In this document: in pieces, positions 1-45,359 of the stretch
Layout: each line of letters begins with the position of its first letter
Position numbering within the stretch: the stretch's first letter is position 1
Source: Rhizobium sp. Q54
GTDB taxonomy: Bacteria; Pseudomonadota; Alphaproteobacteria; SMXS01
DNA length: 45,359 nt
Direction of reading: 5' to 3'
Assembly: GCA_945907245.1 (NCBI GenBank)
Contig: CAMDTB010000024.1
Location: 1 to 45,359, forward strand
Translations under genes and position numbers: made by a program
Notes under the pieces: generated by a model
The model's input: the letters and a program-made list of their open reading frames with translations, nothing else
The model's database searches: none
What the model was told of the DNA's origin: nothing

Positions 1-2
1 TG

Positions 3-575
3 GCCGGCGTTCACGAGGTGCGCGGCGACGGGGCGGCGACCGGGTTCTGCGCGGCGTTGCTCGCGCGGCTCCAGGACATGGATGGCAGGCCGGTGCTGTG
101 GCTGGAGCGGGGTAACGATCTCTACATGCCGGGGCTGACGCGGTTCGGGCTGAAGCCGGGGGCGGTGCTGACCGTCTCGGGGATCAGCCGCGACGCGGAC
201 ATGCTGTGGGCCATCGAGGAGGCGCTGAACTGCGGCGCGCTGTCGGCGGTGGTGGGCGAGATCCGCGCCGCCGACTTCACGGCCAGCCGGCGGCTGCAAC
301 TGGCGGCGGAGATGGGCGGGGTGACCTGCCTGCTGCTGGGCGAGACCGCACGCGGCGGCGCGGCGACGGCGCTGAGCCGCTGGCAGGTGACCTCCATGCC
401 CAGCCTGCCGGACGGCGCCGGCGTGGGCTGGCCGTGCTGGCGGGTGGAGCTCGCCCGGTGCCGGGGTGGACGTCCGGCGGCCTGGACGGTGGTCTGGAGC
501 CCGAAAGGCTGGACGGCGATCACCGAGGCAGGAGAGATGGAAAGCCTTCCGGACGACATCAGGATCGCCGGGTAA
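3..575 (+). CDS. imuA: ImuA-like mutagenesis protein, 5' end missing
   Basis: C-terminal 190 residues of an ImuA (SulA/RecA-like fold) protein; the frame is open to the window edge, so the start lies upstream. The visible part begins with the family-typical AGVHEVRGDGAATGF, then LARLQ, PVLWLERGNDLYMPGL and MLWAIEEAL, which match the degenerate RecA-like core of ImuA. In the ImuABC system ImuA is thought to bridge RecA and ImuB during damage-induced translesion synthesis. It is followed 4 nt later by imuB and then dnaE2, the classic cassette order. The LexA box expected in front of this gene is not in the window. Identity rests on both sequence and context. Confidence 0.85.
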   Translation, partial: AGVHEVRGDGAATGFCAALLARLQDMDGRPVLWLERGNDLYMPGLTRFGLKPGAVLTVSGISRDADMLWAIEEALNCGALSAVVGEIRAADFTASRRLQLAAEMGGVTCLLLGETARGGAATALSRWQVTSMPSLPDGAGVGWPCWRVELARCRGGRPAAWTVVWSPKGWTAITEAGEMESLPDDIRIAG

Positions 576-579
576 GATC

Positions 580-2096
580 ATGAAGAAAGCTCATAAAAAG
601 CGGATCATGAATGTCTGGTTTCCGTGGCTGGTCAGTGAGCGGCTGGTGCGGCGGGAGCCGGAGTTGGCCAAGCACGTGCTGGCGGCCATCGAGGAACGGC
701 GCGGGCGGCTGGTGCTGGCGGCGGTGAACCGCCGGGCGCTGCATGGCGGCCTGAAGCCGGGCATGGTGCTGGCGGACGCGCGGGCGGTGCAGCCGACCTT
801 GCAGACCCGCTTCGTCAACGCGGCGGCCGACCGCGCGGCGCTGGTGCGTCTCGCCAATTGGGCGACGCGCTACACGCCCTGGGCGGGATTGGCGGAAGGC
901 GACAGCCTGTTCCTCGACATTTCCGGCTGCGCGCACCTGTTCGGCGGCGAGGAGGCGCTGGCGGCGGATCTGGTGGCGCGGCTGAAGGACTTCGGCCTGA
1001 CGCCGCTGACGGCGATCACCGATACGCCGGGCGCCGCCTGGGCGGCATGCAGGGCGCGGCAGCAGGAGGCGACCATCCTGCAGCCGTTCGACAGCCTGAC
1101 CGACGCGATGACGGCGCTGAAGGAGTTCCCGTTGCCGACCCTGAGGCTGTCGGGCGATACGCTCGACAGCCTGACCTCGTTCGGGCTGCGGACGATTGGG
1201 GCGCTCTATCCGCTGGAGCGGCGGGCGCTGGCTGAGCGGTTCGGGGCCGAGCCCGTGCGGCGGCTTGACCAGGCGCTGGGGGTCGTGGACGAGCCGATCT
1301 CGCCGATCGCGCCGGTACCGGCGCACGAGGCGCGCGTCGCGTGCCTGGAGCCGCTGACGACGCGGGAGGGCGTGGAGACCGGCCTGAGGACGCTGCTGGA
1401 CCAGCTTTGCCGGAGCCTGACCCAGTCGGGCGAGGGCGCGCGTCAGCTGACGCTGGCCTGTCACCGGGTGGACGGCACGGCGGCGCGCATCCGGGTCGGC
1501 ACCAGCCGGCCATCACGCTGGACGGAGCCGCTGTTCCGGCTGTTCGCCGAGAAACTGGATGAAGTCGATCCGGGGTTCGGGATCGAGGTCGTAACGGTCT
1601 CGGCGACCCGCGTGGAGGCGCTGAAGCCGGCACAGGAAAACTGGCAGGTGAAGGGCGGCGGCGGCGCTGGGCTCGCAGAACTGGTCGACCGGCTCGGCAA
1701 TCGCTTCGGCTTCAGCCGTATCGCCCGGCCGGCGCCGCGCCAGAGCTGGCTACCGGAGCGGGCGGTGGAGGATGCCGCGCCGTTCGCGGAAGCGTCGGGC
1801 GAATGGCCGGCGGGACGGGAACGGCCGCTACGGCTGCTGACGGTTCCGGAGCCGGTGGAAGCCATGGCGCTGGTCCCCGACGATCCGCCCATGCAGTTCA
1901 CCCGTCACGGCAAGTCGTACCGGGTCAAGGCGGCCGACGGACCGGAGCGGCTCGAAGGCGAATGGTGGCTGAAGGATGAGCCGCCACGCGACTATTACCA
2001 GGTCGAGGACGATGAGGGGCGCCGCTATTGGCTGTACCGTCAGGGACTTTATGGCGGGGGTGAAAAGCCGCGCTGGTTCCTGCACGGGGTGTTCGC

Positions 2097-2100
<4 letters not shown>
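580..2100 (+). CDS. imuB: ImuB, non-catalytic Y-family polymerase subunit
   Basis: Protein of 506 residues from the ATG at 580; a second in-frame ATG at 607 (MNVWFPWL) is an equally good start and neither has a strong ribosome site. It has a Y-family palm/fingers region (VNRRALHGGLKPGMVLADAR, FLDISGCAHLFGGE, GLTPLTAITDTPGAAWA), a little-finger-like middle and a C-terminal domain ending WFLHGVFA. The catalytic acidic residues of active Y polymerases (the SxDEA motif) are absent, as in all ImuB proteins, so it acts as a hub that recruits DnaE2 and the beta clamp. The usual Q-x-x-L-[FW] clamp-binding position reads AQENWQ here, so clamp contact may be altered. The stop overlaps the dnaE2 start (GTGA). 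Confidence 0.92.
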
Positions 2101-5249
<3,149 letters not shown>

Positions 5250-5308
5250 CGCTTGCCAGCATCCGGCGCAGAGGTCACTCTGCGGCTCGTTCAAGACAGG
5301 AGCCGCCG

Positions 5309-5896
5309 ATGAAAGTCCACGCCTCGCCCGCCTCGCCCTATGTGCGCAAGGTCCGTGCCCTTGCCGTCGAGCTGGGCGTGCCGCTCGAGATGGTGATCGC
5401 CGACGCCGCGGCCGCGGACTCGAGCTTTGGCAGGATCAATCCGATCCACCGCGTGCCGGCGCTGGAACTGGACAATGGCGAGGTGCTGTTCGACAGCCCG
5501 CTGATCTGCGAGTACCTGGACGCCAACCACGGCGGCGGGTTCTTTCCGCCGCCCGGGCCGGAGCGCTGGCGGGTGCTGAAGCTGCAGGCGCTGGGGGATG
5601 GGATCATGGACGCCGCGGTTCCCAGGCGCGGCGAGGTGCTGCGTCCGGAACAGCAGCAGTCGCCTGCGCGGCTGGCCGCCTATGAGCGGTCAATCCGGCA
5701 GGTGCTCGACGCGCTGGAGCGCGACGTGGACGGGCTTTCGGGAGTCAATATCGGCACGATCGCCGTCGCCTGCGCGCTTGGGTATCTGGATTTCCGGTTC
5801 CCGGACGACGCCTGGCGCAAAGGCAGGCCTGCGCTGGAGGCGTGGTATGACACCTTCGCCCAGCGGCCGTCGATGGTCCAGACCGCACCCTACTGA
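5309..5896 (+). CDS. Glutathione S-transferase family protein
   Basis: Protein of 195 residues. The start at 5309 has a strong ribosome site (AGGAG, 7 nt upstream). The N-terminal thioredoxin fold is clear: MKVHASPASPYVRKVRALAVELGV (shown here only as the family pattern, with SPYVRKV as the active-site loop) and the cis-Pro and gamma-Glu-binding motifs HRVPALELDNG and FDSPLICEYLD. An all-helical C domain ends in the WRKGRPALEAWYDTFAQRPS pattern common to bacterial GSTs. It lies 60 nt after dnaE2 on the same strand but has no obvious functional link to it. The substrate cannot be deduced. Its stop lies inside a short hairpin shared with the convergent dodecin gene. Confidence 0.88.
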   Translation: MKVHASPASPYVRKVRALAVELGVPLEMVIADAAAADSSFGRINPIHRVPALELDNGEVLFDSPLICEYLDANHGGGFFPPPGPERWRVLKLQALGDGIMDAAVPRRGEVLRPEQQQSPARLAAYERSIRQVLDALERDVDGLSGVNIGTIAVACALGYLDFRFPDDAWRKGRPALEAWYDTFAQRPSMVQTAPY

Positions 5897-5916
5897 CGGC
5901 AGCTACAACGCCGTCA
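5894..5916. terminator. Short hairpin between convergent GST and dodecin genes
   Basis: TGACGGC and GCCGTCA are perfect 7-bp arms around a 9-nt loop. The hairpin spans the last bases of the GST gene and the last codons of dodecin. There is no T-run on either side, so a terminator role is only plausible. Confidence 0.35.
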
Positions 5917-6145
5917 TGATATGCACGGCGTCTTCCTGGCCCTCCAGGCTGAAGCCGATCGCAACCTCGACCTGGTAGCTGTCGATCTTGCCGTCGGCGA
6001 TGTGGCCCCGCACATGGTTGATCTCGAACCAGGACAGGTGCCTCAAGGATTTCGAGGCTGTTGCGATCGCGTTCTGGACGGCGCCCTCGATACTCTGGCG
6101 CGAGGTGCCGACGAGCGTGATCTTCTTGTAGACCGGCGATGTCAT
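5903..6145 (-). CDS. Dodecin family flavin-binding protein
   Basis: Eighty residues, slightly longer than the usual 65-75. It matches dodecins end to end: VYKKITLVGTSRQSIEGAVQNAI, then ATASKSLRHLSWFEINHVRG (the W that stacks on flavin), then GHIADGKIDSYQVEVAIGFSLE. The family forms hollow dodecamers that store or buffer riboflavin/FMN/FAD or, in some bacteria, coenzyme A. The ribosome site GGGGAGAG lies just upstream of the ATG. It is a stand-alone gene convergent with the GST gene. Confidence 0.93.
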   Translation of the reverse strand: MTSPVYKKITLVGTSRQSIEGAVQNAIATASKSLRHLSWFEINHVRGHIADGKIDSYQVEVAIGFSLEGQEDAVHIMTAL

Positions 6146-6289
6146 GGCTCTCCCCGTTTTTCAGACGTGACCCTTCTGACATGGAGCGAACGCGGGCGCG
6201 GGCGAGCGATTTGGCGCCTTCGGCCGTCACTGGTCCAGAATGCGGTCCACTGAACGGTTGCCCCATGCTGGACCCTGCAGTAGTGTCCC

Positions 6290-6398
6290 GCGCATCCACT
6301 GGGGAGTAGCCGCCTCCATCTCCAGGAGGGGATGCGTCAACACACTTGGCTTCGGCCATGGCGTATCCGGCCCACGGGCATGGCGAGACCATTGGTTC
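6290..6398 (+). ncRNA. yybP-ykoY manganese riboswitch
   Basis: The segment has both conserved internal loops of this family in the right order: GGGGAGTAGC at 6301-6310, then a helix (CCTCC...GGAGG), then GCGTCAACACACTTGG, a second helix, and GGCATGGCGAGACCA near 6378-6392. These match the L1 and L3 Mn2+-binding loops known from E. coli alx and mntP leaders. It ends about 65 nt before a GDT1-type exporter gene, the usual partner. Exact ends and the P1 pairing are uncertain. The GC-rich stretch 6398-6460 could hold the expression platform. Confidence 0.88.
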
Positions 6399-6463
6399 GG
6401 CGCCCCGATCATGGGTCGGGCGGTCGCCGGATCATGGTTCGCGCCCCGGCCCAGGGAACAGTG

Positions 6464-7039
6464 ATGGAATCCTTCCTCGTCTCCACCGGCGTCGTCGCCA
6501 TTGCCGAGATCGGCGACAAGACCCAGCTTCTTGCGCTGCTGCTGTCGGCGCGCTTCCGCAAGCCGCTGCCGATCATCCTGGGCATTCTCGCCGCGACGGT
6601 CGCGAACCATGCGCTCGCCGCGCTGGCCGGCATGGCGCTGGCGCAATGGCTGCAGGGCGACGTCTTCCAGTGGGTGCTGGGCGTCTCGTTCATCGTCATG
6701 GGGCTGTGGGCGCTGAAGCCGGACACGCTGGAAGACAACGAGCGGCAGCGGATCACGGGCGCCAGCGCATTCCTGGTCACGCTGGTGGCGTTCTTCTTCG
6801 TCGAGATCGGCGACAAGACGCAGGTGGCGACCATGGCGCTCGCCGCGAAGTACCAAAGCGTGATCTGGGTCACGGCCGGAACGACCCTGGGCATGATGCT
6901 GGCCAACGTGCCGGTCGTGCTCGTGGGCGAGGCCGCCGCATCGCGCCTGCCGCTCAAGGCGATCCGCATCACCGCGGCCTGCATCTTCCTGGCGCTGGGC
7001 ATCATGGTGTTGCTGAACGCCAGCCACTTCATTGGCTGA
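6464..7039 (+). CDS. GDT1/TMEM165 (UPF0016) family manganese exporter
   Basis: Protein of 191 residues with six predicted membrane helices in two homologous halves, each with the signature acidic motif: AEIGDKTQLLALLL near residue 14 and VEIGDKTQVATMAL near residue 114. The two E-x-G-D-K-T motifs form the cation site in this family, which exports Mn2+ (MntX-type) or exchanges Ca2+/Mn2+ for protons. The start at 6464 (MESFLVSTGVVAIAE) is chosen because it opens the first helix. The upstream yybP-ykoY riboswitch independently supports Mn2+ as substrate and predicts induction by high cytosolic Mn2+. It acts in the inner membrane. Confidence 0.93.
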   Translation: MESFLVSTGVVAIAEIGDKTQLLALLLSARFRKPLPIILGILAATVANHALAALAGMALAQWLQGDVFQWVLGVSFIVMGLWALKPDTLEDNERQRITGASAFLVTLVAFFFVEIGDKTQVATMALAAKYQSVIWVTAGTTLGMMLANVPVVLVGEAAASRLPLKAIRITAACIFLALGIMVLLNASHFIG

Positions 7040-7096
7040 CTGTCGGAGCAGTCGGTTTCGCGCTAGCCTCACCTCGGAGATAAGGGGAGCGGTCTC

Positions 7097-8260
7097 ATGG
7101 AATTGCCGGCGCTAAATTTCGGCCATGGCGAAGACATCGACATGCTGCGCGACAGCGTCAGACGTTTTGCCACGCAGGAGTTGACGCCGCGCGCGGCGGC
7201 CATCGACGCACATAACGAATTTCCCGCCGACGTCTGGGCCAAGCTGGGGCAGCTCGGCGTCCTGGGGATTACCGCGCCGGAGTCCGAAGGCGGCGCCGGG
7301 ATGGGCTATCTGGCGCATGTGATCGCCATGGAGGAAATCTCGCGTGGCTCGGCAAGCGTCGGGCTGTCCTACGGCGCCCATTCGAATCTCTGCGTCAACC
7401 AGATCGTGCGCCACGGCTCGCCGGAGCAGAAGCGCCGGTTCCTGCCGGGCCTGATCGACGGCAGCATCGTCGGCGCTCTGGCGATGAGCGAGCCCGGCTC
7501 GGGTTCAGATGTGGTGTCCATGCGCCTTCGGGCGGACAGGCGCAACGACCGCTACGTGCTCAATGGCGGCAAGATGTGGATCACCAACGGACCGGACGCC
7601 GGTGTGCTGGTGGTCTATGCCAAGACCGATCCATCTGCCGGGCCAAGAGGAATCACGGCCTTCCTGGTCGAACGGGGCATGAGCGGGTTCTCGGGCGGAC
7701 CCAAGCTGGACAAGCTGGGCATGCGCGGATCGAACACCTGCGAACTGGTCTTCGAAGATTGCGAGGTGCCGTTCGAGAACGTCCTGGGCGAGGAGGGACG
7801 CGGGGTCCAGGTGCTGATGTCGGGGCTGGATTACGAACGCGTGGTGCTGTCGGGCGGTCCGCTGGGCATCATGGCGGCCTGCATGGACGCGGTGCTGCCC
7901 TATGTTCACCAGCGCGAGCAGTTCGGCCAGCCGATCGGCACGTTCCAGCTGATGCAAGGGAAGGTCGCCGACATGTACAGCACATGGAGCGCCTGCCGCG
8001 CCTATGTCTATGCCGTCGCGCAGGCCTGCGACCGGGGTAACGCGACCCGGAAGGACGCCGCCGGATGCATCCTGTACGCCGCCGAGAAGGCGACATGGAT
8101 GGCGCTCGAAGCGATCCAGGCGCTGGGCGGCAACGGCTATATCAATGACTATCCCACCGGGAGGCTGCTGCGCGACGCCAAGCTGTACGAAATCGGCGCC
8201 GGCACCAGCGAGATCCGCCGTATGCTGATCGGACGGGAGCTGTTCGACCAGACGGCCTAA
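7097..8260 (+). CDS. ivd: Isovaleryl-CoA dehydrogenase
   Basis: Protein of 387 residues, normal length for an acyl-CoA dehydrogenase. It follows the isovaleryl-specific pattern closely: [40 protein letters not shown] (FAD contact), [10 protein letters not shown], then [15 protein letters not shown] with the catalytic base E247 in the position used by isovaleryl-CoA dehydrogenases. The C-terminus has [21 protein letters not shown] and [12 protein letters not shown]. It oxidises isovaleryl-CoA to 3-methylcrotonyl-CoA in leucine breakdown and passes electrons to ETF. The other liu genes (methylcrotonyl-CoA carboxylase, HMG-CoA lyase) are not beside it. The ribosome site AAGGGGAG precedes the ATG. 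Confidence 0.95.
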
Positions 8261-8487
8261 TAAATATGTGACTAATTAGTTTGCAAACCCTTTGCTCCGC
8301 AGGAGTCCGCCTTTAACTTTTTGTGGACATGGGTAGTTCGGCAGCCATGCGCCCATTGTCGCCGTTCGGACCGATTGCTGGCGTTTCCGAAAGCGGACAT
8401 TGAACGTCAGGTGGCGGAACGTCCGGTTTGGAGCACCGGCCAGGATCGCCGCTATGACCGAGTCGGGTGGAAAGGGGTCGTCATCGA

Positions 8488-8781
8488 TTAGCCGGGCGGC
8501 AGCTTCTCTGCGATCTCTTTAAACTCGGTCGCGGAAAAGCCGGTAAGCGTTGGCATCTCCCAATCGAAGAAGCGCTTGTCTGACGCTGCGTGATAAATGA
8601 GCATCCGTAAGCCAATAAGCTCGTCCCGAGACAACCCCGTATTTGGCACGACTTCGAGCACTGCGGCCGCGATACGATTAGCGAGGGCCTCGACCCGAGT
8701 GGTGGCAAGCACAATCTCGCCATCGCGCTCTAACTCATAAAGCGCTGACATAATGACGCGGTTCAATATTTGGTCTTCCAT
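8488..8781 (-). CDS. Small hypothetical protein
   Basis: Ninety-seven residues, mostly helical and acidic (MEDQILNRVIMSALYELERD ... RMLIYHAASDKRFFDWEMPT ... FSATEFKEIAEKLPPG), with no membrane segment or metal motif. I do not recognise the family. Base composition is clearly less GC-rich than its neighbours, and it sits in a weakly coding gap between two leucine/fatty-acid catabolism genes, so it may be acquired DNA. The frame is clean and the protein looks globular, which is why I call it a gene. No strong ribosome site is seen before the ATG at 8781. Confidence 0.5.
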   Translation of the reverse strand: MEDQILNRVIMSALYELERDGEIVLATTRVEALANRIAAAVLEVVPNTGLSRDELIGLRMLIYHAASDKRFFDWEMPTLTGFSATEFKEIAEKLPPG

Positions 8782-9113
8782 GGCGGCCCCATCAGTCGCT
8801 TAGAAACTGGTTGAGGATGCCTTGGCAGAGGAAGCGCCGCAATGTCCACAATGGGTCGTCACTTGCCTGTCCGCTTTTGGGCATGATGATCGGAAACCAC
8901 AGCACCAGAAGATGCGCCCAATGCGAAACAGGAGGAGTTACGTCGCAAGCGCGCCAAACGCGATGATGATGCCCCCTAGCGCTTACAATTGGGCAACGGC
9001 GAAAATCACACGGGTGACGATCCAGCGATGAAAAACGACGCCGACTGCGCTACGCCCTCCGCGCTCGGTCGACCGAGCGGCTCCCACCGAAGCCCGCCGG
9101 GCCGACGGCTTGA
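8782..9113. other. Non-coding or decayed gap
   Basis: No convincing gene in 332 bp. On the minus strand a hydrophobic stretch (HRWIVTRVIFAVAQL, then stop, then ALGGIIIAFGALAT, then stop) reads like the remnant of a small membrane protein with two in-frame stops. At 8868-8882 there is a copy of the TGTCCGCTTTTGGGC motif that recurs in degenerate form at 8389 and 10616. Confidence 0.4.
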
Positions 9114-10286
9114 TCAGCTGAAGATTTCGAACAGCCCGGCGCCGCCTTGGCCGCCGCCGATGCACATGGTCACCACGCCCCACCTGGCGCCGCGGCGCCT
9201 GCCCTCTTGCAGCAGGTGGCCGGTGCAGCGGGCGCCGGTCATGCCGAAGGGGTGGCCGACAGCGATGGAGCCGCCGTTGACGTTGTATTTGGCGGGGTCG
9301 ATGCCGAGGCGGTCACGACTGTAGAGGCACTGGCTGGCGAAAGCCTCGTTCAGTTCCCACAGGTCAATATCGTCGACGCCGAGACCCTGGCGCTTCAGCA
9401 ACTTCGGCACGGCGAACACCGGGCCGATGCCCATCTCGTCAGGTTCGCAACCGGCGGCGGCCCAGGACACGAAGCGTCCGAGGGGCTCCAGCCCCCGGCG
9501 TTCGGCTTCCTTGGCCTCCATGAGAACCACGGCGGCCGCGCCATCGGAGAGTTGAGAGGCGTTGCCGGCGGTGATGTATTTGCCCGGCCCCTTGACCGGC
9601 TGGAGCGCAGCGAGGCCCGCGAGGGTGGTGTCCGGGCGATTGCATTCGTCGCGATTCACGACGTAGTCGACCAGGCTCTCCTCCTGGGTTGCCTTGTCGA
9701 CAACCTTCATCCGGGTTGCCATCGGGACGATCTCATCCCTGAACAGGCCGGCCTGCTGGGCGGCGGCCATCCGGCGCTGGGATTCCAGCGAATACTCGTC
9801 CTGATATTCGCGGCTGACATTGTAGCGCTCCGCGACGATGTCGGCGGTGTCGATCATGGCCATGAAGATGGCCGGCGCGATATTCAACAGGTCGGAGTCG
9901 ATGGACTCCTTGGGCACGCCGCCGCCCGGGATGGACAGGCTCTCGACACCGCCGGCCACCACACAATCGGCATTGTCGCCCCGGATGTGGTTGGCGGCCA
10001 TGGCGATGGCCTGCAAGCCCGACGAGCAGAAGCGGTTGATGCTGACCCCGGCGGTGGATTTGGGCAAGCCGGCCAGCAGGGCTGCCTGGCGGGCGATGTT
10101 CGGCGCCGCGTGGGCAATGTTGCCAAGGTAACAATCCTCGACGAAGTCCGCCTCCACACCCGACCTGGCGACGGCGTGCTTGATCGCATGCGCGGCCATG
10201 GACATGGGCGGGGTGATGTTGAACCCGCCCCGGCCAGCTTTGGCGAGGCCCGTGCGAGCGTAGGAGACAATTACTGCTTCACGCAT
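9114..10286 (-). CDS. Thiolase (acetyl-CoA acetyltransferase / 3-ketoacyl-CoA thiolase)
   Basis: Protein of 390 residues starting MREAVIVSYARTG; an upstream in-frame start would add 12 poorly conserved residues, and AGGACA is placed for the ATG at 10286. All thiolase catalytic parts are present: nucleophile C87 in NRFCSSGLQAIAMAA, H345 in GGSIAVGHPFGMTGAR, and C375 in MCIGGGQGGAG. It also has the WELNEAFASQ segment. It either condenses two acetyl-CoA or cleaves 3-ketoacyl-CoA. It sits near isovaleryl-CoA dehydrogenase but on the opposite strand, so a role at the end of leucine or fatty-acid breakdown is reasonable but unproven. Confidence 0.93.
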   Translation of the reverse strand: MREAVIVSYARTGLAKAGRGGFNITPPMSMAAHAIKHAVARSGVEADFVEDCYLGNIAHAAPNIARQAALLAGLPKSTAGVSINRFCSSGLQAIAMAANHIRGDNADCVVAGGVESLSIPGGGVPKESIDSDLLNIAPAIFMAMIDTADIVAERYNVSREYQDEYSLESQRRMAAAQQAGLFRDEIVPMATRMKVVDKATQEESLVDYVVNRDECNRPDTTLAGLAALQPVKGPGKYITAGNASQLSDGAAAVVLMEAKEAERRGLEPLGRFVSWAAAGCEPDEMGIGPVFAVPKLLKRQGLGVDDIDLWELNEAFASQCLYSRDRLGIDPAKYNVNGGSIAVGHPFGMTGARCTGHLLQEGRRRGARWGVVTMCIGGGQGGAGLFEIFS

Positions 10287-10760
10287 TTGGCTTGTCCTGT
10301 TCTCAGGATTAATCCGACCCATTCTTATACGGGGCGCCGGGCATCAAGCAAAGTCACAGCCGGGCCACCCACAATCTTTCCGGGGGGCGGTCGGAGATTC
10401 CGCAACCGCAACAGGGTCCCGAGGCGTTAGTCCGCGATAATGCGCACCTATCCGGCGGGGCTTTCTTTCATTGATGGATCATCATTGGGTGAACAATCCA
10501 GACCGTCGCCAACTCGGTTCGGGCCGCTGCGAACGTCTGCTGACATGAGCCATGTTGCGAGAAGCGGCCATTCCGCTTTCGCCCAGAACCCGACGTTCGA
10601 CGGAGCAGCCCGACTGTCCGCTTTTCACGGTGGATTCAGGGCGTCGTTGCAACACTTCACGAGATGATGAAGGTGTTGCGATGGTTTGTGGAGGGAAGCG
10701 TCGCCGTTCCGGGGGGCAGCGCCCGGCGGAACAGCCTTGAGTGGACCGTGGGAGGAATGC
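10287..10760. other. Intergenic region, 474 bp
   Basis: No credible gene. Possible open frames have no ribosome site and no protein-like composition. The part next to 10286 must hold the thiolase promoter. At 10561-10575 AGCGG-CCATT-CCGCT forms a small hairpin, and at 10616-10626 TGTCCGCTTTT appears, both related to the short repeat seen at 8389 and 8868. Confidence 0.4.
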
Positions 10761-12974
10761 TCAGTGAAGCATGGGGTCGAGCACGGTCCGCACCCTGGCG
10801 GCGAGCGTCTGGAGCGTGTAGGGCTTGGACAGCAGCTCGACGTCGCTTTCCAGGCGCGAGCGCATCACCAGGTCGTCGCCGATATAGCCGGACGTAAACA
10901 GCACCTTGCCCTTCGGAAAGATCTCCAGGAAGCGATCGGCGACGTCCGGGCCGGTCATGCCGCCCGGGAGCACCACATCGGAGATCAGCAAGTCGATCTT
11001 GCCGGCCTCATGGGCAACCTGCATGGCCTCGGGGCCGTTCTCGGCCGACACCACCGAATAGCCGAGGCGCTTGAGCGCGTTGACGATGAACTGGCGGACG
11101 TCCGGGTCATCCTCGACGACCATGATCCGGTCACTGCCTTGCTGTATTTCCCGCAAGTTGGTCATCTTGTCCTCGATCTTTCCCTCGATGACGTCGGCGA
11201 AGGGCAGCAGGAGCGTGACGGTCGTCCCCTTGCCGGGGACGCTGTCGATCTCCACCTGCCCGCCAGATTGGGCCGCGAAGCCGTAAACCATGCTGAGGCC
11301 AAGACCGGACCCGACGGCGCCGGACATCTCGCCCTTCTTGGTGGTGAAGAACGGCTCGAACGCCTTCTCGAGCACATCCTGGCTCATGCCGGTCCCCGTA
11401 TCGCTGACGGCGATGGCAACCACGCGTCCGTCCTGGCCGCCATGTGACCCGGATCGCAGCGGATTGGCGCGTGTCGAGATGGTCAGCGTGCCGCCTGCCG
11501 GCATGGCGTCGCGGGCGTTGAGCGCCAGGTTGAGGATGGCGTTCTCGAGCTGGCCGGGATCGATCGCTGCGCGCACCGCTTCGGCATCGAAATCCCGGGC
11601 GATGACGATATTCTCCGGCAAGGTGCGTTCCAGCATGCCGGTGAGATCGTCCAACAGCTTGTGGACGTCGGTCGGGCGCGGATTGAGCGCCTGCTGGCGC
11701 GAAAAGGCGAGCAGGCGCTGCGTCAGTTCGGAGCCACGTTCGGCCGCCCGCGCGGCGGACTCGGCGTAGAGCTTGAGCTCCGCGTCCTGCTCGACGCGTT
11801 CAACGATAAGGTCGAGGTTGCCGAGGATCGTCGTCAGCAGATTGTTGAAGTCATGGGCGACGCCTCCAGTCAGGCGGCCGACGGCCTCGAGCCGCTCGGC
11901 GCGGTCGAGCCGCTGCTCGATCTCGACCTGATGCTTCAGGTTGCGCTCAAGCGCATGCTCGGCGGCGATCCGCGTGGAGACGTCGAGCGCCACCCCGACG
12001 ATGCCCGAGATCGTACCGCCCGGGCCATGGCGCGGGCTGATCTGTACCTCGAAAACCACAGAGTCGCTGCATTGCCACTCGAACCTGGCTGGCTTGCCGA
12101 CCAGCACGCGCGCCAGATGGCGTCTGATATCCGGGACAGTGCGAAACAGTTCGTAAACGGATGTGCCAGGCGCCGGCCGCGCAACGTCGTGGCCGTCTTC
12201 GGCCAGTTGCTTGATGCGGTCGAAGCCTCGGCCGCAGACAAGGCCGATGTCGCCGGTGGAATCGGCCGTCCAAAGCAGAATGGGCGCGCTCTCGACGAGA
12301 TTCGTGAGCAGCGAGTTGCTGAACCGCAACTGCCGCTCCTTCTCGCGGCTGTGGCTCATGTCGGCGAAGGAGCCGATGATTGCCGTGGGCTCGCCGGCGG
12401 AGTCCCGCGTCAGCGAAGCGTGTAGGTCGACTTCCTTGCTGCTGCCGTCCATGCGCCGTGCGATGACCTCACCGCGCCAGCTGCCCTTCTCCTGAATGAT
12501 CTCAAGGATCTCGCTCGCCCGTTCCGGATCGATGAAGAAGTCGTTGGCATGGCGTCCCAGCACATCCGTCAATCCGCCGGCCCCGACCAGCTTGATAAAG
12601 GCATCGTTGGCGTACTGGAGCTTGCCGTCGAGATCCGCGATGGCAACCCCGCTGATGGAGTTGCCCAGCGCGGTTTCCTGGATGCGGCGCTGCTGACGGT
12701 ATTGGGCCGTCAACAACACGGACAGCAGCATGGGAATGCTGCTGAGCGTGAGCAAAACCTGGCTGCTGTGGAAGGACGTGATGTCGAACCCTGACAGATC
12801 GATCAAGCCGGCCTGAAGACTGGCGGCGAGCGCGATCAGCACCAGCGAAGCGCTGCCGAGCAGAATCCGCACGCTTCGGATTCTGATCAGGACGAACAGG
12901 GACACGCAGGCGGCCGCTCCCCATACGACAGCGCCGGCGGTGTTGAGGCCGCCCAGACCCGCGTTCTCCAGCAT
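10761..12974 (-). CDS. Membrane hybrid sensor histidine kinase with receiver domain
   Basis: Protein of 737 residues from the ATG at 12974; an upstream GTG at 13025 adds 17 residues. Order: two to three membrane helices (about 13-92), PAS (100-210), a second PAS (215-335), a short coiled coil (340-365), HisKA with phospho-acceptor H374 in GGVAHDFNNLL, then HATPase_c with N-box ENAILNLALNARDAM, DTGTGM at 525 and GSGLGLSMV at 555. A C-terminal receiver domain has D666 in LLISDVVLPGG and K717 in LSKPYT. This layout is typical of alphaproteobacterial HWE-unlike hybrid kinases. No partner response regulator lies next to it. The signal is unknown. Confidence 0.93.
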   Translation of the reverse strand: MLENAGLGGLNTAGAVVWGAAACVSLFVLIRIRSVRILLGSASLVLIALAASLQAGLIDLSGFDITSFHSSQVLLTLSSIPMLLSVLLTAQYRQQRRIQETALGNSISGVAIADLDGKLQYANDAFIKLVGAGGLTDVLGRHANDFFIDPERASEILEIIQEKGSWRGEVIARRMDGSSKEVDLHASLTRDSAGEPTAIIGSFADMSHSREKERQLRFSNSLLTNLVESAPILLWTADSTGDIGLVCGRGFDRIKQLAEDGHDVARPAPGTSVYELFRTVPDIRRHLARVLVGKPARFEWQCSDSVVFEVQISPRHGPGGTISGIVGVALDVSTRIAAEHALERNLKHQVEIEQRLDRAERLEAVGRLTGGVAHDFNNLLTTILGNLDLIVERVEQDAELKLYAESAARAAERGSELTQRLLAFSRQQALNPRPTDVHKLLDDLTGMLERTLPENIVIARDFDAEAVRAAIDPGQLENAILNLALNARDAMPAGGTLTISTRANPLRSGSHGGQDGRVVAIAVSDTGTGMSQDVLEKAFEPFFTTKKGEMSGAVGSGLGLSMVYGFAAQSGGQVEIDSVPGKGTTVTLLLPFADVIEGKIEDKMTNLREIQQGSDRIMVVEDDPDVRQFIVNALKRLGYSVVSAENGPEAMQVAHEAGKIDLLISDVVLPGGMTGPDVADRFLEIFPKGKVLFTSGYIGDDLVMRSRLESDVELLSKPYTLQTLAARVRTVLDPMLH

Positions 12975-13055
12975 TGACCCAAGCCTTTGTCGAACTTTGT
13001 CGAAAATAAGGCTAAACCCAGCCACAAATTAGAGCAAATATATATTTTTGACTAA

Positions 13056-13081
13056 AAATTGTACTATTTGCGTCACAATTT
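13056..13081. promoter_or_regulatory. Inverted repeat in AT-rich upstream region of the hybrid kinase
   Basis: AAATTGT and ACAATTT are perfect 7-bp arms 12 nt apart, in a strikingly AT-rich 60-bp island (13026-13085) that is otherwise rare in this GC-rich window. It lies 82-107 nt upstream of the kinase start. The form fits a repressor or activator operator; no regulator can be assigned. Confidence 0.4.
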
Positions 13082-13119
13082 GACTTTGGAGTTCCGCAGC
13101 CTCCATTGCCCGCCTGGAG

Positions 13120-13518
13120 TCAGCCCTCGAACAGCTTGATCACGAAGCCAACGAGCGAACCGAGCACGAGGATGTAGATGGCGGGCATGCTGGAAATCAG
13201 CCCCGGGCGCCGCGCCGGCGCGGACTTGTAGTAACCGTGAGCATAGAAGATTCGGCCTGGCAGCCATGTCGCGCCGATGATCGCACCGACGACGGGGTTC
13301 CAGGCCAGGCAGAACAGCCACAGGCCCGGCAGGAACAGCACCAGGTGCTCTATCGTGTTCTGGTGAGCCCGGACGTAGCGCTCATATTCCTCTGGGCCAG
13401 TGTGGGCCGGCGGCTCGATCTTGAACCGGCGGCGCGCTATGCCCGACCGAAGCAGCGTGTAGTAGCAGACCAGTAGCGCCAGACTGCTGACGATACCCGG
13501 ATAGACGTATCCGTCCAT
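13120..13518 (-). CDS. MAPEG family membrane protein
   Basis: Protein of 132 residues with about four membrane helices. The MAPEG pattern is present: YERYVRAHQNTIEHLVLFLP (R-x-H-x-N-x-x-E) followed by GATWLPGRIFYAHGYY. The family includes microsomal glutathione transferases and related eicosanoid enzymes; bacterial members usually have glutathione-dependent detoxification or unknown roles. It is the third glutathione-linked gene in the window, after those at 5309 and 39555, but is not in an operon with them. The ATG at 13518 has GGGAGGGG upstream. Confidence 0.85.
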   Translation of the reverse strand: MDGYVYPGIVSSLALLVCYYTLLRSGIARRRFKIEPPAHTGPEEYERYVRAHQNTIEHLVLFLPGLWLFCLAWNPVVGAIIGATWLPGRIFYAHGYYKSAPARRPGLISSMPAIYILVLGSLVGFVIKLFEG

Positions 13519-13698
13519 GGAGCCCCTCCCGAGGTGTTGGCATTCCAGCCACTATAAGGGCGGCCATCTACAGGTGTCGCTGCCAAATCGGAATGCGCCA
13601 CTCATGGATCTTTCCTAATTCGCACCGCAGCCCGTTCCTGCCATTGGCTTCCGCCGCGCGCGTGGCATTATGGCGCTGAACTGGAACGGGAGGAATTC

Positions 13699-14511
13699 AT
13701 GGAGCAGTTGAACGGCCGCGTGGCGGTCATCACCGGCGGCGCGAGCGGCATAGGCCTGGCCACCGCCCGGCGTCTCGCCATGGAAGGCATGAAGCTGGTG
13801 CTCGCGGATATCGAGCAGGTCTCACTGGACAAGGCCGTGGCGGAATTCACGACGCAGGGGACGCCCGCCATCGGCGTCAGGACCGACGTAAGCAAGCGAG
13901 ACCAGATCCAGGCGTTGGCCGACGCGGCATGGAGCGCGTTCGGCGGCGTCAACGTGCTGTTCAACAATGCCGGTGTCGCGGTCTACGGCCCCATCCAGGA
14001 GATGAAGCACGAGGACTGGGAATGGTCGATCAACGTCAACCTCTGGGGCGTGATCCACGGCGTCGAAGCCTTCGTCCCGCGCATGTTGGAGCAGGGAGAG
14101 GAAGGCCACGTGATCAGCACGGCCTCCTTCGCCGGGCTGGTGCCCAATAGCGGACTCGGTGTGTATTGCGTGACCAAATACGGCGTTGTCGCCCTGTCTG
14201 AGTGCCTGTACCGCGACCTGCGCGGGACCAAGCTGAGCGCTTCGGTGCTGTGCCCCATGCTGGTGAAGACGAATATCGGCGACAGCGCCCGCAACCGGCC
14301 CGCCGAACTGGGCGGGACCAGCATGATACGGCGCCGCAACCAGGAGGAGCAGAGCGCCTTGCAGGGCCGGACGCTGGAGACTCCTGAAGTCGCCGAGCGG
14401 GTATTGCGCGCAATCCGCAGGCAGGAACTCTATATCATCACCCATGAAGAGAGCCGGGAGTTCGTTCGCCGCCGGTTCGAACGCATCGACCGCTCGTTCG
14501 ATCCTCGCTGA
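13699..14511 (+). CDS. Short-chain dehydrogenase/reductase (SDR)
   Basis: Protein of 270 residues, classical SDR. It has the cofactor loop TGGASGIG at 12-19, an acidic residue after strand 2 (LADIE, suggesting NAD(H) preference), NNAG at 89-92, the catalytic serine in VISTASFAG near 143, and Y156-x-x-x-K160. The C-terminal part (RTLETPEVAERVLRAIRRQE ... FERIDRSFDP) is like SDRs that act on bulky or steroid-like alcohols, but the substrate is unknown. GGGAGGAATTC before the ATG is an excellent ribosome site. The next gene on the same strand encodes a TetR regulator, which may control it. Confidence 0.92.
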   Translation: MEQLNGRVAVITGGASGIGLATARRLAMEGMKLVLADIEQVSLDKAVAEFTTQGTPAIGVRTDVSKRDQIQALADAAWSAFGGVNVLFNNAGVAVYGPIQEMKHEDWEWSINVNLWGVIHGVEAFVPRMLEQGEEGHVISTASFAGLVPNSGLGVYCVTKYGVVALSECLYRDLRGTKLSASVLCPMLVKTNIGDSARNRPAELGGTSMIRRRNQEEQSALQGRTLETPEVAERVLRAIRRQELYIITHEESREFVRRRFERIDRSFDPR

Positions 14512-14568
14512 GTTGACAGGTAGAACGGCCGGCCTGGCACTGGTAGGTGTTGCGCAGTGGAGCAAGGC

Positions 14569-14594
14569 GTGACTATGCTTTTTGCAAAAGTCAC
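14569..14594. promoter_or_regulatory. Inverted repeat upstream of the TetR gene
   Basis: GTGACT and AGTCAC are perfect 6-bp arms 14 nt apart. An outer pair, TAGGTG at 14544 and CACCTA at 14592, also matches. The element is about 100 nt before the TetR start, the usual place for an autoregulatory TetR operator. The assignment is inference. Confidence 0.35.
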
Positions 14595-14693
14595 CTATGC
14601 TGAATTTATGTGCGTACGGGCGGCAAACGATCGGGTATATAAAGTCATGCGTGATGGTCCTTCCGGTGCCAGCGCAGCAATGACGGAGGCAGT

Positions 14694-15359
14694 GTGCATA
14701 CCCTGATGACCACGGGCCGTGTCCGGTCCCGCGAAGGAACCCGGCAGGCGGAAAAGAGCGATCAGACCCGGCGGCTGATCCTGGACGCGGCGATCGTGTG
14801 CCTGAGCGAGATCGGCTACAACAAGACGACGATGACGGTCATCGCCAAGACGGCCGGGCTTTCGCGCGGCGCCATGCAGTATCACTTCGAGACCATGACC
14901 GATGTGCTGCGCGCGACACTCGGACATATCCAGGATCTGCGCCTCGACGCCCTGCGGCGCACGGCAAGCGAGACCAGGCGGAGCTCCGGCAGTGATGGAT
15001 TCGCCGCGCGGGTCGACGGGCTTTGGAAAATCATGTTCGAGCCGCTCAGCGTCGCCTATTTCGAGATATCCGTGGCGTCGCGCACCGACAACGCGCTGGC
15101 ATTGCTGATGCAGCAGGCGCAGCAGTCATTCTGGAACGAATGGGTAGCTACGGCTCTCGAGGCGTTTCCGGAATGGGAGGGCCGCCAGAGTGACCTCGAG
15201 CTCGCCTGCGGTCTCGCCCATGCGGTTCTCGAGGGCCTTGCGCTGCAACAGCTGACCAATCAGGGCAGCATGGTCCGTTCGGACAGCGTCCGGGCCTATC
15301 TGGTCGACCGGGTGCGAGAGATTTTCGAACACGGCACCCCGGGGCCCGCGCGCAACTGA
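14694..15359 (+). CDS. TetR family transcriptional regulator
   Basis: Protein of 221 residues. An N-terminal TetR HTH is clear (ILDAAIVCLSEIGYNKTTM, then VIAKTAGLSRGAMQYHF as recognition helix). The C-terminal ligand domain is all helical and ends FEHGTPGPARN. Start: GTG at 14694 sits 4 nt after GGAGG; an ATG at 14706 is the alternative. The 180-bp upstream gap carries inverted repeats that may be its operator. Likely targets are the preceding SDR gene and/or the convergent reductase at 15653; this is inference from position only. Confidence 0.9.
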   Translation: MHTLMTTGRVRSREGTRQAEKSDQTRRLILDAAIVCLSEIGYNKTTMTVIAKTAGLSRGAMQYHFETMTDVLRATLGHIQDLRLDALRRTASETRRSSGSDGFAARVDGLWKIMFEPLSVAYFEISVASRTDNALALLMQQAQQSFWNEWVATALEAFPEWEGRQSDLELACGLAHAVLEGLALQQLTNQGSMVRSDSVRAYLVDRVREIFEHGTPGPARN

Positions 15360-15519
15360 GCCAATCCTTCATCAACGACGCTCCCGGCGGTGGCTTCGCA
15401 TTGCCCGGATTGCAGAAAAGCATCGTCGATGAATTTCTTTGTTGCATCCTCATGCACCGCAGTGGAAGCTCGTTGTACCAAGAGGACCATGAGCGCGGCT
15501 CTCCCCTGTGCACGCGCGC

Positions 15520-15551
15520 AAAGGCCGCCCGGAGCAATCCGGGCGGCCTTT
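15520..15551. terminator. Bidirectional terminator
   Basis: Perfect 14-bp stem with a GCAA tetraloop: AAAGGCCGCCCGGA, loop, then its exact complement ending in CTTT. The A-run and T-run at the ends suit termination in both directions. It lies between the TetR gene (+) and the reductase at 15653 (-). Confidence 0.8.
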
Positions 15552-15652
15552 GTCCGTTCCGGGCGAAGCAATCTTATCGGCTCGCCTCACAGCCGGCATG
15601 ACAGTCGAACGGCACCCGCCAGGGCACCATTGCAGCAAGCCAAGCCGGCTGG

Positions 15653-16642
15653 TTACGCGACGTCGATCACCAGCTTGCCGAAGTTCTCGCCGCTGAACAG
15701 CCTGGCGAATGCGGCAGGCGCGTTCTCGATGCCCGTCACGATGGTCTCGCGGTATTTCAGCTTTCCGTCGCGCAGCCAGCCGGACGCCTCCTCGATGTAA
15801 TCTTTGATCTCCGCCGCATGATCGCGGACGGAGAATCCGCGCATGTTCAGCCGCTTGTTGATGAAGTCGCTGATGTTGGGCACGCAGGGGCGGGGCTCGC
15901 GCTCATATTGCGAGATGGCGCCACAGACGACGATTCGGCCGCCGTAGCGCATGTTGCGGAAGACGGCGTCGAAGACCATGCCGCCTACGTTCTCGAAGTC
16001 GATGTCGATGCCGTCGGGGCAGGCGCGCGCCACGGCCGCGGTCAGGTCCGGTGTGGTTCGGTGGTTGAAGGCGGCGTCGAAGCCCAGCTCGTCGAGCAGC
16101 CAGGCGACCTTCGCGTCAGTGCCCGCGCAGCCCGCGACACGCAGTCCCTTGATCTTGCCGATCTGGCCGGCAACCGAGCCGACCGCGCCCGATGCCGCGG
16201 ATACGAACAGTGTCTCTCCCTCCCGCAGGGCGCCGTAATGCCTGAGCCCGGACCAGGCCGTGAGGCCAGTGAAGCCCAATACGCTGAGGTAGGCGGACGC
16301 AGGCGCGATATTGGTGTTCACATGACGGGCGGCGGCGCCGTCGACCAGCGAAACCTGCTCCCAGCGCCCCATGGCGAATACCCAGTCGCCGTCGCGAAAA
16401 TCCGGATGGCGCGATGCCATGACCTGGCCCACCACGCGGCCCTCGATGGGCCGGCCCAAATTGTCTGCGTTGTTGAGCGCGCTGCGCATGTAGGGGTCAA
16501 GCGACAGGTAGCGGTTGCGGATCACCACCTGTCCGGTAGCCGGCTCCGGCACCGCAGTGCTGATTATTTCGAAACTGTCGGCACCAACCGGCCCCTCGGG
16601 GCGTTTGATGAAACTGATCTGCCTGGCTTCAGGGCTGGACAT
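15653..16642 (-). CDS. NADP-dependent MDR-type reductase (CurA/PTGR-like)
   Basis: Protein of 329 residues of the medium-chain reductase superfamily without zinc ligands. The N-terminal GroES-like part has the family hallmark RYLSLDPYMRSALNN; the Rossmann part has AASGAVGSVAGQIGKIKG at 149-166 and DFENVGGMVFDAVFRNMRYGG. This subfamily (prostaglandin reductase, 2-alkenal reductase, curcumin reductase CurA) reduces the C=C bond of alpha,beta-unsaturated ketones or aldehydes with NADPH. GGGAG precedes the ATG. It is convergent with the TetR gene across a strong terminator. Confidence 0.92.
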   Translation of the reverse strand: MSSPEARQISFIKRPEGPVGADSFEIISTAVPEPATGQVVIRNRYLSLDPYMRSALNNADNLGRPIEGRVVGQVMASRHPDFRDGDWVFAMGRWEQVSLVDGAAARHVNTNIAPASAYLSVLGFTGLTAWSGLRHYGALREGETLFVSAASGAVGSVAGQIGKIKGLRVAGCAGTDAKVAWLLDELGFDAAFNHRTTPDLTAAVARACPDGIDIDFENVGGMVFDAVFRNMRYGGRIVVCGAISQYEREPRPCVPNISDFINKRLNMRGFSVRDHAAEIKDYIEEASGWLRDGKLKYRETIVTGIENAPAAFARLFSGENFGKLVIDVA

Positions 16643-16704
16643 GGTGTTCTCCCGTTCAGGTCGGTCTATATGGGCGGCTGCCCGAATCAGTAACGGAGCG
16701 AATT

Positions 16705-17025
16705 ATGAAGATCACGACATGGATTGCCGCTGCGGCACTTCTGGGGGGCATGGCGGTGGCGGGTTGCGACACCAACGAAGGCCCGATGGAGCAGGCCGGC
16801 GAGAAGATGGACAACGCCACCGAGGACGCGCGTGACGCGGCCGCCGAAGCCGCCGACGACGCCGGTGACGCCGCGGAACGGGCCGGCGACAGGGCCCAGG
16901 ATGCAGCGGACGATGCCGTCGACGGCACCAGTGACGCCGCCGACGATGCCGCCGGGGACGCTGCTGAAAAGGCTGGAGACGCGGCCGAGCGCGCTGGCGA
17001 CGCGGCACGCGACGCGACCCAGTAA
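16705..17025 (+). CDS. Small Ala/Asp-rich lipoprotein
   Basis: Protein of 106 residues. It has a lipoprotein signal peptide with lipobox V-A-G-C (C21), then about 80 residues made almost only of Ala, Asp, Glu, Gly, Lys and Arg in a heptad-like pattern (AGDAAERAGDRAQDAADDAV, AEKAGDAAERAGDAA). This predicts a long amphipathic helix or coiled coil similar to LEA-like or Lpp-like proteins, anchored to a membrane by lipid. The high AT-poor repeat content is real coding sequence: signal peptide, lipobox and ribosome site (ACGGAGCG) are all in place. A role in envelope stress is possible but not shown. Confidence 0.8.
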   Translation: MKITTWIAAAALLGGMAVAGCDTNEGPMEQAGEKMDNATEDARDAAAEAADDAGDAAERAGDRAQDAADDAVDGTSDAADDAAGDAAEKAGDAAERAGDAARDATQ

Positions 17026-17056
17026 GGTCTTCTCCGCGTAAGGCTGAAATAAGAGC

Positions 17057-17076
17057 GGCGCACCTCGCGGTGCGCC
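17057..17076 (+). terminator. Hairpin after the lipoprotein gene
   Basis: GGCGCACC and GGTGCGCC, perfect 8-bp arms with a TCGC loop, 31 nt after the stop. There is no T-run, so termination is likely but not certain. Confidence 0.5.
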
Positions 17077-17245
17077 CCCTCGATACGCGTCATGCCGAAA
17101 AAAGGCAATTGTTGAAGCTGGCAGGCCTTGTGGCCTCTTCGCCTCCGCGCATCAGCCAAGGTCCACTCTTGCCGATCGGGCCGTCCAGCAGCAACCTAGC
17201 CGCTTCCGTAGGATTTGCGGCGAAAGTGCCGCCGGACTGCCGTGA

Positions 17246-18493
17246 TCATTCACCTGGTGCGAGTTTGGGTTGCGGTTGCGCGGTGCCGAGCGGCTTGAGC
17301 AGCAGCATGGCCAGCATGGCCGGGATCAGGATCACCAGGAACACGTTGAGCGCCAGCGAGAAGTCGCCGGTGCTGTCGCGGATGCGGCCGGCGATCCAGG
17401 GACCGGTACCGGTGATGATCGTGGCTGGCCCGAACATGCTCATCACCCGGCCGAAGGACTGCGGCCCGAACCGGGTGCTGATCAGCGACGCCAGCAGCGG
17501 CAGGAACGCGCCGCCGCCGAGGCCGAGCATGACCGCCGCCAGCAGCATCAGCGGATAGGCCGGCTGCATGGCGAACAGCAGCAGGCCCAGGGTCAGTAGC
17601 GAGTTGGTGATCCAGTACAACAGCCGCAAATCCACACGGTCGGCGGTCATGCCGACCAGAATCTTGCTGAGCAGCGCGCAACCCGAGAACAACGAGACGA
17701 GGAAAGCGGCGTTCATGGGACTGACGCCCACCTGCCGCGCCAGAGGGCCGATGTTCTGCGCGACGGCCGCCAGCGCCATGGCCATCGGCACCAGCGACGC
17801 GACCATGACCCAGAAGGTCCGTTCGCGGAGGATTTGAGCGACCGTCCATAGCGGGAAGACTCGTGCCGCGGTCCGGGCCGCGCTGATCGTGCTTTCGGGT
17901 TCGGGCTCGATACCCATTTCCTCGGGCGAGTTGCGCACGACGAACCACACCGCCGGCACGATCAGCAGGATGGCCGCCGCCGCCAGGATCAGGTGCGCAT
18001 CGCGCCATCCGACGGCGAGGAAAAGCTGGGTGACGACGATCGGCATGACGATGCCGCCGATCGATGCTCCCGCGGTCGACAAGCCGATGGCCAGTCCCCG
18101 CCGTCCCCTGAACCATTTCACCGCCAGCGTCTGGGCGGGCAACAGGCCGGCGAGCAGAACTCCAGTCGAGATCAGCGATCCGTAGACCGCCAGGATCTGC
18201 CACACGGCGGTGACCATGGACAGCAGCACCATGCCCGAAGCGGCCAGTACGGTGCCGGCAATGATCATGGCGCGGATCGACGTGCGGTCGATGAAGGTGC
18301 CCGGGATCGGCGCCAGCAGGCACTGGACCGCCGTGAAGATCAGGATGGCGACCTGCAGATCGCCGATTCCCGAGTTGAACTCCCGTGACCATTCGCTGAT
18401 GAGCAGGGTGAAGGATGACGCCGTCGAGCCCAGCAGAATACCCTGGAACAGGACGGTGACCGCCAGGATGTTCCAACCGTGATACCAACGCAT
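17246..18493 (-). CDS. MFS transporter, tandem copy A
   Basis: Protein of 415 residues with about 12 membrane helices, resembling the oxalate/formate and monocarboxylate branch of the major facilitator family. The cytoplasmic loop has KWFRGRRGLAIGLSTAGASIGG and the loop 8-9 signature GMTADRVDLRLLYW. It starts MRWYHGW and shares long stretches with the next gene upstream (18514-19767): FRGRRG, VGWRDAHLILAA, NSPEEMGIEPEPE. The two are therefore a tandem duplication. The substrate is unknown. The ATG has GGAGA upstream in a leader that copies that of its paralog. Confidence 0.9.
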   Translation of the reverse strand: MRWYHGWNILAVTVLFQGILLGSTASSFTLLISEWSREFNSGIGDLQVAILIFTAVQCLLAPIPGTFIDRTSIRAMIIAGTVLAASGMVLLSMVTAVWQILAVYGSLISTGVLLAGLLPAQTLAVKWFRGRRGLAIGLSTAGASIGGIVMPIVVTQLFLAVGWRDAHLILAAAAILLIVPAVWFVVRNSPEEMGIEPEPESTISAARTAARVFPLWTVAQILRERTFWVMVASLVPMAMALAAVAQNIGPLARQVGVSPMNAAFLVSLFSGCALLSKILVGMTADRVDLRLLYWITNSLLTLGLLLFAMQPAYPLMLLAAVMLGLGGGAFLPLLASLISTRFGPQSFGRVMSMFGPATIITGTGPWIAGRIRDSTGDFSLALNVFLVILIPAMLAMLLLKPLGTAQPQPKLAPGE

Positions 18494-18513
18494 GGCGGTC
18501 TCCGTTGAGGGCT

Positions 18514-19767
18514 CTAGGCGGCGGGCCGTCCGCCCGCCATCTGTTTCTGGGTGATGGCGGCCAGCGGCTTCAGCAGCAGCATGGCGAGGACGGCAGGCAC
18601 CAGGATCGCCAGGGTGATCTGCAGCGCGACTTCATAGCTGCCCTGGTGGTCGCGCAGCCAGCCCGCCAGCCAGGGGCCGAAGCCGCCGAGCAGCGCGAAC
18701 GGCCCCACCAGGCCCATCACGCGGCCGAAGGACTTGGGACCGAACCGGCTGCTGACCACCGCGGCGAGCAGCGGCAGGAATCCGCCGGCCCCGAGGCCCA
18801 GCAGGACGCTTGCCCCCAGCATCACCACGTAGGAAGGCTGCAGCATGAACAGGAAGATCGCCGCGCCGATCGACAGGTTCGCCAGCCAGAACAGGCTGCG
18901 TAGGTCCCAGCGGTCGGTCACCAGCCCGAAGAACAGTTTGCTGACCGCCGCGCTCCCCAGCATCATCGACACCAGGTAGGACGCTTCCTGAGGAGCGACC
19001 CCGGAATCGTTGGCGATGGGACTCAGATTGTGCTGCACCGACCCCAGCGCCGTCGCCATCGGCACAAACGCCAGGATCATGATCCAGAAGTTGCGCTCCT
19101 TCAGGATCGTCACTGTCGTCCAGTCCGGAAATTCGCGCGCGGCGACCCGGGCGGCGCTGACCTCGGTCTCGGGATCGGGCTCGATCCCGAGTTCCTCGGG
19201 GTTGTTGCGCACGATCAGCCAGACGATCGGCACGATGGCGACAAGCGCGATCGCCGCCAGGATGAGGTGTGCGTCGCGCCAGCCCACCTCGAGGAACAGC
19301 AGCGTCACCAGCGGCGGCATGACGAAGCCGCCGATGGAGGTGCCGATCGTCGAAATCCCGACGGCGAAGCCGCGGCGGCCCCGGAACCACTTCGCGGCCA
19401 GGGTCTGGGCGGCAAGCGGTCCGGCGAGCAGGGTGCCGACGGCGATCAGCGTGGCATAGATGGCTACGATCTGCCAGACGGCCGTGATCTGCGAGATCAG
19501 GGCAAGGCCGATGACCGTGATGATCGCGCCGGCCACGACCAGAAACCGGATCGAGGCCCTGTCCATGGCCTTGCCGGCGAACGGTGCGAGAATGCCCTGG
19601 ACGATGCCGAGTATGGTGATGCTGAAGATGAGGTCGCCGCGCGGCGCACCGAAGTCGTCCACCCACTCGGTAACCCACAGCGTGAACGAATTGACGGTGA
19701 AGCCGAACAGGATGGCCTGGAACGCCACGCCGACCGCCAGGACGCTCCAACCGTAGTACCAACGCAT
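18514..19767 (-). CDS. MFS transporter, tandem copy B
   Basis: Protein of 417 residues starting MRWYYGWSVLAVGVAFQ; an upstream in-frame extension is not conserved, and AGGAG stands before the ATG at 19767. It has about 12 helices, with KWFRGRRGFAVGISTIGTS and FGLVTDRWDLRSLFW loops as in copy A, and NPEELGIEPDPE in the central loop. It is separated from copy A by 20 nt, so both are probably on one transcript. Two diverged copies suggest two related substrates (monocarboxylate-like) or a two-protein arrangement. Confidence 0.9.
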   Translation of the reverse strand: MRWYYGWSVLAVGVAFQAILFGFTVNSFTLWVTEWVDDFGAPRGDLIFSITILGIVQGILAPFAGKAMDRASIRFLVVAGAIITVIGLALISQITAVWQIVAIYATLIAVGTLLAGPLAAQTLAAKWFRGRRGFAVGISTIGTSIGGFVMPPLVTLLFLEVGWRDAHLILAAIALVAIVPIVWLIVRNNPEELGIEPDPETEVSAARVAAREFPDWTTVTILKERNFWIMILAFVPMATALGSVQHNLSPIANDSGVAPQEASYLVSMMLGSAAVSKLFFGLVTDRWDLRSLFWLANLSIGAAIFLFMLQPSYVVMLGASVLLGLGAGGFLPLLAAVVSSRFGPKSFGRVMGLVGPFALLGGFGPWLAGWLRDHQGSYEVALQITLAILVPAVLAMLLLKPLAAITQKQMAGGRPAA

Positions 19768-19851
19768 GGCGGTCTCCTGACTCTGGCGCGCTATGCGAGC
19801 GGCGGCTGCGGCTTTCGGGCGCGCACAGGAGAAGGCGCGACGCACGCCGCA

Positions 19852-19872
19852 ACCTGGAATCGTCTTCCAGGT
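19852..19872. promoter_or_regulatory. Palindrome upstream of the MFS pair
   Basis: ACCTGGAA and TTCCAGGT, perfect 8-bp arms with a 5-nt centre, 85-105 nt before the first MFS start codon. It may be an operator or leader hairpin; no T-run follows. Confidence 0.4.
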
Positions 19873-19982
19873 CCGGCCGTATTTCGTCGATGGCGCCTTG
19901 GCATCCCGCTTGTCTCCCCGGATAAGCGTGAGGCCAAGCTTAGGCAGGGCGCTCGCGCCCCGTCTACAGTTATGTGTGCTTT

Positions 19983-20312
19983 TTACCGGGCGGTAATCTT
20001 CGGCGTCGTCGCCTTGTAGACGACCATGGTCACGGTCTTGCCGTCGATGGCGTCGGTCATGTTCAGCTTGCCGCCGCGTACGGCGCTCATCAGCCCGCCC
20101 ATGGCCGCGTCGGGGTCGCCTTCGATCTCGTAGACCGCCATGTAGCGGTTGGGTGCGTCGCTCGAGAGCTGCGCCGGGGCGAAGCGCTGGGCCGAGACGA
20201 AACCGGGCAGGGCGAGCACCTCCGGCATATGGATCGTCTCGTACCAGGTGCCGTACTCGTCGTCCCGTCCAGGCTGGGCGTTGCTGATCGCCACCAGCAG
20301 ATGATCGGCCAT
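19983..20312 (-). CDS. Small dimeric alpha/beta-barrel-like protein
   Basis: Protein of 109 residues starting MADHLLVAISNAQPGRDDEY; GGGGAG before the ATG at 20312 decides the start. The pattern (beta strand, then GTWYETIHMPEVLALPGFVSAQRF, later NRYMAVYEIEGDP, and a final beta strand TMVVYKAT) is that of ferredoxin-like dimeric barrels of the EthD/DUF4286 kind. In those, the H-x-P-E segment lines the pocket in degradative monooxygenases and in unknown proteins. No neighbour gives a pathway. Function is open. Confidence 0.75.
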   Translation of the reverse strand: MADHLLVAISNAQPGRDDEYGTWYETIHMPEVLALPGFVSAQRFAPAQLSSDAPNRYMAVYEIEGDPDAAMGGLMSAVRGGKLNMTDAIDGKTVTMVVYKATTPKITAR

Positions 20313-20376
20313 GATTGTCTCCCCATTTGGCTGACGTCCGGCTGGCACGTTAGCGGAAGAGGGGAGGCCGCGGCTA

Positions 20377-20424
20377 GATCATCCTGCATTCAGGTGAAAT
20401 CACCTGAATGCAGCAAAGATGATC
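20377..20424. repeat. 48-bp near-perfect palindrome
   Basis: Core arms CTGCATTCAGGTGA (20384-20397) and TCACCTGAATGCAG (20400-20413) are a perfect 14-bp inverted repeat around AA. Flanking GATCAT (20377-20382) and ATGATC (20419-20424) extend it with a small asymmetry. It lies between the repressor gene end (20458) and the start of the 20312 gene. It could be a high-affinity dimer-binding site, a cruciform, or a member of a dispersed repeat family. Confidence 0.75.
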
Positions 20425-20457
20425 GACACTAGAGTTCCAGAGCGGTCTTGGGCCGCT

Positions 20458-21105
20458 CTAGATTTCTTCGGTCTTGCGGATCACCCGGCCGACCACTTCG
20501 ACGCCGTCCAGCGGCACGATCGGCTGGTAGTCCGGATCGGTGCTCTGCGGCTCCAGCCGCTCCGGCGGACCCTTCCGCCAGGTCTTGAAGGTGGCGCGGC
20601 CCTCGTGGCGAAACACATAGTGCTTGCCGTCGACGAGGGCGCGGTCGCCCAGGTCGACGATCACGATGGTGCCTTCCGGCGCCAGCCGGTCCATGCTCTG
20701 ACCCTTGACCTTCAGGGCGATCAGGTTGTCGTGGTGGTGGACCACTGGCAGCCATTCGGCGGCGTCGCCGGGCATATAGGGCTCCACCGTGTCGGCGAGA
20801 CCGCCGGCTTCGACCCAGCTTACCAGCGGGACGCGGACGATGCCGGCAGGCGCCCGGATCGCGGCCGACGGCGCCCCGCCGCCCTGTCCGGACAGCCAGG
20901 CCACGTCCACTTCCAGCGCTTCGGCCAGCTCCAGCAGGTAGCGCGGCGCATCGACGCCGCCCTGCTCCAGCTGGTTGACCGATTGCTGCCGGACCGCGCC
21001 CTTGCCGCGGGCGCGGCGGCGCGCGCTGACCCGCCGCGCCAGCTCGGCCTGGCTCCAGCCTCGGGCTTCCCGGGCCTTCGCCACTCTGTCTGCCAGATCG
21101 TTCAT
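20458..21105 (-). CDS. CI/LexA-like self-cleaving XRE repressor (S24 peptidase)
   Basis: Protein of 215 residues starting MNDLADRVAKAREARGWSQ. The N-terminal XRE HTH (residues 3-70) carries an unusual basic insert (ARRRARGKGAVRQQ). The C-terminal peptidase S24 domain has the cleavage site A100-G101 in VPLVSWVEAGG, nucleophile S137 in KGQSMDRLAPEG and lysine K174 in ATFKTW. These proteins bind DNA as dimers and cut themselves when RecA filaments form, releasing an SOS-type response. No phage genes surround it, so it is a chromosomal or relic repressor. It is transcribed away from a Cys-rich mini-gene across an operator-like region, which suggests self-control and control of that gene. Confidence 0.93.
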   Translation of the reverse strand: MNDLADRVAKAREARGWSQAELARRVSARRRARGKGAVRQQSVNQLEQGGVDAPRYLLELAEALEVDVAWLSGQGGGAPSAAIRAPAGIVRVPLVSWVEAGGLADTVEPYMPGDAAEWLPVVHHHDNLIALKVKGQSMDRLAPEGTIVIVDLGDRALVDGKHYVFRHEGRATFKTWRKGPPERLEPQSTDPDYQPIVPLDGVEVVGRVIRKTEEI

Positions 21106-21116
21106 GGTATATAGAT

Positions 21117-21132
21117 TACAATAAAAATTGTA
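21117..21132. promoter_or_regulatory. Operator-like palindrome O1 at the repressor gene
   Basis: TACAAT-AAAA-ATTGTA, perfect 6-bp arms, 12 nt before the repressor start codon. The sequence AAAAATTGT inside it recurs at 21168-21176 beside the divergent promoter, and a looser site (ACAAA...TTTGT) lies near 21206-21225. Several related sites between a CI-like gene and a divergent gene are the usual plan of an autoregulated switch. The protein-site pairing is inference. Confidence 0.6.
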
Positions 21133-21175
21133 GTAACTCAACCATTTTTGGCGGGAAATCCTACCAGAAAAATTG

Positions 21176-21205
21176 TTGACCATAAAAAGCCGACTCGCCT
21201 ATCAT
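21176..21205 (+). promoter_or_regulatory. Sigma70-type promoter for the Cys-rich mini-gene
   Basis: TTGACC, an 18-nt spacer, then TATCAT. It points at the gene starting at 21244. The -35 box directly touches the second AAAAATTGT repeat, so a repressor bound there would block it. Confidence 0.6.
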
Positions 21206-21243
21206 ACAAATGTTCGTGTTTTGTTCAATTGATGGAGGGGCCG

Positions 21244-21450
21244 ATGAAGCAGCCTGCATACAAAGCCTGGGCCCGTTCGAAAGAGCTGAAAATCCGCTGC
21301 CGCCTATGTCAGATCGTACTGGTCAAAGGATGGCCCCCAAGCCCGTGTTTTCGTCCGGAATGCCGCTTCTCCAACGAATCCCCGGTCAACGAGGGGCGTA
21401 GCACGATTTGCAGTTCCCTCGGCGGCGGCGATTATTCGGAATTCCGCTAG
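21244..21450 (+). CDS. Cys-rich mini-protein divergent from the CI-like repressor
   Basis: Protein of 68 residues starting MKQPAYKAWARSKELKIRC. GGAGGGG 7 nt before the ATG is one of the best ribosome sites in the window. Four cysteines, C19-x2-C22 and C35-x4-C40, plus C56, suggest a small zinc-binding fold; the rest is basic at the N-terminus and polar at the end. I recognise no family. Its promoter overlaps operator-like repeats of the divergent self-cleaving repressor, so it is a candidate DNA-damage-induced gene. Confidence 0.6.
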   Translation: MKQPAYKAWARSKELKIRCRLCQIVLVKGWPPSPCFRPECRFSNESPVNEGRSTICSSLGGGDYSEFR

Positions 21451-21519
21451 GTGGGCATGGCAGCGGCGGTGCGAAGCACCTAAACTATGATGAACGACCA
21501 ACAATGACCGGAATCCGGA

Positions 21520-22194
21520 ATGAAGGGGATACGATCCGCAGGCATGGTCTGCGCCATGCTGTCCTGCCTCGCGGCGGGGCCTTCAACGGCGCAGCCGGCA
21601 CCATCCGGCGGCGTCGACGTCCAGCTGCGTGTGGACGACCTGGTCGAATCATACGCCGCCTCGAAGACCTCGCTGGCGTTCCTGATCCGCGACATCAGCT
21701 TCGGCTACGAGCTGTCGGGCACCGGCCGCGGCGCGCTGGGCCCGCAGAAGTTCAGCAAGCCCAGGCAGGATGTCGACAATGCGATCACGCCCGGCAAGGA
21801 ACCGCGCGGCATCATCATCGTCAAGGGTTCGGGCGACCAGCCTGTCCTGCGGATCCGAATGACGGGGCAGAAGGCCGACATCGGCGTGCAGGGGAAGTTC
21901 ATCAGGAGCGACTGGAGCATGCTGGTGGAGGGCAAGACGGTCACCATCATCGCGCCGGCCGAGGGACTCGGCATTCTTCCGGGCGTTCTCAAGCAGATCG
22001 GCACCGCCATCAACGAGGAGGTGAGGGAGCAATTGACCAATCTTCCTGCCCCCGGTCTCGACAAGCTCGAGTTGCGGACCAACCGGACCGAAGGCGGCGA
22101 CCAGGTTATCATCCAGGGCAACAAGATGGGCTTCACCATCAGCTATCCGAGGGTGGCCGCCACCTATAGCGCCGAATTGAAAGCCAGCCCCTGA
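21520..22194 (+). CDS. Exported protein of unknown function, paralog 1
   Basis: Protein of 224 residues. The signal peptide MKGIRSAGMVCAMLSCLAAG ends near STAQPAP (cleavage at A-Q). The mature part is beta-rich with no cysteine and no catalytic motif I know. The segment TPGKEPRGIIIVKGSGDQPVLRIR followed by FIRSDWSMLVEGKTVTI (quoted in parts) recurs in the next gene as APGQEPRGF, KGRSGQPVLRIW and FVKGDWNAL. The two are therefore tandem paralogs of a periplasmic or surface family. It starts 69 nt after the Cys-rich mini-gene on the same strand, so co-transcription is possible. Confidence 0.78.
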   Translation: MKGIRSAGMVCAMLSCLAAGPSTAQPAPSGGVDVQLRVDDLVESYAASKTSLAFLIRDISFGYELSGTGRGALGPQKFSKPRQDVDNAITPGKEPRGIIIVKGSGDQPVLRIRMTGQKADIGVQGKFIRSDWSMLVEGKTVTIIAPAEGLGILPGVLKQIGTAINEEVREQLTNLPAPGLDKLELRTNRTEGGDQVIIQGNKMGFTISYPRVAATYSAELKASP

Positions 22195-22214
22195 AAAACT
22201 TCCGGTCACATACC

Positions 22215-22871
22215 TTGCTGCGCGTCATGGCTTTCGCCGTGGCGCTGACGGCCGTACCCGCCGCGGCGCAGGAAGCTCCAACCGGGATCGATGTCCACAT
22301 CGCCATCAGCGGGCTCAGCGAGACCTATGCCGGCGGCGACGCGATGCGGTTCGCGGTGACCCGCGCGCGGCTTCAATACACCCTGTCGGCCAACGGAACC
22401 GGATTCCTGGAGAGTCAGCGGATCGGCAACGCGCCGCAATCCCGGGACGAAAGCTTCGCGCCGGGGCAGGAGCCGCGCGGCTTCACCCTCGCCAAGGGGC
22501 GCAGCGGCCAGCCGGTGCTGCGCATCTGGGCGCAGGAGCTGCCCAACGAGGTGACCGTGCCCGCGCGGTTCGTCAAAGGCGACTGGAACGCACTGTCGGC
22601 CGGCCGCCGGGTGACGCTCGCCGCTTCGGCGAATGATCTGCAGCGTGCCCACGGCGTCGCGCAGCGGATCGGGCAGACCGCGACCCAGTGGCTGCGCCAG
22701 AACTTCAGCGACGCCATCCCGTTCATGACCATCCGTATCGGCGCTCTGGCGCTGCGGCGCATGGACCTGTCGCGCGACGACGTGATCATCGACGGCACCG
22801 GCAGCCGGCTGACCGTCGCTTATCCGGACGGCGAACTGAGTTACAGCGCGCCCGTCTCCGTGGGCCGGTAG
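22215..22871 (+). CDS. Exported protein of unknown function, paralog 2
   Basis: Protein of 218 residues from TTG at 22215 (MLRVMAFAVALTAVPAAAQ, a complete signal peptide); the ATG at 22227 would leave the signal without a basic start. The mature protein is a diverged copy of paralog 1: GIDVHIAISGLSETYAGGD, PGQEPRGFTLAKG, QPVLRIW, FVKGDW, and a final beta strand LTVAYPDGELSYSAP. It is 20 nt after paralog 1. No domain of known function is visible. The stop codon falls in a small tandem repeat that reaches the convergent MFS gene. Confidence 0.75.
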   Translation: MLRVMAFAVALTAVPAAAQEAPTGIDVHIAISGLSETYAGGDAMRFAVTRARLQYTLSANGTGFLESQRIGNAPQSRDESFAPGQEPRGFTLAKGRSGQPVLRIWAQELPNEVTVPARFVKGDWNALSAGRRVTLAASANDLQRAHGVAQRIGQTATQWLRQNFSDAIPFMTIRIGALALRRMDLSRDDVIIDGTGSRLTVAYPDGELSYSAPVSVGR

Positions 22872-22908
22872 GTCAAGGGGCTACTAGGTCAGGGGCTACC
22901 AGGTCAGG
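22869..22908. repeat. Short tandem repeat between convergent genes
   Basis: TAGGTCAAGGGGCTAC, TAGGTCAGGGGCTAC and CAGGTCAGG stand in a row, 2.5 units of 15-16 bp. It contains the stop codon of paralog 2 and of the convergent MFS gene. It looks like a slippage product. Confidence 0.7.
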
Positions 22909-24055
22909 CCGATGGCGCGGATCGCTCCCTGGGCACCAGCAGGTTGGCGACCAGGAAGATCACGAAGAAGCCGGCAAGTCCGTAGGCGAGGCCGTCGGGG
23001 TCGACCAGGTCCATGGCCTGGCCCAGTAATGGCGGCCCGCCCATAGCGCCCGCGTTGTAGGCGACGATCAGCGCCGCGTTGGCCGAGGCCAGCGCCAGAC
23101 CGGTATATTTCTGGCCCAGCATGGTCAGCGCCACGGTGTACATCCCGGTGATCGTGCCGCCCCAGACGAACAGCAGCGGCCACATCAGCACCGAGTCCTT
23201 CAGCGCCGGCAGCAAGGCGCCGCCCAGCACGCCGGTGACCGCGCACAGCATCAGCACCCGGCGCGGCGGCGTCTTATCGGCCAGCCAGCCCACCGGGTAT
23301 TGCAGCAGGATGTTACCCGCCGCGATGACAGTGAGCTGCGTGGCGGCCATGCCCTCGCCGAAGCCCGAGCGGACGCCGTAGACCGGCAGCAGCCCGAAGA
23401 TTCCGGTCTCGATGGCGCCGTACATCAGTCCTGCCAGGATGGCGAGCGGCGCGGCGCGCACATAGGGCAGGGGCGACTTGTGGCCCATCGGGTCGAGATA
23501 GGGGCTGTCGCCGCGCGCCATGCTGATCGCGCCCATCGCCACCAGCACCAGCGCGGCGGCGACGACGAACGGCGTCCAGCCGCCGACGCCGGTGACCTGC
23601 ATCAGCAGCGGGCCGGTGCCGAAGCCCGCCGAGATGCAGGCGGCGTAGATTCCCAGCATGCGTCCCCGGTTCTGCGGCGTGGCGATCTGGTTGATCCAGA
23701 TTTCGCTGATCAGGAATGGCACCACGACGGCGATGCCCATCAGGAACCTTAGCGCGAACCACGCGCGGTAGTCGTCGAACAGCTTGAAGGCGAGCAGCAG
23801 CAGCGCCGTCGCCGTCAGCGTGGCGAACAGCAGCCGGAACGGACCGACCCTCAGCGCGATCGACGGGATGAACGGTGTGAAGATCAGCGCGCCCAGCGCG
23901 GTCATGGCGCCGTTGAGGCCGATCATCCGGCCGCTCATGCCCTGCCGCTCCAGCAGCAGGTTGAGAAGCGGCGCGGTCAGCCCGAACACCAGGCCGACGA
24001 CCCCGATCATGCCGATAATGGCCACCAGACTGCGAGTGCGCGAGCGGCCGGTCAT
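22904..24055 (-). CDS. MFS transporter (YcaD-like)
   Basis: Protein of 383 residues with 12 predicted helices. The MFS motif A region reads PFIPSIALRVGPFRLLF and the loop 8-9 motif QYPVGWLADKTPPRRVLML. ISEIWINQIATPQNRGRMLGIYA is typical of the YcaD/drug-exporter-like branch. It is the last gene of the leftward directon, 6 nt after the DUF983 gene, so it is probably co-transcribed with it. The substrate is unknown. Confidence 0.9.
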   Translation of the reverse strand: MTGRSRTRSLVAIIGMIGVVGLVFGLTAPLLNLLLERQGMSGRMIGLNGAMTALGALIFTPFIPSIALRVGPFRLLFATLTATALLLLAFKLFDDYRAWFALRFLMGIAVVVPFLISEIWINQIATPQNRGRMLGIYAACISAGFGTGPLLMQVTGVGGWTPFVVAAALVLVAMGAISMARGDSPYLDPMGHKSPLPYVRAAPLAILAGLMYGAIETGIFGLLPVYGVRSGFGEGMAATQLTVIAAGNILLQYPVGWLADKTPPRRVLMLCAVTGVLGGALLPALKDSVLMWPLLFVWGGTITGMYTVALTMLGQKYTGLALASANAALIVAYNAGAMGGPPLLGQAMDLVDPDGLAYGLAGFFVIFLVANLLVPRERSAPSA

Positions 24056-24061
24056 GGCTGG

Positions 24062-24490
24062 TTACAGGTCGGCGTGGACCTTGGGCTCGCTGCCGAATCC
24101 GTGCATCTGCTTGGCCCACTGGAACGCCACCAGCGCGCCCTTGATGCGGGGCAGCAGGATCAGGCAGGCGGCGAGGGTGCCGAAGGTCGCGATCAGCATC
24201 TGATGCCACAGCGGCGGCATGGTCAGCCGGTCGTACACGATCATCAGCGGCACGAGGACATGCCCGACGATCAGGATGGTGAAATAGGGCGGCGCGTCAT
24301 CGGCCCGGTGGTGCGCCAGCTCCAGCCCGCAGACCTCGCAATTGTCCCGCACCTTCAGATAGGCGCGGAAGATGTGTCCCTTGCCGCAGCGCGGGCACTT
24401 GCCCAGCCAGCCGCGCCTCAGGCTCTCGCCGGTGGGGCGCTCGGCCATGCCGCCGAACGTCAGGGTGGTCTCGTCGGTACTGACCGTCAT
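24062..24490 (-). CDS. DUF983 zinc-ribbon membrane protein
   Basis: Protein of 142 residues from MTVSTDETTL; GAGGA before the ATG at 24490 supports this start. Two Cys pairs, GKCPRCGKGHIF and DNCEVCGLEL, form the zinc ribbon typical of DUF983. Two membrane helices follow (FTILIVGHVLVPLMIVYD and LIATFGTLAACLILLP). The family is widespread in alphaproteobacteria, usually right after rnr as here (7-nt gap), but has no established function. Confidence 0.92.
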   Translation of the reverse strand: MTVSTDETTLTFGGMAERPTGESLRRGWLGKCPRCGKGHIFRAYLKVRDNCEVCGLELAHHRADDAPPYFTILIVGHVLVPLMIVYDRLTMPPLWHQMLIATFGTLAACLILLPRIKGALVAFQWAKQMHGFGSEPKVHADL

Positions 24491-24497
24491 TTTTTCC

Positions 24498-26714
24498 TCA
24501 CCGTCGGCGCCGGGGCGGACCGCCCGATTTCCGGGGTTTTCCGCGGGACCGCCGTGGGCCGGCATCATAGATGACTTCGAACCGGAGGCCACCGGTTATC
24601 GGCGCGGCCTCGGCCAGGCGAACGTCCACTGGGTCGCCCAGCCGGAAGATGTGTCCCGTTTCGCGTCCGACAAGGGCGTGCGCTTTTTCGTCATGGGTGA
24701 AGAACTCCCACCCCAGGGAGCTGATCGGCGCCAGCCCTTCGGCGCCGGTATCGGTCAGCGCGATGAACAGGCCGAAGCGGGAAACCCCGGAAATCCGCCC
24801 CTGGAACTGGCTGCCGACCTTGTCCGACATGAACTGGGCCATATAGCGGTCGTTGGCGTCGCGCTCGGCGACCATGGCGCGCCGCTCGGTCATCGAGATG
24901 TGTTCGCCGATTTCGTGGAAGTTGCCGCCTGCGTCGTCGCGAAGGCCGTCCTGCCCGAAACGCAGGGCGCGGACGAGCCCGCGATGCACCAGCAGGTCGG
25001 AATATCGCCTGATCGGAGAGGTGAAATGGCCATATCGCGCCAGCGCGAGTCCAAAATGGCCCTGGTTGTCGGGGCTGTAATAGGCCTGGCTCTGGCTGCG
25101 CAGCACCACGGTGCTGACGATGTGCGACTGCGCCGTCTCGTGCGCCTTCTGCAGGATCTTGTTGAACTGGTGCGGCGCCAGTTTCTGGCCCTTGGGCAGC
25201 TTCAGGTCCATGGTCTCGAGGAACTCGCGCAGCGACGCGAGCTTCTCCTCGGCCGGCGGCTCGTGCACGCGGTACATGCACGGCGTCCGGTGCTTCTCCA
25301 GCTCCTCGGCGGCCGCGACGTTGGCCGCGATCATGAACTCCTCGATCAGCCGGTGGGCATCGAAGCGCTCGCGCAGGGCGATGCGCTTGACGTTGCCCAG
25401 TTCGTCCAGTTCCACCTTGCGCTCCGGCAGGTCCAGGTCGAGCGGGCCGCGCCTGGTCCGTTCCTTCAGCCGCGCGAAGTAGGCGGCATAGAGTGGTTTG
25501 ATCACCGGCTCGAGCAGCGGGCCGGTCTCGTCGTCGGGATTGCCGTCATAGGCCGCCTGCACTCGCTCATAGCTCATGTTGGCCGCCGAGCGCATCAGCC
25601 CGCGCACGAATCTGTGCGACAGCTTGTTGCCGTCGGCGTCGAACCACATGGAGACGGCGAGGCATGCCCGGTCCACGCCCGGCAGCAGCGAACACAGGTC
25701 CGACGACAGCTCGTGCGGCAGCATGGGGACGACACGGTCGGGGAAATACACCGAATTGCCGCGCCGGTAGGCTTCGCGGTCGAGCGCGCTGCCGTGGGTC
25801 ACGTAATGGGCCACGTCGGCGATGGCGACGATGACGTGCCAGCCGCCGGGATTCTTCGGGTCGGGGTCCGGCTCGGCCCAGACCGCGTCGTCGTGGTCGC
25901 GGGCGTCGGCCGGGTCTATGGTGACCAGCGGCACGGCGCGCAGATCCGTGCGGCCGTCCAGGCCGACCGGCTTGGCCGCGTTCGCCTCGTCGACCGTGTC
26001 GCGGGGGAATTCGGTGGGGATGCCGTGGGCGTGGATGGCGATCAGGCTGGTGCTGCGCGGGGCGTTCAGGTCGCCCAGCCGCTCGAGGACGCGGGCGTGC
26101 TTCAGGCCCAGCCGGTTGGCCTTCGATCCACGGATTTCGACCAGCACCAGTTCGCCGTCCTGCGCGCCGCCGCTGTCCTCCTGCTCGACGATCAGCTCGC
26201 TGCGCTCGCGCTTGTCGGTCGGCACCACGCGCGCGTCCTTGCGGCGGTACACGCCCAGCATCCGGTCACGGGTCGCTTCCAGCTTCTTCAGGATCGTCGC
26301 CTGGTAGCCGTCGTGCAGGCGCTCCAGACGCGCCAGCACGCGGTCGCCCGCGCCCAGATTGCCGGTCGCATGCTTTCCGGGCGCGACCAGGATGCGCGGC
26401 GGATCGCTGTTCTTGTCGGTCCACTTGACCGGCTTGGCCAGCAATTCGCCGTCCACGTCCTGACCGGTGATCTCCACGACGGTGACGTTGGGCAGCGCCG
26501 CGGTGGGCTTCAGCGAGCGGCGGTGGCCCCGTTCCAGCAGCCCTTCCTGCGCCATGTCGCGCAGCAGGTCTTTCAGCAACGCCCGGTTGTCGCCGCGCAC
26601 ATGGAAGGCGCGGGCGATCTCGTTCTTGCCGACGAGGCCCGGATTCTCCTCGACGAAGCGGATGATGTCTGCCTTGGTCGGGAAGGGCGCCGGTGTCGAC
26701 TTTTCCTTCGCCAC
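24498..26714 (-). CDS. rnr: Ribonuclease R
   Basis: Protein of 738 residues, starting at a GTG 5 nt after the topA stop. It has an N-terminal winged helix (KADIIRFVEENPGLVGKNEI), cold-shock domains, then the RNB catalytic domain with the metal-binding aspartates in VTIDPADARDHDDAVWAE. Further RNB motifs are VAHYVTHGSALDREAYRRG, YFPDRVVPMLPHELSSDLCSL and FTSPIRRYSDLLVHR. A C-terminal S1 domain (FQGRISGVSRFGLFIALTD) and a basic tail (RRSRGKPRKSGGPPRRRR) end it. It is a processive 3'-5' exoribonuclease that degrades structured RNA and takes part in rRNA quality control and trans-translation. Confidence 0.97.
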   Translation of the reverse strand: MAKEKSTPAPFPTKADIIRFVEENPGLVGKNEIARAFHVRGDNRALLKDLLRDMAQEGLLERGHRRSLKPTAALPNVTVVEITGQDVDGELLAKPVKWTDKNSDPPRILVAPGKHATGNLGAGDRVLARLERLHDGYQATILKKLEATRDRMLGVYRRKDARVVPTDKRERSELIVEQEDSGGAQDGELVLVEIRGSKANRLGLKHARVLERLGDLNAPRSTSLIAIHAHGIPTEFPRDTVDEANAAKPVGLDGRTDLRAVPLVTIDPADARDHDDAVWAEPDPDPKNPGGWHVIVAIADVAHYVTHGSALDREAYRRGNSVYFPDRVVPMLPHELSSDLCSLLPGVDRACLAVSMWFDADGNKLSHRFVRGLMRSAANMSYERVQAAYDGNPDDETGPLLEPVIKPLYAAYFARLKERTRRGPLDLDLPERKVELDELGNVKRIALRERFDAHRLIEEFMIAANVAAAEELEKHRTPCMYRVHEPPAEEKLASLREFLETMDLKLPKGQKLAPHQFNKILQKAHETAQSHIVSTVVLRSQSQAYYSPDNQGHFGLALARYGHFTSPIRRYSDLLVHRGLVRALRFGQDGLRDDAGGNFHEIGEHISMTERRAMVAERDANDRYMAQFMSDKVGSQFQGRISGVSRFGLFIALTDTGAEGLAPISSLGWEFFTHDEKAHALVGRETGHIFRLGDPVDVRLAEAAPITGGLRFEVIYDAGPRRSRGKPRKSGGPPRRRR

Positions 26715-26719
26715 CGGCT

Positions 26720-29344
26720 CTACTTCGCTTTCGCCGCCGGCTTGGCAGCCTTCTTGGCGGCCGGCTTCTTCTTGGCCGGTGCCTTCTTGGGGGCAGCCTT
26801 CTTCGGCGCGGCCGCCGCCTTTGGCGCGGCCCTGGTCTTGCCCTTCTTCGGCTGGCCGGCCTTGGCCTCCAGCAGCGGGATGGCGTCGGCCATGGTGAAG
26901 GCTTCCGGATCGGCGCTGCGCGGCAGGGTCGCGTTGACCTTGTTATGGGTCACGTAAGGCCCGAACCGGCCCTTCATGACGATGACCGGCTTGCCGTCCG
27001 CCGGATGCTCGCCCAGCTCCTTGATCACGCTGGAGCTGGCCTGACGGCCGGGACGCTCGGCGGCCAGCATGTCGACGGCGCGGTTGATGCCGATGCTGAA
27101 CACCTCGTCGCTCGACGGCAGGTTCACGTATTTCTTGTCGTGGTTGATATAGGGCCCGTAGCGGCCGACGCCCGCCAGGATCGGCTTGCCCGACTCCGGA
27201 TGCATGCCTACCTCGCGCGGCAGCGCCAGCAGCGCGACCGCCTTCTCCAGGTCGATGCTTTCGACCGGAATGTCCTTGGGGATCGAAACCCGCGGCGGCT
27301 TGGCGCCGTCCTTGGCCTCGCCGCGCTGCAGATACTGGCCGAAGCGGCCGCCGCGCAGGCTGATCTCGTCGCCGTCCGCCTCGCCGAGCACCTTGGTGCC
27401 GTTGGCGTCGCCATTGGCGCCGTCGCCATTGGTGCCGATCTGGCGGGTGAACTTGCAGTCCGGATAGTTCGAGCAGCCGATGAACGCGCCGAACTTGCCC
27501 AGCTTGAGGCTCAGCCGGCCGGTGCCGCAGGTCGGGCAGGCGCGCGGGTCGCCGCCGTCTTCCGGCACCGGGAAGATGTGCGGGCCAAGGATCTCGTTGA
27601 TCGCCTCGAGCACCTGGGCGACGCGCAGGTCGGCGGTGCCGGCGATGGCGTTGCTGAAATCGCCCCAGAACTCGCGCAGCACGGTCTTCCACTCGATGTT
27701 GCCGGCCGAGATCTCGTCGAGCTTCTCCTCCATCTGCGCCGTGAAGTCGTACTCCACATAGCGGCGGAAGAAGCTTTCGAGGAACGCGGTCACCAGCCGG
27801 CCCTTGTCCTCGGGCACGAACCGGTTGCGGTCCATCTTCACGTAGGACCGGTCGCGCAGCACGTCGAGGATCGAGGCATAGGTGGACGGCCGGCCGATCC
27901 CCAGCTCCTCCATCTTGCGCACCAGGCTGGCCTCGGTATAGCGCGGCGGCGGCTCGGTGAAGTGCTGCTCGGGCTTCACAACCTGGCGGCTGACGGCGTC
28001 GCCGCTGGCCAGCGCCGGCAGGCGGCGGTCGGCATCCGGGTCGTCGCTGTCGTCGAGACCTTCCTGGTAGAGCGCCAGGAAGCCCGGGAACGTCACCACC
28101 GAGCCGCGGGCGCGCAGCACGACCTGGCCGTCGGGCGCCTTGATGTCGGCCACGGTGCGCTCGAACTGGGCGCTTTCCATCTGGCTCGCCACGGTGCGCT
28201 TCCAGATCAGCTCGTAGAGCTTGAGCTGCTCGTCGCTGAGCGCGCGCGCCACCTGCGCCGGACGCCGGTGCAGATCGGTCGGGCGGATCGCCTCGTGGGC
28301 TTCCTGGGCGTTCTTCGCCTTGGCCTTGTAGATGCGCGGCTGCGGCGGCACGTAGCGGTCGCCATAGTCCTTGGCGATCAGCGAGCGCGCGCCGGCGATG
28401 GCCTCGCCGGCAAGCTGCACGCCGTCGGTCCGCATGTAGGTGATCAGGCCGACGGTCTCACCGCCGATGTCCATGCCCTCATAGAGCTTCTGGGCGATGC
28501 GCATGGTGCGCGAGGCCGAGAAGCCGAGCTTGCGGGCCGCTTCCTGCTGCAGGGTCGAGGTGGTGAAGGGCGGCGCCGGGTTGCGGCGCGCCGGCTTGCT
28601 CTCGACCGTCGAGACCGTGTAGTCGCGCGCCTCGATGGCGGCGACCGCCGCCTTTGCCGCGGCTTCGTCGGACAGGTCGAACTTGTCGAGCTTCTTGCCG
28701 TTGAGCTCGGTCAGCGAGGCGGTGAACGCGTTGCCGGACGGTGTCTTCAGGTCGACGTCGACGGTCCAGTATTCCCGCGCCCGGAAAGCCTCGATCTCCA
28801 GCTCTCGCTCGCAGATCAGCCGCAGCGCGACCGACTGGACGCGGCCGGCCGAGCGCGCGCCCGGCAGCTTGCGCCACAGCACCGGCGACAGGGTGAAGCC
28901 CACCAGATAGTCCAGCGCCCGGCGCGCCAGATAGGCGTCGACCAGTTCCTGGTCCACGTCGCGCGGGTTGGCGATGGCGTCGAGCACCGCCGACTTGGTG
29001 ATCTCGTTGAACACCACGCGCTTGATCGGCGTGCCGGCAAGGCCCTTGATGTTCTTCAGGATCTGCTGGACGTGCCAGGAGATCGCCTCGCCCTCGCGGT
29101 CCGGGTCGGTCGCCAGGTAGAGCATCTCGACGCCCTTGGCGGCGTCGGCGATGTCCTTCATCCGCTTCTTGGAATTGGCGTCGATTTCCCAGTCCATGGC
29201 GAAGTCCTCGGCCGGTCGCACCGAGCCGTCCTTCGACGGCAGGTCACGCACATGGCCGAAGCTGGCCAGCACCTTGAAGTTGCTGCCCAGGTATTTATTG
29301 ATGGTCTTTGCCTTCGCCGGCGATTCGACGATAACCAGATTCAT
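26720..29344 (-). CDS. topA: DNA topoisomerase I
   Basis: Protein of 874 residues, type IA enzyme. The TOPRIM domain has VIVESPAKAKTI and the acidic triad region YLATDPDREGEAIS (D80, D82, E84); the catalytic tyrosine is Y303 in GLITYMRTDG. The C-terminus has one clear zinc finger (CPTCGTGRLSL ... GCSNYPDCKF), then several short topoisomerase repeats (GRYGPYI, GRFGPYVTH), and an Ala/Lys-rich tail. It relaxes negative supercoils and prevents R-loops. It lies between dprA and rnr in the usual alphaproteobacterial order. Confidence 0.98.
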   Translation of the reverse strand: MNLVIVESPAKAKTINKYLGSNFKVLASFGHVRDLPSKDGSVRPAEDFAMDWEIDANSKKRMKDIADAAKGVEMLYLATDPDREGEAISWHVQQILKNIKGLAGTPIKRVVFNEITKSAVLDAIANPRDVDQELVDAYLARRALDYLVGFTLSPVLWRKLPGARSAGRVQSVALRLICERELEIEAFRAREYWTVDVDLKTPSGNAFTASLTELNGKKLDKFDLSDEAAAKAAVAAIEARDYTVSTVESKPARRNPAPPFTTSTLQQEAARKLGFSASRTMRIAQKLYEGMDIGGETVGLITYMRTDGVQLAGEAIAGARSLIAKDYGDRYVPPQPRIYKAKAKNAQEAHEAIRPTDLHRRPAQVARALSDEQLKLYELIWKRTVASQMESAQFERTVADIKAPDGQVVLRARGSVVTFPGFLALYQEGLDDSDDPDADRRLPALASGDAVSRQVVKPEQHFTEPPPRYTEASLVRKMEELGIGRPSTYASILDVLRDRSYVKMDRNRFVPEDKGRLVTAFLESFFRRYVEYDFTAQMEEKLDEISAGNIEWKTVLREFWGDFSNAIAGTADLRVAQVLEAINEILGPHIFPVPEDGGDPRACPTCGTGRLSLKLGKFGAFIGCSNYPDCKFTRQIGTNGDGANGDANGTKVLGEADGDEISLRGGRFGQYLQRGEAKDGAKPPRVSIPKDIPVESIDLEKAVALLALPREVGMHPESGKPILAGVGRYGPYINHDKKYVNLPSSDEVFSIGINRAVDMLAAERPGRQASSSVIKELGEHPADGKPVIVMKGRFGPYVTHNKVNATLPRSADPEAFTMADAIPLLEAKAGQPKKGKTRAAPKAAAAPKKAAPKKAPAKKKPAAKKAAKPAAKAK

Positions 29345-29384
29345 GACGTCCGTTTCTGCGGGCTGGTCTCAGAGGAGTCCGGCT

Positions 29385-30485
29385 TCAGGCCAGAGAAACC
29401 TTGTTTCCTGAGTGCCGATCGAGGCGACCGGCCAATTCGAGTTCCAGCAAAATGGTCAAAACTACCTCGGGTGTCAAACCGCTTTGCCGGATCAGTTCAT
29501 CCACCTCCACCGGCGTCGGTCCCAATTTCTCCATCAGCGACCCTCTGGCCGCGTCGTCGGCGTCGGCTGGACCCTGCTCCAGCTTGAGGCTCGGTTGGGC
29601 CGGTGGCGCCGGCCGCCTGCGCCAGTCCGGCAGGTTGTTGAGCACGTCCTCGACGCCCTCGGTCAGCACCGCGCCCTGCCGGATCAGGTTATTGGTTCCC
29701 CGGCAGCGCGGATCAAGGGGCGACCCCGGCACGGCGAACACCTCGCGGCCCTGTTCCAGCGCATAATTGGCGGTGATCAGCGAGCCGGACTTCATCGCCG
29801 CCTCGACCACCACCAGCCCCAGCGACAGTCCGGAAATCAGCCTGTTGCGGCGTGGGAAGTGCCGCGCCTGCGGCCTGGTGCCCAAGGCCATCTCGCAGAC
29901 GATGGCCCCGGTCGCGGCGATGTTCTCATAAAGCGCCTGGTTCTCCGGCGGATAGACCACGTCGATGCCGCCGGCCATGGCCGCGACCGTCCCGGTGGGC
30001 AGCGCCGCCTGATGCGCGGCGGTATCGATTCCCCGCGCCATGCCGGAGACCACCGAGAAGCCCTGCACGCCCAGATCGGCCGACAGTTGCCGGGTGAAGC
30101 GGATGGCGGCGGCGGACGCGTTCCGTGCTCCCACCACGCCGATCCCGGGGGCGCTCAGCAGCTCGATCTTGCCCAGCACGGTCAGCACCGGCGGCGCGGT
30201 CGGGACGTCGGCAAGCAGCGGCGGATAGTCCGGATCGTCGAAATGCAGCAGCCGCGCGCCCAGCTTTTCCACGCCGGCGATCTCGTCCTCGGCCTCGTCG
30301 GCCGAGCATAGCGCCGTGCCTTGATAGCCCCCTTTGCGGATCAGCTCCGGCAACGCATCGAGCGCCTTGCCGGCTGTGCCGTAGCGGGCCAGCAGCTGGC
30401 GGAAGACGATGGGGCCCACATTGGCGCTGCGGATCAGCCGCACCCGGTCGCGAAGGTCACGAGCCGTAAGCGCGGCGGCAACCAT
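29385..30485 (-). CDS. dprA: DNA processing protein DprA
   Basis: Protein of 366 residues. The central Rossmann domain has VVGARNASAAAIRFTRQL, VVSGMARGIDTAAHQAAL, TVAAMAGGIDVVYPPEN and FPRRNRLISGLS, all DprA/Smf hallmarks. A C-terminal winged helix (VEVDELIRQSGLTPEVVLTI) ends the protein. DprA binds incoming single-stranded DNA and loads RecA during natural transformation; it is conserved also in species not known to be competent. It begins 3 nt after the plsY stop. Confidence 0.97.
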   Translation of the reverse strand: MVAAALTARDLRDRVRLIRSANVGPIVFRQLLARYGTAGKALDALPELIRKGGYQGTALCSADEAEDEIAGVEKLGARLLHFDDPDYPPLLADVPTAPPVLTVLGKIELLSAPGIGVVGARNASAAAIRFTRQLSADLGVQGFSVVSGMARGIDTAAHQAALPTGTVAAMAGGIDVVYPPENQALYENIAATGAIVCEMALGTRPQARHFPRRNRLISGLSLGLVVVEAAMKSGSLITANYALEQGREVFAVPGSPLDPRCRGTNNLIRQGAVLTEGVEDVLNNLPDWRRRPAPPAQPSLKLEQGPADADDAARGSLMEKLGPTPVEVDELIRQSGLTPEVVLTILLELELAGRLDRHSGNKVSLA

Positions 30486-30488
30486 GCG

Positions 30489-31082
30489 CTATTTCTGTCC
30501 GATCTTGGGTTCCTCGCCGCGCAGCAGGCGGCGGATGTTCGACGAATGGCGCTGGAAGATCATCAGCGCCAGCAGCAGGAACAACACGGCGGTCTCGAGC
30601 GGCGGGACCATCACCATGGCGTAGACCGGCGCGATTGTGGCGGCGGCCAGCGCCGCCACCGACGAATAGCGGAACAGCAGCCCGGTCAGCAGCCAGATGA
30701 CGCAGCAGATGGCGCCGAGCCCGAAATTGACCGCGAGCGCGATCCCCAGGAACACCGCGACGCCCTTGCCGCCCCGGAAGTTGAGCCACATCGGATAGAG
30801 ATGGCCGAAGAACGCGGCGGCGGCGGCGATCAGCATGGCGTCGGGCGTGATCTCTCGGGCGGCGTACACCGCCAGCGCGCCCTTGCCGGCGTCGAGCAGC
30901 AGGGTCGCCAGCGCCAGCCACTTGTTGCCGGTGCGCAGCACGTTGGTGGCGCCGATGTTTCCAGATCCAATGGCCCGGATGTCGCCCATGCCCGCCGCCT
31001 TGGTCAGCAGCAGGCCGAACGGGATGGAGCCTAGCAGATAGCCAATCACGGCCGCGAAGATGACTCCTAGAATTCCGTCCAT
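30489..31082 (-). CDS. plsY: Acyl-phosphate glycerol-3-phosphate acyltransferase
   Basis: Protein of 197 residues with five membrane helices. The three conserved PlsY motifs are present: GSIPFGLLL near residue 18, GSGNIGATNVLR near 39, and FRGGKGVAVFLG near 105. It transfers the acyl group from acyl phosphate to glycerol 3-phosphate, the first step of phospholipid synthesis, in the inner membrane. It starts 3 nt after the pyrC' stop, so it is translated from the same operon. Confidence 0.97.
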   Translation of the reverse strand: MDGILGVIFAAVIGYLLGSIPFGLLLTKAAGMGDIRAIGSGNIGATNVLRTGNKWLALATLLLDAGKGALAVYAAREITPDAMLIAAAAAFFGHLYPMWLNFRGGKGVAVFLGIALAVNFGLGAICCVIWLLTGLLFRYSSVAALAAATIAPVYAMVMVPPLETAVLFLLLALMIFQRHSSNIRRLLRGEEPKIGQK

Positions 31083-31085
31083 CTG

Positions 31086-32360
31086 TTATCCCGCCTGATA
31101 AACGGTGCGCCCGCCCAGGATCGTGCGAATGATCCTACCCTGTACCGGGCGGCCTTCGAAGGGGCTGTTCTTCGCCTTGCTGTGGAATTGCTCCGGATCG
31201 ATGCGCCACGGCGTATCCGGGTTGAACAGCACCAGGTCGGCGCGTTCGCCCTTGGCCAGCCTGCCGCCTGGAATGCCCAGGATCCCGGCGGGCCGCGAGG
31301 TCAGCGCCGCCAGCAGGTGCGCCAGCGGCACGTGGCCGCCATGGTGCAGCTCCAGCATGATCGGCAGGAGGGTCTCGAGTCCGATCACACCCGAGGCCGC
31401 CAGGTCGAACGGCAGCCGCTTGCTCTCCACATCGTGGGGATCGTGGGAGCTGACGATGACGTCGATGGTGCCGTCGGCCAGGCCTTCGACCACGGCGCGG
31501 CGGTCCTCCTCGGTGCGCAGCGGCGGTGAGGTGCGCGCGAACGTGCGGTACTCGGCGACGGCCAGTTCGTTGAGCGCGAAATAGTGCGGCGCGGTGCCGC
31601 AGGTCACCGGCAGGCCGGCCGCCTTCGCCTTGCGGACCGCGTCCACGGCGGCCGCTGTCGTCACCAGCCCCACGTGATAGCGGCAGCCGGTCAGCGCGAC
31701 GAGGCGCAGGTCGCGCTCGATCATGATCACTTCGGCGATGGACGGAATGCCGGGCAGGCCCAGCCGCGTCGCCATCTCGCCCTCGTTCATCACGCCTTCG
31801 CGGGCCAGCATCGGGTCCTCGGCGTGCTGGATCACCAGGGCGTCATGGGCCTTGGCATAGGTCAGGATGCGGCGCATGACCTGGGAGTCTGCGATCGCCT
31901 TGCGGCCGTCGGTGAAAGCCAGCGCGCCCGCCTGCCGCAGCAGGCCGATCTCGGTCATCTCCTCGCCGCCCAGGTCCTTGGTCGCGGCGGCGATGGGGTG
32001 GATGCGCACCCCTGAATCATGGGCCAGCCGTTCGACGTAGTCGACCAGCGACGCCCGGTCGACCACCGGGTTCATGTTGGGCATGGTGGCGATGGAGGTC
32101 ACGCCGCCCGCCGCCGCGGCCTTGGCCGTCGTGTCGACGGATTCGCCCAGGAATACCTGCATGTCGATGAAGCCGGGCGTCAGGCACATGCCCTTGCAGT
32201 CGACCACCTCGCTGCCGTCGGTGATTCCGTCGGCGAACAGCGCCGCGCCCAGATCCCAGATCTTGCCGCCCACGGTCAGCAGCGCGCCGCGCTCGTCGCG
32301 GCCGCTCGCCGGATCGATCAGCCGGGCATTGATGTAGACGACGCGGCGGTCGGCGGCCAT
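31086..32360 (-). CDS. pyrC': Dihydroorotase-like protein without catalytic histidines (PyrC'/PyrX)
   Basis: Protein of 424 residues of the amidohydrolase fold, homologous to class I dihydroorotase (LTPGFIDMQVFLGE, SIATMPNMNPVVD, IVSSHDPHDVESKRLPFDLA). The metal-binding H-x-H that should follow FID is missing: the site reads D-M-Q-V-F. Such inactive dihydroorotases are known beside pyrB in pseudomonads and rhizobia, where they act as the structural partner that keeps aspartate carbamoyltransferase active. The ATG overlaps the pyrB stop by 1 nt (TGATG), giving tight stoichiometry. A catalytic dihydroorotase must be encoded elsewhere. Confidence 0.93.
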   Translation of the reverse strand: MAADRRVVYINARLIDPASGRDERGALLTVGGKIWDLGAALFADGITDGSEVVDCKGMCLTPGFIDMQVFLGESVDTTAKAAAAGGVTSIATMPNMNPVVDRASLVDYVERLAHDSGVRIHPIAAATKDLGGEEMTEIGLLRQAGALAFTDGRKAIADSQVMRRILTYAKAHDALVIQHAEDPMLAREGVMNEGEMATRLGLPGIPSIAEVIMIERDLRLVALTGCRYHVGLVTTAAAVDAVRKAKAAGLPVTCGTAPHYFALNELAVAEYRTFARTSPPLRTEEDRRAVVEGLADGTIDVIVSSHDPHDVESKRLPFDLAASGVIGLETLLPIMLELHHGGHVPLAHLLAALTSRPAGILGIPGGRLAKGERADLVLFNPDTPWRIDPEQFHSKAKNSPFEGRPVQGRIIRTILGGRTVYQAG

Positions 32361-33307
32361 CAGTCGTCCTCCTCGGCGTCGAGGTCCCGGCACAGGGCGT
32401 CGAGGCACGCCATGCGGATGGCGACGCCGGTCTCGACCTGCTCGCGGATCGCGCTGCGGTCGATGTCGTCGGCCACCTCCGTGTCGATCTCCACGCCCCG
32501 GTTCATCGGGCCGGGATGCATGATCATGGCGTCCGGCTTGGCCATGGCCAGCTTGCCCGCGTCGAGGCCGTAGAAATGGAAATACTCGCGGGTCGACGGC
32601 ACGAACGCGCCCTTCATCCGCTCGGTCTGCAGCCGCAGCATCATGACGATGTCGGCGCCGGCAAGGCCGCTGCGCATGTCGTGGAACACGTCGACGCCCA
32701 GCCTGTCGACGGCGACCGGCAGCAGCGTCGGCGGCGCGACCACGCGGACGCGCGCGCCCATGGCATTGAGCAGATGGATGTTGGAGCGCGCCACGCGGCT
32801 ATGCAGGATGTCGCCGCAGATCGCCACGGTCAGGCCCTGGATGCGGCCCTTGCGCCGCCTGATAGTCAGGGCGTCGAGCAGCGCCTGGGTCGGATGCTCG
32901 TGGCGGCCGTCGCCGGCGTTGATCACCGCGCAGTTGACCTTCTGCGCCAGCAGCGCCGCCGCGCCCGACGATCCGTGCCGGATCACCAGCACGCTCGGGC
33001 GCATGGCGTTCAGCGTCATGGCGGTGTCGATCAGCGTCTCGCCCTTCTTGATCGACGATGTCGAGGTGACCATGTTGATGACGTCCGCGCCCAGCCGCTT
33101 GCCGGCCAGCTCGAAGGACGTGGATGTGCGGGTGGACTCCTCGAAGAACAGGTTGATCTGGGTCCGGTTCTTCATGACCTTCTTGATCTTCTTCCCGCCC
33201 CGATAGCGTTCCAGGTAGGAATCGCCAAGGTCGAGGAGCGCAGCGATCTCCTGCGGTTTCATCCCCTCGATTCCGAGAAGATGCCTGATGCCGTCGATTT
33301 TTGTCAT
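32360..33307 (-). CDS. pyrB: Aspartate carbamoyltransferase catalytic subunit
   Basis: Protein of 315 residues. Carbamoyl-phosphate binding [19 protein letters not shown], the SSIKKGETL loop, and [17 protein letters not shown] are all intact. It makes carbamoyl-aspartate in pyrimidine synthesis. No pyrI regulatory subunit is present; the partner is probably the inactive PyrC' encoded next, with which it overlaps. I chose the ATG at 33307; an in-frame TTG at 33346 would add 13 residues not seen in the family. Confidence 0.97.
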
Positions 33308-33349
33308 TGAAGCCGGGTGTATAGGGTCAAGCAGGTCCTCCGGCAAGCG

Positions 33350-33814
33350 TCAGTTGCGGCGCAGAAAATCCAGTGCGCCCTGAAGGATATACCCGGCGGC
33401 CATCTGGTCAACGACCTTGGCTCGTTTCGCCCGCGTTACGTCGGCGTCGATCATGGCCCGCTGCACGGCGGCGGTGGACAGCCGCTCGTCCCAGAAGGCG
33501 AGGGCGATGTCGCGGATACCGAGCAGGTTGCGGGCGAACTGACGCGTCGACTGGCAGCGCGGCCCTTCCGTCCCGTCCATGTTGACCGGCAGGCCGAGCA
33601 CCAGACCGGCCACCTGCCGTCCATCGACGATGGCCAGCAGCTTCGTCGCGTCGGCAGTGAATTTGGTGCGCTGGATGGTCTCGATCGGGCTGGCCACCAT
33701 CAGCGCGCCGTCACTGACCGCGAGACCGATGGTTTTCGAGCCAAGGTCGAGGCCCAGCAGCCGCCCGCCGCGTGGGAGCGCCGCTTTCAGCTCGGTCAGG
33801 GAAAGTTCGGGCAT
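33350..33814 (-). CDS. ruvX: RuvX/YqgF Holliday-junction resolvase-like nuclease
   Basis: Protein of 154 residues with an RNase H-like fold: GRLLGLDLGSKTIGLAVSD (first catalytic Asp), AGLVLGLPVNMDGTEGP, FWDERLSTAAVQ and KVVDQMAAGYILQGALD. YqgF proteins process the 5' end of pre-16S rRNA and may cut Holliday junctions. It is the first gene of the leftward directon, 42 nt before pyrB. The open frame runs upstream into a REP-like palindrome, but the conserved protein begins at the ATG at 33814. Confidence 0.95.
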   Translation of the reverse strand: MPELSLTELKAALPRGGRLLGLDLGSKTIGLAVSDGALMVASPIETIQRTKFTADATKLLAIVDGRQVAGLVLGLPVNMDGTEGPRCQSTRQFARNLLGIRDIALAFWDERLSTAAVQRAMIDADVTRAKRAKVVDQMAAGYILQGALDFLRRN

Positions 33815-33851
33815 CGGCCGCCTTGTCGCCTCCGCGACCCCTAATCCCTCT

Positions 33852-33936
33852 GTCATCCCGGCGAAGGCCGGGACCCAGCATCGCAGGGCTTTGGAGTGGC
33901 AGGAAAGGTCTGGGTCCCGGCTTTCGCCGGGATGAC
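33852..33936. repeat. REP-like palindromic element, copy 1
   Basis: Two 26-bp arms (33852-33877 and 33911-33936) that match as an inverted repeat except for one base; they begin GTCATCCCGGCG and end CGCCGGGATGAC. It lies between divergent ruvX and gatC. Translated, it gives the CHPGESRDP...WVPAFAGMT string seen in many alphaproteobacterial intergenic repeats. Confidence 0.85.
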
Positions 33937-34050
33937 AATCATGGAGGGATGCCACGCACCACGCAACCTTGCCGAGCCGCCCCATCCGGGCTAATTTCCG
34001 CGCCTTCGGAACAGGGGGTGGTCATCGCCCCGGCACAATTTGGAACATCC

Positions 34051-34338
34051 ATGTCGGTTGATACGAAAACGGTCGCACGCATCGCCCATCTGGCGCGCCT
34101 CAAGGTGCCGGAAGACAGGCTCGATCCCCTCGCGGGCGAGCTCAACCAGCTGCTGGCATGGGTCGAGCAACTCGGCGAGGTGAACACGGACAACGTGCCG
34201 CCGCTGACCAGCGTGGTGCATGCGCGGCTGCCCAGGCGTGACGACGTCGTCACCGACGGCGACCGGCAGGCCGACGTGCTGGCTAACGCCCCCGATGCCC
34301 AGAACGGCTTCTTCGCCGTGCCGAAAGTGATCGAATAA
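34051..34338 (+). CDS. gatC: Asp-tRNA(Asn)/Glu-tRNA(Gln) amidotransferase subunit C
   Basis: Protein of 95 residues: [34 protein letters not shown] (in parts), then the linker with [19 protein letters not shown], and the terminal FFAVPKVIE, all typical of GatC. It clamps GatA to GatB. The stop overlaps the gatA start (TAATG), so the three genes are coupled. Confidence 0.97.
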
Positions 34339-35819
34339 TGAGCGAACTGACGGATCTCACCATCGCCGGCGCATTGTCCGGCCTCGACAAGGGCGAGTTC
34401 ACCTCGCGCGAGCTGACCCAGGCCTATATCGCCGAGGTCGAGAACGGCCGCGCGCTCAACGCCTTCACCACCGAGACGCCGGACAAGGCGCTGGAGATGG
34501 CAGACGCCGCCGATGCCGCGCGCCGCTCGGGCGATGCCGGGCCGCTGAACGGCATCCCGCTCGCCATCAAGGACCTGTTCTGCACCAAGGGCGTGCTGAC
34601 CACGGCGTCCAGCCACATCCTCGACGGCTTCAAGCCGCCCTATGAATCGAGCGTCACCGCCAATCTGTGGCGCGACGGCGCGGTGATGCTGGGCAAGGTC
34701 AGCCTCGACGAATTCGCCATGGGCTCGTCCAACGAGACCAGCTTCTATGGCCCGGTCCAGAACCCGTGGCGCACCACCGACGGCAAGGCCCGCGTGCCGG
34801 GCGGCTCGTCGGGCGGCTCGGCCGCCGCGGTCGCCGCGCGCCTGGCCATGGGCGCGACCGGCACCGACACCGGCGGCTCGATCCGCCAGCCGGCCAGCTT
34901 CTGTGGCCTGGCGGGCATCAAGCCGACATATGGCCGCTGCTCGCGCTGGGGCATCATCGCCTTCGCCTCGTCGCTCGACCAGGCCGGGCCGATCACCCGC
35001 AACGTGGAAGACGCGGCGATCATGCTGCGCTCCATGGCCGGCTACGATCCCAAGGATTCCACCTCGATCAACACGCCCGTGCCCGACTACCGCAAGGCGC
35101 TGACCGGCGATATCCGCGGCCTGAAGATCGGCATACCGCAGGAATACCGCATGGACGGCACGCCGCCCGACGTGCTGGCGCTGTGGGATCGCGGCATCCA
35201 GTGGATGAAGGACGCCGGCGCCCAGATCGTCGACATTTCCCTGCCGCACACCAAATACGCCCTGGCGACCTACTATATCGTCGCCCCGGCCGAGGCCAGC
35301 TCCAACCTGGCCCGCTATGACGGCGTGCGCTACGGCCTGCGCGAGCAGGGCGGCAACCTGATCGAGATGTACGAGAACACCCGCGGCGCCGGTTTCGGCG
35401 AGGAAGTCCAGCGCCGCATCCTGATCGGCACGTACGTGCTGTCGGCCGGTTATTACGACGCCTACTATTTGAAGGCGCAGAAGGTCCGCACCCTGATCGC
35501 TCAGGATTTCGAGCAGGCGTTCGGCCGGGTCGACGCGATCCTGACGCCGACAGCGCCGTGCTCGGCGTTCTCGCCGGGCGAGAAGTCGGACGATCCGATC
35601 TCCATGTATCTCAACGACGTGTTCACCGTGCCGGCCTCGCTGGCCGGCATCCCGGGCATGTCGGTGCCCGCCGGCATCTGCGGCGCGGGCCTGCCGCTCG
35701 GCCTGCAGATCCTCGGCCGTCCGTTCGAGGAGGAGACCGTGCTGAAGGTGGGCCACGTCATCGAGCAGGCCGCCGCATTCGGCGCCCGGCCCAGAATCTG
35801 GTGGAAGGAGGCCGCGTGA
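34338..35819 (+). CDS. gatA: Asp-tRNA(Asn)/Glu-tRNA(Gln) amidotransferase subunit A
   Basis: Protein of 493 residues of the amidase signature family. The Ser-cisSer-Lys triad is complete: K78 in LAIKDLF, S157 in [14 protein letters not shown] and S181 in [14 protein letters not shown]. It releases ammonia from glutamine and sends it to GatB for amidation of mischarged Glu-tRNA(Gln) and Asp-tRNA(Asn). It overlaps gatC by 1 nt at the start and gatB by 1 nt at the end. Confidence 0.98.
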
Positions 35820-37273
35820 TGTCCAAGCTGATTTCCGGCGCCACCGGCGAGTGGGAAGTGGTCATCGGCCTCGAGGTCCACGCCCAGGTCACCTCCAATT
35901 CCAAGCTGTTCTCCGGCGCGGCGACCGAGTTCGGCGCCGAGCCCAACACCCAGGTCAGCCTGGTCGACGCCGCCATGCCCGGCATGCTGCCGGTGATTAA
36001 CGCCTATTGTGTCGAGCAGGCGGTGCGCACCGGCCTGGCGCTCGACGCCCAGATCAACCTTTATTCGATCTTCGACCGGAAGAACTACTTCTACGCCGAC
36101 CTGCCGCAGGGCTACCAGATCTCCCAGTACAAGCAGCCGGTGGTGGGCGAGGGGATCATCACCCTCGACCTGAAGGACGGCGAGACCAAGGAAGTCGGCA
36201 TCGAGCGCCTGCACCTGGAGCAGGACGCCGGCAAGTCGATGCACGACCAGCACCCGACCATGACCTATGTAGACCTGAACCGGTCCGGCGTGGCGCTGAT
36301 GGAGATCGTGTCGAAGCCCGACATGCGCTCGTCGGAAGAGGCGGGCGCCTACCTGAAGAAGCTGCGCACCATCCTGCGCTACATCGGCACCTGCGACGGC
36401 AACATGGAGCAGGGCTCCATGCGCGCCGACGTCAACGTGTCGGTGCGCAAGCCGGGCGGCCCGCTGGGCACGCGCTGCGAGATCAAGAACGTCAACTCGG
36501 TCCGCTTCGTGCAGCAGGCCATCGAATACGAGGCGCGCCGCCAGATCGACGTCATCGAGGACGGCGGCAAGATCGTGCAGGAAACCCGCCTCTACGACGT
36601 GGCGCAGGGTGTCACCCGTTCCATGCGCTCGAAGGAAGAGGCGCACGACTACCGCTACTTCCCCGATCCCGACCTGCTGCCGCTGGAACTCGATCCGGCG
36701 TGGGTCGACGAGATCAAGGCCGGCCTGCCCGAGCTGCCCGACGAGAAGAAGAACCGCCTGATGCGCGACTTCGGCCTGTCGGTCTACGACGCGGGCGTCA
36801 TGGTCTCCGAGCCCGAGATCGGCGTCTATTTCGAGGAAGTGGCCAAGGGCCGCGACCCCAAGCAGGCCTCCAACTGGGTCACCGGCAGCCTGTTCGCCGC
36901 GCTGAACGCGAAAGGCGTGTCGATCACCGAAAGCCCGGTGACCGCCGCCAATCTGGGCAAGCTGATCGACCTGATCGCCGACAACACCATCTCGGGCCGC
37001 ATCGCCAAGGACGTGTTCGAGATCATGGTCGAGACCGGCGGCGATCCGGCGGCGATCGTCGAGGAAAAGGGCCTGAAGCAGATCACCGACACCGGCTTCA
37101 TCGAAGGCATCGTCGATCGGATCATTGCCGAGAACCCCGGCCAGGTCGCCCAGTACGACGGCGGCGCCAACCCCAAGGTCATCGGCTGGTTTGTCGGCCA
37201 GGTCATGAAGCAGAGCCAGGGCAAGGCCAACCCGGCCCAGGTCAACGAGCTGCTGAAGAAGAAGCTGGGGTGA
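35819..37273 (+). CDS. gatB: Asp-tRNA(Asn)/Glu-tRNA(Gln) amidotransferase subunit B
   Basis: Protein of 484 residues. It has the cradle domain signatures [48 protein letters not shown] and [17 protein letters not shown], then the helical and YqeY-like tail domain ([11 protein letters not shown] ... [19 protein letters not shown]). It activates the tRNA-bound Glu or Asp with ATP and transfers ammonia. The start at 35819 uses the TGATG overlap with gatA. A REP-like element follows the stop by 9 nt. Confidence 0.98.
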
Positions 37274-37282
37274 TCTGTTTCT

Positions 37283-37390
37283 TCAGTCGTCATCCCGGCG
37301 AAGGCCGGGACCCAGACTAGACAGTCCGGCGCGCTTCGCGCCGGTCTTCTAGTGGGGACTGGATACCGCCCTTCGGCGGTATGACGACTG
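37283..37390. repeat. REP-like palindromic element, copy 2
   Basis: The left part (37288-37313) is identical to the left arm of copy 1. Outer ends CAGTCGTCAT and ATGACGACTG are a perfect 10-bp inverted repeat. The middle holds a separate GC hairpin (CCGGCGCG-CTT-CGCGCCGG). It lies just after gatB and may stop or stabilise the gat transcript. Confidence 0.8.
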
Positions 37391-37516
37391 ATGTGAGGCT
37401 GCTGCATATGTTACCGGGAACTCGATCCGTGCGGCCTTACGAAAATTCACGCGTGAAGGCTTGGCCCTCTCCGGCCCATGCGCTAGGCTCGCCGCCGAAC
37501 CGACCGGGAGGATTTC

Positions 37517-37975
37517 ATGATCATCGAGGAACTGCTCGAGATCGAGGCCATCAAGCAGATGCGCCATCTCTATTCCCACTACTATGACGGCAACAAGCTT
37601 GACGAGCTGGTCAGCCTTTTCACCGACGACGCGGTCTGCGAGTTCGGCCCGAATTTCGGCGGCAACTGGGTCGGCAAGGACCAGATCCGCGCCCGCTACC
37701 ACGATTTCCTCTATGGCAGCGGCCGGCTGGAGCATTCCCAGATGCACGCGGTCACCAACCCGTGGATCAAGCTGATCGACAAGCAAACCGCCAACGGCCG
37801 CTGGTACCAGCTTAACCTGAACGTGGCGCCCGGCGCGCCCAATCCGCTCACCCTGTTCGGCATCTATGACGACATCTACAAGAAGGTGAACGGCGAGTGG
37901 AAGATCCACCGCACCCGCATCGACTTCCTGTGGCCCAAGCGGGAATTCTACGGCATCCGCGACAAGATCGACTGA
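37517..37975 (+). CDS. NTF2/SnoaL-like protein
   Basis: Protein of 152 residues with the SnoaL-like/NTF2 cone fold pattern: IEAIKQMRHLYSHYYDGNKL, then DELVSLFTDDAVCEFGP, IRARYHDF, SQMHAVTNPWIKL and a last strand GEWKIHRTRIDFLW. A conserved Y/D/H set of this kind is found in scytalone dehydratase and steroid isomerase relatives, but substrate and activity cannot be read from sequence. GGGAGGATTTC before the ATG. It runs toward the convergent nuclease with 7 nt between stops. Confidence 0.85.
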   Translation: MIIEELLEIEAIKQMRHLYSHYYDGNKLDELVSLFTDDAVCEFGPNFGGNWVGKDQIRARYHDFLYGSGRLEHSQMHAVTNPWIKLIDKQTANGRWYQLNLNVAPGAPNPLTLFGIYDDIYKKVNGEWKIHRTRIDFLWPKREFYGIRDKID

Positions 37976-37982
37976 GCCGCCG

Positions 37983-39341
37983 TCAGTCCAGGTCGAAGCG
38001 GTCCTTGTAGTCGGGCACTGTACAAGCCCAGCCCAGGTTTTCCTCGATGCGGTGACGCAGCGCGTCGGAGGCCGCGGGCTCGCCGTGGGTGATGAAGGTC
38101 ATCGTCGGCGGGCGGCGGAACTGCCCCAGCCAGCCCAGGATCTCGTCGGCGTCGGCATGGGCCGAGAACATGTCCAGGTTGCGCACGTCCGCCTTCACCG
38201 GCACGTACTGGCCGAAAATCTTAACCTCGCCGGCGCCGGCCACCATGGCCGCGCCCCGGGTGCCGCCGGCCTGGAAGCCGGCGAACAGGATGGTGTTGCG
38301 CGGATCCGGTGCGAAGTGGGTCAGGTGATGCAGCACCCGGCCGCCCGTCGCCATGCCGCTGGCCGACACCAGCACCATCGGCATGGCCGAACGGTCCAGC
38401 GCCCGCGAGTCCTCGGGCGTGCGCACATAGGTCGCCACCCGGAACGCCTCCTGGCACTGCCGGTGCGTCAGCTTGTGGTCGCCCTGGTGGCGGGCGAACA
38501 TCTCCGTGGCGTTGATCGCCATGGGGCTGTCGAGGAACACCGGCAGGTCCGGGATCCGCTTCGCCTGCTTCAGACGCGACAGGTGATAGAGCAGGGTCTG
38601 GGTGCGTCCCACCGCGAAGGACGGGATCACCACCGTGCCGCCCCGCTGGCTGGTGCGGTTGATCACCTCGGCGAGCGCGTCTTCCGGGTCGGTGTCCGGA
38701 TGGCGGCGGTCGCCATAGGTGGATTCGACGACCAGGTAGTCGGCTTCCTCGACCCGCGCCGGCGGCGGCATGGTGGCGGATTCCGGGCGGCCCAGGTCGC
38801 CGGTGAACTGCAGGCTGGTGCCTTTCCAGGTCAGCCGCGTCAGCGCCGATCCCAGGATATGCCCGGCCCGCTCGAAGCGCAGGGTGACGCCGTTGCCGAT
38901 CCGCGTGTCCTCGCCATAGTCGATGCCGCGCAGCTGCTCCAGCGCCCGGTCGGCGTCCTTGCGGGTATAGAGCGGCTGGGCGGGATGGTGCTTCGACGTG
39001 CCGTGACGGTTGGCGAACTCGGCGTCCTTTTCCTGCAGCATGGCGCTGTCGCGCAGCAGGATCTCGCACAGATCGGCGGTGCCGGGCGTGCACAGCACCG
39101 GCCCGCGAAAGCCGTTGCGCACCAGCAGCGGCAGATAGCCCGAATGGTCCAGATGCGCATGGGTCAGGATCACCGCATCGAGTGACGACGGGTCCAGCGG
39201 CAGCGGCGCCCAGTTGCGCAGCCGCAGGTTCTTGAACCCCTGGAACAGGCCGCAATCCACCAGCAACCGCGCCTTGCCGGCGCGCACCAGGTATTTCGAC
39301 CCGGTCACGGTGCCGACGGCGCCGAGGAAGGTGATCCGCAT
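37983..39341 (-). CDS. Beta-CASP metallo-beta-lactamase RNA exonuclease
   Basis: Protein of 452 residues from MRITFLGAVGTVTGSKYLV (an ATG at 39359 would add six residues). Metallo-beta-lactamase motifs: THAHLDHSGYLP, GHILGSA, FTGDLGRPES. Beta-CASP motifs: VVESTYGDRRH, then VSASGMATGGRVLHH, and FSAHADADEILGWL, ending with FITHGEP. This YSH1/CPSF73-like family includes bacterial and archaeal RNA nucleases that mature or degrade RNA with two zinc ions. The target RNA is unknown. Confidence 0.95.
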   Translation of the reverse strand: MRITFLGAVGTVTGSKYLVRAGKARLLVDCGLFQGFKNLRLRNWAPLPLDPSSLDAVILTHAHLDHSGYLPLLVRNGFRGPVLCTPGTADLCEILLRDSAMLQEKDAEFANRHGTSKHHPAQPLYTRKDADRALEQLRGIDYGEDTRIGNGVTLRFERAGHILGSALTRLTWKGTSLQFTGDLGRPESATMPPPARVEEADYLVVESTYGDRRHPDTDPEDALAEVINRTSQRGGTVVIPSFAVGRTQTLLYHLSRLKQAKRIPDLPVFLDSPMAINATEMFARHQGDHKLTHRQCQEAFRVATYVRTPEDSRALDRSAMPMVLVSASGMATGGRVLHHLTHFAPDPRNTILFAGFQAGGTRGAAMVAGAGEVKIFGQYVPVKADVRNLDMFSAHADADEILGWLGQFRRPPTMTFITHGEPAASDALRHRIEENLGWACTVPDYKDRFDLD

Positions 39342-39554
39342 CAGTCCGGTTGCTGGCATGTATTTTCGCCGGGAGAAAAGGGCACGGCGCGCAGTATGCG
39401 GTCTGCGACCCCCGAGGCCAACGCAATAGCGCGCCGCGCATCGCCGCACCCATCCCTTGCGCACCTGCACTGGTGACGGTCCGCGCCCCGGTTGCCAGTG
39501 CCGGCCGTCTCGGCCATCCTGTCGCGCGAGACAGAACTTCACCGGGAGCGATCC

Positions 39555-40319
39555 ATGATCGACGTGCACTACTGGCCCACGCCCAACGGGTGGAAAGTCA
39601 CCATCATGCTGGAGGAGACCGGCCTGCCATACAGCATCGTCCCCGTGGACATCGGCGGCGGCGACCAGTTCAAGGCCGGCTTCCTGCGCATCAGCCCCAA
39701 CAACCGCATGCCGGCCATCGTCGACAACGACCCGATCGGCGGCGGGGCGCCGCTGTCGATCTTCGAATCCGGCGCCATCCTGGAATATCTGGCCGACAAG
39801 ACCGGCCAGTTCCTGCCGACGTCCGGCGCCGGCCGCTACAAGGTGCTGCAATGGGTGCACTGGCAGATGGCGAACCTGGGCCCTATGATGGGCAACGCCA
39901 ACCATTTCAAGAACTACGCCAAGAACCTGACCGACAAGCCCGAGCAGCTCGAGTACGGCACCAAACGCTTTGTCGGCGAGGTCGACCGGCTGTCCGGCGT
40001 GATGGACGCCCAGCTGTCGGTGAACGAATATCTGGCCGGTCCCGACTACAGCATCGCCGACATGATCACCTGGCCGTGGGCGTTCCTGCTGCCGCGCATC
40101 ATCAACGAAGGCGTGCTGGAGCCGTTCCCCCATCTGAAGCGCTGGATCGACCAGGTCGGCGCGCGCCCCGCCGTCGACAAGGGCCGCAAGGTCGGCCGGG
40201 AGTTCGGCGACCGCAAGCTGACCGAGGAGGAGGAAAAGGAGCGCCGGGCGCTGCTGTTCAACCAGACCAACGACAAGGTCCGCGCCGCGCGCGAGGCCGC
40301 CGCGAAGGCGGTTTCCTGA
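39555..40319 (+). CDS. Glutathione S-transferase, YfcG/YghU-like
   Basis: Protein of 254 residues. N-terminal thioredoxin fold: YWPTPNGWKVTIMLEETGLPY (the TPNGWK loop of YfcG/YghU disulfide-bond oxidoreductases), ISPNNRMPAIVDND and IFESGAILEYLADK. The C domain has WVHWQMANLGPMMGNANHF, the hallmark of this subfamily, and YSIADMITWPW. E. coli YfcG and YghU bind two glutathiones and reduce disulfides. The ATG at 39555 follows CCGGGAGCG. A strong terminator ends the gene. Confidence 0.95.
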   Translation: MIDVHYWPTPNGWKVTIMLEETGLPYSIVPVDIGGGDQFKAGFLRISPNNRMPAIVDNDPIGGGAPLSIFESGAILEYLADKTGQFLPTSGAGRYKVLQWVHWQMANLGPMMGNANHFKNYAKNLTDKPEQLEYGTKRFVGEVDRLSGVMDAQLSVNEYLAGPDYSIADMITWPWAFLLPRIINEGVLEPFPHLKRWIDQVGARPAVDKGRKVGREFGDRKLTEEEEKERRALLFNQTNDKVRAAREAAAKAVS

Positions 40320-40341
40320 AGTCAGGACTAATTATGCGGAC

Positions 40342-40376
40342 GGAAGCGGCGGCTTGTGGCCGCCGCTTCCTTTTTT
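40342..40376 (+). terminator. Rho-independent terminator after the GST gene
   Basis: GGAAGCGGCGGC, loop TTGTG, then the perfect complement GCCGCCGCTTCC, followed by six T. It starts 23 nt after the stop codon. Confidence 0.95.
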
Positions 40377-40472
40377 GCGATCCGGCGATTTCGGTATTCC
40401 GTTAAGATTCCGTTCATGGAACTGGTCGCAGGATATCCGTGTTGTGAACATACAGACACGGAGTAACCAGTC

Positions 40473-40751
40473 ATGTTCGATACAACCCACAGCTTCTCGT
40501 ACAGCGCGCCCGCGCCTGTCGCGTCGCCTGTCACCGAAGATGCGGATTCCTATTTCGAGCTGGGCCTCGCCTATGCGACGGGCCACGGCGAGCCGGTCGA
40601 TTATGTCCGCGCCCACAAGTGGTTCAACATCGCCGCCATGCTGGGCGACATCCGGGCTCGTGAAGAGCGCGCCGACCTCGCCGAGCTGATGAGCCCGGCC
40701 GAGGTCGCCGAGGCCCAGAAGCTGGCCCGCGAGTGGGTGCTGAGCCGCTGA
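40473..40751 (+). CDS. Small Sel1-repeat protein
   Basis: Protein of 92 residues with one Sel1-like repeat at about 26-60: SYFELGLAYATGHGEPVDYV followed by RAHKWFNIAAMLGD. A final helix follows (SPAEVAEAQKLAREWVLSR). The first 22 residues are flexible (Ser, Pro, Ala) without a signal peptide. Sel1 repeats mediate protein contacts. ACGGAG stands before the ATG. The closest relatives are small alphaproteobacterial Sel1 proteins of unknown role. Confidence 0.85.
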   Translation: MFDTTHSFSYSAPAPVASPVTEDADSYFELGLAYATGHGEPVDYVRAHKWFNIAAMLGDIRAREERADLAELMSPAEVAEAQKLAREWVLSR

Positions 40752-40761
40752 TCCGACGTCC

Positions 40762-40783
40762 CCCGGGGACGACCGTCCCCGGG
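40762..40783 (+). terminator. GC hairpin after the Sel1 gene
   Basis: CCCGGGGACG and CGTCCCCGGG are perfect 10-bp arms separated by 2 nt, 10 nt after the stop. There is no T-run. It is probably a terminator or 3' stabiliser. Confidence 0.5.
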
Positions 40784-40842
40784 TAGCGCGGCCGGTTCAG
40801 GCAGGCTATGCTGCCGGTCCAAAAGGGAACCCCGGAGGACCA

Positions 40843-41751
40843 ATGCGCACACCGTTCACCCTGGCCGCGCTGTTGACGGCCGCCCTTCTCGCCGCCTGTG
40901 ACGGCGGCACGCAGGACGCCCCCAAGCCGCCATCCCTGGCGCCTGAGTCCGCCGATGGCACGCCGGCCGCGAAGCAACCGGCGGCAGGCTCGCTCGAGGC
41001 CATCGTTATCGGCCAGCAGCGCAAGCCCGAGGATCGCCTGCGCGACAAGTACCGCCATCCTGTCGAGACGCTGACCTTCTTCGGCCTGAAGCCCGAGATG
41101 CATGTGGTGGAAATCTGGCCCGGTGGCGGCTGGTACACCGACATCATCGCGCCTTACGTCGCCGGCAAAGGCAAATACACGGCGGCGATTTTCGAAGAGG
41201 GCGACGGCACCGGCTACGGCCCCAAGCTCAACAAGGCGCTCAAGGACAAGATCGACGCCAACAAGGCAGTGTACGGCACCTTGTCCTATGCGACGCTCGG
41301 CCCGACCACCATCGACATCGTGCCCGAGGCCTCCGCCGACATGGTGCTGACCTTCCGCAACGTCCACAACTGGATGTCGGGCGGCTACGCCGACCAGGTA
41401 TTCTCCGCCATGTTCAGGGCGCTGAAGCCGGGCGGCATCCTGGGCGTCGAGGAGCACCGCGGCGATCCGGAGTTGCCCCAGGATCCGCTTGCCGCTACCG
41501 GCTACGTCACCCAGGAGCACGTGATCAAGCTGGCCGAGGCCGCCGGATTCCTGGCGGTCGAGCATTCCGAGATCAACGCCAACCCGCTCGACACCCGCGA
41601 CCATCCCAAGGGTGTCTGGACGCTGCCGCCGACACTGCGCCTGGGCGACCAGGACCGCGAGCGGTACACCCAGATCGGCGAGAGCGACCGCATGACCCTC
41701 AAGTTCGTCAAGCCCGCCACCACGGGCATGGCGGCGGCCGAATCGCCTTAG
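40843..41751 (+). CDS. Lipoprotein with class I methyltransferase-like fold
   Basis: Protein of 302 residues. The first 19 residues are a lipoprotein signal with lipobox L-A-A-C (C19), followed by a Pro/Ala linker. The rest resembles SAM-dependent methyltransferases: GLKPEMHVVEIWPGGGWYTD (glycine-rich motif I), DMVLTFRNVHNWM (motif IV region), and FRALKPGGILGVEEHRGDP. Family members annotated as methyltransferase are often exported, where no SAM is known to exist, so the real activity is unclear. GGAGGACCA precedes the ATG. Confidence 0.88.
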   Translation: MRTPFTLAALLTAALLAACDGGTQDAPKPPSLAPESADGTPAAKQPAAGSLEAIVIGQQRKPEDRLRDKYRHPVETLTFFGLKPEMHVVEIWPGGGWYTDIIAPYVAGKGKYTAAIFEEGDGTGYGPKLNKALKDKIDANKAVYGTLSYATLGPTTIDIVPEASADMVLTFRNVHNWMSGGYADQVFSAMFRALKPGGILGVEEHRGDPELPQDPLAATGYVTQEHVIKLAEAAGFLAVEHSEINANPLDTRDHPKGVWTLPPTLRLGDQDRERYTQIGESDRMTLKFVKPATTGMAAAESP

Positions 41752-41761
41752 GGCGCCAGCG

Positions 41762-42199
41762 GTGGCGGCCGGGGGCGGGTTGAGCTGGACGGGCTTCATG
41801 GTGCGGTGGCTGGCCGCCGCCGCGCTGGTGTTCGCCACGTTCAACCCGACCGGCTGGTCGTATTTCCATTGGGTCATGGCGTCCGGCGCCGACGCGGGCG
41901 CAGGCAACGTGCCGCTGAAGATCCTCGTCGGCCTGCTGCTGCTGGCCGGCTTCGCGGTTTACTTTCGCGCCACCTGGCTGTCCCTCGGCCTGCTCGGAAT
42001 CGCACTGGTTGTGGCGGTGTTCGGGGTCTTCGTGTGGCTGCTGGCTGACTTCAACCTCGTCGACGTGGGCTCGCCCATCATGATCGTCCTGGTGGTCGAG
42101 TTCATCCTCACCATCGTGATGGGCGTCGGCATGTCGTGGTCCCACGTACAGCGCCGACTCAGCGGCCAGCTCGACGTCGACGATCTCGACCAGCCGTAA
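41762..42199 (+). CDS. DUF6524-like membrane protein
   Basis: Protein of 145 residues with four membrane helices. It matches a family known by WTGFMVRWLAAAALVFATFNPTG and SYFHWV near the start; I recognise this as DUF6524, without function. Start is uncertain: GTG at 41762 (used here) or TTG at 41780 (MSWTGFMVRW). It begins 10 nt after the lipoprotein gene and is probably co-transcribed with it. The C-terminus is acidic and cytosolic (SGQLDVDDLDQP). Confidence 0.8.
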   Translation: MAAGGGLSWTGFMVRWLAAAALVFATFNPTGWSYFHWVMASGADAGAGNVPLKILVGLLLLAGFAVYFRATWLSLGLLGIALVVAVFGVFVWLLADFNLVDVGSPIMIVLVVEFILTIVMGVGMSWSHVQRRLSGQLDVDDLDQP

Positions 42200-42223
42200 A
42201 TGTCGACGCCGCAGGCTAAACCG

Positions 42224-42252
42224 TTGACACCCATTCGTCCCTTCGCTACCAA
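42224..42252 (+). promoter_or_regulatory. Promoter of tRNA-Ser
   Basis: TTGACA at 42224-42229, a 17-nt spacer and TACCAA at 42247-42252. The -10 box ends 8 nt before the mature tRNA 5' end, the right distance for transcription to start just ahead of it. Confidence 0.75.
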
Positions 42253-42259
42253 CGGCGGC

Positions 42260-42349
42260 GGAGAGGTGGCCGAGTGGCCGAAGGCGGCGGTTTGCTAAAC
42301 CGTTATACGGTCAAAAGCCGTATCGTGGGTTCGAATCCCATCCTCTCCG
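42260..42349 (+). tRNA. tRNA-Ser (GCU)
   Basis: Ninety nucleotides with acceptor arms GGAGAGG and CCTCTCC, anticodon loop TTGCTAA (GCT at 42294-42296) on a GCGGT/ACCGT stem, a long class II variable arm, and the T-loop GGTTCGAATCC. Encoded CCA follows at 42350-42352. It reads AGC/AGU codons. The 3' end is the probable integration target of the island that follows. Confidence 0.97.
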
Positions 42350-42352
42350 CCA
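42326..42352. other. Probable attachment site at the tRNA-Ser 3' end
   Basis: The T-arm and acceptor 3' half of tRNA-Ser lie 174 nt before an integrase gene pointing away from the tRNA. Tyrosine integrases of this type usually recombine in such segments and leave a second copy at the far island end, which is outside the window. The exact core cannot be drawn. Confidence 0.55.
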
Positions 42353-42367
42353 TTACCTTGTTTTCTG

Positions 42368-42499
42368 CCGTTCGCATCCGTTCGCGGAGCACTAGAAAAC
42401 CCTCACAGAACCGCCATTTTTTGATAAATACTGATCGCGACCGTCTGGTTGTGTTCGCCCCTGTTCGGCGATATTATTAGGGGATGGCTTAGGGGATGG
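42368..42499. repeat. Helically phased short repeats before the integrase
   Basis: CCGTTCGC at 42368-42375 and 42378-42385, and TGTTCGC at 42452 with TGTTCGG at 42462: two pairs of GTTCG boxes, each pair 10 bp apart. A third set, TTAGGGGATGG at 42477-42487 and 42489-42499, repeats at 12 bp. Their place between the tRNA and the integrase start fits arm-type integrase or Xis binding sites. Confidence 0.55.
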
Positions 42500-42525
42500 A
42501 TCCTGCGCCCTAATGGATCACGCAG

Positions 42526-43806
42526 ATGCCGCGCCTCACAAATGCCCTGACCGCCGCGAAAGTGAGAACGGCGAGTGCGGGCCGATACGGCGACGGCGGA
42601 GGCCTTTATCTTCTCGTTCGGGACGGCGGCCTACGCTCGTGGGTGTTCCGGTACACGATGCCCAGCCACAAGATGCGAGAAATGGGGCTCGGCAGAGCGG
42701 GCGCCTCATCAGGCTCTGTGCCGCTAGCCGAGGCCCGTGAGAAAGCCGCTGTGCTGAGCAAATTGGTCCGTGCGGGCATCGACCCGCTTGCCAGGCGGGA
42801 TGCTGATGAAAGGGCCGCAAGGGCTGCGCGGCAGAATGCGGCGAGCCGCGCTGTCACCTTTCAGGAGGCAGCCGAGCGCTATATTGCAGCGAATGAGGCT
42901 GGCTGGCGCAATCCCAAGCATGCCCAGCAATGGGCGAATACACTCAAGACATACGCATACCCGCACTTTGGGGACATCCCGGTTTCGGAAATAGCCACCG
43001 GACACGTGATGGCGGCCTTGGGGCCGATCTGGACGGTGAAGGCCGAAACGGCCTCACGATTGCGTGGCCGCGTTGAAGCCATCCTGGATTTTGCCAAATC
43101 GCGCGGGTGGCGTCATGGCGACAACCCGGCAGCATGGAAGGGGAATATCGCCCACAACCTTCCAAAGCGTAGCAAGATAGCTTCCGTCGTCCACCATCCC
43201 GCTCTGCCGTGGCAGGATGTGCCGGCGTTCATGGTCCTTCTGAAGCAACAGAAGGGCATTGGGGCCAGAGCACTGGAGTTTACCATCTACACTGCGGGCA
43301 GGAGCGGAGAGACCCTGGGGGCACGGTGGTCCGAGATGGATACCGACAATGCCCTGTGGACTATTCCAGCCAGTCGGATGAAGGCCAAGAAGGAGCACGC
43401 TGTTCCATTGTCTGGCCCCGCAATCGCGGCCCTGAAGCAAATGGCTGCATGGCGGCCGACCACAGATCCCGACGAATTCGTGTTCCCCGGCGCACGGCAT
43501 GGCCACCCATTGTCAAACATGTCCATGACAGAAGTGATGCGTCGGATGCAGGCGCGAGCCGTGCCGCATGGCTTCAGGTCCTCCTTTCGAGACTTTGCCG
43601 CTGAAAGTACGTCGCACCCCCACGAGGTTGCCGAGGCCGCTTTGGCCCATGTTGTGAAGACCGCCGTCGAGGCGGCGTACCGCCGTGGCGATCTACTTGA
43701 GAAGCGTCGCGGACTGATGAATGACTGGGCCGAGTTCTGTGACCGGCCTGCGCCTGTTGGCGATAATGTCCACGCCATACGGGGGGCATCAAATGGCCGG
43801 CCTTGA
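42526..43806 (+). CDS. P4-type tyrosine recombinase (integrase)
   Basis: Protein of 426 residues. N-terminal DUF4102 domain (LTNALTAAKVRTASAGRYGDGGGLYLLV), SAM-like core-binding domain (TFQEAAERYIAANEAGWRNP) and catalytic domain with R259 in YTAGRSGETLGARW, H348 and R351 in PHGFRSSFRDFA, H375 in LAHVVKTA and Y385 in EAAYRRGDLLEKRR. All catalytic residues are present. It lies directly behind tRNA-Ser and marks the left end of a genomic island or integrative element. Base composition from here on is less GC-rich. Confidence 0.95.
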   Translation: MPRLTNALTAAKVRTASAGRYGDGGGLYLLVRDGGLRSWVFRYTMPSHKMREMGLGRAGASSGSVPLAEAREKAAVLSKLVRAGIDPLARRDADERAARAARQNAASRAVTFQEAAERYIAANEAGWRNPKHAQQWANTLKTYAYPHFGDIPVSEIATGHVMAALGPIWTVKAETASRLRGRVEAILDFAKSRGWRHGDNPAAWKGNIAHNLPKRSKIASVVHHPALPWQDVPAFMVLLKQQKGIGARALEFTIYTAGRSGETLGARWSEMDTDNALWTIPASRMKAKKEHAVPLSGPAIAALKQMAAWRPTTDPDEFVFPGARHGHPLSNMSMTEVMRRMQARAVPHGFRSSFRDFAAESTSHPHEVAEAALAHVVKTAVEAAYRRGDLLEKRRGLMNDWAEFCDRPAPVGDNVHAIRGASNGRP

Positions 43807-44542
43807 TGCGCCCCCCTATAATGAGGGTGAAGTTTATCGCGCATTCGAGAAAGCCATCTCCAGGGCTGCCGAGGATGGTGCCAAGGCGGCTGCCTCAAGG
43901 GCGACCAAGGCGGCTGCCTTAAAGGCGACCAGGGCGGCTCCCTTAAAGGCGCCCAAGGCGGCTCCCTTAAAGGCGACCGGCTTCAATGCGAGCGATATCA
44001 AAAATTGTCCCGAAGCCGTCAAATTATTCGGCGAATTGCTTGCGTACATGAACCGGGTCGGCACCCCCGCTTACCTCGGCGAGAGATGGGAGAAGCAGGC
44101 AGGGTCTGAGGCGGCGCGGCAAAGGCTGCGCGACGCGTTGTTGGCTATCAAACATGATGCCCCTCTGGTGATTGCTGAGGAAAAAGCGGAATTTTCCAGC
44201 ACCAGTCCGGTTTTCCCTGCCATAAAGAACGCGCGAGCACGCATAGAGGCTTTGGAGAAGATTCTATCCGCTGCCTCGCGTGCCTCTCGGTATTTCCCGC
44301 CGCTCGCTAACGGCAAACGGCTGACTGGTTGGCATTCTTACGCCGCCGCACTCGCGGACCATGCGCTGAAAATACTGGGCGCTCTCGGCATGAAGAGAGC
44401 AGGTGTTGGACATCCCACGAGCCCGGCCGTTATGTTTGTCGTTGAATTGTTTGCCCTCATGGATCCAGACCATCCACATAAAGCCGAAGCCGTCTCTAAA
44501 GAACTGAGGCGATCAAAAAAACAAAACGGACAAACCCTTTAA
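43793..44542 (+). CDS. Island protein with Ala/Lys repeats, unknown function
   Basis: Protein of 249 residues. I chose the ATG at 43793 because GGGGGGC stands 6 nt before it; it overlaps the integrase end by 14 nt. Residues about 30-61 are four repeats of an 8-residue Ala/Lys unit (ATKAAALK, ATRAAPLK, APKAAPLK), giving a strongly basic helix or linker like histone H1 tails. The rest is helical (AVKLFGELLAYMNRVGTPAY, RARIEALEKILSAASRASRY) with no enzyme motif. I do not recognise the family. It may bind DNA or RNA. Confidence 0.7.
   Translation: MAGLDAPPYNEGEVYRAFEKAISRAAEDGAKAAASRATKAAALKATRAAPLKAPKAAPLKATGFNASDIKNCPEAVKLFGELLAYMNRVGTPAYLGERWEKQAGSEAARQRLRDALLAIKHDAPLVIAEEKAEFSSTSPVFPAIKNARARIEALEKILSAASRASRYFPPLANGKRLTGWHSYAAALADHALKILGALGMKRAGVGHPTSPAVMFVVELFALMDPDHPHKAEAVSKELRRSKKQNGQTL
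43880..43975 (+). repeat. Four 24-bp tandem repeats in the coding sequence
   Basis: Units begin at 43880, 43904, 43928 and 43952; the consensus is a CCAAGGCGGCTSCCTTAAAG core. They are in frame and code for the Ala/Lys octapeptides. Such perfect-length units invite length changes by slippage. Confidence 0.85.
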
Positions 44543-44616
44543 GCGTCGGTCCGCTTCGCAGCGAATAAGAGGCCGCTAGAGTCCCAATGGTCATCAACGA
44601 ACTGTTGGGTGCTAAA

Positions 44617-44838
44617 ATGAATACGACCTCGGAAAGACTCGTTTACTCGATCAAGCAGGCCTGTGATGCCTTGTGCGTCGGGCGAACAAAACTCTATCAG
44701 CTTATAGCGGGAGGGTTTTTAGATGCCCGCGCACTCGGCGGGCGCACGGTTGTAACCGCCGACAGCTTGAACGCGTTCCTGGCGGCACTGCCACCGGCAC
44801 AGATCCGCAAGTCCGCCCGAGGCGATCATGCCGGATGA
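44617..44838 (+). CDS. AlpA/excisionase-like HTH protein
   Basis: Protein of 73 residues from the ATG at 44617 (MNTTSERLVYSIKQACDALC); an in-frame ATG at 44587 would add ten. It is a MerR-like winged HTH of the excisionase kind: YSIKQACDALCVGRTKLYQL and IAGGFLDARALGGRTVVTAD, then SLNAFLAALPPA. Such proteins guide excision of islands or activate the integrase gene. Its last 11 nt overlap a mini-ORF, and a chain of overlaps leads to the replication-like gene. Confidence 0.85.
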   Translation: MNTTSERLVYSIKQACDALCVGRTKLYQLIAGGFLDARALGGRTVVTADSLNAFLAALPPAQIRKSARGDHAG

Positions 44839-44929
44839 CAACCACGCGCTCAGCCCGTTTGCTCAGGCGGCACTTGATCTGCTCCAGTCTAGACGTACTC
44901 CCCGGCGCGTAGAGGGGAGGACGGTATAA
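44828..44929 (+). CDS. Coupled 33-residue mini-ORF
   Basis: Thirty-three residues: MPDDNHALSPFAQAALDLLQ then SRRTPRRVEGRTV. It overlaps the end of the excisionase-like gene by 11 nt, and its TAA shares the A with the next gene's ATG (TAATG). This double overlap is the main evidence. It has an acidic start, one short helix and a basic tail. No family is recognised. It could be a true peptide or a translational coupling leader. Confidence 0.5.
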   Translation: MPDDNHALSPFAQAALDLLQSRRTPRRVEGRTV

Positions 44930-45359
44930 TGGCGAAGAAGAAAAAACCTGACCACGTGGCCGACACGGGCGGCAAACCTTGGACAGGAATGCCCCACATT
45001 GTCATGGAAAGTGAGGCCTACCTGCATTTGAGCGTGGATGCACGGGCAGTATTCTTTGAGATCGTCTACAAATTCAATGGCTCCAACAACGGCAAGATCG
45101 GCATTGGTTATCGCGAGATCGCGAAGAGGCTGAACAGGAGGGGTTTTCACTTTATCGCACCCGCCATTACGGAACTGATGGAGCATGGCTTTCTCGAGCT
45201 GTCGATGGCACACAGTCGGGAGGACAAGCGTGTCAGGGAATACCGACTGACCTTCGTATCGACGGGTGCAAAGGGCCATCGCGGCAACGCCACTAATGAT
45301 TATCGTATCTGGAGGTACGACCCTGCGAAGGTCAAGCGGAAGTCGACCCGGAAAGGAAA
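44929..45359 (+). CDS. Replication-type HTH protein, 3' end outside the window
   Basis: The first 143 residues are visible and the frame is open to the end. GGGGAGG lies 9 nt before the ATG. After a basic start (MAKKKKPDHVADTGGKPWTG) comes MESEAYLHLSVDARAVFFEI, YKFNGSNNGKIGIGYREIAK and a winged helix with ITELMEHGFLEL. This layout (S-x-x-AR-x-x, the NGSNNG turn, then HTH) is found in helix-turn-helix proteins of islands and phages near replication genes. A replication initiator or regulator is likely, not proven. Confidence 0.7.
   Translation, partial: MAKKKKPDHVADTGGKPWTGMPHIVMESEAYLHLSVDARAVFFEIVYKFNGSNNGKIGIGYREIAKRLNRRGFHFIAPAITELMEHGFLELSMAHSREDKRVREYRLTFVSTGAKGHRGNATNDYRIWRYDPAKVKRKSTRKG

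Follow-up and report, generated by a model that had tools for sequence, protein, structure and literature searches.

In phage 434, the glutamines of the repressor's recognition helix read ACAA. Since no published statement of the 434 operator rule was found in the open-licence literature, the record of the phage itself was read as a test of the ACAA-N6-TTGT rule; in its cI-cro gap the pattern occurs twice exactly and once with 7/8 letters, the sites being 22 and 23 bp apart. Another arrangement, described from Acinetobacter, is that of UmuDAb and DdrR, in which an S24-type repressor is encoded divergently from a small lineage-specific protein, with a common promoter region (PMC11332147). In Caulobacter, RogA is presented as a host-encoded CI/LexA-like repressor of gafYZ which does not have the key catalytic residues and whose target promoter carries GGAA-N4-TTCC repeats (PMC9632790). 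Small proteins tied to LexA are described as well, among them the Gifsy antirepressors, which act on the repressor (PMC3121763), and gp7 of GIL01, which is reported to strengthen LexA and to block its cleavage (PMC4551915).

The locus presented here lies in the window, a stretch of 45,359 nucleotides, and consists of a gene for a 434-type repressor and a divergent gene for a 68-residue protein with four cysteines, referred to below as the mini-gene and the mini-protein. It is rather probable that the two form a phage-434-type immunity switch, fixed on the chromosome within one order of environmental Alphaproteobacteria and, in the genus of the window, joined to the SOS response as a double lock. 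Neither such a pair nor, for Alphaproteobacteria, an overlap of a LexA box with a CI operator was found described in the titles and abstract openings of the open-licence literature. The features are as follows.

20458-21105, minus strand: repressor of the 434-CI type, an ORF of 215 aa with HTH and S24 domain
21113-21141, minus strand: possible repressor promoter, TTGAGT (21136-21141)-17-TAATCT (21113-21118), read by eye, weak
21118-21131, no strand: putative operator O1, ACAATAAAAATTGT; exact ACAA-N6-TTGT in 8/8 genomes, the palindrome reaching 21117-21132
21163-21176, no strand: putative operator O2, ACCAGAAAAATTGT; 7/8 letters in 7/7 genomes of the genus, exact in the one genome of a second genus (G007)
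21176-21205, plus strand: mini-gene promoter, TTGACC-18-TATCAT, 10/12 letters in a consensus scan
21206-21219, no strand: putative operator O3, ACAAATGTTCGTGT; 7/8 letters in the window
21212-21226, plus strand: LexA box GTTCGTGTTTTGTTC, a perfect GTTC-N7-GTTC overlapping O3, just past the mini-gene -10
21234-21239, plus strand: ribosome-binding site GGAGGG of the mini-gene; GGAG 10 nt ahead of the start in 8/8 genomes
21244-21450, plus strand: Cys4 mini-protein of 68 aa, with C-x2-C and C-x4-C
21520-22194, plus strand: exported paralog 1, whose start resembles a signal sequence by eye; perhaps co-transcribed as an output
22215-22871, plus strand: exported paralog 2, its start codon uncertain

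The repressor and the mini-gene as a chromosomal pair

Both the N-terminal HTH_3 domain and the C-terminal Peptidase_S24 domain of the repressor score above the Pfam cut-offs. Phage 434 CI is the top-listed match to it in the phage collection, and direct comparison gives 35% identity between the two proteins. The recognition helix reads QQSVNQL, compared with QQSIEQL in 434 CI, and its glutamines Q40, Q41 and Q45 are invariant in 8/8 repressor orthologues. An earlier note on this DNA had recognized a complete S24 repressor by the cleavage site A100-G101 and by S137 and K174, a reading borne out by the alignment, in which these residues are invariant in 8/8 orthologues and fall on the Ala-Gly, Ser and Lys of 434 CI. 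As judged from its domains, residues and operator type, the protein is a putative CI/LexA-type self-cleaving S24 repressor of the 434 CI group.

The mini-protein, noted before as a divergent product with the C-x2-C / C-x4-C pattern, proved equally consistent: its four cysteines are invariant in the alignment of the eight orthologues, all of them encoded divergently from the repressor, and other positions invariant in 8/8 include I24-V27, S57, L59, G61, D63, S65 and E66. The start codon varies between orthologues (ATG, TTG, GTG), and the gene is single-copy in its own genome (E<=0.001). Values of dN/dS range from 0.08 to 0.33 in 27 of 28 pairs, the 28th being saturated and not computable. The mini-gene is a real gene under purifying selection; a chance ORF is ruled out by its conservation together with dN/dS.

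Searches of Pfam, NCBIfam and PHROGs at E<=1 gave nothing for the mini-protein, and none of the eight orthologues matched Pfam at E<=10. Its profile gave no significant match among PDB sequences (best E 1.1, to bL36), and the AlphaFold model, with a pLDDT of 49, was unusable. A search of 385 genomes of the class, in which the best 15 candidates per genome were scored, so that distant relatives may escape, gave 20 genomes with a match at E<=0.01. Five of these were already known, and in the 3-kb loci of the other 15 a regular expression found neither the Cys4 pattern at the match nor an S24-like ORF. Among viral contigs 34 stretches fitted the mini-protein pattern, none of which was confirmed as a relative; the phage collection held no relative (one row, E 0.6), and neither did the plasmids.

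In the genome collection the order comprises one family with three genera and 10 genomes. The search for the mini-protein beside S24 repressors elsewhere, proposed in the earlier note, recovered the pair in 8/10 of these: in 7/7 genomes of the genus of the window and in G007. In all eight the two genes point away from each other, 133-139 bp apart, and among the 10 genomes the mini-gene was never found away from the repressor. The repressor occurs in 9/10 genomes. In the third genus, one genome (G008) has the repressor, in which the cleavage residues are retained at the corresponding positions (by eye), and the mini-gene was not found there; the neighbours of this repressor are related to the oxidoreductase and the 121-aa protein listed below. 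Since it is kept alone in this genome, the repressor must do something without the mini-protein. In the last genome, G009, neither gene was found.

The locus is syntenic in the five genomes of the genus that were read over 14.6-20 kb. The order of genes in all five is TetR, oxidoreductase, two MFS genes, the 121-aa protein, repressor, mini-gene and the two exported paralogs, followed by MFS, DUF983 and RNB nuclease, and then, in four of them, by topoisomerase I and DprA, the fifth stretch ending within the RNB gene. In G006 the locus is on a 3-kb contig, on which only the nearest neighbours are visible. G007 has the repressor, the mini-gene and the MFS pair; no exported paralogs were seen in the 20 kb covered there. 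Ten neighbouring proteins were scanned, nine of which belong to chromosomal-type families, the remaining one, of 121 aa, having no family. The remark that no phage genes surround the repressor is thus right for the neighbours tested, and the pair is conserved in the order as an ordinary chromosomal gene pair, with phage genes not beside it. A resident prophage is ruled out by the chromosomal-type neighbours and the synteny.

Putative operators, promoters and the LexA box in the divergent gap

Three sites had been read in the gap, namely a perfect TACAAT-AAAA-ATTGTA site, a second one touching the TTGACC-18-TATCAT promoter and a looser third one, and all three stand. The first lies at 21117-21132 and contains the O1 core, exact in 8/8 genomes; the second, at 21163-21176, meets the -35 of the mini-gene, the last base of O2 being its first base; the third, at 21206-21219, keeps 7/8 letters and overlaps the LexA box that the earlier note missed. 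Sites with at least 7/8 half-site letters number three in 7/8 gaps and two in that of G004, while shuffled gaps are expected to hold 0.06-0.10. O3 is exact in 5/7 genomes of the genus and in G007, and it is lost in G004. O1 lies 42-45 bp from O2 in the genus (51 bp in G007), and O2 lies 43 bp from O3 in the six genomes of the genus keeping O3 (40 bp in G007). In the 400 bp ahead of the G008 repressor two sites with 7/8 letters, none of them exact, lie 155 and 354 bp from the start.

The spacing of 18 in the mini-gene promoter is common to all seven genomes of the genus (in G005 by eye). Transcription from the possible repressor promoter, which has O1 in its spacer, would begin on the ATG or beside it, giving a leaderless transcript. 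The consensus scan did not report this promoter; it did report a weaker promoter-like site on the opposite strand, at 21228-21201 (0.4 expected).

The LexA box of Caulobacter is given as GTTCN7GTTC (PMC9578287, Table 1). A box of this form is present at the third site in 7/7 genomes of the genus, with 0.002-0.006 expected per gap, and it is kept in G004 although O3 is gone. It is absent from the gap of G007, where a third exact CI site takes its place; the third site there being CI-only, either one genus has acquired the LexA link or the other has lost it. Since the box lies over the third site in 7/7 genomes, control by the general SOS repressor is predicted. Of the private damage switch proposed earlier, the CI-type repressor, the intact cleavage residues, the multi-site operator and the conserved mini-gene remain; the word private does not.

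In the genome of the window GTTC-N7-GTTC has 80 matches, as compared with 24 for the backward control. Sixteen of the 80 stretches were read, a biased sample picked mainly for AT-rich spacers. Boxes were found 49 nt before lexA, 39 nt before a gene for a dinB-type Y-family polymerase, 40 nt before a radical-SAM gene and 35 nt before a gene for an Lhr-type helicase, and a further one is located at the start of an S24 protein resembling UmuD. Several of the 16 fall inside coding sequence and are probably chance occurrences. The spacer type of the mini-gene box, NTGTTTT, is common to the box of the radical-SAM gene and to three other stretches. It is also worth recording that SOS-type boxes precede three ORFs with no Pfam match, which are possible new SOS genes of the genus: 30 nt before a 66-aa ORF (L084 1395-1592, minus strand), 32 nt before a 76-aa ORF (L086 733-960, plus strand) and 96 nt before a 225-aa ORF (L088 900-1574, minus strand).

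Exact matches to ACAA-N6-TTGT, the only ones taken into the count, so that weak sites may exist besides, number 39 in the seven genomes of the genus, as compared with 44 for the backward control. Twelve of the 39 fall at the repressor/mini-gene locus, and 12 other loci were read. As the operator pattern is not enriched genome-wide, the switch looks local, with no wider regulon seen. Identical sites outside the locus are common to at most three genomes. One of them, ACAAACATTTTTGT, common to G001, G004 and G005, lies within a longer palindrome in the two that were read and looks like the site of another regulator; two other common sites belong to the close pair G000/G006, one of these being inside a coding frame, and one is found in G002/G005. 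Separately, a palindrome, GAAACAAACATTTTTGTTGGTTTC, recurs in the loci L103 and L112, near position 1501, and at G005:C21:38110; in both L103 and L112 it precedes a gene with a similar start, and it is likely the operator of another regulator.

A probable double lock and the possible role of the mini-protein

From this layout, a double lock on the mini-gene, set by the neighbouring repressor and by LexA, is probable. The repressor bound at O1 would limit its own synthesis, and bound at O2 and O3 it would shut the mini-gene, whose start site LexA would shut too. Because O3 overlaps the LexA box, CI and LexA would compete there. DNA damage would lead, through RecA filaments, to the self-cleavage of the repressor and of LexA, and the mini-gene, perhaps with the exported paralogs, would be transcribed only after both repressors are relieved. 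The weakest step of this scheme concerns the product, which may be a small metal-binding switch partner, a co-repressor or an antirepressor, standing to the repressor as DdrR does to UmuDAb. We favour this partner reading because every mini-gene found has the repressor beside it, because UmuDAb-DdrR has the same layout, and because small proteins acting on LexA-type control have been described (PMC4551915, PMC3121763); a role as an effector is about as likely. It is somewhat unlikely, on present evidence, that the mini-protein represents a new family of Cys4 metal-dependent SOS co-regulators, which would bind the 434-type repressor or LexA and time the re-closure of the double lock; in that case a lambdoid immunity switch without its phage would help, as an accessory, to time the SOS response of the host in this order.

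The best of the alternatives, and a quite possible one, is that the mini-protein is itself the effector, made upon damage to inhibit or modulate some cell process (division, transcription or a nuclease, for instance), and that the paralogs are additional effectors encoded in one operon with it. LexA boxes usually precede effectors, and in 7/7 genomes of the genus the paralogs directly follow the mini-gene, with no terminator-like site found between the mini-gene and paralog 1. They are in tandem, are about 33% identical to each other and were assigned to no protein family. The model of paralog 1 (pLDDT 82) has a beta-rich fold; Foldseek returned no match for it at E<=0.001, and the highest Z in a second structure comparison was 5.3, with mixed beta proteins as the matches. 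No function was read for paralog 1, since the structure searches gave no clear match. Two observations weigh against an effector, yet both are compatible with it too: among the 10 genomes of the order no mini-gene stands apart from the repressor, and the paralogs were not found beside the mini-gene of G007. The latter also bears on the earlier suggestion that the exported paralogs are perhaps part of the output of the switch, which agrees with their position throughout the genus; as they were not found beside the mini-gene in the second genus, they are not a fixed output.

It is unlikely that only the LexA box counts at the third site. The mini-gene would then be an ordinary SOS gene with no double lock through O3, and the 434-type repressor would answer another input or just trim basal expression through O1 and O2. 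The box is indeed the steadier of the two elements, being kept in all seven genomes of the genus, of which five have an exact O3 and one has lost it. Nevertheless, G007 has three exact CI sites and no LexA box, so that there the work must fall to the CI sites by themselves, and the invariance of the cleavage residues of the repressor in 8/8 orthologues fits DNA damage as its input.

Equally improbable is that the locus is the relic of a phage-type or GTA control module, comparable to the control of gafYZ by RogA in Caulobacter, and that what it first controlled was a late-gene activator. A survivor of this output would be a gene that follows the mini-gene in G007 and encodes a 182-aa PTSQT protein (L020 944-1489, minus strand; the same as L048 9104-9673). 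Relatives of the repressor at E<=1e-30 occur in 15/385 genomes of the class, five of them from the order and ten from elsewhere (L117-L126); eight of these ten match over the S24 part only. Five of the ten, L119-L123, also encode a PTxQT protein near the repressor, divergently wherever the repressor frame is visible, and the PTSQT protein of G007 is related to the two of these five with which it was compared (26% and 28% identity). One compared PTxQT protein has a sub-threshold match to DUF6456 (E 0.077), and opposite the repressor of L125 there is a DnaA-type HTH protein (Bac_DnaA_C, E 2.9e-12). GafY is a DnaA-type HTH protein. For the PTSQT gene as GafZ or antiterminator Q all matches are sub-threshold, with E 0.19 for the weak Q-like one of the G007 protein. 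This may point to such repressors being set opposite small operons of phage- or GTA-type activators, the family matches being sub-threshold except for the DnaA-type one. Against a relic stand the lack of any Pfam match in 2/3 scanned PTxQT proteins, the presence of the PTSQT gene in 1/10 genomes of the order, and RogA itself, which is described as without key catalytic residues and with GGAA-N4-TTCC target repeats, unlike this repressor (PMC9632790). As a separate observation, in L119-L121 the genes for the S24 repressor and the PTxQT protein flank one for a cysteine-free small protein of 64-78 aa (...EVIDGEFDSVDLD...), for example at L121 2205-2396, plus strand.

The locus is a clear example of an immunity switch of the lambdoid type that selection has kept on the chromosome as a gene pair, without phage genes next to it. 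With the LexA box laid over a CI operator in one genus and not in its sister genus, two related genera could be compared to test how a phage switch became connected to the SOS network of its host, and the mini-protein is a concrete orphan protein to be tested as a repressor partner.

Comparison with described systems

The closest likeness is to the immunity region of phage 434, which also has three sites of the ACAA-N6-TTGT type between divergent genes, and whose repressor, 35% identical to the present one, shares with it the glutamines of the recognition helix and the aligned Ala-Gly, Ser and Lys. Unlike in phage 434, no phage genes are present here, the Cys4 protein stands where 434 has Cro, and in one genus a LexA box covers the third site. 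The sites are also spaced differently, at 42-45 bp in the genus of the window as against 22-23 bp in the phage, and therefore cooperativity need not be alike.

UmuDAb-DdrR is likened to this locus by layout only, both having a small protein divergent to an S24 repressor and a common control region. Acinetobacter is without LexA, whereas LexA is present here, and UmuDAb has an unusual DNA-binding part, in contrast to the 434-type repressor of this pair. RogA is, like the present repressor, a host-encoded CI/LexA-like protein of Alphaproteobacteria, but the cleavage residues are intact in 8/8 repressors here, and the target of RogA is a GTA activator. The Gifsy antirepressors and gp7 resemble the mini-protein as small proteins tied to LexA. 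They differ in that the Gifsy repressors are not cleaved and the Gifsy antirepressor genes lie outside the immunity region, while gp7 of GIL01 strengthens LexA and blocks its cleavage.
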